Of a stretch of DNA of 42,495 bases, positions 1 through 42,495 are shown in pieces (the stretch's first letter is position 1; every line of letters begins with the position of its first letter). A model generated the notes under the pieces. It had not been told where the DNA came from, ran no database searches, and saw only the letters and a list, made by a program, of their open reading frames with translations. The position numbers and the translations under genes were made by a program. This DNA comes from Desulfobotulus mexicanus (GTDB lineage Bacteria > Desulfobacterota > Desulfobacteria > Desulfobacterales > ASO4-4): NCBI RefSeq assembly GCF_006175995.1, contig NZ_VDMB01000025.1, forward strand, positions 1 through 42,495, given 5' to 3'.

Positions 1-151
1 ATCTAAGCGGGAAGCCAACTTCAAGATTAGATATCCCCTGACGTCAAGTCAGCTAAAGACCCCTTGGAGACTACAAGGTTGATAGGCCGGGTGTGTAAGT
101 GCAGTAATGCATGGAGCTTACCGGTACTAATCGGTCGTGAGGCTTAGCCAC
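1..151 (+). rRNA. rrl: 23S ribosomal RNA, 3' end only
   Basis: The first ~150 bases carry the conserved 3' terminal portion of bacterial 23S rRNA, including the stretch around 121-149 that ends in GTGAGGCTTAGCC. This corresponds to the E. coli terminus GTGAGGCTTAACC. The rest of the gene lies outside the window on the left. The exact 3' end is uncertain by a few bases. The 23S-5S spacer (about 152-292) is AT-rich and shows no tRNA gene. Confidence 0.95.
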
Positions 152-292
152 AATATTGGTGATCTTTGATTGCAGCAAAAGCGCTTTGGTTTTAATGAGC
201 TTGTCATAGATAAAAAAAATAACTCGACGCATGAATGAATAAGGTATAAAAGCCTTTAGTTCTTTTTTAATACAATACATCGAAATACAATT

Positions 293-409
<117 letters not shown>

Positions 410-415
410 TCTTTT

Positions 416-463
416 AACGCCCTGCCTTCAAGGTGATTTCACCTCGAAGACAGGGCGTTTTTT
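416..463 (+). terminator. Rho-independent terminator of the rRNA operon
   Basis: AACGCCCTG (416-424) pairs with CAGGGCGTT (451-459). Additional pairing inside the loop (GGTG/CACC) and a T run to 463 complete it. It follows the 5S gene by a few bases. Confidence 0.9.
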
Positions 464-497
464 ATTTGGAAGATTTGAATAGAAAAGAATATTTGTC

Positions 498-526
498 TTG
501 ACCTTGGTACGCATGCGGACTATTCT
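498..526 (+). promoter_or_regulatory. Predicted sigma-70 promoter of the molybdenum operon
   Basis: TTGACC (498-503) and TATTCT (521-526) are separated by exactly 17 bp, about 90 bp upstream of the oxidoreductase start. It sits just after the rRNA terminator, so the operon that follows probably has its own promoter. Prediction from sequence only; I saw no recognisable riboswitch between it and the gene. Confidence 0.55.
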
Positions 527-616
527 TTGGCTGTTTTTTTATTTATACAGAATATGTAAGGGAAATTAGGATTGTAGAGTTTTTTATAGAAGACAAAGGC
601 CTTGAAGGGAGATTCC

Positions 617-2872
617 ATGGGAAACTGGCATAAGACAGGATGCGTACTCTGCGCCCAGAACTGCGGGCTGGAAATTCTGGTGGAGGAAGGCCGTATGGTG
701 AAAGTGCGGCCGGATAAGGACAACCCCAGAAGCGAGGGCTATGCCTGCCGCAAGGGTCTGAATGTGCTTTATCATCAGTATCCTGCGGATCGTCTCACCC
801 ATCCCCTGAAAAGAGTGGACGGTGCCTTTATCCCCATCTCCTGGGATCAGGCCATGGAGGAAATTGCGGAAAAACTGAAAACCGGCCTTGCCGCCCACGG
901 CCCCCGCTCCTTTGCCTATCTGGGAGCTTCCGCCCAGGGCGGTCACATGGAAGCCGGGTTTGGGGTAAGCCTCATGCGGGCTTTGGGTTCCCAGAACCTC
1001 TACACCTCCGCAGGTCAGGAGTTCAGCGGAGCCTGGTGGGTGCAGGGCCGCATGTTCGGAAAACAGTACATCCTCACCGGCCCGGATGAGCATGAAACCC
1101 AGATGCTGGTGGCCTGGGGCTGGAACGGGATGCAGAGCCATCAGATGCCAAAGACCCCTATGGTACTGAAGGAAATCAGTAAAAACCCGGAACGCCTTCT
1201 CGTGGCAGTCGATCCCCGAAAAAGCGAAACTGCTGAAATTGCGGATATCCACCTTGCCCTCCGGCCGGGAACGGATGCCCTCCTCATCAAGGCCATGATC
1301 GCCATTCTGGTGCAGGAAGGCTGGGAGAAAAAAGAATACCTTGAAGCCCATTGCGAGGGCTGGGAGCGTATCCGGCCCTGGTTTGAAAATTTTGACAGCA
1401 TGGCCGCCATTGAAGTCTGCGGCCTTGCCTATGATACCGTGCATGAACTCTGCCGCCTTATGGCTACCCGCAGATGGTCCTTTCATCCGGATCTTGGCAT
1501 CTACATGGGCAGGCACAGTACCCTCAACTCATATCTGCTCAATGTTCTCGGTGCTGTCTGCGGTATTTTCGGACAAAGGGGCGGCAATATCATCCCCGGC
1601 ATGGTGATGCCTTTGGGTTCTCATGCGGATGAGCGCAGCGAAAAGGTCTGGAAATCCGCCGTTACCGGAATGCCCCCTGCCGCAGCCGGGTCTTTTCCCT
1701 GTAGCATCCTGCCCGAAGAAATCCTCACCGATCACAATGACCGCATCCGCTCCATCATCGTGAGCACCTGCAATCCCCTGCGCTCCTGGCCGGATACCAA
1801 GGCTCTGGAAAAGGCCTTCTTAAGCCTCGATCTTCTCGTGGTCTGTGACATGGTGATGAGCGAAACCGCCCGTTTGGCCCACTATGTGCTGCCCTGCCGC
1901 AGTTTCTATGAATCCTTCGATGGCACTTTCTTCCCATGGACCTATCCCGAGGTCTATTTTCAGCTGCGAAGGCCCCTTGTGAAACCCCATGGGGAAAGTC
2001 TCGAAGCCTCACAGATTTTCACCCTGCTTGCGGACAGGCTGGGACTGATCCCGGAAATTCCGGGAAAGGTGATGGAAGCCGCATCCAAAGACCGCATGAC
2101 CTTTGGGGCTGAACTCATGGGCTGGATTGCAAACCATCCGGAACACCTTTCCAAAATGCTCTTCATTCTGGGAAAAACCCTGGGCAAAGCCTGGGACAGT
2201 GCGGCCCTTGCGGCTCTCTGGGGTATGATGATGACAGCCCCGAAGTCTTTCAGAAAAAATGCGGCCCGTGCTGGATTTGAAACGGGCTTTGACATGGGCG
2301 ACCGGATCTTTCAGGCTCTGCTGGATCATCCTCAGGGACTCTGGGTTGGGAAGGTGGATAGGGAAAAAAACCTTGATGAAGTCAAAACCCCTTCCGGAAA
2401 GATCGATCTTTTCATTGAAGAGCTGGCGGAAAAGGCGGCATCCCTCAATGCAGCAGAAGAGATCAAGGCCCTGACCCTGCCGGAGGATTTTCCGCTGGTT
2501 CTCAATGCCGGGCGGCACCGCTCCACCAACATGAACACCCAGATGCGTAACCCGGAATGGATTAAAGGGAAAAGGGGCTGCACCATCGCCGTACATCCTG
2601 AAGAGGCCGCAAAACTCGGGCTTCAGGACAAAGACACCGTCCGGGTGGTCACGGAAGGGGGTAGTGCCGTAGGCGAGCTGGAGGTGAAAGAGGACGTGCG
2701 GCCGGGCATGGTGTTGATTCCCCATGGTTTTGGTCTCATCTATGACGGTGTGAAATGGGGCTTTAATGTGAATGATCTTACCATGCACACCCACCGGGAC
2801 CCCATCGGAACGCCCCTTCACCGCTTTGTACCCTGCAGGCTTGAGGTCTGTGGGGAAGAAAAGGGGCTGTGA
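617..2872 (+). CDS. Molybdopterin-dependent oxidoreductase (DMSO reductase superfamily)
   Basis: This 751-aa protein belongs to the bis-MGD oxidoreductase superfamily. The N-terminus has an Fe-S ligand pattern (GCVLCAQNCG near residues 8-17, with the fourth Cys in YACRKG), followed by the molybdopterin domains. The C-terminal dinucleotide-binding domain is marked by NAGRHRSTNMNTQMRNPEW. The ATG at 617 is preferred over an upstream in-frame TTG at 602, because GAAGGGAG sits at the right distance before it. In formate dehydrogenases and NapA-type enzymes a Cys or Sec coordinates Mo. The equivalent stretch here (around GQEFSGAWWVQGRMFG) has neither, so the ligand and substrate are unclear. No signal peptide is visible, so it is probably cytoplasmic. 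Two bases separate it from an FmdE-like gene and mobA follows, consistent with an operon that makes both the enzyme and its cofactor. The substrate cannot be named. Confidence 0.9.
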   Translation: MGNWHKTGCVLCAQNCGLEILVEEGRMVKVRPDKDNPRSEGYACRKGLNVLYHQYPADRLTHPLKRVDGAFIPISWDQAMEEIAEKLKTGLAAHGPRSFAYLGASAQGGHMEAGFGVSLMRALGSQNLYTSAGQEFSGAWWVQGRMFGKQYILTGPDEHETQMLVAWGWNGMQSHQMPKTPMVLKEISKNPERLLVAVDPRKSETAEIADIHLALRPGTDALLIKAMIAILVQEGWEKKEYLEAHCEGWERIRPWFENFDSMAAIEVCGLAYDTVHELCRLMATRRWSFHPDLGIYMGRHSTLNSYLLNVLGAVCGIFGQRGGNIIPGMVMPLGSHADERSEKVWKSAVTGMPPAAAGSFPCSILPEEILTDHNDRIRSIIVSTCNPLRSWPDTKALEKAFLSLDLLVVCDMVMSETARLAHYVLPCRSFYESFDGTFFPWTYPEVYFQLRRPLVKPHGESLEASQIFTLLADRLGLIPEIPGKVMEAASKDRMTFGAELMGWIANHPEHLSKMLFILGKTLGKAWDSAALAALWGMMMTAPKSFRKNAARAGFETGFDMGDRIFQALLDHPQGLWVGKVDREKNLDEVKTPSGKIDLFIEELAEKAASLNAAEEIKALTLPEDFPLVLNAGRHRSTNMNTQMRNPEWIKGKRGCTIAVHPEEAAKLGLQDKDTVRVVTEGGSAVGELEVKEDVRPGMVLIPHGFGLIYDGVKWGFNVNDLTMHTHRDPIGTPLHRFVPCRLEVCGEEKGL

Positions 2873-2874
2873 TC

Positions 2875-4476
2875 ATGCAGATCCGGGGTTTATCCATCGA
2901 AGCCTATCTGGAAAAAATCAGGGCCTTTCACGGTCATCTGGCTCCGGGCATGGTCTGCGGGGGCTTCATGGTGGAGCTTGCCTTTCAGAGCCTTCCCGAA
3001 GGAGGGCTCTACGATGCCATTGCAGAAACCAGAGCCTGCCTGCCCGATGCCATTCAGGTGCTCACCCCCTGCACCATCGGAAACGGCTGGCTGCGCATCG
3101 AGGATACGGGCCGTTTTGCCATTCTCCTCTATGACAAGCATACGGGAAAGGGAGTGCGGGTGGCTCTGGATCCGGAACGTCTCAAAAAGTGGCCGGAAGT
3201 CCATATCTGGGCCATGAAGCTGAAGCCCAAAAAGGAGCAGGATAAAAAACGGCTCTTCACTGAAATTATCGAAGCGGGTTTCGGGCTTTACAAGGTGGAG
3301 CGGATTGTTGTGGACCGGAAGCGTTTTCCCAAAAAAGGCCGGATTTTCACCTGTCCGGACTGCGGCGAAAGTTTCAGGGGATCGGAGCCGGGGTCTTGTG
3401 AGGCCTGCATGGGGAGGGTGGTCTTTTCCCCTTTGCGGGAGGAGCGTTCCGGGATGCAGGCCCTTCCCGTGGAAGAGGCTGCGGGCAGAAAAGTCCTGCA
3501 TGACATGACCCGCATTGAGCCGGGTATTTCCAAGGGGGCGGCCATTGTGAAGGGTCAGAGCCTTGGGGATTCGGATATCATGCTTTTAAAATCCATGGGC
3601 CGGGAAAGGGTCTATGTTGAAGAGACCGGGGTGGGGGAGAGGGGGGATTCCCTTCTCCATGAAAACGAGGCCGCCCTTGCCTTTGCGGAAAAAATGGCAG
3701 GTTCCGGCATCGGCTACCTCCCCTTTCCCAAGGAAGGAAAGATTGATTTCACGGCAAAGCAGGGTGGGATTTTCTGTGTGAACCGGGAACGCCTTATTCG
3801 TTTTAATCGCTGCGAGGGGGTGATGTGCGCTACCCGCAGGAATTTAAGCCCAGTAAGTTCCGGTATGGTGCTGGGTGGCACACGGGCCATTCCCCTCTAC
3901 CTTGAAAAATGGGACTTTGACAGGGCTATGGAGGTGCTGGCCGAAGGCCCGCTCTTTTCCCTTGCGCCCTATGTTTTTTCACGGCTGGGGGTTCTTGTGA
4001 CGGGAACGGAGGTGTTTGAAGGCCGGGTTGCGGACGGGTTCCTGCCCATTCTGGAAGAGCTTGCGGCGGGGTATGGTCTGAAAGTCTCGGAAAGCCGCAT
4101 CTGCCCGGACGATGCAAAAAAGATCGCAAAAGCCGCCTCGGAGATGGTGGCGGGAGGGGCCGAGGTGCTTGTGGTGACCGGAGGCCTTTCTGTTGATCCC
4201 GATGATGTGACCCGAAAAGCCCTTCAGGACGAGGGTCTTGTGGATGAGGTTTATGGTGCTCCTGTGCTGCCCGGAGCCATGACCCTTACCGGGCGCATTG
4301 CCTCCACCCGTATCCTTGGGGTTCCCGCAGGGGCTCTTTATTCTGCGCCCACGGCCATGGACTTTCTTCTGCCCTGGCTCCTTGCGGATCTCCCCATCAC
4401 GCGGGTCGACATGGCAAGCCTCGGGGAAGGCGGTTTTCTCGATGCCGGACGCAGGAAATTTAAGGGAAAGCCATGA
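2875..4476 (+). CDS. FmdE domain / zinc ribbon / molybdopterin-binding domain fusion protein
   Basis: The protein is ~533 aa with three parts. Residues ~3-150 are an FmdE-like domain: FHGHLAPGMVCGGFM is the typical His/Cys motif, named after the formylmethanofuran dehydrogenase operon. Next comes a zinc-ribbon-like segment at about 155-180 (CPDCGE...CEACMG). The C-terminal ~170 residues resemble the MoaB/Mog/MoeA molybdopterin-binding fold (LVTGTEVFEGRV and VVTGGLSVDPDDVTRKAL). In other organisms such domains bind molybdopterin-adenylate or insert Mo, so a role in maturing or metallating the upstream oxidoreductase is likely but inferred. The ATG at 2875 has AGGGG 8 nt upstream. An alternative GTG at 2869 would overlap the preceding stop but is too close to that Shine-Dalgarno sequence. 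mobA begins 13 bp downstream. Confidence 0.85.
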   Translation: MQIRGLSIEAYLEKIRAFHGHLAPGMVCGGFMVELAFQSLPEGGLYDAIAETRACLPDAIQVLTPCTIGNGWLRIEDTGRFAILLYDKHTGKGVRVALDPERLKKWPEVHIWAMKLKPKKEQDKKRLFTEIIEAGFGLYKVERIVVDRKRFPKKGRIFTCPDCGESFRGSEPGSCEACMGRVVFSPLREERSGMQALPVEEAAGRKVLHDMTRIEPGISKGAAIVKGQSLGDSDIMLLKSMGRERVYVEETGVGERGDSLLHENEAALAFAEKMAGSGIGYLPFPKEGKIDFTAKQGGIFCVNRERLIRFNRCEGVMCATRRNLSPVSSGMVLGGTRAIPLYLEKWDFDRAMEVLAEGPLFSLAPYVFSRLGVLVTGTEVFEGRVADGFLPILEELAAGYGLKVSESRICPDDAKKIAKAASEMVAGGAEVLVVTGGLSVDPDDVTRKALQDEGLVDEVYGAPVLPGAMTLTGRIASTRILGVPAGALYSAPTAMDFLLPWLLADLPITRVDMASLGEGGFLDAGRRKFKGKP

Positions 4477-4489
4477 CCGGTAAAAAACC

Positions 4490-5101
4490 ATGATAAACGA
4501 CTGCACGGGTGTTATCCTTGCAGGCGGGCGCAGTACCCGCTACGGAGGGCGGAACAAGGCCCTGGCTCCCTTTGGTGAGGGCCGCCTCATGGATGCCGTG
4601 CTCAGGCCCATGACAGAAATTTTTGGCGAAAAAATCCTCATCGTAAGCCGGGAAACCGGCCTCTATGGGGATTTTGGTTTTCCTGTGGTTGCCGATGTTC
4701 TTCCCGTTCCCGGAGCTGCCACGGGCATCCATGCAGGCCTTTTTCATGCGAAAACGGATACCGTTTTTGTGGTGGCCTGCGACATGCCCTTCATACGACC
4801 GGAGCTGATCCGCCTTGTGCTTTCACACATGCATCCTCCCCTCCTTGCCCTTTTTCCCTGCCATGGGAAAAACCATCTGGAACCCCTGTGCGCCGCCTAT
4901 CACAGGGACGGCCTTCCTGTCCTTGAAAGCCACATCCTTGAAGGCAAAAGCAAGGTGCAGTGGATTTTTACGAATGAAAAGAAAGGTCTTGTGCCGGAAA
5001 GCCTTCTCAGGGAAGCGGATGAAGATCTGCAATCTTTTATCAACATCAATTCACCTGAGGATGCAAGGAAGGCAAGGGAGGCATTAATGATGTTTCCGTG
5101 A
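4490..5101 (+). CDS. mobA: Molybdenum cofactor guanylyltransferase MobA
   Basis: MobA attaches GMP to Mo-molybdopterin, giving the guanine dinucleotide cofactor used by DMSO-reductase-family enzymes. The 203-aa sequence has the nucleotidyltransferase signature GVILAGGRSTRYGGRNKA (residues 7-24, with Lys23) and the metal-binding VVACDMPF (Asp98). The length matches the family. It is the third gene of the molybdenum operon, so it would supply the MGD needed by the first gene product. The Shine-Dalgarno sequence is weak, suggesting translational coupling to the gene 13 bp upstream. Downstream, a 347-bp palindromic element lies between the stop codon and the first terminator at 5531. Confidence 0.92.
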   Translation: MINDCTGVILAGGRSTRYGGRNKALAPFGEGRLMDAVLRPMTEIFGEKILIVSRETGLYGDFGFPVVADVLPVPGAATGIHAGLFHAKTDTVFVVACDMPFIRPELIRLVLSHMHPPLLALFPCHGKNHLEPLCAAYHRDGLPVLESHILEGKSKVQWIFTNEKKGLVPESLLREADEDLQSFININSPEDARKAREALMMFP

Positions 5102-5160
5102 ACCTGTCAGTTGGTGCGAGGGAGCCTGTTCATCTGCAGTGCGGCTGTACATATCCTGAT

Positions 5161-5507
5161 GTAATTATTCAGCATAAATTTTTTAAGTCCTATACCTCAG
5201 GCAGATCCAGAGGCACCCAAGCTATTTGCCCGTGACGCAATCTTATTCGGGAGCTTCTTGCCCTGTGCGGAAGCGGCAAAAACTCCCCGCCACAGGCAGG
5301 ATAAGCTTTTTGATTGCCATAGCTGGCTTAAGCACGCTGCCTCTGTGGCGGCTCAGACAGTTTGCCGCTTCTTTCGCACAGGGCTTCAAAGCTCTGATCC
5401 GAAACGATTGCAACGTCACTTACAAATAGCCGGGGTGCCTTACAATAGAGCTGAGCCCATGAAATTATAGCATTGGAATTTTGAATTAAAATGTGCTGAG
5501 CAATTAG
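5161..5507. repeat. Palindromic MITE-like element, copy 1
   Basis: This is one of two related ~350-bp intergenic elements (the other is 31031-31382). The ends are inverted repeats: TAATTATTCAGCATAAATTT at 5162-5181 against AAATGTGCTGAGCAATTA at 5489-5506. The whole element is an imperfect palindrome. For example, GGCACCCAAGCTATTTG on the left matches the reverse complement of CAAATAGCCGGGGTGCC on the right. CCTGTGCGGAAGCGGCAAA is mirrored by TTTGCCGCTTCTTTCGCACAGG. The core (about 5230-5425) is highly similar to copy 2, while the arms outside it are less conserved. No plausible protein is encoded. It lies between the mobA stop and the operon terminator. Any target-site duplication is unclear. 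Confidence 0.8.
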
Positions 5508-5530
5508 ATCCTGAGAAGGAACAACAGGAT

Positions 5531-5561
5531 GCAGCCCTTCATGGCTGCCTTTATTTTTTTT
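5531..5561 (+). terminator. Rho-independent terminator, plus strand
   Basis: GCAGCC (5531-5536) and GGCTGC (5543-5548) form a stem with a 6-nt loop, followed by CTTTATTTTTTTT. It would end plus-strand transcripts from the molybdenum operon after they cross the palindromic element, and it overlaps the 3' end of the convergent foldase gene. Confidence 0.7.
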
Positions 5562-6627
5562 GCTCTGAAGCATCCATGCGCTCCTGCAATGCCGCAGCAA
5601 TGCGCTCACGCCTGCGCATGGACTCCGCATCTTCTCCAAAGAATTGGTCCTGAAGGATGTTCAGTTTCTCCTGTTTTTCTTCAGCATGCAGGGAGCTATC
5701 CCTAAGAAGGGCTTCCCTTTTCTCTCTGTACTTTTCTTCCCTTTCCCGTTTTGTGTGAATCTCCTGTTCCACAGCCTCCATGCGTAGTACGGCTTCTTCT
5801 GGAAGGGTTTCCTGTCTCAGGGCACGGATACGCTCTTGCCTTTCCGCATCGGAAGCCATGTGGGCAAGATCGAGCTTATGCACTTCCAGAAGTTCACGGT
5901 ATTGCTGATAGGGATTCCGGGAAAGGGGAGGGGGATCATCTCTTTCCAAGCGGTAATTGTTATCCAGATCCTGCAGGGCGTGAAGTTTTTCCCGGGCACT
6001 CATGTCCGGATTGGACACAATCTCCACCCGGTCCATGCGATATCGGCCCTCCGCCATTTCCTTTCCAAAAAGCCATTCCGTATGGGTTTCACCCATATGG
6101 GCGATACGGAAATTTCGGACATCCTCCCAGAAAGCCAGGCGTTCTTCCCGGTTTTGCGGTACCTTCTGCATGGTAAGGTAGTCCGCAAGATCCATCTCAC
6201 TCTGGATATAAGAGTCATAAACAGCAAGTATGGCTTCGGCACTCTCGTTATCGTAATTTTCAAACAGCCAGGCCCGCACCGCATCCATGTGCTCCACATA
6301 ATCTGCAACCTGACCGAACTCCTGGGTCATCCAGGCAAACAGGGCACGCACCTCTTCACCCTTTTTCTGATCCATGAGATCCGCCATCAGATCCGGACTG
6401 CTTTCATCCTTTTTTTCCAGAAAAACAGGGGGAGGAGGGGGGGGCAGGGGGGAAAAAGTCTCGCTTCTGGGATCCTCAGAAATTTCATGGCCTGAGGATG
6501 GATTGGCATGTATTATTTTTTTTTCTTCTTTTCCCTGAGGGTAGAGATACAGAATCGCAGCCGTCATGATCAGAAAGAAAATTCCAATCCAGCCAAGGCG
6601 GGGTACATGACGGAAAAATATCCGCAT
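5551..6627 (-). CDS. Lipase-specific foldase (lipase chaperone, LifO/LipB family)
   Basis: Foldases of this family are anchored in the inner membrane and help their partner lipase fold in the periplasm before type II secretion. The 358-aa protein has one N-terminal membrane anchor (residues ~12-29), a proline-rich linker (SPLPPPPPPVF, ~59-69) and a long charged helical region. It contains foldase-like segments (for example HTEWLFGKEMAEGRY and YREKREALL). The family hallmark RxxFDYxLSA is very degenerate: RALFAWMTQEFG (from Arg94) keeps only Arg and Phe. It lies directly downstream of a lipase gene on the same strand, which supports the assignment. An AAAAGGAGG Shine-Dalgarno sequence precedes the ATG. 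A terminator-like hairpin separates it from the lipase gene, so foldase expression may depend on readthrough. Confidence 0.85.
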   Translation of the reverse strand: MRIFFRHVPRLGWIGIFFLIMTAAILYLYPQGKEEKKIIHANPSSGHEISEDPRSETFSPLPPPPPPVFLEKKDESSPDLMADLMDQKKGEEVRALFAWMTQEFGQVADYVEHMDAVRAWLFENYDNESAEAILAVYDSYIQSEMDLADYLTMQKVPQNREERLAFWEDVRNFRIAHMGETHTEWLFGKEMAEGRYRMDRVEIVSNPDMSAREKLHALQDLDNNYRLERDDPPPLSRNPYQQYRELLEVHKLDLAHMASDAERQERIRALRQETLPEEAVLRMEAVEQEIHTKREREEKYREKREALLRDSSLHAEEKQEKLNILQDQFFGEDAESMRRRERIAAALQERMDASEQKK

Positions 6628-6643
6628 GGTCAGACCTCCTTTT

Positions 6644-6686
6644 AAAAAAAGAACCCTCTGATCCCACAGAGGGGACCAGAGGGTTC
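6644..6686 (-). terminator. Terminator hairpin between lipase and foldase genes
   Basis: GAACCCTCTG (6651-6660) and CAGAGGGTTC (6677-6686) form a perfect 10-bp stem. Read on the minus strand it is followed by a run of T (complement of 6644-6650) and then by the Shine-Dalgarno sequence of the foldase. It fits a partial terminator or attenuator that would give more lipase than foldase mRNA. That effect is inferred. Confidence 0.75.
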
Positions 6687-6703
6687 ATAAAAAAAATAAA
6701 AGA

Positions 6704-7582
6704 TCAATGACCTTTTTGTTTCAGATCCGCAGCAATGCTCTTATAAAATTCCGGGGCGTTGAAACCGGGGGTGATACCAAAAAACATACCTACGACATTC
6801 AGATGATCACAGCCCGGAGAATACCAGGCCGCCTGCTGTACGCCCCTGAAGTCTCCCCATTGGGCACTTTCCACACTGACAAGGCCGTCATTTTCTCCTT
6901 CAAGGCCCAGCATGATGAGCCAGGGCACCTGCATTAGCACACTGGGTGCTCCCCACTTGGCCTTAGCTGCCCAGCTTTGATAATAGATCCCATCTATATC
7001 AGGAGTATTGGGATTGAAGTGATCCTGCACGATCTCCGTGGTCACATCCCAGCCATTGGCAAGGCTGTCGGGATTCTGATCCCCCATAATAAGGGCATAG
7101 ATTATGTCCATGGCACCTCCTGCCAGACCATGCAGTTCTCCCGGAACTCCATTCATAATCATATCGGCCAACTTGCTACCCTGATGGGGGCCTGCAATAC
7201 TGGTGTGGCTGGCAACTTTATCCCCAAGATCCAGATTGCTGATGGCATAGCGGGAATAGAGGGTGCCATGGGAGTGGCCGATAATATTTACTTTTTTTGC
7301 ACCGGATGATGCAAGGATTTGAAGAACCTGATTATTGAAATCAATGGCTTTTGCTTCCGTGGAGTCCATGCCATTGACAGAGGTCACATATACCTCAGCC
7401 CCTGCCCGCTCCAGAGCTGAAGGGATGGCGCCCCAGTAATCCATGATACCCACAATTTTTTCAGAAGCACCCATGCCGTGGGCCAGCACTATGGGATATT
7501 GGGTGTCATATTTTGCCTGCGCAGCCGAAATGAAAACACAAAACAGGAAGATTGCGGTCAAAGGTGCGGTTTTTCCATACAT
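6704..7582 (-). CDS. Secreted triacylglycerol lipase (family I, foldase-dependent)
   Basis: This 292-aa alpha/beta-hydrolase begins with a signal peptide (cleavage likely after AAQA, residue 23). It shows the oxyanion HG motif YPIVLAHGMGA and the nucleophile elbow GHSHG with Ser105. Asp232 (GENDGLVS) and His260 (GCDHLNVVG) complete the catalytic triad. The pattern and length match Pseudomonas/Burkholderia-type true lipases that need a foldase, and a foldase gene follows. In those enzymes two Cys form a disulfide. Here the mature protein has a single Cys (258), so the disulfide is absent. AAAGGAG precedes the ATG. The product is probably exported by Sec and then by type II secretion, with long-chain triglycerides as likely substrate. 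Confidence 0.92.
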   Translation of the reverse strand: MYGKTAPLTAIFLFCVFISAAQAKYDTQYPIVLAHGMGASEKIVGIMDYWGAIPSALERAGAEVYVTSVNGMDSTEAKAIDFNNQVLQILASSGAKKVNIIGHSHGTLYSRYAISNLDLGDKVASHTSIAGPHQGSKLADMIMNGVPGELHGLAGGAMDIIYALIMGDQNPDSLANGWDVTTEIVQDHFNPNTPDIDGIYYQSWAAKAKWGAPSVLMQVPWLIMLGLEGENDGLVSVESAQWGDFRGVQQAAWYSPGCDHLNVVGMFFGITPGFNAPEFYKSIAADLKQKGH

Positions 7583-7688
7583 GGCATGCTCCTTTCATCG
7601 GGTGTTTTTTTTGCTTTAAAAAAACTTCGAGATAACAGTGGTGGAACGTGTAGGATGCTTGGTGAACAGTGTTTATGGGTGTGTGCAA

Positions 7689-7715
7689 GTTATATGTGTG
7701 CAAGCTTTCTGTCAA
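7689..7715 (-). promoter_or_regulatory. Predicted sigma-70 promoter of the lipase operon
   Basis: Read on the minus strand, TTGACA (7710-7715) is followed by TATAAC (7689-7694) at 15 bp spacing, or by TAACTT at 17 bp. It lies ~105 bp before the lipase start. The rest of 7583-7866 shows no gene. Confidence 0.45.
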
Positions 7716-7866
7716 GCTAAAATGTTTTTTATAGGTGAGCTGTTTTTATGTGTCCGGTTCAAAGGGCAGGGAGGTGAAATAAAATAGCCGTATTCATCGG
7801 ATCATCAACAAATCAAAAAAGATAAAGGAATGCAAGCTGGGGGATGATAAAATATCTGCATGGCTT

Positions 7867-9204
7867 TCATGGTTCTCCATAGAGTTTCAGCTTGTTGTGC
7901 AGGGTTGCCCGTGTAATACCAAGTATCCTTGCGGCTTCGGATTTATTTCCTGCAGCCTGCTCCAGGGTTTTTAAAATTGCCTGACGCTCCAGATCCGCAA
8001 GGGTTTTGCCCAATTCTCCGGAAGGGAGGCAGTCTGCTATACCCATGGGCAGATGGTCTTCTGTAATGGTGTCTGCAGGGCAGAGGATAACAGCCCTCTC
8101 CACGGCATTTTCCAGTTCCCGCACATTGCCAGGCCATTTGTGATGTAAAAGGGCATCCATGGCTCTGGGGGAAAAGCGCAGTACATGTTTTCGGTTTTTT
8201 TCTGCATAGTGACGCAGGAAGTGATGGGCCAGTAAAGGAATATCTCCATTGCGTTCATTCAGTGGCGGGATCTGCAGATGCAATACATTGAGTCTGTAAT
8301 ACAGATCTTCCCTGAAGGTTTTTTCCTTGACGGATCGGACCAGATCCTGGTTGGTTGCCGCAAGAATCCGAACATCCACCTTCAGAACTCTGTCGCTGCC
8401 CACCCTTTGCACCTCCCCCTCCTGAAGAGCCCTCAGCAGTTTTGCCTGCATGGCAGGGGAGGTCTCACCGATTTCATCGAGAAAAAGGGTGCCACCATCG
8501 GCCTGCATAAAGCGGCCTTCACGCCTGCGGTCTGCTCCGGTAAAGGCACCCTTTTCATGCCCGAAGAGTTCCGATTCAAGCAGGGCATCCGTGAAGGCAG
8601 CGCAGTTTAAGGGGATAAAGGGTCTGTCTTTTCTGGGACCCATGGCATGGATGGCTTTGGCTATGAGCTCTTTACCAGTACCGGACGGGCCTGTGATTAG
8701 TACGGTGGCTTCGCTGCTGGCCATGGCCGTAAGCATTTCCATCATTTTTTTCATTACCGTACTTTTACCTATGATATCGGGAAGGCCGGGGTGGGCTGCC
8801 ACCTGCTCTTTCAAACGACGGTTTTCATCTTTCAGGCGACTGTGTTCCAGGGAGCGGGATAAAAGAATACGGAGTTCATCAAAGTCCAGAGGCTTGGTCA
8901 GGTAGTCGTAGGCCCCGGCTTTCAGGGCTCTGCGTGCAGAATTTACGGAAGAATAGGCAGTCATGATGATGATGGGGAGGGCCGGGTTCCAGCTCAGCAT
9001 CTGCTCTAAGGCCTCAATGCCGGAAATCCCTGCCATGCGGACATCCATGAGTATGGTATCCATGGCATCTTTTTTAACCATTTCCAGTGCTTCTTCGCCA
9101 CTTTGTGCCTCTTCAATCCCATAGCCAAAACCTGAGAGCAGGGTTTTCAGCATTTTTCTGTGCGCATCATCATCATCCACCACAAGGATCTTTGCTGTTG
9201 TCAT
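7867..9204 (-). CDS. Sigma-54-dependent response regulator (ZraR/NtrC family)
   Basis: This 445-aa protein has three domains. The receiver (1-120) has the acidic triad and phospho-acceptor Asp54 (ILMDVRM). The AAA+ sigma-54 activation domain has Walker A GPSGTGKE (172-179), the sigma-54-contacting GAFTGA loop (219-224) and Walker B GGTLFLDE (237-244). A Fis-type helix-turn-helix lies at the C-terminus (NKSEAARILGITRATLHNKL). It should bind enhancer sites and activate RNA polymerase-sigma-54 on phosphorylation. Its partner kinase gene ends 26 bp upstream. A sigma-54 promoter and paired dyads occur in the divergent region ahead of the kinase, and a ZraP-like gene is the likely target. The ZraR assignment rests on this arrangement. 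Confidence 0.93.
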   Translation of the reverse strand: MTTAKILVVDDDDAHRKMLKTLLSGFGYGIEEAQSGEEALEMVKKDAMDTILMDVRMAGISGIEALEQMLSWNPALPIIIMTAYSSVNSARRALKAGAYDYLTKPLDFDELRILLSRSLEHSRLKDENRRLKEQVAAHPGLPDIIGKSTVMKKMMEMLTAMASSEATVLITGPSGTGKELIAKAIHAMGPRKDRPFIPLNCAAFTDALLESELFGHEKGAFTGADRRREGRFMQADGGTLFLDEIGETSPAMQAKLLRALQEGEVQRVGSDRVLKVDVRILAATNQDLVRSVKEKTFREDLYYRLNVLHLQIPPLNERNGDIPLLAHHFLRHYAEKNRKHVLRFSPRAMDALLHHKWPGNVRELENAVERAVILCPADTITEDHLPMGIADCLPSGELGKTLADLERQAILKTLEQAAGNKSEAARILGITRATLHNKLKLYGEP

Positions 9205-9230
9205 GGCAGGATTCCCTTGCCTTAAAAAAG

Positions 9231-10991
9231 TTATAGGGGAAAGGACAGGGAAAAGCGGGTGCCTTTTGCCAGAATACTGTCCACCCGTATCTTGCCGCCG
9301 TGGGCTGTGATTATTTTTTCCACCACGGCCAGTCCAAGGCCTGTCCCCTTGCTTTTGGTGGTATAGAAAGGGTCAAATATTTTTGAGATGTCTTCTTCTG
9401 CCATGCCTTTACCCGTATCCTCTATATCGAGAATTAGAAAAGATGCTTCTGTTCTTGCCCTGATACCAAGGGTTCCGCCTTCATCCATAGCCTGTATGGC
9501 GTTCAGGCAGAGGTTGAGCATCACCTGGGTGAAGCGGTCCGGATCCAGGCGGATTTCAGGCAATGGAGTCAGATTCTCACTTATCTTAATTTTTTTTATT
9601 TCAGCATCCGGTGCAATGAGACGGAGGGCATGCTGAATAAGGGGCAGGGGGAAGGTCTTAACGGGTTGAATGTCCGATGGTCTTGCAAATTCCAGCAGCT
9701 CACCAATTACACGGTCCATCCGGTTGACTTCCCGAATTAGAATATCAGCCGCTTCATGGTGGGGGCTTTCACTTGGAAAAAGCTGGCGGAAGTGTGTTGC
9801 AAATCCTTTGATGGAACTTAAGGGGTTGCGGATCTCATGGGCCACCCCTGCGGCAAGCTGACCTACGGCTGCAAGTTTTTCTTTGCGCCGGACTTCTTCT
9901 TCCAGGCGTCTTATTTCACTTAAATCCCTGAGCACCAGCACTTTGCCGAGGATGCCGTTTTCATTTTTTATGGCAGAAATGCCTGCGGATATGGGAATGG
10001 TGCTTGTTTTTGCCGGAAGAAGAATCTCTGATTCCGGTATCCGGGATTCAGTGTTTTGAATCAGGTGGGAAAGTGCGTCGGGCAGATGGGGTGCAATATC
10101 CTGCCCTATGAGTTTCTGCAGGGGTTTCTGCAAGAGGGCTTCTGCGGTTTTATTTGCAAAGCGCAGCCGTCCATGGGCATCCAGCACCAGAAGACCTGCG
10201 GGAAAGGAGCGTATGATTTCCATGGACATGGCCTGGGTATCCTTCAGACGCAATCTGGAGTAACGGAGTGCTTCGGCCCGAAAAAGGGCTATGATACCAA
10301 AAACAGCCAGAAGCAGCAGGACACCGGCAAGGATGAAGGTATGCTGTATGTCTTTGCTGCGGGCTGTATCCAGAGCCTGTACATCCATACCGACAACAAG
10401 GGTTTTCTGGGGGCTGGAAGGCTGGAACAGATCTCCGCAGAAAGGAGATCCGCATGGGGATTCTGCTGCTTTGCGGGCAATGGCCTGTCTTTTCATCGGA
10501 TGCATCATGGAATGTTTTTCCATGGGGCGTACCACAGGGGTGAAGGTCTGGTGGAAGATAAAATGACGGTTTTCGCCTTTGCCGGATATGGTCCATCCTA
10601 CCTTATCGTTTTGAGTAAGTTTTTGTAGTATGGATTGGGAAAGACTGCGTCGGGCAAGACCATCGGGATCTGCGTTAATATAAACCTGGCCGGAGGAATC
10701 CGTCAGAAGAATATAGAAGATATCAGGGAGTGCGGTGGTTTCTTCAAAAAGGGTTTTGAGTTGTGTGGCTTCCCCCAGTCTGCCCATCATGCCCGTGCGG
10801 GTTCCGGCTTCAAGGGATCTGGCAAGAAGATGTCCCTTTTCCTGAAGTATGTGGACCATATCCCTCTGGGTTCGCTGATGAAAGGCAAGAACCATGCTTA
10901 GTATGGACAGGGCAAAAATAAGGATCAGTGCCGGAATCAGCCACCTGGAACCGCTGATGGGAAGGGTTGAAGATACGGTTTGGTGTGACAT
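9231..10991 (-). CDS. Membrane sensor histidine kinase with PAS domain (ZraS-like)
   Basis: This 586-aa kinase has two membrane segments (about 18-37 and 218-238) flanking a ~180-residue periplasmic sensor. A PAS-like domain (~255-360) follows, then HisKA with His385 (GVAHEIRNPLSSIKGF), and an HATPase domain with N box (NLCLNAIQAM) and G boxes (DTGKGMAEEDISKIFDPFY, GTGLGLAVV). The periplasmic part has a Met/His-rich stretch (KHSMMHPMKRQ, ~159-169) and a nearby Cys pair (CGSPFCGD, ~180-187). These could bind a metal ion, in line with the Zn-responsive ZraS, though that is inference. It would phosphorylate the regulator encoded next to it. One of the predicted regulator-binding dyads lies 15 bp upstream of its start, which suggests autoregulation. 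Confidence 0.9.
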   Translation of the reverse strand: MSHQTVSSTLPISGSRWLIPALILIFALSILSMVLAFHQRTQRDMVHILQEKGHLLARSLEAGTRTGMMGRLGEATQLKTLFEETTALPDIFYILLTDSSGQVYINADPDGLARRSLSQSILQKLTQNDKVGWTISGKGENRHFIFHQTFTPVVRPMEKHSMMHPMKRQAIARKAAESPCGSPFCGDLFQPSSPQKTLVVGMDVQALDTARSKDIQHTFILAGVLLLLAVFGIIALFRAEALRYSRLRLKDTQAMSMEIIRSFPAGLLVLDAHGRLRFANKTAEALLQKPLQKLIGQDIAPHLPDALSHLIQNTESRIPESEILLPAKTSTIPISAGISAIKNENGILGKVLVLRDLSEIRRLEEEVRRKEKLAAVGQLAAGVAHEIRNPLSSIKGFATHFRQLFPSESPHHEAADILIREVNRMDRVIGELLEFARPSDIQPVKTFPLPLIQHALRLIAPDAEIKKIKISENLTPLPEIRLDPDRFTQVMLNLCLNAIQAMDEGGTLGIRARTEASFLILDIEDTGKGMAEEDISKIFDPFYTTKSKGTGLGLAVVEKIITAHGGKIRVDSILAKGTRFSLSFPL

Positions 10992-11005
10992 GGGAACTCC
11001 GGTAT

Positions 11006-11053
11006 GTATGATGTTTATACGATGTCATTATATTAAGTGTATGATTTTTATAC
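11006..11053. promoter_or_regulatory. Pair of predicted activator-binding dyads (UAS)
   Basis: GTATGATGTTTATAC (11006-11020) and GTATGATTTTTATAC (11039-11053) differ at one base. Each is an inverted repeat GTAT-N7-ATAC, and their centres are 33 bp apart, about three helical turns. They lie ~75-135 bp upstream of the sigma-54 promoter and immediately ahead of the kinase gene. This is the expected layout for enhancer sites of the NtrC-type regulator encoded here. Confidence 0.65.
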
Positions 11054-11128
11054 GCCAGAAGTTGGAAAATGGAAAGAGTAAATAAGCTGATTTTTATAAT
11101 TCTTTGTTTTTGTTTGGTTTTTTTTGCT

Positions 11129-11144
11129 TGGCATCCTAGTTGCA
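11129..11144 (+). promoter_or_regulatory. Sigma-54 (-24/-12) promoter of the ZraP-like gene
   Basis: TGGCATCCTAGTTGCA contains the invariant GG (11130-11131) and GC (11142-11143), exactly 10 bp apart as sigma-54 requires. Transcription would start near 11155, about 50 bp before the gene. This matches control by the adjacent GAFTGA-containing regulator. Confidence 0.8.
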
Positions 11145-11206
11145 ATAGTCGTGGTCAGTATTGTCGATGACGATGAAAAACTCATTCTTAAAAAAGGAGA
11201 ATCAGG

Positions 11207-11596
11207 ATGAAAAAATTAGTCTTTCTTATGATTGGAATGGCATTGGCTGGTGTGCTGGTGGTTCAGGGTTTTGCCTGGAGTGGGGGGCATGGCCGGGCTA
11301 AGGGGGGAATGGGTGCATGTGTGGAGGTGTCTCCTGAAAACAGGGCTGCCTTCATGAAAGATACTGTCGAGATTCGGGTTGCCATGGAAACGAATAGGGC
11401 TGAACTGGCTGCCTTGATGACAGAGGAACATCCCGATCAGGCCAGGCTGGAAGTTGTTTTTCAGGATATGGGAAGGTACAAGACTGCCATGGCACTGAAG
11501 GCCAGAGAACATGGTCTGACCGGAATGGGTGAGGGCTGCCCCTGCACAGGTACAGGTATGCGCCATGGCCGAAGGGGTGGTGCAGGAGTAGAGTAA
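11207..11596 (+). CDS. ZraP/CpxP-like periplasmic stress protein
   Basis: This 129-aa protein starts with a signal peptide (MKKLVFLMIGMALAGVLVVQGFA). A small helical core follows (residues ~45-100), which resembles the ZraP/Spy/CpxP heavy-metal-responsive family. The mature protein is rich in Gly, His and Met, with single Cys at ~38 and a C-terminal CPC followed by MRHGRR, all plausible metal ligands. ZraP in enterobacteria is a zinc-binding periplasmic chaperone that modulates ZraSR. Here the gene is divergent from a ZraSR-like pair and has a sigma-54 promoter, so the same role is likely. AAAAAGGAG lies before the ATG. A terminator follows at 11624. The LTxxQ motif of Spy/CpxP is not obvious. 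Confidence 0.75.
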   Translation: MKKLVFLMIGMALAGVLVVQGFAWSGGHGRAKGGMGACVEVSPENRAAFMKDTVEIRVAMETNRAELAALMTEEHPDQARLEVVFQDMGRYKTAMALKAREHGLTGMGEGCPCTGTGMRHGRRGGAGVE

Positions 11597-11623
11597 ACGG
11601 ACTGGCTGACAGAACTGAGAGAT

Positions 11624-11653
11624 AAAAAAACGGGACTTCTGGTCCCGTTTTTT
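11624..11653. terminator. Bidirectional terminator between zraP-like gene and ksgA
   Basis: CGGGAC (11631-11636) pairs with GTCCCG (11642-11647). The stem is flanked by an A run on the left and a T run on the right, so it can terminate both the plus-strand zraP-like gene and the minus-strand ksgA. Confidence 0.85.
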
Positions 11654-11676
11654 ATGTATGACTGCTTACCCGCTTT

Positions 11677-12525
11677 TCATTTATATTTAATGAAACAATC
11701 CGCCAGTCTGACAAATTCTGCAACCTCAAGGGTTTCTGCCCTTCGGCTGGGTTCAATGTCTGCTTCAATCAGAAGCTTTTCCGCATTTTGGGGTGTCAGT
11801 TCTTTCAGGCCGGAGGCAAGACTGTTTCTTAAGGTTTTACGCCTAAGGCCGAAGGCGGCCCTTACCACATCGAAAAACAGCTTTTCATTTTCTGACTGGA
11901 GCAGCGGTCTTTCAGGGAAAACCACCTCAATTATGGATGAATCCACCTTTGGTTTAGGATAAAACAGATGGGCTTTGACAGAAGCAAGAATGCGGACGCT
12001 CCCGCAGTATTGCATGGCCACGGAAAGTCTGCCGTAATCACGACTGCCCGGAGCTGCTACAATACGTTCGGCCATTTCTGTCTGCAGCATGAATACGCCG
12101 CGTGTAATACGGTGACGGAAGGAAAGGAGGCGGATAAGAATCTGGGATGAAATATTGTAGGGGAGGTTTCCGATCACAAGGGTACTCCGGCCTTCGGCCA
12201 GCATGGGTTCCAGGTCCACCTTGAGAATGCTGCCGGAATGTACGGTGACATTATTGCAGCCTGCAACACGTATTTCTGTTTCCAGCAAAGGGATGATTTC
12301 CCTGTCCAGCTCAACGGCATGGACATGATCTGCCCTCCTGGCTGCGGGAATGGTCATGGCTCCAAGGCCGGGGCCGATTTCAATTATTGTCTGTCCGCAG
12401 GCTTCACGGATGCCAGCCCGGTCCAGAATCATTTCCGGGGTGGACGGGTCTGTCAGAAAATTCTGTCCCATATCTTTTTTGGGTTTCAGATTCCAGGCTT
12501 TAAGAAGGGTCTGGGGTGCTGTCAT
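11677..12525 (-). CDS. ksgA: 16S rRNA dimethyladenosine transferase KsgA (RsmA)
   Basis: KsgA dimethylates two adjacent adenosines (A1518 and A1519 in E. coli) near the 3' end of 16S rRNA late in 30S assembly. The 282-aa sequence has the family opening KKDMGQNFLTD, SAM-binding EIGPGLGAMT, acidic AVELD, and the catalytic NLPYN motif. A C-terminal segment (RKTLRNSL) is also typical. The ATG at 12525 gives a normal N-terminus. The frame stays open 147 bp further upstream, but that extension has no family similarity and lies inside the preceding gene. The start overlaps the 3' end of the DUF2062 gene by 26 bp, with GAGGAAAAG upstream, so the two are probably translationally coupled. Confidence 0.95.
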   Translation of the reverse strand: MTAPQTLLKAWNLKPKKDMGQNFLTDPSTPEMILDRAGIREACGQTIIEIGPGLGAMTIPAARRADHVHAVELDREIIPLLETEIRVAGCNNVTVHSGSILKVDLEPMLAEGRSTLVIGNLPYNISSQILIRLLSFRHRITRGVFMLQTEMAERIVAAPGSRDYGRLSVAMQYCGSVRILASVKAHLFYPKPKVDSSIIEVVFPERPLLQSENEKLFFDVVRAAFGLRRKTLRNSLASGLKELTPQNAEKLLIEADIEPSRRAETLEVAEFVRLADCFIKYK

Positions 12526-13039
12526 TCTTATGCTTTTCCTCACTTGGTATAAGTCTTTCAGATGTGGATGCCCGTAAAAGGCGCAGCGTGAGATAATAGG
12601 TACCAATTGCCACCGGAATTCCCATGATAATCCCACCCGTAAGGGTGGCCCAGAGTACCGGCACCTTTCCATGAATCAGGTGACCGGCTTCATGTATTTT
12701 TTCCTGCAGGGTTCCGGGACCGTTGAAATGGTAGGCAAGGGTAAGGATTTCATTAAAGCTGACACCCTGTACTCCTGTAATTGTGACACCTAGCCAGTAT
12801 GCGGCGTAATAAAGAAAAGGAATGGTGACCGGGTTGGAAATCAGGGTTCCTATGAAGGCTGCAGGTATGCTTCCCCGGAGTAAAAAACCAAGGATAACGG
12901 CCAGTACGGTGTTAAGGGGGATGGTGGGTGTCATGGAAATGAAAACACCGATGGCAAAACCCCGTGCAACAAAGGTTTTTTCGCCTCCCAGCTGTTCAAG
13001 TTGCCGATAAATATGAATAAGGCGTTGTTTCGGCGTCAT
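12500..13039 (-). CDS. DUF2062 family membrane protein
   Basis: This ~179-aa protein has the features of DUF2062: a short N-terminal helix, then hydrophobic segments including GFAIGVFISMTPTIPLNTVLAVILG and the conserved LISNPVTIPFLYYAAYWLG. A final membrane segment lies near TLTGGIIMGIPVAIGTYYLTL. The family is a small inner-membrane protein of unknown function. The ATG at 13039 is chosen. An in-frame TTG at 13129 would add 30 residues rich in Lys/Asn/Gln with no membrane or family features. No strong Shine-Dalgarno sequence is seen at either. It overlaps ksgA and likely shares its transcript. Confidence 0.85.
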   Translation of the reverse strand: MTPKQRLIHIYRQLEQLGGEKTFVARGFAIGVFISMTPTIPLNTVLAVILGFLLRGSIPAAFIGTLISNPVTIPFLYYAAYWLGVTITGVQGVSFNEILTLAYHFNGPGTLQEKIHEAGHLIHGKVPVLWATLTGGIIMGIPVAIGTYYLTLRLLRASTSERLIPSEEKHKNDSTPDPS

Positions 13040-13543
13040 GGTGCCTGACAGATTGGGGTTGAACGGAAACCGTCTGTTTTTATAATGCTGCTGTTTTTGT
13101 TTTACTTTATTGATACGATTGTGGATCAATGGGAGGGCATGGACTGCAGCATTTTAAAAACCCTGATATGGTTAACATGAAATTTCTGTCCGGGCAACTG
13201 AATCCCTTGAAAAAATCTTATTCATCGTAGCGTTTATCAGTTTAAGGGATTGGGCTGGATTTTTTGCCTGTATTCAGTGGATGATCTGTTATTCTGTATG
13301 GGAATCAGTGATATTTTTTATGGAATATATTTTTACTTTATGATCTGACAGGAAATAGGATTTTTGATTGTTTTTTTGGTTTATTGGCTCTTATTTCTTT
13401 TGAGATGATATGGTCTTTGTAGATGTTTTTTTGTGGTAAATAATTCTTTACTTGAATTTTTTACAGGAAAACGTATTTTTATTTCATGTCTTCTTTTGAT
13501 TGCTTATATAAATTATAACCCGCATGGTATGAAGGAGTGTCCA
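13040..13543. other. AT-rich intergenic region between divergent genes
   Basis: No gene is recognisable in these ~500 bases. The region is notably AT-rich toward the right. It contains one widely spaced inverted repeat (AATCCCTT at 13201-13208, AAGGGATT at 13244-13251) and several TATAAT-like stretches such as TATAAATTATAAC near 13505. Promoters for the divergent DUF2062 and winged-helix genes are expected here, but I cannot pick one confidently. Confidence 0.5.
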
Positions 13544-13966
13544 ATGGCCAAAAAGAAAGCCGCACGTCCTGTTTTAAGCGATCTTATTGAGCAGGTTCTG
13601 GATCAGCATGATATCCCGAAACGAAAGGATCTTGCAGATTTGATGGACAGGATGATTCAGTTGGAAAATCTTCTGAAGCAGATTCATCTTACGGTTGGCA
13701 TGGATACAGTCACTCCACGTAAAACCAGCAGTCGCAAGGGAAAACGTTCCGGTCTCAACGCAGGCAATGTTGTTCTCTCTGTTATGCGGGAGCATGGTGG
13801 TCTGATAGAATTTAAAGAGATCCGTGAAAAAACGGGGTATGATGATAAAAAACTCCGTAATATTGTTTTTCGTTTGTATAAGACAGGGAAAATACACAGA
13901 GAGAAGCGGGGAAGCTACCGGGTTATTGCCGACAGTATGGGAGATGATTCTCTGAAGAGGTTATAA
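13544..13966 (+). CDS. Putative winged-helix DNA-binding protein
   Basis: This 140-aa protein has no name I recognise. It begins with a Lys/Ala-rich stretch (MAKKKAARP), then an amphipathic helical part (~10-50, LSDLIEQVLDQ...MIQLENLLKQI) that may form a coiled coil. A basic linker follows (RKTSSRKGKRSG). Residues ~70-130 (VVLSVMREHGG...ELREKTGYD-like spacing...RNIVFRLYKTGKIHREKRGSYRV) look like a winged-helix fold with a wing hairpin. The ATG at 13544 is preceded by GAAGGAG. The frame is open further upstream, but that segment is AT-rich and hydrophobic without a ribosome site. A regulatory or nucleoid-associated role is a guess based on the predicted fold. Confidence 0.65.
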   Translation: MAKKKAARPVLSDLIEQVLDQHDIPKRKDLADLMDRMIQLENLLKQIHLTVGMDTVTPRKTSSRKGKRSGLNAGNVVLSVMREHGGLIEFKEIREKTGYDDKKLRNIVFRLYKTGKIHREKRGSYRVIADSMGDDSLKRL

Positions 13967-14143
13967 GTTTTTTTTGATTCATATATGAAGGTATGCCTGA
14001 TATTGATGGTTCTGAGGGTTTTTAGTCAGTCAGTATCCTAATAGTCTTATTTTATTGTTTTAGACACAATCAGTATTTTCATGTCTGAAGCTTTTTTATG
14101 TGATCTGTTAAGTTTTAAACAGATGAAAGGATTTTCTTTTTTC

Positions 14144-17101
14144 ATGAATATGATGAAAGATAGTGAAAAGAGCAGTTTATCCGAGGGCCAGCGCATTGGC
14201 GGTTATATTGTAAGGAAAACAGCCTCTCTTCCGGAGATCAGGGGAGAATATTATGCTCTGGAACATGAATCAACGGGTGCACGGCATGTGCATGTAGCCT
14301 GTGATGACAGTGAAAATACCTTTGCCGTAGGATTTAAAACAGTACCGGCAGATGAGACGGGTGTTGCCCATATTCTGGAGCATACAGCCCTCTGCGGTTC
14401 TGCCCGGTATCCGGTGCGGGATCCTTTTTTCTCCATGATTAAGCGCAGTCTCAACACTTTCATGAATGCCTTTACGGCTTCGGACTGGACCATGTATCCC
14501 TTTGCCACCCAGAACAGGAAAGATTTTTATAATCTTTTGGGGGTATATCTGGATGCGGCTTTTTTTCCGAAGCTGGATGTCTTGAGTTTCCGGCAGGAAG
14601 GACACCGTCTGGAGTTTGACGAAGATGGTGTACTGCAGCGCATGGGGGTTGTGTATAATGAAATGAAGGGAGCCATGAGCTCACCATCCCAGATCATGGG
14701 CCGTGGCCTGCTTAAAGCTCTGTATCCGGATGTGACCTATGGTCATAACTCCGGTGGTGATCCTGCCTTTATTCCTGAGCTGACCCATGAAGACCTGCTG
14801 GCCTTCCACAGCCGTCATTATCATCCCAGCAACGCCTGGTTTTTCACCTATGGTAATATGCCCCTGGAAGATCATCTTCAGGTTATTGAAAAAGAAGTCC
14901 TTTCCCATTTTAAACGTCTGGATCCCAAAACCGATGTGGCTTCCCAGCCCAGATGGAAAAATTCCCGCAAGATCCGGGAAACCTATCCTGCAATTGCAGG
15001 ACCGAATCTTGAAAAGGAGTGCCAGATAGCCCTTGCATGGCTGACGCCGGATATTCTGGATACCCGTTCTGTATTGGGATTTGTTCTTCTGGAGCAGATT
15101 CTTTTGGGAAATGCCGGAGCACCTTTGCGTAAAGCTCTCATGGATTCCGGACTGGGAACGGCCGTCTGTGACGGTGCGGGTTTCGATGGTGACAACAGGG
15201 ATACGGCCTTTTGCTGTGGGCTGAAGGGAATGGCTGAAAAGGATGCTGAGGCTCTCGAAACTCTGATAATGGATACACTAAGGGAGCTTGCAGAAAAGGG
15301 TATTGAGAGGGAGCTTGCGGATGCGGCCATTCATCAGCTGGAATTTCAGAAAAAAGAGATTTCCAATAGTCCCTATCCCTATGGCCTTAAGATGATCATG
15401 GGTGTTGCAGGCACATGGTTTCATGGTGGCGATCCTTTGAAGGTTATTCAGTTTGAAGGGGACCTTGAAGCTATCCGCAGTGAGCTGGACAGTGGGTATT
15501 TTGAAAATCTGATTCGTCACTACCTTCTGGAAAATCCCCACAGGGTGCTTTATATTCTGGCCCCGGATACGGAAAAACAGCGTCTCATGGATGAGAAGGA
15601 GCGCAGGGAGCTGGATGACATTGCTGCATCCCTTCAGGAAGAAGAAAAAAAGAGGATTCTTGAGGAAGCTCAAATACTGAAGAATCTTCAGGAGGCTGAG
15701 GAAGATCTTGCTGTCCTGCCAACCCTTGACCGTGAAGATATTGACAGAGAAATCCGTATCGTACATCCCTTTGAACAGAAGGGTAGTCTTGTTTGTTACG
15801 ATGCGGCAACATCTGGTATTGTTTATGTTAATCTGGCATTTGGTCTTGCGGGACTGGAAGCCGAAAAAGAGGCCCTTGTTCCTTTGTTTTCCCATGTTCT
15901 TACCCGTATGGGTACAAAGAAGATGGATTATGTGGCTGTGGCCCGCAGGGTGGACGCCTGCACAGGAGGAATCGGAGCCATGGGCCATGCCCGTACCCGT
16001 ATGGATGATGGCAGGCTTTCCCCCTTTATCACCCTTTCGGCCAAGGCACTGGAGAGAAACCTCTCTCCCATGCTGGAGCTTCTGGAAGATTTTACCGTAT
16101 CCTATGATTTTTCTGATACGGAACGCTTGAAAAAGCTTTTGTTTGAATACAGGGCAGCCATGGAATCTGCCGTGGTGCAGAGCGGCCATCGTCTGGCCAT
16201 TTCCCTTGCGTCAAGAAACTTAAGCCCCGGCTGTGCCCTCTCCGAAGAGTGGGGCGGGGTGCATCAGCTAAAACGCATTAAAGAGATCACGGATCAGATC
16301 AAGGCAGGTAAGGATGAAATACTGAGCCGTCTGCAAAATGATTTCAGAGATATGGCGGAAAAGATTTTTGCAAAAAACAATCTTCGTGCAGCCCTTGTAT
16401 CGGAAAAGGATATCAGGGATACGGCCCGTAAAGGACTGGAAAATCTTCAGGAGAATCTGGGGGCTCAGGTAAATCTCAGTTTCATCTCTTCCCAGCCTCC
16501 GGAAATGTCCCGAGAAGGTGTCCGGGAAGCCTGGACAACGGCGACGGCGGTGAATTTTGTGGCATCTGCTCTGGATACACCCGGAATGGATCATCCCGAT
16601 GCGCCGGTACTGGCCGTGATTGCCAAGCTGCTGCGTTCGGCTTATCTTCACAGGGAGATCCGGGAAAAAGGTGGAGCTTACGGTGGTTTTGCCCTTTTTA
16701 ATGCCGAAGAAGGTGTTTTTGCCATGGCTTCCTATAGAGATCCCCATATCAGAAGAACCCTGGATGTGTTTGCGGCTGCGGCTGATTTTCTGGCTTCGGG
16801 CCATTTTGATGAAAGGGATATTAACGAGGCTATTTTACAGGTATGTTCTGAGATTGACAGGCCTGATACGCCCTCTGCCGCAGCCAGAAAGGCTTTTATG
16901 CGGAATCTGGCAGGTCTTTCCGATGAGGCGAGAATACGTTTTAAAGAACGCCTGCTGCAGGTGGATAGAAATGCCGTATGCGACGTGGCTTCCCGCATCT
17001 TTGTAAAAGACAGGATACTGCAGGGAGTGGCAGTGATTACTGGTGAAGATATACTGGCAAAGGAAGCGGTTAATCCGCCACTGGTATCCCATAGGATCTG
17101 A
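14144..17101 (+). CDS. M16C metallopeptidase (presequence protease / PreP-like)
   Basis: This ~985-aa inverted-zincin peptidase resembles PreP/Cym1, which degrade free peptides inside a closed chamber. Counting from the first in-frame ATG (14081), it has the HxxEH zinc motif HILEH at residues 97-101 and the third ligand Glu194 in VVYNEMKGAM. It also has the M16C associated domain with a long charged helix (~500-550). The second homologous half ends with IREKGGAYGGFALFN, a typical C-terminal motif. The length fits M16C. The start is uncertain: in-frame ATGs occur at 14081, 14123, 14144, 14150 and 14153. I chose 14144 because AAAGGA lies 12 nt upstream. No signal peptide is apparent, so it is probably cytoplasmic. 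It stands alone on the plus strand. Confidence 0.9.
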   Translation: MNMMKDSEKSSLSEGQRIGGYIVRKTASLPEIRGEYYALEHESTGARHVHVACDDSENTFAVGFKTVPADETGVAHILEHTALCGSARYPVRDPFFSMIKRSLNTFMNAFTASDWTMYPFATQNRKDFYNLLGVYLDAAFFPKLDVLSFRQEGHRLEFDEDGVLQRMGVVYNEMKGAMSSPSQIMGRGLLKALYPDVTYGHNSGGDPAFIPELTHEDLLAFHSRHYHPSNAWFFTYGNMPLEDHLQVIEKEVLSHFKRLDPKTDVASQPRWKNSRKIRETYPAIAGPNLEKECQIALAWLTPDILDTRSVLGFVLLEQILLGNAGAPLRKALMDSGLGTAVCDGAGFDGDNRDTAFCCGLKGMAEKDAEALETLIMDTLRELAEKGIERELADAAIHQLEFQKKEISNSPYPYGLKMIMGVAGTWFHGGDPLKVIQFEGDLEAIRSELDSGYFENLIRHYLLENPHRVLYILAPDTEKQRLMDEKERRELDDIAASLQEEEKKRILEEAQILKNLQEAEEDLAVLPTLDREDIDREIRIVHPFEQKGSLVCYDAATSGIVYVNLAFGLAGLEAEKEALVPLFSHVLTRMGTKKMDYVAVARRVDACTGGIGAMGHARTRMDDGRLSPFITLSAKALERNLSPMLELLEDFTVSYDFSDTERLKKLLFEYRAAMESAVVQSGHRLAISLASRNLSPGCALSEEWGGVHQLKRIKEITDQIKAGKDEILSRLQNDFRDMAEKIFAKNNLRAALVSEKDIRDTARKGLENLQENLGAQVNLSFISSQPPEMSREGVREAWTTATAVNFVASALDTPGMDHPDAPVLAVIAKLLRSAYLHREIREKGGAYGGFALFNAEEGVFAMASYRDPHIRRTLDVFAAAADFLASGHFDERDINEAILQVCSEIDRPDTPSAAARKAFMRNLAGLSDEARIRFKERLLQVDRNAVCDVASRIFVKDRILQGVAVITGEDILAKEAVNPPLVSHRI

Positions 17102-17295
17102 TGTAAACATGATGGCTGTTTTATCATTTTGAAGTTTTTGATAATAAAGTTTAGATGTTTTACAGATAAGGAAAGCGGTGCATGTCAGATGTCAGGCCTG
17201 CTTCGCTCTGCGGTGGTTTTTCAGAAGGTTTCAGATTGCTGAAAAACCGCCGTTTGTTTTTCTGCTCGCCCCTTTTGGGTGGAAGGAGGATAGGA

Positions 17296-17712
17296 ATGGT
17301 ACAGGATCGAAGGATTTATATTACGGAAAAAGATCTGGAGCGTCTGGAACGTCTGGTGGAAGCTACTGATAAGCGGGGGAAACTGGGGGAGCATCTGGAG
17401 CGTTTGATGGATGAGCTGGATCGTTGTGAAATTGTGGAGCCCCAGAATGTTCCGGCGGATGCCATTACAATGAACTCAAAGGTTCTTTTAAAGGATCTGG
17501 CAACGGAAAAGGAAGCGGAATGGACGCTGGTTTTTCCTGGTAAGGCGGATATTGCCCAAAACCGGATTTCCATTCTGGCACCCGCAGGCATTGCTATGAT
17601 CGGTCTTCGTGTGGGAGATGTGGTTACCTGGCCAACGCAGGACGGAGAAAAGCGCCTTAAGGTGGAAGCTCTTTTGTATCAGCCGGAAGCAGCAGGGGAT
17701 TATCATTTGTAA
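17296..17712 (+). CDS. rnk: Rnk-like regulator of nucleoside diphosphate kinase (GreA/GreB C-terminal fold)
   Basis: The protein is 138 aa, matching E. coli Rnk (136 aa). A short N-terminal coiled coil (DLERLERLVEA...LERLMDELDR) precedes a GreA/GreB-type FKBP-like C-terminal domain. That domain shows the ordered motifs ITMNSKVLLKDL, EAEWTLVFPGKAD, ISILAPAGIAMIGLRVGD and VTWP. Rnk binds RNA polymerase and competes with Gre factors. The ATG at 17296 has a strong Shine-Dalgarno sequence GGAAGGAGGA ending 5 nt upstream. The open frame further upstream (from 17182) is not part of the family. A perfect 12-bp hairpin follows 9 bp after the stop. Confidence 0.88.
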   Translation: MVQDRRIYITEKDLERLERLVEATDKRGKLGEHLERLMDELDRCEIVEPQNVPADAITMNSKVLLKDLATEKEAEWTLVFPGKADIAQNRISILAPAGIAMIGLRVGDVVTWPTQDGEKRLKVEALLYQPEAAGDYHL

Positions 17713-17720
17713 GATTTAAT

Positions 17721-17760
17721 GGTTGCGTCCCCGAATGGTGTCGGGACCGGGGACGCAACC
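17721..17760. repeat. Perfect 12-bp palindrome downstream of rnk (REP-like hairpin)
   Basis: GGTTGCGTCCCC (17721-17732) and GGGGACGCAACC (17749-17760) are exact inverted repeats with a 16-nt loop. No T run follows on either strand, so it is not a standard terminator. The GC-rich, exactly symmetrical form resembles REP-type repeats mobilised by Y1 (RAYT) transposases. Only one copy is in this window, so its class is unproven. Confidence 0.6.
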
Positions 17761-17841
17761 TATGCAGGGATTCAAAATGTTTTTTCTGCGTGTCAATTCG
17801 CTTCATTTCATGTCTGACTCAGATCTGTCCGAAAGCTTTTC

Positions 17842-18351
17842 TTATGTCAGTGCGTCCAGTGCTTCCAGTGCCGCATCAAAGTTGGGATCCTGACCGATTT
17901 CCGGTACAAGTTCCGTATAGGCTACCTTTCCGTCTTTATCAATGATCACCACTGCGCGGGCCAGAAGTCCCCGCAGAGGACCGTCCGCAAGGGTAACGCC
18001 ATAGGTTTCACCAAATTCAGGGTTTCGGAAGGTGGATGCGGAATGAACATCTTTTAAGCCCTCGCTGCCGCAGAAACGGCTGTGGGCAAAGGGAAGATCC
18101 GCAGAGATGCAGAGTACAGCTGATTCGGGCCTTTTGCCTGCTTCGGCATTGAAACGACGGACCGATGCAGCGCATACACCCGTATCAATACTTGGGAATA
18201 TATTAAGTACCAGTTTTTTTTCTGAAAAACTTTCAAGATTTGTTTCTCCCAGATCTGCAGAGGTGAGTGTAAATGCCGGTGCTTTGCTTCCTGTTTCAGG
18301 CAGACTGCCTGATGTCTTAACGGGGGTACCTTGAAGGGTGACAGTGACCAT
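17842..18351 (-). CDS. tpx: Thiol peroxidase Tpx (atypical 2-Cys peroxiredoxin)
   Basis: Tpx reduces hydrogen peroxide and alkyl hydroperoxides using thioredoxin. The 169-aa sequence matches the family closely. It opens with VTLQGTPVKTSGSLPETGSKAPAF, then the peroxidatic Cys60 in PSIDTGVCAASVRRFN and the resolving Cys94 in HSRFCGSEG. AAAAGGAG precedes the ATG. It stands alone between convergent rnk and the pseudo-receiver/TPR gene, and has ~220 bp of its own upstream sequence. It is a normal oxidative-stress enzyme for an anaerobe. Confidence 0.95.
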   Translation of the reverse strand: MVTVTLQGTPVKTSGSLPETGSKAPAFTLTSADLGETNLESFSEKKLVLNIFPSIDTGVCAASVRRFNAEAGKRPESAVLCISADLPFAHSRFCGSEGLKDVHSASTFRNPEFGETYGVTLADGPLRGLLARAVVIIDKDGKVAYTELVPEIGQDPNFDAALEALDALT

Positions 18352-18571
18352 GTGGCAAGCTCCTTTTGTCTTGGGTTGAAGGATACATGTGTCTTATTTT
18401 GAAACATGGGTACGGGCTGGGCTTTCGTCAAGTCAGGACAGCTTTTTTATACGACCTGCAAGGCTCTATGGTTGTATGTAAAGAAGAGTTCAATCGTTTC
18501 GGCTTAGGCATGGGCAAATTATCTGGGGTCTTATGCAGTTGCCTGAGAAGTGTGAGCTTTAGTAAACGAAG

Positions 18572-19624
18572 TCAGAGAATGCCAAGATCCATGGCTTTTA
18601 AAATCTGCCGTGCTTCTTTGAAGTCTTTTTTTATTGTCACAGCCCTTTCAAAGAGAATCCTTGCTTTTTCCATATCCTTCATATCCATACAGATTCGACC
18701 CATATTGTAATAAATATTGGGTTCATTGGGGTGAATCTTCAGAGCCTTGGTGTAATGGGCCATGGATTTTTTGTGGTCTCCCCGTTTTCTGTAGATGATG
18801 CCAAGGGAGTTAAAAACATTGAGGGATTCATATCCGAGTTCCAGCATTTCCTTTAAAATATCTTCAGCATGGCCATCCTGTTCCCTTTCCATGTAGATCT
18901 GGGCAGCATGATGCATGTAGGTATCCGCAAGATCCTCCCGGCCCATGGCAATATAGGCCCTTGCCATGGCTTCGTATGCCTTTGCAAAAAGCCGGTCCAT
19001 CTGGGTGGCTTTTTTAAAGGCATCTATGGCTTCGGGATATTTTTTCTGGATACTTCGAATGTAGCCTATGTTGTAGTGATATTCCGGTCCTTCTTTTTGG
19101 TCCAGAACTGATTTGAGTTCCTTGATTCCTTCTTCGTTTTTACCCGCATCAATAAGGGCAGTTCCTTTTTCCACCTGTGTTTCTGTTTTCTGTATGATGG
19201 GATCTTTTTTTACCCTCATATTCTTAAAGAGCTTTTCCTGCAGGATTTTTGTGGAAAAGGGGACTACAATGAGACCACTGACTCCGGCATAACCGGCCTT
19301 CATGACCTTAAGACTTGTGAACTGATCATCCGTAAGGAAAAAAGGCGTGTAGATAAAACTCGACTTTTTCCGTATCAGGTTTAAAAAGCGCAGTCCCTCA
19401 ATATTTTCTGTTTCATAGGCACAGATGAAAAAGGAAATTTTTTTTCTTCTGCTTTCCTCCATGGCTTCTTCAGAATTCTTAAGGGACAGGATGTTTATAA
19501 ACCCCAGAGAATTTATGGAACGGGTTAATTCCGCAAGTATGACGGGATCCTCATGGAGTATCAGAACAGGGGCACTGGCATCGGAAGCGGGCTGGGCTGG
19601 GATGGGTGTGTCATATGATGTCAA
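18572..19624 (-). CDS. Pseudo-receiver / TPR protein
   Basis: This 350-aa protein has an N-terminal CheY-like fold (residues ~18-135) and about five TPR units (~155-345), for example PEYHYNIGYIRSIQKKYPEAIDAF and PNIYYNMGRICMDMKDMEKARILFERA. The receiver keeps the early acidic pair (HED at ~24-26). The phospho-acceptor position is Ala or Tyr (ICAYETEN, ~67-74) and the conserved Lys is replaced (VVPFS). It is therefore probably a phosphorylation-independent protein-interaction module. The start is a TTG at 19624 with AAAGGA upstream. The 5' end overlaps the adenylate cyclase homologue by 14 bp, so the two are co-transcribed and probably coupled. Its function is unknown; a scaffold or regulator of the cyclase is a testable inference. 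Confidence 0.8.
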   Translation of the reverse strand: MTSYDTPIPAQPASDASAPVLILHEDPVILAELTRSINSLGFINILSLKNSEEAMEESRRKKISFFICAYETENIEGLRFLNLIRKKSSFIYTPFFLTDDQFTSLKVMKAGYAGVSGLIVVPFSTKILQEKLFKNMRVKKDPIIQKTETQVEKGTALIDAGKNEEGIKELKSVLDQKEGPEYHYNIGYIRSIQKKYPEAIDAFKKATQMDRLFAKAYEAMARAYIAMGREDLADTYMHHAAQIYMEREQDGHAEDILKEMLELGYESLNVFNSLGIIYRKRGDHKKSMAHYTKALKIHPNEPNIYYNMGRICMDMKDMEKARILFERAVTIKKDFKEARQILKAMDLGIL

Positions 19625-21542
19625 GGCGCACGTTCCTTTGAAGGGGAGTGTTGACTTTTTGTTTTTTTATACTGGGGGAATCTTCAATGATGGTTCTGAT
19701 ACGCCCGACGGTCTGTGGCATGGCCTTAAGGGATATCTGAAAAATAAAATAGTGGCTGTCTTCTCCATGGTATTCCAGAACCTTCATTGCTGTATGATAA
19801 CATTTGTCTTCTTCGGTATCAAGCGGGTCAAAGGGAAGGGCTTCAAAGAAAATTTCTCCCCATGAATTTCGTACCAGAAGCCCTGCCTTATACTTTTCAG
19901 ATGATCCGTATAAGGCAACGATGATTCTTTCCCAGACAGGTTTCTTAAGAAAAACCTCGTCGGAGATGGGCATCCAGGGTTGCAGAGCCAAAAAAATTGT
20001 GGTGCATTTTTCTTCCTTTTCCAGAGAGCCAAAAACTTTAAAATTATCCGGCATATCAAGGCTATTTTTCCCAGGCTTGTAAATACCATTGGCCATGGCC
20101 CAGCCCAGCACCCTGAGCAGGCAGATATCAGAGAACAGGATCTTTGGCCCGGAACATAAATGCCAGGGAAATTCTTGATTTTCCGGCATTTTTATGGAGA
20201 GACTTGTGTGGGGAAGACTTCTTAAAAAAAGAGATGATCGGGGCATACGGTTTTTCTGGTCCTGCTGCATGACGCAGCGGGCTTTGTTGGCAAGGATGAT
20301 GAGGTCTCCATTGTCATGGGATTTTCCCCCTTCATTTTCAAGAGAGTGCAGATACATCTGGACAATGGTTTGGGTCATGGTCTGGTCCAGAAGTTTTTTT
20401 TCCTCCTCATGCCAGAGATTGTAGTTCAGCAATTTGTGGAGGCGAGGGGCTGTCAGCTGCCATTTTTTTACATAATGGTTCAGTATCTTTCTTTTGGGTG
20501 AACCTTCTTCCGGCAAGGTAACCGCAGGAAAGCCGGACAAACGGAAAAAGATGGCTATTTTAGCTTCTGCCAGACTTGCGCTGTCTCCTTGTTCTTCATG
20601 GAAGGCCAGAACCCTGTTAAAGGCCTTTACATAGGGGTCTTTTGTGTAATCATCCATGTGAGGATGCTTGAAATTCTGTCTGATTTCATTGCAGAGCAGA
20701 GGCGCTGCTGTTTTTTTGTCTCTGCTCTGATAGCTGGCTGTGATACTGGCTTTAATAAGGGCTTTGGAAGGATCTTCCGGAGCTTTACATATCTGCCAGA
20801 GAAGTCCCTGTTGAACGACATAATGGGGAAGTGGTTCGGGAGGACATCCCATATCAAGGTATTCTTCAAGCTGCTCCGTATATTTTAGGAAATTCTCTTT
20901 TTCTTCCTCTGTCAGGTCAGGAGGTAGAATGGCCCAAAGCGGAATTTTGCCGGTAATCATGAGGAAGGTTCTGTAAAATTCTTCCTTGATAAGAAAAGGA
21001 GGGGGCTTGGCCATTACCTCGTCTGTCATATCCAGGATGTTATTTTTTAGTGTTTCTGCCGTGTGTATGAAAAAGCTGATTTCCTGGGAAAAGAATTTTT
21101 TACCGTAGGTGGTGATACGCTGCAGTTTTTCCTGGAAGGCAGCCAGCTGATGCTTGTCCATTTGGCAGGGATCAATAATTACCCAGAAGTCAAAGTCGGA
21201 TTTGGCCGACTGGGTGAAGGTGCCGAGACTGCCTATGTGATAGAGTGCCTGTACCAGAGGCTTTTTTAAAGGAAGGTGGAGATGTTCTTTTATTTCTGGT
21301 CTTTTTTTTTGCAGTTCCTTTGCCATGCCTGAGTTTTCGTAGTGCCATAATCCTGGATTGCCTTTGAAAGATGTTGTATAGGCTGGAAATTCCGGGTCAT
21401 TTATGTGTATAAGAAAAGGGATTTCTATAAAAAGATCGAGTTTGATCGGGGACATATAGCGTAACATTTCCCTTAACCTGGATATGTTGTAAAAAATAAA
21501 ATTGTTTTTATTCTGCTCCACCACACGCTTTATATTCTGCAT
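19611..21542 (-). CDS. Class I adenylate cyclase homologue (CyaA-like)
   Basis: The 643-aa protein resembles enterobacterial-type class I adenylate cyclases. The nucleotidyltransferase signature GSLGTFTQSAKSDFDFW (residues ~104-120) corresponds to E. coli CyaA GSTSSIGQSCSSDLDIW and keeps both catalytic Asp residues (116, 118). This alignment is from memory of the family. Further family-like stretches are LPLKKPLVQALYHIG ahead of it and LNHYVKKWQLTAPRLHKLLNYNLW later. It is shorter than E. coli CyaA (848 aa), mainly at the C-terminal regulatory part. The ATG at 21542 with AGGAGATCTGCC upstream is preferred over an ATG at 21584. It is divergent from the HDOD gene and precedes the pseudo-receiver/TPR gene. 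It should make cAMP, though activity is unproven. Confidence 0.8.
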   Translation of the reverse strand: MQNIKRVVEQNKNNFIFYNISRLREMLRYMSPIKLDLFIEIPFLIHINDPEFPAYTTSFKGNPGLWHYENSGMAKELQKKRPEIKEHLHLPLKKPLVQALYHIGSLGTFTQSAKSDFDFWVIIDPCQMDKHQLAAFQEKLQRITTYGKKFFSQEISFFIHTAETLKNNILDMTDEVMAKPPPFLIKEEFYRTFLMITGKIPLWAILPPDLTEEEKENFLKYTEQLEEYLDMGCPPEPLPHYVVQQGLLWQICKAPEDPSKALIKASITASYQSRDKKTAAPLLCNEIRQNFKHPHMDDYTKDPYVKAFNRVLAFHEEQGDSASLAEAKIAIFFRLSGFPAVTLPEEGSPKRKILNHYVKKWQLTAPRLHKLLNYNLWHEEEKKLLDQTMTQTIVQMYLHSLENEGGKSHDNGDLIILANKARCVMQQDQKNRMPRSSLFLRSLPHTSLSIKMPENQEFPWHLCSGPKILFSDICLLRVLGWAMANGIYKPGKNSLDMPDNFKVFGSLEKEEKCTTIFLALQPWMPISDEVFLKKPVWERIIVALYGSSEKYKAGLLVRNSWGEIFFEALPFDPLDTEEDKCYHTAMKVLEYHGEDSHYFIFQISLKAMPQTVGRIRTIIEDSPSIKKQKVNTPLQRNVRLDII

Positions 21543-21709
21543 GGCAGATCTCCTGTCTTTTTGCTTTATTATGATAAAGACCATGGTTTAATGATTTTGC
21601 AGGAAGATTTTTGGTTTGTCCATATCCTGTTGGTATGTCTGTCCGGTCAGCAATATCTTTTTTGTAAGATTTAAAAAAATGAACGGCATCATGTGCAAGG
21701 AGAAAAGCA

Positions 21710-23671
21710 ATGGGGAAGGAAGGTAAAACAGGTTCCGGTATTGAGCTTGATAAACTGGATTTGCCGGATATCCCTGAGCTGAATGCCCTGGATGCTTCTG
21801 GGGAGGGGGCGGAGAACAGGATAGCACTGGATGCCCTTGACCTTCCTGATCTTCCAGAACTGAATGATTTTGATGAATCTGAGGAGCAGGCTGATGGCAG
21901 GATTGCGCTGGATGCCCTTGACCTTCCTGACCTTCCAGAACTGAATGATTTTGATGAATCTGAGGAGCAGGCTGATGGCAGGATTGCGCTGGATGCCCTT
22001 GATCTCCCGGACCTTCCCGAATTAAGTACCCTTGATGAATATGGAGATGGAACTGGTAGTGGAAGTGAGTCAAGCATCTTTGTTTCAGGTAATTCTTCAG
22101 AAAGATATGATCCGTATTCCCTGAAGAAGAGACCTGAAGAAGGAAGTACTCAGGATCTTTCAGATGAAGGGACCCTGGATGGAATATTGGAAAGTCTTGA
22201 TAAACAGATGCGATCGGGCAGCTTTCTTCATACTTTCATGGCCCAGATTACTGAAATCAATGAGATTGTAAAAAAAGAATACGCATCCAGCCATGATATT
22301 GCCCAGGTGATTCTAAAAGATGTTTCCGTTGCGTCCAAGGTGCTTTCGCTGGTGAACTCCGCTTACTACGGACGATTCGGAAAGGATGGTATTTCAAGTA
22401 TTTCTGAAGCCATGGTGGTTCTTGGCACGGACATTGTTCAGGAAATAGCATCCTCATTGCTTTTGTTTGAATTTATGCAGGATATTGCAAAAAGTGATCT
22501 GCTGAAGGAAAGATCATTGACCAGTCTCATGCGAGGGATCATGGGAAGACAGATGGCGGAAAAGGCCGGGTATGGAGAAAAATTTGCCTTTCACCTTGTC
22601 TGTATGCTCTATGATATCGGTGAGCAGGTGCTGATTTTCTGCAAACCGGATGTTTTCAGGAGAATTGAAATTTTTGCCATGCGGCATCAGATGGAGAAGG
22701 ATCTGGTGACTAAGAAAATGCTGGGGGTTTCCTGCAGTGAGATTGGCAGGGGGATTGCCCTGGGCTGGGGATTTCCAAGGGCCATTGTGGAAGGACTTTA
22801 TTCTTTTAAGGATTCTGAGGATAAAAGGAAACTGACCACACGGGACCTGAAACGTATTGTGGCATCCTTTACCTATGAGATGTGCAATATTGATTCTTTC
22901 ACGAATCTCAGGGAAAGAAGATTGAAAATTGAGGAGATTGTAAATCGTTACAGGGGCTTCATTGCCATGGATGCTGCATATGCTGAATCTTTGCTGGATA
23001 ATGCCATGGAACAGGTGGAAAGGCATGCCCGTGTACTGAAAATTCGTTTGAAAAATACCCGGTTTGATCCGGAACGGGGAAGCCTTTCTGCATTGCTGGG
23101 TAAAAGTGTTCCGGTCGATATGGCGGAAGACGAGATGCCGCCGGTGGAAATACAGGCATCATGGATATCTGACAGGATTCTTGCTATTGAAAAACTCCTG
23201 GCAGAGGAGTTTCGTTTGGGGGATGTGCTTTTACAGATTATTACAACAATTTATAAAGGTTTTTTCTTCTCAAGGATTGCCATCTGTATTCTGGACAAGG
23301 CAAATGGTCTTATGACTCCCCGTTTTGTCCTTGGAGATGATATGGCGGAATTCAGCCGTATGTTTACATTCCCCCTCCGTAAGGATGGGCTTGATATTTT
23401 TAATAAAGCACTGAGAACCGGGTTTGATATGGTGGTGGAAGATACGGATCAGAGGGATATGAACAGCAGAGTTCCGGACTGGTATCTGCAGGCCGGTTTT
23501 GCCACGTCTTTTGCCCTTTATCCTCTGATTCTGCAAAAAAAAGTTGTGGGGCTGATTTATGTGGACTGGAACAGAGAGTCGGCACAGCTTTATTCAGCAG
23601 AGGTTAAGGAGTGGATGCACAGGATCAAGAATCTTACCCTTAAGGCCATTGATAAAAGCAGAAGAAAATAA
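21710..23671 (+). CDS. HDOD-GAF signalling protein with acidic N-terminal repeats
   Basis: This 653-aa protein has three regions. Residues ~12-110 are acidic repeats of about 27 aa centred on LDALDLPDLPEL. An HDOD domain spans ~165-400; its VILKDVSVASKVLSLVNSAYYG and ISEAMVVLGTDIV are the typical HDOD motifs (a relative of HD phosphodiesterases, mostly without catalysis). A GAF-like domain lies at ~490-645 (FFFSRIAICILDKANGLMTPRFVLG ... ATSFALYPLILQKKVVGLIYVDW). HDOD proteins act in two-component, cyclic-nucleotide and motility signalling. AAGGAG precedes the ATG. It is divergent from the cyclase (168 bp between starts) and convergent with the ParA-like gene (18 bp between stops). Its ligand is unknown. 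Confidence 0.85.
   Translation: MGKEGKTGSGIELDKLDLPDIPELNALDASGEGAENRIALDALDLPDLPELNDFDESEEQADGRIALDALDLPDLPELNDFDESEEQADGRIALDALDLPDLPELSTLDEYGDGTGSGSESSIFVSGNSSERYDPYSLKKRPEEGSTQDLSDEGTLDGILESLDKQMRSGSFLHTFMAQITEINEIVKKEYASSHDIAQVILKDVSVASKVLSLVNSAYYGRFGKDGISSISEAMVVLGTDIVQEIASSLLLFEFMQDIAKSDLLKERSLTSLMRGIMGRQMAEKAGYGEKFAFHLVCMLYDIGEQVLIFCKPDVFRRIEIFAMRHQMEKDLVTKKMLGVSCSEIGRGIALGWGFPRAIVEGLYSFKDSEDKRKLTTRDLKRIVASFTYEMCNIDSFTNLRERRLKIEEIVNRYRGFIAMDAAYAESLLDNAMEQVERHARVLKIRLKNTRFDPERGSLSALLGKSVPVDMAEDEMPPVEIQASWISDRILAIEKLLAEEFRLGDVLLQIITTIYKGFFFSRIAICILDKANGLMTPRFVLGDDMAEFSRMFTFPLRKDGLDIFNKALRTGFDMVVEDTDQRDMNSRVPDWYLQAGFATSFALYPLILQKKVVGLIYVDWNRESAQLYSAEVKEWMHRIKNLTLKAIDKSRRK
21818..22039 (+). 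repeat. 81-bp tandem repeat inside the HDOD gene
   Basis: Two 81-bp units (21818-21898 and 21899-21979) differ at only a few positions. A partial third unit runs from 21980 to about 22039, and a degenerate one precedes them (~21740-21817). Each encodes 27 residues with the acidic Leu/Pro core LDALDLPDLPELNDFDESEE. The period is a multiple of three, so unit number can change without frameshift. Confidence 0.9.
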
Positions 23672-23689
23672 TCTGATGTTTATTATTGT

Positions 23690-25648
23690 TTATCCATGGA
23701 GTGATCGTAGCCCTGGTTCCTCATCCATCCTGCTGACCGCATCCATGAGAAGTTTCATAAAATGGCCCATGGGTTTTTTATCTCTGTCCTGCTTTGGCAG
23801 ATCCGGGATATAGCTGAAACGTCCCTTTTTTTCCTTTATTATCTGATAAAAAGCTTCCTTTCCGCTATGTTCTCCATAGCGGGCGGCAACCATTTCACCT
23901 TTGATCATGGAAATGGCTGCTTTGCCACCTGTAAAGGCAAAAACAAGCATTCCAGTTTTTTCTCCTGTTTTCAGCATCTGCAGAATTTCAGGGATCTGTG
24001 TGCTTTCAAGGGTGCCACTCAGCTGGGAAGCGAGGGTGTCTGTTCGGGCAAGATCGGCTTTTTGCAGACGTCTGGCAAGTCTTTGGCTTAAAAGCTGGGC
24101 AAAGTGCATTTGCAGGGCTGGGTAGGTTCCAAGTATGCGTATGAATTCTTTTCCTTCAAGGAAGAGGATTTCGGTTTTTTCCATGGTTTTTATGGTGGCA
24201 TTGACCGGCTCACCACTGATCAGACTCATTTCACCGAAAACATCTCCCCCTGACATGGTATCAAGAACTTTCTCATTTGCATCCAGTACGGCTACTCTGC
24301 CTGAAACAAGAATATACAGATTTTTTCCGGCTTCTCCTTTATGCATCAGTATTTCATTTTTCTGACAATTTCTGGATTTTAGCCGGGTAAGGATGCTGTG
24401 AAGTTCCTGACTGTTCAGGCTCTGGAACATGGGGTATCCGGCCAGGATATCCGAAAGCTTTTGTTCCCGATGCCCGGCTGCTTCCGGCTCGGGGAGACTA
24501 TGCAGAGGTGGTGTTTCACGGTTTGCCAGTTGCGTTTTGGTGAAAAATTCCCGGATTTCTTTAAGTTCTGAAGCTATGGCGCTCATACTGGCCGAAACTT
24601 CCCTCAGCAGATGGTTGGTTTCATGGAGCAGGGCAGAGGTGTCTTGTGTGCCGGGTCGTGGAGGTAGATCTTCTTCCTTTGCTGAATGAGGGGCAGGTTT
24701 TGTTTTTTCTGCTAACACCTGCGGGATTTCTGGGACGATCCGGGATGCCGGAGTCTTTTCCGCTGGTTCAGTTTTCGCTTTTTCCGGTGGACGGTCTGGC
24801 AGCTGCTGGGACAGATCCTTTGGTTTTTCTGAATATTTTTTTAAAGGCCCCATCAGAATATTTAGAAATTTTTCAAAGAAATCCTTTGGATACGATACTT
24901 TTTCACCGATGTCCTTCTGCTGGATGAGATTCTGGGCTGCATTACGGATGCATCGGGATGCAATACTCTGGGGATAGCGCAGAATAAAGGCTTCCTGCTC
25001 AGCAAGGGCATTGGGTACGGCATTGTCCCGTGGAATAATACCAATGGGATGGATTTCCATATCCAGATGGTTTTTTACGGCGTTTACCAGTTTCATAAGA
25101 ACATTTCTGGCCTTGTCCATACCCGGGGCATTGTTGACGATGACACGGACCGGAGCCTGGAAGCCGTTGAGCTTCAGAACTTTGATCAGTGCATAGGCAT
25201 CGGTGAGGGAGGCAGGGTCAGGTGTGATGATGAGCAGCAGTTCCGATGATGCCAGGCAGAAGGCCAGCACATCCCTTGCAATACCTGCGGCTGTGTCTAT
25301 GATAAAATAATCATAGCTGTCCAGGGTTGAGAATTCTTGAACAAGATACAGGATCTGATCGCTTCTCAGGTTGGCCATAGCCTCAATGCCGGAACTCCCC
25401 GCAATAATATCCAGCCCTTCCTGTGTTTTAATCAGGATATTCCGGAGAGGAATTTTTTCTAAAATAACATCTTTGAGGTTTTTTTCAGGATGAATATTTA
25501 AAAGGATATTCACGTTGGCAAGACCGAGGTCTGCATCCAGAAGACAGGTTTTATGGCCTGACAGGGCAAGATGAAGGGCAAGGTTGGTGCTGATATGGGT
25601 TTTGCCTACTCCTCCCTTACCACTGCTGACGGTGATTATTCTTGTCAT
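23690..25648 (-). CDS. MinD/ParA-like ATPase fused to cNMP-binding and DUF4388-like domains
   Basis: The 652-aa protein starts with a full MinD/FlhG-type ATPase (1-~270): deviant Walker A SSGKGGVGKTHIS (8-20), switch DADLGLANVN (38-47) and DTAAGI (118-123). A Pro/Glu/Lys-rich linker (~275-395) follows. Next is a cyclic-nucleotide-binding domain (~395-515) with a phosphate-binding cassette FGEMSLISGEPVNATIK (471-487). A C-terminal DUF4388/PATAN-like segment spans ~540-645. In the cassette Glu473 is kept, but the Arg that holds the cyclic phosphate in CRP is Asn483, so ligand binding may be altered or lost. GAGGAG lies upstream of the ATG. It may position a complex or control a partner in response to a nucleotide; this is inferred from domains and the nearby cyclase gene. 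Confidence 0.85.
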   Translation of the reverse strand: MTRIITVSSGKGGVGKTHISTNLALHLALSGHKTCLLDADLGLANVNILLNIHPEKNLKDVILEKIPLRNILIKTQEGLDIIAGSSGIEAMANLRSDQILYLVQEFSTLDSYDYFIIDTAAGIARDVLAFCLASSELLLIITPDPASLTDAYALIKVLKLNGFQAPVRVIVNNAPGMDKARNVLMKLVNAVKNHLDMEIHPIGIIPRDNAVPNALAEQEAFILRYPQSIASRCIRNAAQNLIQQKDIGEKVSYPKDFFEKFLNILMGPLKKYSEKPKDLSQQLPDRPPEKAKTEPAEKTPASRIVPEIPQVLAEKTKPAPHSAKEEDLPPRPGTQDTSALLHETNHLLREVSASMSAIASELKEIREFFTKTQLANRETPPLHSLPEPEAAGHREQKLSDILAGYPMFQSLNSQELHSILTRLKSRNCQKNEILMHKGEAGKNLYILVSGRVAVLDANEKVLDTMSGGDVFGEMSLISGEPVNATIKTMEKTEILFLEGKEFIRILGTYPALQMHFAQLLSQRLARRLQKADLARTDTLASQLSGTLESTQIPEILQMLKTGEKTGMLVFAFTGGKAAISMIKGEMVAARYGEHSGKEAFYQIIKEKKGRFSYIPDLPKQDRDKKPMGHFMKLLMDAVSRMDEEPGLRSLHG

Positions 25649-25674
25649 GGTGTTAGGATGCTCCTCGGACAGAA

Positions 25675-25714
25675 TAAATAAAGGGGCTCCCTAAATGATT
25701 TCAGGGAGCCCCTT
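25675..25714 (-). terminator. Terminator between the lipoprotein and ParA-like genes
   Basis: AAGGGGCTCCCT (25681-25692) pairs with AGGGAGCCCCTT (25703-25714). On the minus strand the stem is followed by TTTATTTATT. It would end the lipoprotein transcript before the ParA-like gene. Confidence 0.75.
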
Positions 25715-25720
25715 TATTTT

Positions 25721-26506
25721 TTATTGCATGCCAGTTCCGGCGGGGGGAAAGAAAAGAGTCTGTTTTGCGCCCTTTAAGCCATAGGCAATGGTATAAATGA
25801 TTTGATCCGTATTTTCGTAAAGAACCTGATTATTGACAGGGACACCTCCATGGGCTTGAATTTTGCCGGTATCCTTGAAACCCAGCACAGAAACTTCCAC
25901 ATCAAAGATTTTAGCGTCTCTGGTACGGATATAAGGTGTTTCCACGGGTTGGGTGCTGATGGGGGTGGTGCGTACAGCCGGGTTGATGAAGTCTTTCATG
26001 AGGTTGGAAGCAAACTGAAGATAGGCAGGGGGCATTTCCGATGGCGGGTTGTCTCCGGCCTGGGTAACCATGCGAAGAATACGGGCCTGGCTGGTTATGG
26101 CTTTAATTGCCTCCTGATCCGGTCCCACTGGGAGATTGACGGGGTAGCCTGCAATCTGAACAAGAGTGACATTGCGTTCTCCCTTCTGGGATGCCGTGAA
26201 GTTTTCCACCTCAAGGGTTACAAGATCCTGTTGAACGTCTATGACCTTTGTGGTGCTGAGGATGCGATCACCATCGTGGTTTTTATAGCGGGCCAGCGTG
26301 GTTACCCACTGACCTTTGGCCAGGGGAATTCTGACATGGCCCGGTGTGTTGATGTTCTGGGGGTTTTTAAAGGCAATCTTAGCGGCCATGTTTTCAATGG
26401 CCTGCTGGGCATGGGGATCGGCCGTAGGTGTACTCCGGAGTCCGCCGCAGGAGGTGAGCAAAAGCAGTAGAATAAAGGCAGCTGGTGCCAAAAAATGAGG
26501 TAACAT
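25721..26506 (-). CDS. Hypothetical outer-membrane lipoprotein
   Basis: This 261-aa protein has a clear lipoprotein signal: hydrophobic residues then LLTSC (Cys20) followed by Gly, which does not favour inner-membrane retention. I do not recognise the mature domain. It contains beta-rich segments such as VRIPLAKGQWVTTLARYKNHDGDR and TLVQIAGYPVNLPVGPDQEAIKAITSQARIL. The C-terminus (DQIIYTIAYGLKGAKQTLFFPPAGTG) is also distinctive. AAAGGAG precedes the ATG. It lies 54 bp downstream of the DUF2520 gene on the same strand and is followed by a terminator. Confidence 0.75.
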   Translation of the reverse strand: MLPHFLAPAAFILLLLLTSCGGLRSTPTADPHAQQAIENMAAKIAFKNPQNINTPGHVRIPLAKGQWVTTLARYKNHDGDRILSTTKVIDVQQDLVTLEVENFTASQKGERNVTLVQIAGYPVNLPVGPDQEAIKAITSQARILRMVTQAGDNPPSEMPPAYLQFASNLMKDFINPAVRTTPISTQPVETPYIRTRDAKIFDVEVSVLGFKDTGKIQAHGGVPVNNQVLYENTDQIIYTIAYGLKGAKQTLFFPPAGTGMQ

Positions 26507-26560
26507 CCGGTGCTCCTTTCTGATGGTTTTTTTGTTCTTTATCTACTCAAAAATGCTGAT

Positions 26561-27424
26561 TCAGGAAAAAAGCTGATGGATCTGCCTTTTTGCTTTTTCA
26601 TCCAGATGGTTTCCCTTTACAGCCAGATTCAGCGTGGCTCTTCCCAGTGCCTTGTACAGGTCGCTGCGTAAGGGACGTTTTTCGTTTATGGCTTCAAGGT
26701 GTCTTCTGAGGGTTGCCGCATCTCCCCTTACAACGGGACCAGTGAGGGCAGCTTCCGCAGGCATTTTTTCCAGATTGGCAAGGGTGCCGGAAATAAGGGG
26801 GGTAAGAAAGGTCATGGCATCACTGCCTTTAATACCCGAGGCTTCCAGAAGATCAAAGGAAAAATCCATAAGGGTGACAAGGTAGTTGGAGGCCACCACC
26901 GCTGCCGTATGATAGAGTACCTTGGCATCGGCTGCAATGGTGATTCCCTTTGCTCCCAGATGTTTCGCCATGGCAAGCCCGGTTTCTACAGCTTCAGGCA
27001 TTCCTTCCGCAGTCATGAGGATATTTTTGAAAGGGAGTAGCATATCCAGGTTGGATGAAAAGCTCTGCAGGGGATGCAGGGAGGCAGTAAAGGCACTTTT
27101 TTTTGCAGCAGAGGTAAGAATTTCTGAGGTTTGGGAACCGCTTAAATGAAAAACCCGCTGGCCGGGGCGGAAGATATTCTTTGCGGCAAAGGTATCGCAG
27201 GCGGGTGCAATGGTATCATCTGGAAGTGCCAGAACCAGAATATCTGCTTTTCTGCCCATATCCTCAGGGCAAAGAAGGGGGATTCCAGTAAGCTTTGCAA
27301 TCTGTTCCGCCTTTTTTATTTCGGCATCCCAGATGCCGCAGACTGACCAGCCTGTCTTTGCAAGGTGAAAGGCAAGGTGGCTTCCAGCTCTGCCGCAGCC
27401 GAGGATTCCTGTATTATTTGTCAT
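26561..27424 (-). CDS. Rossmann-fold DUF2520 protein (ketopantoate-reductase-like oxidoreductase)
   Basis: The 287-aa protein has an N-terminal NAD(P)-binding Rossmann domain: GILGCGRAGSHLAFHLAKTGWSV (residues 6-28), then LVLALPDDTI. It carries a DUF2520-type C-terminal domain: FTASLHPLQSFSS, KVLYHTAAVVASNYLVTLMDFSFDLLEASGI and TLANLEKMPAEAALTGPVVRGDAATLRRH. The family is related to 6-phosphogluconate-type dehydrogenases and its substrate is not established. TAGGTTG sits before the ATG. It precedes the lipoprotein gene on the same strand, with 54 bp between. Confidence 0.88.
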   Translation of the reverse strand: MTNNTGILGCGRAGSHLAFHLAKTGWSVCGIWDAEIKKAEQIAKLTGIPLLCPEDMGRKADILVLALPDDTIAPACDTFAAKNIFRPGQRVFHLSGSQTSEILTSAAKKSAFTASLHPLQSFSSNLDMLLPFKNILMTAEGMPEAVETGLAMAKHLGAKGITIAADAKVLYHTAAVVASNYLVTLMDFSFDLLEASGIKGSDAMTFLTPLISGTLANLEKMPAEAALTGPVVRGDAATLRRHLEAINEKRPLRSDLYKALGRATLNLAVKGNHLDEKAKRQIHQLFS

Positions 27425-27538
27425 TTACAACCTACCGTATTCAGGGCGGATGATAAGGGGCACAGATCATGATGACATAATTTTTTTTAAAGTGGAATTC
27501 TTTTACTGAAAAAGAAACAGTAATGGTTTCCTGAACCT

Positions 27539-27559
27539 CCCCATGGCTAAAGCCAGGGG
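27539..27559. repeat. Short palindrome resembling an IS200/IS605-type end
   Basis: CCCCATGGCTAAAGCCAGGGG folds into CCCC/GGGG and TGGCT/AGCCA with a 2-nt loop and one bulged A. Similar hairpins (…GGCTAAAGCC…) occur at the ends of IS200/IS605-type elements and their small derivatives. No transposase is nearby, so at most it is a remnant. Confidence 0.4.
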
Positions 27560-27654
27560 TTTTACGGCGACTTTTGGTAAATGCTTAAAATCTGGCAGCA
27601 GGGCATACAGTATAAGCAGTCAGGTCAATGTCAAAATTAAATATTTTAGTATTC

Positions 27655-28983
27655 TTAAGATTTTAAAGACAGTTCAGCGTTCCGCAGATCCTGAATTCCC
27701 TGAAGCAGAATGTCAAAGAGGGGTTTTACTTCATTTTCTTCGATACAGCTGAAGGCTACTCTTATATCGTATTTCCCTAAGGCAATGAGGCCAACTCCAT
27801 ATTTCTCCAGCAGATGAACCCTCAGTTTCTCAGCTTCCACATCATTTAAGCGAACGCACATGAAATAGCCTGCATTGAAAGGATAGGGAGTGAAGGCATC
27901 GGCATATGCCGGGTCCTTCAGAACTTCTTTAACCCTTGTGGCTCTGGCTTGGAGTATATCATGTTTCAGGCCATGCTCTGCACTGTAGCGTTCATCCTGC
28001 ATGGATCTGAGAACAATGCGCTGGCCCAGATGTGATGCATTGGAGATGTTACCGCGGATGCAGCCTGCGGTTTTACGCTCCAGGGCCTCATAAAAGGGAG
28101 CCGTTTCTCCGGAGACTTTTGTGCCATAGGTCATGAAGCCTACCCTTAAGCCCCAGACATAGTTTTCCTTGGTGGCTCCATCCAGCTTGATTGCCAGAAT
28201 ATTTTCGTTAAGATCCGCAAAATGGGCAAAAAGGGATTCCTTTAAGGTCTCTTCTTCGTAAAAGAGTCCGAAATAAGCGTCGTCTGTGACCACGAGAATT
28301 TTCTTGCCGGATTCTGCTATTTTTTTTATGCCCCCAATCAGAGTGTCAGCCTCTGTTCTGGAAATGGCGTAGCCGGTGGGGTTTTGTGGGAAATTTAAAA
28401 GTACAATGGCTTTCCCTGTTTTTTCTGCCTCATCCCGGACCAGCTCCATCATTCCTTCTACATTGAAGCCACCTTCTGGAGTGAAGATGGGATAGTGGCG
28501 CAGCCGGATACCCAGACGTACATTCATGATGAGGTTGTAGTTGCCCCACATCATGTCAGGCAGGATCACCGTGTCTCCTGCATTGCACCAGGTTTCCGCA
28601 AAAACACTTATGGCATGGGTAATACCGCAGGTTACCACGGGCAGGGAGACGGTTTTTCCCTTTAGCGAAGGATTCTTTTCGAACAGGGAAGTCTGCCAGG
28701 CTTTTCTCAGCTCTAGAATTCCAAAGGAAGGCGCATAGGTAAGGGAATCTTCCGGGCTGTAATTCAGGCCATCCATGACCGAAGGAAAGCACATGATGCC
28801 CCCATCTTCCCGTGCAATGCCGATGGTGGCATTTATTGCGTGGGCTTTTTCCTTTGCTTCGGCGCTCTGGCTGAGAATGCCTTTGGGAAAGAAGAGATTT
28901 TGTCCCACACTGGATAAGAGTTCAAGGGCTTTTGGATTTCCATTGGCAAGGGCTGCGTTCAGCTGCTCGGCTAAGGGATTCAT
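27655..28983 (-). CDS. PLP-dependent aminotransferase class I/II
   Basis: The 442-aa protein has the fold-type I aminotransferase signatures. These are LNFPQNPTGY (Asn-Pro-Thr-Gly), VTDDAYFG (the Asp that contacts the PLP ring nitrogen, with its Tyr) and the Schiff-base Lys in LDGATKENYVWGLRVGF (Lys272). CGITHAISVFAETWCNAGDTVILPDMMWGNY also fits. The amino donor and acceptor cannot be fixed from sequence. The ATG at 28983 has AAGGATAGAC upstream and is preferred over an in-frame TTG at 28998. It reads away from the PxxKW gene and has a ~230-bp gap to the DUF2520 gene. Confidence 0.9.
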   Translation of the reverse strand: MNPLAEQLNAALANGNPKALELLSSVGQNLFFPKGILSQSAEAKEKAHAINATIGIAREDGGIMCFPSVMDGLNYSPEDSLTYAPSFGILELRKAWQTSLFEKNPSLKGKTVSLPVVTCGITHAISVFAETWCNAGDTVILPDMMWGNYNLIMNVRLGIRLRHYPIFTPEGGFNVEGMMELVRDEAEKTGKAIVLLNFPQNPTGYAISRTEADTLIGGIKKIAESGKKILVVTDDAYFGLFYEEETLKESLFAHFADLNENILAIKLDGATKENYVWGLRVGFMTYGTKVSGETAPFYEALERKTAGCIRGNISNASHLGQRIVLRSMQDERYSAEHGLKHDILQARATRVKEVLKDPAYADAFTPYPFNAGYFMCVRLNDVEAEKLRVHLLEKYGVGLIALGKYDIRVAFSCIEENEVKPLFDILLQGIQDLRNAELSLKS

Positions 28984-29090
28984 GTCTATCCTTGGCAAAA
29001 TATCGGTTTTTTTATTGGCAGGGCTGGTTTTGATGGCAGTTCATCGGATTCAGCGTTAATATAGCCCTGGCAGGCAGAATTTAAATCAGG

Positions 29091-29126
29091 AAAGCCCATG
29101 TCCTTAAAAAATTAAGGATGGGCTTT
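29091..29126. terminator. Hairpin downstream of the PxxKW gene
   Basis: AAAGCCCA (29091-29098) and TCCTTAA (29101-29107) pair with TTAAGGA (29112-29118) and TGGGCTTT (29119-29126), with a two-base bulge. It probably ends the minus-strand PxxKW transcript. T runs are weak, so efficiency is uncertain. The rest of 28984-29327 holds another small hairpin (GGTCACT 29246-29252 / AGTGACC 29261-29267) and no gene. Confidence 0.55.
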
Positions 29127-29327
29127 TCCGGTTGCGGGATATCAGTACCTTCTTGGACAGGCAATTTTTTGTCCTGCTTGTCTGTATGGCATTTTTGAAT
29201 AAAAGCCACAGTTTCTGCTACTGCATATCTGGAATAAAACAATACGGTCACTAAAAGAACAGTGACCTCCCTATGTTTATATGCACAGATATGCCCGTCA
29301 GACAAAAAAAGGGCTTTATTCCTTACA

Positions 29328-29600
29328 CTACTTACGCTTGGATGCCTTAAGCGGGTTGACTTTCTTTTTGTCTGCGGCTGCCTCGGTTTTCAGGTGGGTT
29401 GCCATGTTGCAGTTACCCAGTTTCCATTTGATGGAGGGATCGGGAAAAACAGTACAGTAGATGCCGCTTTCCTGTTCTGTAATGCGGGCACAGCCCATGC
29501 AGGTTTCAACGGCTGAAAGACAGGTGCCGTCAGTATAGGAACAACCGCTGGTTTTCATGAAAACACAGTCTTGGCCTTTACGTGTCGTGGTGCAGATCAT
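29328..29600 (-). CDS. PxxKW family cysteine-rich protein
   Basis: This 90-aa protein has nine Cys, spaced through CTTTRKGQDCVF, GCSYTDGTCLSAVETCMGC, YCTVF and GNC. It also has the diagnostic motif DPSIKWKLGNCNMATH and a Lys-rich tail. I recognise it as the PxxKW cysteine-rich family found in Deltaproteobacteria; its role is unknown, though the Cys pattern suggests metal or Fe-S binding. The ATG at 29600 has AGGAGTTCACCCT upstream. The frame is open further upstream to ~29672 without a plausible start. Confidence 0.75.
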   Translation of the reverse strand: MICTTTRKGQDCVFMKTSGCSYTDGTCLSAVETCMGCARITEQESGIYCTVFPDPSIKWKLGNCNMATHLKTEAAADKKKVNPLKASKRK

Positions 29601-29829
29601 AGGGTGAACTCCTGGTTCCTTAAATAATGATAAACTTCTGATATTGATAATACGGACTCGGATTCTGAGCAATGGTTGAACGGAAAAAAATTCTGATGCT
29701 TTTTAATGATGATCTTCAGCCCATTTAAACTGAATTCCATCTTTCTTTGTATCAGGAAAAATATGGTTCCGTTCACTCATCATATCAAAAACCCTACAAC
29801 AATAAAAAAAGGAAGAGGGCTTGTCAATT

Positions 29830-29843
29830 TGAAAACGCTTTCA
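29830..29843. promoter_or_regulatory. Possible LacI-family-type operator
   Basis: TGAAAACGCTTTCA is a near-perfect palindrome with central CG, like sites of LacI-family proteins (Cra, CcpA). It lies ~200 bp upstream of kdsD. No regulator gene is nearby, so this is a weak prediction. Confidence 0.3.
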
Positions 29844-29904
29844 GTTTTTTTTAAGGCCTTGAGCTGAAGATGAAATTGATTCATGTTTTACTTGGGTTTA
29901 TAGT

Positions 29905-29925
29905 GCCTCCCCGGTTATGGGAGGC
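29905..29925 (+). other. Hairpin in the kdsD upstream region
   Basis: GCCTCCC (29905-29911) and GGGAGGC (29919-29925) form a perfect stem with a 7-nt loop. A T-rich stretch follows 13 nt later. The 446-bp gap 29601-30046 otherwise holds no gene, though a hydrophobic frame is open upstream of kdsD. The hairpin may be a leader element. Confidence 0.35.
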
Positions 29926-30046
29926 TCAGGGGAAAGGTTTTTTGTTCACAATATGTTTTTCTTCGGGAGTTTTTTTATTTTTTTTGTCAGGTTTTTTATT
30001 GAAAATAAGCCATGGCAATCGTACCTGTTATTGGGAAACATCCATT

Positions 30047-31015
30047 ATGATAAAAGAAATCAGAGAAGTTCTTGAAATTGAAGCGCAGGGTATCCTTGAT
30101 TTTGCTGCAAGGGTGGATGCCTCATTTGAAAAGATGGTGGAAACGGTATTTGCCTGCAGGGGCAGGCTTGTGGTTGCAGGTATTGGAAAATCCGGACTTG
30201 TGGGTCGTAAGATAGTGGCCACTCTTATTTCCACGGGAACCCATGCTATTTTTCTGCATCCTGTGGAAGCCATGCACGGGGATCTGGGTCTTGTGGGCAG
30301 CGGTGATGTTTTTCTGGCCCTTTCCAATTCGGGTGAAACCGAAGAGCTGAATATACTTTTGCCCAGTATCCGCCACATGGGCTGTCCCATTCTGGCCATG
30401 ACAGGCAATTCCAGCTCCACACTGGCCCGGCAGGCGGATGTGGTTGTCAATGTGGGGGTGGCCAGGGAAGCCTGTCCTCTGGGGCTTGCACCAACCACGT
30501 CCACAACGGTTCTTCTGGCCGCAGGGGATGCGCTGGCCGTGGCTCTGATTAATAAACGGAAGTTCAAATCCTCTGACTTTAAAAAATTCCATCCCGGTGG
30601 TGCCCTTGGGCAGCGTCTTGCCAGCCGTGTGGTGGATCTTATGCTGACGGAATTTTTGCCGCAGGTGGTGGCTGGAACGCCCCTGCCCGAGGTGCTGGAA
30701 CTGATGGATCGTGTTTCCCTTGGCGCTGTTATGATTACTGATGAGAAGGGATATCTGCTTGGTATACTGACAGACGGAGATGTCCGCCATCTTGTGGCTA
30801 CGGGAAAATGCAGCAGTGGCAGGCTTGAGGAAATGATGACCGCCAATCCCCGCTGTGTGGCACCGGAAAGTCCTGTTTATGATGCCCTGAATACCATGGA
30901 GGAGCATCAGATTACGGTTCTGCCCGTTGTGGACGCCTCAGGAATGCTTGTGGGCATGCTGCATCTGCATGATATTCTCGGTAAAGGAGCCTTCAAGTTT
31001 CATGCAAGGCTTTGA
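30047..31015 (+). CDS. kdsD: D-arabinose 5-phosphate isomerase KdsD (KpsF/GutQ family)
   Basis: The enzyme converts ribulose 5-phosphate to arabinose 5-phosphate, the first committed step of Kdo synthesis. The 322-aa protein has an SIS domain with GRLVVAGIGKSGLVGRKI and LSNSGETEELN, and the conserved HPGGALGQRL. Two CBS domains follow (GAVMITDEKGYLLGILTDGD and HQITVLPVVDASGMLVGMLHLHD). The length matches E. coli KdsD (328 aa). The ATG at 30047 gives the normal N-terminus MIKEIREVLEIE; a hydrophobic upstream extension to 29870 is not part of the family. It is followed by a MITE-like element, pfk and, on the other strand, waaA, which transfers the Kdo product. Confidence 0.93.
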   Translation: MIKEIREVLEIEAQGILDFAARVDASFEKMVETVFACRGRLVVAGIGKSGLVGRKIVATLISTGTHAIFLHPVEAMHGDLGLVGSGDVFLALSNSGETEELNILLPSIRHMGCPILAMTGNSSSTLARQADVVVNVGVAREACPLGLAPTTSTTVLLAAGDALAVALINKRKFKSSDFKKFHPGGALGQRLASRVVDLMLTEFLPQVVAGTPLPEVLELMDRVSLGAVMITDEKGYLLGILTDGDVRHLVATGKCSSGRLEEMMTANPRCVAPESPVYDALNTMEEHQITVLPVVDASGMLVGMLHLHDILGKGAFKFHARL

Positions 31016-31030
31016 AGATTTTGTTTTTTT

Positions 31031-31382
31031 GTAACTGTTCAGCACAATTTTCCTTTGGTAAATCGAAAACCTTTAATCAGGTGCATAGACAACCGGACCA
31101 TTTGTTCGTGACGCAATCTTTTTCGGGAGCTTCTTGACCTGTGCGGAAGCGGCAAAAACTCCCCGCCACAGGCAGGATGCACTTTTTTATTACCATAGCA
31201 GGCCTTAGTACGCTGCCTTTGTGGCGGCTCAGACAGTTTGCCGCTTCTTTCGCACAGGCCTGCGAAGCTCTGATCCGAAACGATCGCAATGTCACTCACA
31301 AAGAGCCCGATTGTCTTTTGCTGGAACCACGGCTTTGAAATCAATACACAATCTTTCAGGGTAAAATGTGCTGAATAATTAC
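31031..31382. repeat. Palindromic MITE-like element, copy 2
   Basis: The ends are inverted repeats: TGTTCAGCACAATTTT (31036-31051) against AAAATGTGCTGAATAATT (31363-31380). The core (about 31107-31300) is highly similar to copy 1, including CGTGACGCAATCTTTTTCGG, CCTGTGCGGAAGCGGCAAAA and GACAGTTTGCCGCTTCTTTC. The arms flanking the core have diverged more than the ends. It nearly fills the gap between kdsD (ends 31015) and pfk (starts 31408); without it the two genes would be ~40 bp apart. No protein is plausible. Transposase is absent, so mobilisation would be in trans. Confidence 0.8.
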
Positions 31383-31407
31383 CATTTTTTTTGAAAGGAT
31401 ACCCTTT

Positions 31408-32706
31408 TTGGATACAGAGATTTTGAATCTGGGAGCCTGTTCCTTTGCCTCTCCTCTCCGTTTTACCCATGGGGGACGTTTTGTTTCCGATGGTGCGCGC
31501 ATTTTGAAGAGTCTTGACCCTTCTGAGATCCTTTGTGCCACAGGACAGGGAAAAGTACCTGTGAGTTTTGAGGCCGCAGGGCCGAGGGAGCGTATTTTTT
31601 TTGATCCTGCCCGTATGCGGGCAGCCATTGTAACCTGTGGCGGACTTTGTCCGGGCTTAAATGACATTATCCGCTCCCTTGTGATTGAGCTGTATCACCG
31701 TTACGGCGTAGGAGATATTCTTGGTATCCGTTATGGTCTTCAGGGTTTTATCCGTGAAGCTGGTCATGCACCTCTGGTGCTGACTCCGGCTGTGGTGGAA
31801 CGTATTCTGGATATGGGCGGCACCATATTGGGTTCTTCCAGGGGGCCGCAGAATTTTGACCATATCTGTGATGAGCTGGAGCGTTCAGGCATTCAAATTC
31901 TCTTTATGGTGGGTGGAGACGGAACGCTTACGGCTGCCCATCTGCTTTCGGAGACGGTGCGAAAAAGGGGCATGGATCTGGCTGTGGTGGGCATTCCAAA
32001 AACCATAGACAATGATATTGCAATAACGGAAAGAAGCTTTGGTTTTGATACGGCCGTGGAAGAGGCTACACGGGCTGTCCGCAGTGCCCATACCGAGGCC
32101 GTGGGCTATCCTATGGGGGTAGGGCTTATTCGTCTGATGGGTCGTCATTCCGGTTTTATAGCCGCCACAGCTGCCCTTGCCCAGCAGGAGGCAAATTTTG
32201 TTCTGATACCGGAGGTGCCCTTTGATTTGGATGGAGAAGGGGGGCTTTTGTGGTCTCTGGAGCGGCGCCTTGCCGAGAGGGGCCATGCCGTTATTGTGGT
32301 CGCTGAAGGGGCGGGGCAGAATTTTTTTGGGGAAAAGGATGGGGTGAAAGATGCTTCCGGCAACATGATTCTGAAGGATATAGGCCTCTTTCTCAAGGAT
32401 GCCATAGAATCATGTTTCAGGGCAAAGGGGAAAGCTATTGCCATGAAGTACATTGATCCCGGTTATATGATCCGCAGTCTGCCCGCCAATGCAGGGGATT
32501 CCGTTTTTTGCAGTTTTCTGGCCCGCCACGCCGTACATGCGGCCATGGCAGGGAAGACAGATATGCTTGTGGGCTATATCAATGGCAGCTTTGTGCATCT
32601 TCCCCTTGCCCTTTGTGCCGGAAAGCGTCGGCATGTGGATCCCGGCGGTTCCCTCTGGCAGGCGGTTCTTGAGACGACGGGCCAGGGTTCCCTCAGGGTT
32701 TTCTGA
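31408..32706 (+). CDS. 6-phosphofructokinase (plant/long-chain type)
   Basis: This 432-aa protein is a phosphofructokinase with an extended N-terminus. It has GGLCPGLNDIIR (79-90), GGDGT (169-173) and PKTIDND (197-203), and a later MGRHSGFIA. Gly in GGDGT (instead of Asp in the PPi-dependent GGDDS) points to ATP, while Lys in PKT is typical of plant-type or PPi enzymes. The donor is therefore not certain. The start is a TTG at 31408 with GAAAGGAT upstream; no ATG is near. Its ribosome site lies just outside the right end of MITE copy 2. It ends 5 bp before the convergent waaA stop. Confidence 0.88.
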   Translation: MDTEILNLGACSFASPLRFTHGGRFVSDGARILKSLDPSEILCATGQGKVPVSFEAAGPRERIFFDPARMRAAIVTCGGLCPGLNDIIRSLVIELYHRYGVGDILGIRYGLQGFIREAGHAPLVLTPAVVERILDMGGTILGSSRGPQNFDHICDELERSGIQILFMVGGDGTLTAAHLLSETVRKRGMDLAVVGIPKTIDNDIAITERSFGFDTAVEEATRAVRSAHTEAVGYPMGVGLIRLMGRHSGFIAATAALAQQEANFVLIPEVPFDLDGEGGLLWSLERRLAERGHAVIVVAEGAGQNFFGEKDGVKDASGNMILKDIGLFLKDAIESCFRAKGKAIAMKYIDPGYMIRSLPANAGDSVFCSFLARHAVHAAMAGKTDMLVGYINGSFVHLPLALCAGKRRHVDPGGSLWQAVLETTGQGSLRVF

Positions 32707-32711
32707 TGCAG

Positions 32712-34019
32712 TTACTTTTTCAAGAGCCTCATGATGGCATGGGTGTGGCAGGACAAGGCGCCCTGATTTTTCTTAAGGGCGCTCAGGCCTGCTTCTCCTG
32801 CTTCTCTGGCTTTTTCAGGAAATCGCAGAAGAAAGCAGAGTTTTTGGCCAAGGGCCTCTGCGTCTTGGGTTTCAAAGGCAGCGCCTGCTTCCGTGAGCAG
32901 GTTTTTTTCTTCTGAAAAATCTTCCATGGAAGGACCGAAAAGGATGGGCTTTGCCCAGGCAGCTGCTTCCAAAATGTTCTGTCCTCCTGCGGGAACCAGG
33001 CTGCCACCGCAGAAAACCACATCGGCAAGGGCATAGAGGCTGCGCAGTTCACCCATGGTGTCAAGGAAGAGAACCGGATGACGAAGGGGCAGACCACGGC
33101 TGCGACGCTGGTGTCCAAGGCCTGCTCTGGTAATATTCTTTTCCATTCCTTCAAGGCGTTTCAGATGGCGGGGTGCCAGAATCATGTGGAGATCGGGGAA
33201 TTCCTCTCTGGCCCTGATGAAGGCCTGTGCCAGGGGGATTTCCTCGTTTTTGCGAATACTGCCACAGATCCAGAGTGGTGTATCCTCCCTCAGGCCAAGT
33301 CCGGCTCTGTCAATGGACAGGGGTGCCCCGGTCAGGGAAAAGGGGTCTCTTTTGGCATTTCCGCAGACCCATACTTTTTCGGGAGGGGCTCCCAGCTCCA
33401 GGATTCGCTCTGCATCTTTATCGCTTATCATGCTGAAGCCGGACATTTTACTAAAAATTTCCCTTAAAAGCGGACGGAGTTTCATGTAGCGAGGGAAAGA
33501 TCTTGGAGAAATCCGGCCATTGACCATGAGTACAGGGATGTTAAGGTCTGCGCAGGCCTTTATCCAGTTGGGCCATATTTCCGTTTCCACAAAGACCATG
33601 ATATCCGGCTGCCTTGATTTAAGGGCTGCTTCCGGCCATCCCGGAAGATCCATGGGAGCAAAAACAGGGGTTGCCACAGCGGAAAGTCGTTTTTCCAGCA
33701 TGGTGATGCCCGTTTTTGTACATGAGGAAAGGGTAAAATGGATATCCTTTGGGAGAAGACCGCGAAGCTGCTGCACCAGAGATTCGGTGACACCGGCTTC
33801 TCCAAGGCTTGCACCGTGTATCCATATGTGGGGTCTACCCTCTTTTTTTTCAAGAAAAGGGAGTTTTCCCCTGAGCTGCTGATACCGCTTGCCCTGTCCC
33901 GCAGCATGCATGCCTGCCCAGAGAAAAGGCGCTCCCAGTCCCTTGAGTGCCAGGGTCAGGGCTCTGTAGTGCCCGTAGGAAGGTATGCCGGGTGAAGATA
34001 TATCAGGGAAGGATTTCAC
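32712..34019 (-). CDS. waaA: 3-deoxy-D-manno-octulosonic acid transferase WaaA (KdtA)
   Basis: WaaA adds Kdo residues to lipid A precursor, linking the product of KdsD to the outer membrane. The ~435-aa sequence has the catalytic-base region HGASLGEAGV, FVETEIWPNWI, VNGRISPRSF, CGNAKRDP and VFCGGSLVPAGGQNILEAAAWAKPILFGPSMEDF. All are family-typical. GTG at 34019 is preferred, with GGGGAGG 8 nt upstream; a TTG at 34043 is an alternative. The start overlaps the LppC-like gene by 17 bp, so translation is probably coupled. The N-terminal membrane helix is weak (ALTLALKGLGAPFLWAG). Confidence 0.93.
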   Translation of the reverse strand: MKSFPDISSPGIPSYGHYRALTLALKGLGAPFLWAGMHAAGQGKRYQQLRGKLPFLEKKEGRPHIWIHGASLGEAGVTESLVQQLRGLLPKDIHFTLSSCTKTGITMLEKRLSAVATPVFAPMDLPGWPEAALKSRQPDIMVFVETEIWPNWIKACADLNIPVLMVNGRISPRSFPRYMKLRPLLREIFSKMSGFSMISDKDAERILELGAPPEKVWVCGNAKRDPFSLTGAPLSIDRAGLGLREDTPLWICGSIRKNEEIPLAQAFIRAREEFPDLHMILAPRHLKRLEGMEKNITRAGLGHQRRSRGLPLRHPVLFLDTMGELRSLYALADVVFCGGSLVPAGGQNILEAAAWAKPILFGPSMEDFSEEKNLLTEAGAAFETQDAEALGQKLCFLLRFPEKAREAGEAGLSALKKNQGALSCHTHAIMRLLKK

Positions 34020-35925
34020 GGAAATCGCCTCCCCGTATTTCAAGGATGCCGGGTGGTGTCATGGACTCCCTTTTTTCTGAGAAACGGATGCGGCCCGTGA
34101 CACCATCGTAGACTTCTGATTCAATTATATACTCTACAAATTCAGAGCGGCTGTAGGGGTTCTTTTCCAGGGTATGGAAGAGAAACATCAGGGTGTCAAA
34201 GACCACTGCTTCAAGGTATCCGGGATCTTCTCCGTAGGTTTCTTTGAAAAGCTGTGCAAATTCCTGAACCTGCGGTCGGGTACTTCCTGCATAAAATCCC
34301 GTTGGCAGCAGGGCGCCTCTGGCATGGCCTCCTGTCATTTGAATGAAGCGGGGGCTGTGCCAGAGGTTGGTGCCCAGCAGTTGAACACCTTCCACATCGT
34401 GGTAGGACAGCTGGGGAAGAATCAGGCCTGTGCGTTGGGCACTGTCCGGAATGAAGAGGGCGTCAAACTGTATTGCAGGTTTTGGCTCTTTTTCCTCTTC
34501 TCCTTCAGGAACCGGAGTGCGGAGATCTTCGGGTAGGGGAAGGTGAAGGCCCGTCAGGCGGCGGATGGGTTCAGAAAAGTCCGTGCTGCGGGGGGGGTAG
34601 CTTTCAACACCTGTTATGCGTCCCCCCATGTTTTCTACTTCATCCCAGAAAAGATCCCGAAAATTTTGACCGTAGCTGTCATCCGGATGGAGAATGGCAA
34701 AACGGAAAAGATTGCGACGGTTCATGGCATGGGAAACCAGAGCACGGACCTGCATGGCTGGTGTCATGAAGTGCCGGAAGATTCCGGGGCCGATATCCGT
34801 CACACCTTCCTGCTGGGTCAGCGTGATCAGGGGAAGGCCAAGGTCGGCTGCTGTCTGGAATGATTCCGGGGAAGCAGCCAGGGGCCCAATGGCGGCCATG
34901 ATTTTTTTGTCGTTTAAAGTTTTTATGGCTTCTGAAGCTGCATTGTCGTCGGAGCGTGTATCTTCAATCAGGATGCGGACGGGCAGGGCATTTTCCTGTC
35001 GGGTGTAAATCATCATGGCCATTTCCACACCCCTGAGGGCCTGATTTCCAAAGGGTTCGAAACGGCCGGAGAGGGGGAGTAGACAGGCAATGGCCAAAGG
35101 ATCGATTTCTTCTTTATCCATAAGGGCGTTCCTGAGATCTTCGGCCATGATTTTTCTTGGGTGACGTGGGTGGCGGTTCAGGAAGTCCTCAAGTATTTCT
35201 TCTGCGCTGCGGTAGCGGCCGGATTCGGCCAGACGGACTGCTCTGGCCAGCGTCAGGCTTGCCAGCGGTTCAGGTTGTGCAGCAAGGGGTATTGTGGAAA
35301 GAATGGTGTCAGGCGTCATTGCCCGGGTCTGGTTGAAAATTTTATCCAGCAGTATTGGTTTAAGGGGGGCTGGTGCTGTGGGATAAATGAGAACAAGGCT
35401 TTCCAGGGCTTCCTGGTTGCGGTTTATGTTGGTGAGGATATTTGCATTCAGCATTGCCATGCGGATATGTATATCCGGCTTATCTGTTCTCTGTCTGGCA
35501 TTCTGTATACATTCAAAGGCTTTTTCGGTTTGGTTTTCAGTGTACCATGAAGTGCATCGGGCCAGCAGGGCTTCGGGAAAAAAGTTGCTCTCTGGATAAC
35601 CCTGAATCAGTCTGCCAAAATAATATCTGGCATTACTGCCATTGCCTTCTGCTGCATGAATTGAGCCGAGTTTATAAAGGGCCTCCGGCGCATGGCGATG
35701 GTCCGGATAGTTTGTCAGAAAGTGCAGGTAGGCTTCCCTGGCTTCTTCTCTTTTTCCGGCGGCATATGATTTTTCAGCGGATTCAAAGCTTTTTTCTTCG
35801 GGTGTCTGCCTTGAAATATCCATAGGAGAAGGCATTCTGGCGCATCCGGTAAAAATAAAAAGGCAGAGGAGGCATGAAAGGCAGAGCCGCCGCAGGGTTG
35901 CCTTGGCTGTGAAATCTTTTTTCAT
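34003..35925 (-). CDS. LppC/LpoA-like lipoprotein (TPR plus periplasmic-binding-protein fold)
   Basis: The 640-aa lipoprotein has a lipobox FTGC (Cys28) followed by Ala, suggesting the outer membrane. Residues ~45-260 contain TPR-like units (KSYAAGKREEAREAYLHFL, YKLGSIHAAEGNGSNARYYFGRLI). Residues ~275-640 have the type I periplasmic-binding-protein fold (IACLLPLSGRFEPFGNQALRGVEMAM, AAIGPLAASPESFQTAADLGLPLITLTQ, FAILHPDDSYGQNFRDLFWDEV). This architecture is that of LpoA, an activator of penicillin-binding protein 1A. That function is inferred. It precedes waaA and overlaps its start, an envelope-biogenesis pairing. Confidence 0.85.
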   Translation of the reverse strand: MKKDFTAKATLRRLCLSCLLCLFIFTGCARMPSPMDISRQTPEEKSFESAEKSYAAGKREEAREAYLHFLTNYPDHRHAPEALYKLGSIHAAEGNGSNARYYFGRLIQGYPESNFFPEALLARCTSWYTENQTEKAFECIQNARQRTDKPDIHIRMAMLNANILTNINRNQEALESLVLIYPTAPAPLKPILLDKIFNQTRAMTPDTILSTIPLAAQPEPLASLTLARAVRLAESGRYRSAEEILEDFLNRHPRHPRKIMAEDLRNALMDKEEIDPLAIACLLPLSGRFEPFGNQALRGVEMAMMIYTRQENALPVRILIEDTRSDDNAASEAIKTLNDKKIMAAIGPLAASPESFQTAADLGLPLITLTQQEGVTDIGPGIFRHFMTPAMQVRALVSHAMNRRNLFRFAILHPDDSYGQNFRDLFWDEVENMGGRITGVESYPPRSTDFSEPIRRLTGLHLPLPEDLRTPVPEGEEEKEPKPAIQFDALFIPDSAQRTGLILPQLSYHDVEGVQLLGTNLWHSPRFIQMTGGHARGALLPTGFYAGSTRPQVQEFAQLFKETYGEDPGYLEAVVFDTLMFLFHTLEKNPYSRSEFVEYIIESEVYDGVTGRIRFSEKRESMTPPGILEIRGGDFREILP

Positions 35926-36124
35926 AAATCAGCAGTCGTTCCATGGGTTGATGGTAAGGGCTTGCCGGACAGCAGGCTTTTTCAGCCGACATGGTGTAAG
36001 GGAAAAAGCATTTTTTCCTGTGCTTGTCATAAAAACTGAAAAACTATATACACTAAGACCATGGTATGAGGCAAAAGGGAATTGGCTTTTTAAATTTTTT
36101 AAAGCTGGAGAAGAGGGGGGCAGT

Positions 36125-36640
36125 ATGCAGACAAAGATCATGGTCATTTTGGGTGTGGGCCTTTTTTTTCTCGTAAATCATACCAGTGCAGAGTTTTATC
36201 AGTACAGGGATGAGGCTGGCAGAATTGTTTTTACCGATGACCTTTCCCGCTTACCTGAAAAGGAACGTGAGGCTGTTTTGCGCTTTGAAAGTCTTGAGGC
36301 AAGGGAAGGGGCAGCGGCAGATGATGGTATGGAGATCGCAGAAGAGATTGCAGAGCCGGTTTCAATGGAAGAAAATGCTGCATTCCTTGAGTCGGAACGA
36401 AAGTCCCTCGCAGAAGAATTCAGGATGCTTGGGGAAAGGCAAGAGGCCCTTGAAGAAAGGGTGAAAACCCTTTCTAATACCGATGCAGAAGCTGTTGCTG
36501 CCCATAATGCTGAGGTTGCGGCCTTTGAAAAAGACAGGAAGGCCTATGAGCAGAGGCGCAGGGAATATAATAAGGGGGTTGAAGCCTTTAATGCCCGTGT
36601 GCATCAGGATGTCAGTGAAGAAGAAAATGAAGCTCCCTGA
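36125..36640 (+). CDS. DUF4124 domain protein with coiled coil
   Basis: This 171-aa protein has an N-terminal hydrophobic signal or anchor (KIMVILGVGLFFLVNHTSA). A DUF4124 segment follows (EFYQYRDEAGRIVFTDDLSRLPE, ~22-46), and a long charged coiled coil (~80-160, LAEEFRMLGERQEALEERVKTL). It is probably exported to the periplasm. The ATG at 36125 is preceded by a GAGGGGGG stretch; the frame is open upstream to 35903 without a better start. Its last 37 bp overlap miaA on the other strand. The function is unknown. Confidence 0.75.
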   Translation: MQTKIMVILGVGLFFLVNHTSAEFYQYRDEAGRIVFTDDLSRLPEKEREAVLRFESLEAREGAAADDGMEIAEEIAEPVSMEENAAFLESERKSLAEEFRMLGERQEALEERVKTLSNTDAEAVAAHNAEVAAFEKDRKAYEQRRREYNKGVEAFNARVHQDVSEEENEAP

Positions 36641-37566
36641 GAGGTCAGCTTTTTTTTAATTTCAGGAAGCATTTCTTCCCAGGATTCCGGGGCTGTCCAC
36701 AGGATTTCGGGGTCTGCATTGAACCAGGTGTACTGTCGTTTTGCATAGCGTCGGGTATCTCTTTTGAGAAGCCGGATACCTTCTTCTCTGCTGACCCGTC
36801 CCTGGAGAATGTCCGCCATATGGCGGTATCCGATGGCCTGCATGCTTTTCAGCTCCGGACCATAACCCATGGAGAGGAGCTGTTTTACTTCCTGCTCAAG
36901 GCCCTTTTCCAGCATACGATCCACCCGGGCGTTGATGCGCTCATAGAGTGTTTGTCTGTCCGTCAGGATGCCGATTTTAACCACCGCATAGTCGGGTCTG
37001 TCTGAAAAGTCATGTTCCTGCTGGCGGTCTGAAATGGCTTTTCCTGTGGCTTCAAAAAATTCAAGGGCACGAACAATGCGGAAGGTGTCATTGGGGTGGA
37101 TTTTTGCCGCAGCTTCCGGGTCTTTCAGGGACAGTCGGCCATGGAGGCTTGCAGATCCTGCTTCCCTTGCTTCTCTTTCCAGCCTTGCAAGGCTTTCGGG
37201 TTCTGCGGGCTGCCCCCGGAAAAGGCCCTGGAGCAGGGCCTTTATATAAAGGCCTGTGCCACCGGCAACAATGGTGAGAAAACCTTTTTCAAAATTATGC
37301 TGGATTTCTTTTCTTCCAAGCCTTGCAAAGGCAGCGGCATCAAAGGCTTCATCCGGATCGATAATATCAATGGCTGCGTGGGGGTAGCGTCTGAGTTCTT
37401 CCGGGTCGGGTTTGGCTGTGCCTATGTTCATATTACGGTAGACCTGCATGGAATCGGCACTGAGAATACTGGCTTTGAAGATACGGCTGAGTTCTATGGC
37501 CATATCGGTTTTACCGCTGGCTGTGGGACCGCATATGACAATGACTCCGGGTCTGGTTTTCTGCAT
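36604..37566 (-). CDS. miaA: tRNA dimethylallyltransferase MiaA
   Basis: MiaA adds the dimethylallyl group to A37 of tRNAs that read codons starting with U. The 320-aa sequence has the P-loop GPTASGKT (13-20), DSMQVYRNMNIGTAKP, GGTGLYIKALLQG and YAKRQYTWF near the C-terminus. Its 3' end overlaps the convergent DUF4124 gene by 37 bp. Selenoprotein users usually need i6A37-type modification in many tRNAs, but no specific link to the Sec genes is claimed. Confidence 0.96.
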   Translation of the reverse strand: MQKTRPGVIVICGPTASGKTDMAIELSRIFKASILSADSMQVYRNMNIGTAKPDPEELRRYPHAAIDIIDPDEAFDAAAFARLGRKEIQHNFEKGFLTIVAGGTGLYIKALLQGLFRGQPAEPESLARLEREAREAGSASLHGRLSLKDPEAAAKIHPNDTFRIVRALEFFEATGKAISDRQQEHDFSDRPDYAVVKIGILTDRQTLYERINARVDRMLEKGLEQEVKQLLSMGYGPELKSMQAIGYRHMADILQGRVSREEGIRLLKRDTRRYAKRQYTWFNADPEILWTAPESWEEMLPEIKKKLTSQGASFSSSLTS

Positions 37567-37691
37567 CTCTTCTCCTGAATAAAAGTGTAAGGGGACAGGA
37601 CCGGTTCAGGGAATTATTAAACCGGATTTTTCCGGAAAAAAACAGGGTAAATATTCCTGTGGAGGCTTGAGATCCGCACAGGACAAATGTA

Positions 37692-37720
37692 TTGACAACA
37701 TTGGTGTTAGTCGATAAGGA
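37692..37720 (+). promoter_or_regulatory. Possible promoter of the hdr operon
   Basis: TTGACA (37692-37697) is followed at 17 bp by TAAGGA (37715-37720), a poor -10. The stretch GACAACATTGGTGTTAGTC (37694-37712) is an imperfect dyad and could be an operator. This is one of few candidates in the 330-bp gap 37567-37896, which holds no gene. Confidence 0.35.
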
Positions 37721-37759
37721 TTGGCGTGCTAATAGAATTCATAAATGCTTGTACGGATT

Positions 37760-37798
37760 CTGGCGCTTGTTTCCGGTGCTGAAACCGGAAGGCGTCAG
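37760..37798 (+). other. Leader hairpin upstream of hdrA
   Basis: CTGGCGC (37760-37766) pairs with GCGTCAG (37792-37798) with one G-U. TTCCGGT (37771-37777) pairs with ACCGGAA (37784-37790). The two stems stack with a 4/1 internal loop. It lies ~100 nt before the hdrA start and, with no T run, is not a terminator. A regulatory or mRNA-stabilising role is possible. Confidence 0.5.
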
Positions 37799-37896
37799 GC
37801 AATATGGGTATTTGTAACGTTGCAGAATTCCTTGAAAACGCTGGATAATGGGGTGGCGGAAAAAGGGACTGCAGAATCGCTACAGGAGAATAGACC

Positions 37897-40800
37897 ATGT
37901 CGAAGGAAGTTATTGGATCCGCTGTCGTCGTGGGTGGGGGTATCACCGGGATGCAGTCGGCGCTGGACCTGGCCGATGCCGGGTACTATGTGTATCTGGT
38001 GGAAAAAGGGTCGTCCATTGGTGGCGTAATGTCACAGCTGGACAAGACCTTTCCGACCAACGATTGCGCAATGTGAATTATCTCACCTAAACTGGTCGAG
38101 GTCGGCCGGCATCTGAACATTGAATTACTGACTTTAAGTGAAGTAACGTCCATCAGCGGTGAAGCCGGAAATTTCGAGGTCGAAGTTTTCAAGAAGCCCC
38201 GTTATGTAGATATGGACAAGTGTATTGCCTGTGGTGCGTGTACGGAAAAATGTCCTAAAAAAATTGATGACCTGTACAATGCATCCTTGAAAAAGCGTAA
38301 AGCCATTTATGTGGAATACGATCAGGCAGTGCCCCTGAAGTATGTTATTGATCCTGCAAGCTGTATCAAGCTTACCAAGGACAAATGCGGCAATTGCGCA
38401 AAAATTTGCCCTGCCGATGCCATCAATTATGATGACAAGGCGGAAACCCTGAAGCTGAACGTGGGTTCCATTGTTCTGTCTCCGGGTTTCAAGCCCTTTG
38501 ATCCAACCATTTTTGATACCTACCAGTATGCAAAATTTCCCAATGTTGTGACCTCCATGGAGTTTGAAAGAATTCTTTCCGCCTCCGGTCCTACCATGGG
38601 ACATCTTACCCGTATGAGCAAGGATCATGCGGAACCGAAGAAGATAGCATGGTTTCAGTGCGTTGGTTCCCGTGATATGAACCGCTGTGACAATGCATAT
38701 TGTTCATCGGTATGCTGCATGTATGCCATCAAGGAAGCGGCCATTGCCAAGGAGCACAGTGGTGATGATCTGGATTGTGCCATCTTCTACATGGACATGC
38801 GTACCCACGGAAAAGACTTTGAACGCTACTATGAGAATGCCAAAAAGAAGGGCGTTCGCTTTGTCCGCAGCCGTGTGCATACCATCAATCCTATTCCTGA
38901 AACAGATTCCCTTGAAGTCCGCTATGTGACCGATGACGGTCGTCTTGAGACGGAAGTCTTTGACATGATCGTTCTGTCCATCGGCCTTGAAACGGATCCA
39001 TCCACGGTGAAGCTTGCCAACGATCTGGGTATCAAGCTCACCAAGGGTAACTTTGCCGAATTTGAGACCTTTAAGCCGGTTTCCACTTCCCGTGAAGGGA
39101 TTTTTGTGGCCGGTGCCTTTGCAGGGCCCAAGGATATTCCCCAGGCCATGATTGATGCCTCGGCTGCAGCTTCTGCTGCGGGTGAGCTGCTGACATCGGC
39201 CAGGAATACCCGTACAAAAACCGCAGAGGCAGTGCCTGAAACAAATGTTGCCGGTGACCGCCCGAGGGTGGGTGTTTTTGTCTGCTCCTGCGGCTCCAAC
39301 ATAGCCGGTACTGTGGACGTGAAGGCTCTGGCAGAGTATTCCGAAACCCTGCCCTATGTGGAGTATGTGACCAACAATCTCTTTGCCTGTTCCCAGGATA
39401 CTCAGGACAAGATGGCTGAGATCATCAAGGAAAAGAACCTGAATCGGGTGGTTGTGGCGGCCTGTACGCCCAAAACCCATGAGGGACTCTTCCAGGAAAC
39501 CCTGATTAATGCCGGTCTGAACAAGTATCTCTTTGAGATGGTCAACATCCGTAACCATGATTCCTGGGTACATAAGGAAACTCCGGATCTGGCCACGGAC
39601 AAGGCTAAAGATCTGGTACGCATGGGTGTTGCCAAGGCTTCTCTGTTCGAGCCTCTCCGTGAGGGCGAGCTGAATGTAAACCAGACTGCCATGGTGGTGG
39701 GTGGTGGTGTTGCGGGTATGACCGCAGCCAAGGCCCTTTCAAACCAGGGATACCAGACCCACATCATAGAAAAATCTGATCGTCTGGGTGGTCAGGCTTT
39801 GAATATATTTAAAACCATCAAGGGCGAAGATGTGGCGGAGAAGGTTGCGGAGCTGGAAAATGCCATCAAGGTGGATGACAGCATAACCGTGCACCTGAAT
39901 ACGGAAATTGCCACCGTTGATGGTTTTGTGGGTAATTTTAAAACTCAGCTCAAAGGTGGTTCAGAGCTTCTGCTTGAGCATGGCATTGCTGTCATGGCCA
40001 CAGGGGCTTCACCCTTCCAGCCCAGCGAATATCTCTATGGAGAAGACCCCAGGGTCCTCACCAGCCTTGAGATGGATATGAAGTTTAAAACCAAAGATCC
40101 CATTCTGGACAGTGCTGAAAGTGCTGTTTTCATCCAGTGTGTGGGATCCCGTCAGCCTGATCGTCCCTACTGCTCCCGCGTGTGCTGCACCCACTCCATT
40201 GATAATGCCCTGGAGTTGAAAAAACATAAGCCGGACATGGATGTCTTTATTCTGTACAGAGACATTCGTACCTACGGCGAAAAGGAGTATCTCTACCGTG
40301 AGGCAAGGGATGCCGGTGTGATTTTCATCCGCTATGAGCTTGATGCCAAGCCTGTGGTGGAAAAGGTTGGTGACAGGCTTGTGGTTCGGGTTAAGGACCA
40401 TGTCCTTGGTCGTGCTCTGGAACTGAAGGCAGATATTCTGACACTGGCTTCTGCCGTTGTTCCCAACAAGATCCAGAAGCTGGCCCAGTTTTTCAAATTG
40501 TCCATGAATAATGACGGCTTCTTTGTGGAGCGCCATGCCAAGCTCGGACCCAGCGAGTTTGCCACAGATGGTGTCTTCCTTGCCGGTACTGCCCACTATC
40601 CCAAGCCCCTGGATGAAACCGTGGCCCAGGGAAGGGCAGCTGCGGCAAGGGCTGTTACTCTGCTGGCCAAGCAGAAGGTCTACACCTCCGGTCAGGTGGC
40701 TAAGGTTGATCCTGCTGTGTGTTCCTCCTGCGGTATCTGCGTGAGTGTGTGTCCCTATTCTGCCCCCAGCGTTATGGATACGGGTTATTATGCGGGTAAG

Positions 40801-40929
40801 GCTGAAATCAATCCCGTTCTCTGCAAGGGCTGCGGCCTTTGTGTGGCGGCCTGCCGCAGCGGTGCCATTCACCATGGCGGCTTTGATAACAGTCAGATTT
40901 TTGCGCAGATCTTTACCATGAGTGCATAA
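37897..40929 (+). CDS. hdrA: HdrA-like electron-bifurcating flavoprotein, selenocysteine-containing
   Basis: The 1010-aa protein is read through an in-frame UGA at 38074-38076 (codon 60), which is very probably selenocysteine: the context NDCAM[15 protein letters not shown] is the HdrA motif where Cys or Sec is found. Translation from ATG 37897, with AGGAGAA upstream, gives an FAD fold ([20 protein letters not shown], ~10-29). Next come ferredoxin motifs ([12 protein letters not shown] from Cys109; Cys156, 164, 167, 171) and QCVGSR. From ~459 a second, HdrA N-terminal-like part begins ([14 protein letters not shown]). A second FAD fold ([20 protein letters not shown]) and two C-terminal 4Fe-4S motifs follow. 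HdrA sends electrons from a donor to ferredoxin and a second acceptor. The next genes (mvhD, FdhB-like) support a cytoplasmic soluble complex. Confidence 0.93.
38074..38102 (+). promoter_or_regulatory. UGA codon and candidate SECIS in hdrA
   Basis: UGA at 38074-38076 is followed by a hairpin: ACCT (38085-38088) with AGGT (38099-38102), and one further C-G pair. The apical loop TGGTC (38093-38097) starts 16 nt after the UGA. E. coli fdhF has a comparable spacing and a GGUC loop. This is a visual match, not a folding calculation. Confidence 0.6.
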
Positions 40930-40936
40930 CCATTTT

Positions 40937-40971
40937 CCTTTCAGGGTATCCCAAAGGGATGCCCTGAAAGG
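40937..40971 (+). other. Strong intercistronic hairpin between hdrA and mvhD
   Basis: CCTTTCAGGGTATCCC (40937-40952) pairs with GGGATGCCCTGAAAGG (40956-40971), with one U-G wobble and a 3-nt loop. No T run follows, so it is unlikely to terminate. Such hairpins commonly protect or segment operon mRNAs. Confidence 0.7.
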
Positions 40972-40996
40972 ATTCTATACATAAGGAGAAACAGCC

Positions 40997-41428
40997 ATGA
41001 GCTGGGAACCTAAAATTGTGAGTTTCCTTTGCAACTGGTGCAGCTACGGTGCGGCGGATCTGGCAGGCGTAAGCCGGTTTCAGTATCCCCCCAACATCCG
41101 GGTTATCCGCATCCCCTGCACGGGTCGTATGAGTCCGAAATTTTTCCTTTCCGCTTTGAGGGAAGGTGCCGATGCCGTATGGGTATCCGGCTGACATCCC
41201 GGTGACTGCCATTACCTGGAAGGTAATTACTATGCACGCCGCAGATTTCAGCTGTTCAACGACCTGATGGAACACATGGGTGTGGAACAGGGTCGTCTCC
41301 ATTATTCATGGATCTCTTCCGCCGAATCCACCAAGTTTGTGGAAGTGGTCAAGGAAGTAACGGATGCTGTAAAAGCCGTTGGTCCCAATACTAATTTTGT
41401 GAAGCGTTACATGAAGGAAGCGGAATAA
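40997..41428 (+). CDS. mvhD: MvhD-like [2Fe-2S] subunit, selenocysteine-containing
   Basis: The 143-aa protein is read through UGA at 41192-41194 (codon 66). The flanking VWVSG[20 protein letters not shown] is the MvhD/VhuD motif VxGCHPGDCHY, where homologues have Cys and some have Sec. The N-terminus has [20 protein letters not shown] and [13 protein letters not shown]. The frame stays open to TAA at 41426-41428, giving the normal length. Stopping at the UGA would leave a 65-aa fragment without the conserved HPGDC. AAGGAG precedes the ATG, and the TAATG at the 3' end overlaps the next start. MvhD passes electrons to HdrA. Confidence 0.93.
41192..41227 (+). promoter_or_regulatory. UGA codon and candidate SECIS in mvhD
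   Basis: UGA (41192-41194) is followed by ATTACC (41211-41216) and GGTAAT (41222-41227), a perfect 6-bp stem with loop TGGAA. The loop starts 22 nt after the UGA and has G in its first two positions, as in bacterial SECIS consensus. The stem is simple and needs folding support. Confidence 0.55.
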
Positions 41429-42375
41429 TGAGCGGAAACATCGACAGGATTAAAGAGATTGCCCGCGGCCTTCTCGAATCAGAGAAGGTCGATGTCGTGA
41501 TCGGCTTCAAAAAGGGAACGCTTCCCGTCATGAGTGAGCCGACCATCATCCGTAAGGCATCGGATACAAAGGATCTGATCTGGGACGCCACCTGCCGTCT
41601 CAATCTTTGCAATTATTTAACGGGCCGCAAGGACCGGATCGGTATCATTGCCAAGGGCTGTGATGCGCGTAACATTGTTGGCCACATAGTTGAAAACAAG
41701 ATCAAGCGGGATCAGCTTGTGATCATCGGTGTACCCTGCACTGGCATGGCGGACAAAAAAGCCCTGAGCGACCTTGCAGGCGGCGAAGTAACGGCCTACA
41801 GCGAGGCTGGTGATCAGATTACGGTAAAGGGTCCTGCCGGAGAAAAGACCGTTAATAAGGCAGATGTTCTCCAGTCCAACTGCAGCACCTGCATCAAGCG
41901 TAACCCTGTAATTTTTGACGAGATGGCAGGGGAGCCCGTGGAAGAACCAACCCTTGAAAATCGCTTTGCCGACGTGGAAGCCATTGCAGCCATGGATGCG
42001 GGTACCAAATGGGCGCACTTTGAGGAGCTTCTTTCCGGCTGCACCCGCTGCTATGCCTGCAAGAACGCCTGTCCCTTATGCTATTGTCCCACCTGTTTTG
42101 TGGACGAATCCCGTCCCCAGTGGGTAGGTAAGGGAACTGACCCCATGGATATTCGCACCTACCACTTCCTGCGGGCCTACCATTGTGCAGGACGTTGTAC
42201 GGATTGTGGTGCCTGTGAGTCGGCTTGTCCCATGGATATTAAAATGCGTGCCTTCACACGGAAAAGCATCAAGGATTGTGTGGACAACTACGGTTGGGAA
42301 ACGGGCATGAAGGAAGGTGTGCGGCCTCCGCTGGATACCTTTAAAACCGATGACCCCGAGGCCTTTATCCGCTAG
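41428..42375 (+). CDS. FdhB/FrhB-like iron-sulfur protein
   Basis: This 315-aa protein has an N-terminal part like the F420-hydrogenase/dehydrogenase beta family (IGIIAKGCDARNIVGHIVENKI and VIIGVPCTGM). Two 4Fe-4S ferredoxin motifs follow at about residues 206-225 (CTRCYACKNACPLCYC) and 255-270 (CTDCGACESACPMDI). It overlaps mvhD by one base (TAATG) and so is translationally coupled. In Hdr-type complexes such subunits deliver electrons from formate, F420 or NAD(P)H; the actual donor here is not determined. A 4-Cys stretch near CSTCIKR may bind another cluster. Confidence 0.85.
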   Translation: MSGNIDRIKEIARGLLESEKVDVVIGFKKGTLPVMSEPTIIRKASDTKDLIWDATCRLNLCNYLTGRKDRIGIIAKGCDARNIVGHIVENKIKRDQLVIIGVPCTGMADKKALSDLAGGEVTAYSEAGDQITVKGPAGEKTVNKADVLQSNCSTCIKRNPVIFDEMAGEPVEEPTLENRFADVEAIAAMDAGTKWAHFEELLSGCTRCYACKNACPLCYCPTCFVDESRPQWVGKGTDPMDIRTYHFLRAYHCAGRCTDCGACESACPMDIKMRAFTRKSIKDCVDNYGWETGMKEGVRPPLDTFKTDDPEAFIR

Positions 42376-42410
42376 GCCCTTACGACCCCAAGCATTATCG
42401 GAGGAAAATC

Positions 42411-42495
42411 ATGAGTTATATCCGAATTGCCAAGGCATCCTGGGACGGTGGGCTTGAGAAGGCGCGTAAAGCCTACGAACTCATCGGACCTGTGC
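42411..42495 (+). CDS. Next operon subunit, 5' end only (partial)
   Basis: An ATG at 42411 with GGAGGAAAATC upstream opens a frame to the window end: MSYIRIAKASWDGGLEKARK. It lies 35 bp after the FdhB-like gene on the same strand. The 28 residues are too few for firm assignment; in similar clusters a 4Fe-4S dicluster (hydrogenase-beta-like) subunit follows. It continues beyond the right edge. Confidence 0.6.
   Translation, partial: MSYIRIAKASWDGGLEKARKAYELIGPV

Follow-up and report, generated by a model that had tools for sequence, protein, structure and literature searches.

The closest systems described up to now come from Deltaproteobacteria. As far as the accessible text of the papers goes, HdrA proteins with selenocysteine (Sec), together with FrhD/MvhD, were reported in this group in 2006, 2009 and 2016 (PMC1794560, PMC2702500, PMC5109826). 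The paper of 2006 deals with Sec HdrA accompanied by Sec FrhD and gives seven HdrA in Syntrophobacter (PMC1794560). D. autotrophicum has Sec HdrA1, HdrA2, HdrL1 and HdrL3 and four MvhD, and the idea of a selenium switch was already raised for this species (PMC2702500). D. multivorans has a UGA in both hdrA and mvhD (PMC5109826). Adjacent Sec hdrA-frhD genes are found in Asgard archaea (PMC11227280). In Methanococcus maripaludis selenium switches Sec and Cys sets of proteins which include HdrA (PMC11097638), and the HdrA of methanogens has been missed by gene callers at Sec codons (PMC12054007). A review of 2026 places HdrA and MvhD/FrhD among the proteins with a CxxU motif (PMC13188914).

The locus that we have studied resembles those of Syntrophobacter fumaroxidans, Desulfotalea psychrophila, Desulfobacterium autotrophicum and Desulfococcus multivorans, as they appear in the available parts of their descriptions: a UGA codes for Sec both in HdrA and in the adjacent FrhD/MvhD, and there are fused or split forms of HdrA. 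The preliminary description of our locus had drawn attention to a bacterial Sec HdrA beside a Sec MvhD. The pair is supported, but it has long been known from the same three papers. The Sec HdrA found here is real, well supported and ordinary for its group.

The window (the whole stretch of DNA analysed, 42,495 nucleotides) starts with the 3' end of a 23S rRNA gene (1–151) and a 5S rRNA gene (293–409). Further on there are a molybdopterin oxidoreductase (602–2872), a fusion of FmdE with a molybdopterin-binding protein (2869–4476) and a frame which by eye is MobA-like (4490–5101). The gene of interest lies towards the other end, with the following features:

37884..37889 (+): Shine-Dalgarno-like AGGAGA, 7 nt upstream of ATG 37897
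37897..40929 (+): hdrA, from ATG 37897 to TAA 40929, 1010 aa, with one in-frame UGA
38074..38076 (+): UGA codon 60 of hdrA, read as selenocysteine
38092..38109 (+): candidate SECIS hairpin of hdrA, 7-bp stem, loop AGGU, loop 22 nt past the UGA
38212..40929 (+): ORF obtained by standard reading, 905 aa, without residues 1–105

We give a probability of about 95% to the reading of hdrA 37897–40929 as a functional selenoprotein gene, on the basis of sequence comparison. Translation would start at 37897 and run through to 40929; the UGA of codon 60 would be decoded as Sec by SelB, tRNA-Sec and the hairpin 38092–38109. Sec60 would stand in the first flavin domain where a conserved CxxC has its second Cys.

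The TGA at 38074–38076 is the sole interruption of the hdrA frame. When it is translated as a residue the motif NDCAM-U-IISPK appears; the UGA announced at codon 60 inside this motif is thus confirmed. In the ORF listing of the window the longest standard ORF (905 aa) begins at ATG 38212, so that 105 residues of HdrA are dropped. They contain a GGG-type dinucleotide-binding start and the motif C57-x-x-U60. This loss had been described as that of the first FAD domain: the number of residues is right, but what disappears is the N-terminal Rossmann part and not the whole domain. With the standard reading of hdrA, an enzyme central to energy metabolism loses a conserved redox motif.

The UGA might also be a true stop, with a restart at 38212 and a 905-aa HdrA devoid of the first Rossmann part. 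Such an ORF is present, and UGA is an ordinary and common stop here: it terminates 15 of the 28 ORFs taken as genes of the window. However, codons 1–59 show 13 synonymous and no non-synonymous changes with respect to G026, another genome of the genus, a pattern which indicates that they are under purifying selection. Furthermore residues 7–117 align without any gap to solved HdrA, and the hairpin is kept at the synonymous level. A truncated HdrA has only a slim chance of being correct.

An error of sequencing or assembly, with TGA in place of TGC or TGT, should also be considered. One base change would be enough, and a Cys paralogue in the same genome has TGC. But the two other genomes of the genus in the order-wide search, G026 and G086 (96% identity), have one TGA each in the same motif, so that an error is very unlikely; it is contradicted as well by the same TGA in at least 40 more genomes of the order, and by a hairpin which is conserved in TGA genes only. 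The preliminary description had mentioned this kind of error as an objection; we leave it practically no weight. A match at 96% identity belongs to D. alkaliphilus, from which the genus is taken as Desulfobotulus.

The best 43 matches to HdrA come from 43 of the 146 genomes of the order, with exactly one TGA in each. At least 43 of the 146 genomes have the TGA; the weaker matches listed are a mixture with and without it. Homologues had been expected to carry Cys or Sec at position 60, and this is the case wherever the motif was read: the residue is U or C. A tally of the motif which admits any residue gave 70 U, 22 C and 1 S. The S of locus L048 is due to a second match which is spurious; this locus really has U. 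In the solved structures the counterpart of residue 60 is Cys197 in 5odc_A; there is a Cys in four of them (5odc, 8rvu, 8rvv, 7bkb) and an X in 9sfi_A, which is most simply a selenocysteine.

The hairpin of hdrA is formed by CUGGUCG (38092–38098) and CGGCCGG (38103–38109), with the loop AGGU (38099–38102) in between. A candidate SECIS had been proposed at the right distance from the UGA. The hairpin is there and it is conserved, but its loop is AGGU instead of GGUC and it extends beyond 38102. The bSECISearch program is said to look for a hairpin shortly downstream of the UGA, with a small loop which has an early G. The hdrA hairpin agrees with criteria of this type by its 7-bp stem and its AGGU loop 22 nt from the UGA. 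A fold of the region 38070–38120 had also been suggested: taken alone, the folding energy of the hairpin is unremarkable, with z values of −0.43 (52 nt) and −1.25 (40 nt). We have rejected single-sequence folding as a proof of SECIS because of these weak z-scores; the support comes from conservation instead. No Rfam SECIS family has a match in the window, where the only matches to attain the gathering score are two of rRNA; seven permissive Rfam matches in 37800–41500 are all below their gathering scores.

Conservation was studied in 160 unique HdrA windows (132 Sec and 28 Cys) out of 181; those near an end and identical ones were removed, and the pattern used admits U or C only. The exact 18-mer of the hairpin is found in 118 of the 132 Sec windows vs none of the 28 Cys windows, and the full seven pairs in 122 and none respectively. 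The mean number of pairs in Sec windows is 6.83 and falls to 4.11 or less when the partner strand is slid by 1–3, whereas in Cys windows it is 4.36, with 4.00 or less after sliding. Most Sec and Cys genes alike encode LVEVGR at the hairpin. The synonymous entropy of codons +6 to +11 is 0.12, 0, 0, 0, 0.27 and 0.53 bits in Sec genes, to be compared with 1.55, 1.89, 0.94, 1.41, 1.66 and 2.18 bits in Cys genes; most codons which flank the hairpin have a similar variation in both groups. Fourteen of the 132 Sec windows do not have the exact 18-mer. Six of them (L194, L195, L199, L202, L205 and L206) correspond to another type of HdrA with the motif NDCAI-U-ILSPKMLDVGRH: they have the TGA and 4 of the 7 pairs in the usual register. 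The decisive evidence for Sec in HdrA is comparative: the hairpin is conserved in Sec genes only.

A search for selA, selB, selC and selD had been recommended. The source genome (G000, 3.83 Mb, 98% complete) has selA (631.2 bits), selB (379.4), selD (380.8) and tRNA-Sec (75.4), all above the curated cut-offs. Its selD (L029, G000:C12:40864-41781) contains one in-frame TGA, so that SelD is probably a selenoprotein too. In-frame TGA is not confined to a single gene, which would also agree with a general reassignment of UGA to a residue, without SECIS-directed insertion. The chance of such a reassignment is negligible: TGA ends the 15 ORFs mentioned above, the genes for Sec insertion are present, and both TGA codons of the operon are accompanied by a conserved hairpin, one for each.

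Apart from its Sec, this HdrA has two thioredoxin-reductase-like flavin domains and ferredoxin domains. Between the two flavin domains lies a part with homology to the N-terminal domain of archaeal HdrA. The alignment with 5odc_A (E 4.6e-183) is made of three stretches, which cover the flavin, N-terminal-type and ferredoxin parts. The protein scores below all three NCBIfam HdrA cut-offs (957.5/1100, 743.3/1400 and 685.6/1300 bits): these models describe archaeal forms, so we consider it HdrA-like, of another subtype. The four-Cys motif is kept in both flavin domains. The first one has E224 and K279, which correspond to E356 and K409; these last two have been proposed as marks of bifurcating HdrA (PMC12054007, in its available text). 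The second one has D727 and D769 at these sites and no CxxC. Since both marks are present in the first domain and absent from the second, Sec60 lies in the domain which likely holds the bifurcating flavin.

Some matches align only from about residue 100, which looked like a loss of the N-terminus. We have rejected this interpretation for L159 and L167: the N-terminal part is found upstream, with other frames in between, an arrangement to be compared with the 'hdrA_N-unknown-hdrA_C' quoted in the accessible part of PMC1794560. In these split HdrA (L167:907-7107 and L159:620-6789) the first 120 residues or so, including the Sec motif, are encoded upstream and the rest is in a frame of about 1100 aa with a [2Fe-2S]-like start. 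In L167 the intervening frame is by eye NuoE/NuoF-like. For L063, L064, L065 and L147 no upstream N-terminal part was seen in the stretch examined.

Downstream of hdrA we find the following features:

40997..41428 (+): mvhD (FlpD family), 143 aa, with one in-frame UGA
41192..41194 (+): UGA codon 66 of mvhD, read as selenocysteine, in G-U-H-P-G-D-C
41211..41227 (+): SECIS-like hairpin of mvhD, ATTACC / TGGAA / GGTAAT
41428..42375 (+): iron-sulfur protein of 315 aa, with which an NAD(P)H-oxidoreductase-like module begins
C25:42411-43442: second iron-sulfur protein of the module, beyond the window on the same contig
C25:43589-44428: FAD/NAD-binding protein of the module, beyond the window on the same contig

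MvhD scores 174.8 bits, vs a cut-off of 22.3 for Pfam FlpD. The presence of a Sec MvhD beside the Sec HdrA holds: it has a UGA at codon 66 and its own conserved hairpin, with all six pairs in 69 of 71 Sec rows vs 1 of 19 Cys rows. The support for this hairpin comes from comparison, as the minimum-energy fold of the mvhD sequence of the window is different.

The state of both proteins, Sec (U) or Cys (C), agrees in 89 of 90 unique HdrA-MvhD operons: 70 are UU, 19 CC, one is CU and none UC. The discordant operon (L130/L248, in G041) has a Cys HdrA and a Sec MvhD. Operons without an MvhD motif in range were excluded from the 90 pairs (39 Sec and 5 Cys in the first set, 9 Sec and 4 Cys in the second), as were one spurious apparent 'G' and four loci without HdrA motif (L147, L151, L161 and L163). 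Identical rows alone were removed because the loci overlap partly between collections. A tree obtained by a quick method has four independent contrasts on supported branches and five on all branches. In the four contrasts MvhD follows HdrA three times, never opposes it and is unchanged once (p 0.25). With four contrasts only and this p value, we have rejected the coupling as a statistical proof.

Some Cys operons hold hairpin-like remnants in both genes. In L070 they differ from the Sec hairpins by one base in MvhD and by two in HdrA. Such remnants are consistent with a joint change from Sec to Cys, the likeness being owed in part to shared amino acids. Loss of the Sec machinery is not an evident reason for the Cys versions and is unsupported as a cause, since selB is above its cut-off in the 10 genomes tested. 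selA is above it in 8 of the 10; the two genomes without a selA match, G106 and G077, are 77% and 89% complete. In G023, a genome of the order, two genes exceed the cut-off of the selB family, at C95:10709-12601 (380 bits) and C31:4171-6069 (303 bits).

According to the accessible text on a solved Hdr complex, the MvhD-type [2Fe-2S] cluster is at least 25 angstrom from the bifurcating flavin in the electron-passing state, and the transfer is called unknown (PMC12350162). Sec60 of HdrA and Sec66 of MvhD might belong to a single redox relay, each at one of its ends, in which a two-electron selenol/thiol step would bridge the gap between the MvhD cluster and the flavin. The matched state in 89 of 90 unique operons would fit, yet we consider such a relay unlikely. 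The same reading would have the complete enzyme, in its Sec or its Cys form, switched by the supply of selenium.

The source genome has a second full-length HdrA in contig C44. It is 62% identical to the first one, has Cys (TGC) and is accompanied by a Cys MvhD. This Cys operon is a likely stand-in when selenium is low, a role to which we give about even odds. In G026, with a 96% identical HdrA, the Sec and Cys operons are found on one contig with HdrA starts 17.2 kb apart. The aligned pieces of the two hdrA copies have 67–70% DNA identity and the mvhD copies 66.2%, while the copies of the three-gene module are 98.7% identical over 2,978 bases (94.8% with mvhD included). Divergent Sec and Cys heads are thus placed on a near-identical module, which suggests a selenium-dependent isoenzyme pair. 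Sec and Cys versions of one operon coexist in a genome, as in a pair of the Vhu/Vhc type. That they would be switched by selenium here is a guess, made by analogy. Together with the matched state of HdrA and MvhD, both operons in one Desulfobotulus genome provide a natural experiment on the role of selenium in flavin-based electron transfer, with two versions of the enzyme on a nearly common partner module.

In G026 the Sec module is followed by a stretch with a match to the dsrC region of C44, and before the Cys HdrA comes an HdrC/D-like CCG protein. In L067, between the module copy and the Cys HdrA, we find an HdrC/D-like CCG protein (4624-5943), a carbon-nitrogen hydrolase (6460-7308), a NirDL/AsnC-like protein with a siroheme decarboxylase-type domain (7314-7760) and a DsrC-family gene (8266-8583). 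In the source genome contig C25 has the Sec operon followed by 861 nt (44432-45293) without match in G026:C1:225000-258000; contig C44 has pieces of the module at its two ends, and one of these pieces lies before dsrC. The FAD/NAD subunit has two close copies in each of three genomes. G026 gives a settled order of the operons; for the source genome a real rearrangement would fit, and so would a switch between copies in the assembly.

The complete downstream module is found in contig C25, which has 45,293 bases. By inspection of the ORF lists no hydrogenase gene was recognised beside the Sec HdrA. The Sec HdrA would work together with the adjacent Sec MvhD and this NAD(P)H-oxidoreductase-like module. 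By analogy with Flx-Hdr (PMC10553843, PMC4759654) we infer a route in which electrons would go from NAD(P)H to the module, then to MvhD and HdrA, and from there to ferredoxin and a second acceptor. By flavin-based bifurcation the Sec-HdrA complex probably moves electrons among NAD(P)H, ferredoxin and a third partner, either a disulfide or a carrier of the DsrC type; our confidence in this role is moderate. The selenium-dependent bifurcation put forward in the preliminary description is a hypothesis. A selenoprotein without bifurcation, in a plain NAD(P)H-linked electron-transfer complex, is possible but rather unlikely. In its favour, the counterparts of the module genes in a sister genome resemble sulfhydrogenase beta/gamma and AsrA/AsrB, with scores under the cut-offs; among the ORFs listed no hdrB/hdrC gene was recognised beside the Sec HdrA; and both marker residues are missing from the second flavin domain. 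Against it, both residues are present in the first domain, and the available parts of the literature attribute bifurcation to Hdr complexes which contain MvhD and NADH modules (PMC10553843, PMC4759654).

In the accessible text of the open-licence literature we recognised no report of the pair of Sec and Cys operons of Desulfobotulus, nor of a count of the Sec/Cys concordance of HdrA and MvhD. The matched state of the two proteins and the paired operons are what we add here, as leads. A system with a similar set of genes is FlxABCD-HdrABC of Desulfovibrio, reportedly described by Ramos et al. in 2015. Its HdrA, MvhD-like subunit, iron-sulfur proteins and FAD/NAD-binding protein all have counterparts here, as far as the available text tells (PMC10553843, PMC4759654). 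A DsrC-family gene near the Cys operon is a further point of likeness, which is one of gene content only; no hdrB/hdrC gene was recognised beside our Sec HdrA.

The SECIS elements of Archaea are located outside the coding frame, unlike the hdrA hairpin found here. Archaeal type II HdrA has two flavin domains in one chain, with the equivalents of E356 and K409 in the first, as in our case; in the accessible text both residues are present in 75% of the type II sequences (PMC12054007), while our second domain has D727 and D769. In Methanococcus the Sec HdrA and Sec VhuD belong to one operon and there is also a Cys set (HdrA(U)/Vhu vs HdrA/Vhc), as it is the case here. There the partner is a hydrogenase and the regulation by selenium has been measured (PMC11097638, available text). 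Among Deltaproteobacteria, several published operons contain hydrogenase subunits (frhG, frhA) in the parts of the papers available, where our locus has an NAD(P)H-oxidoreductase-like module. In D. multivorans, according to the same partial sources, hdrA1 adjoins mvhD1 and a pyridine-nucleotide oxidoreductase, an arrangement like that of the locus described here.
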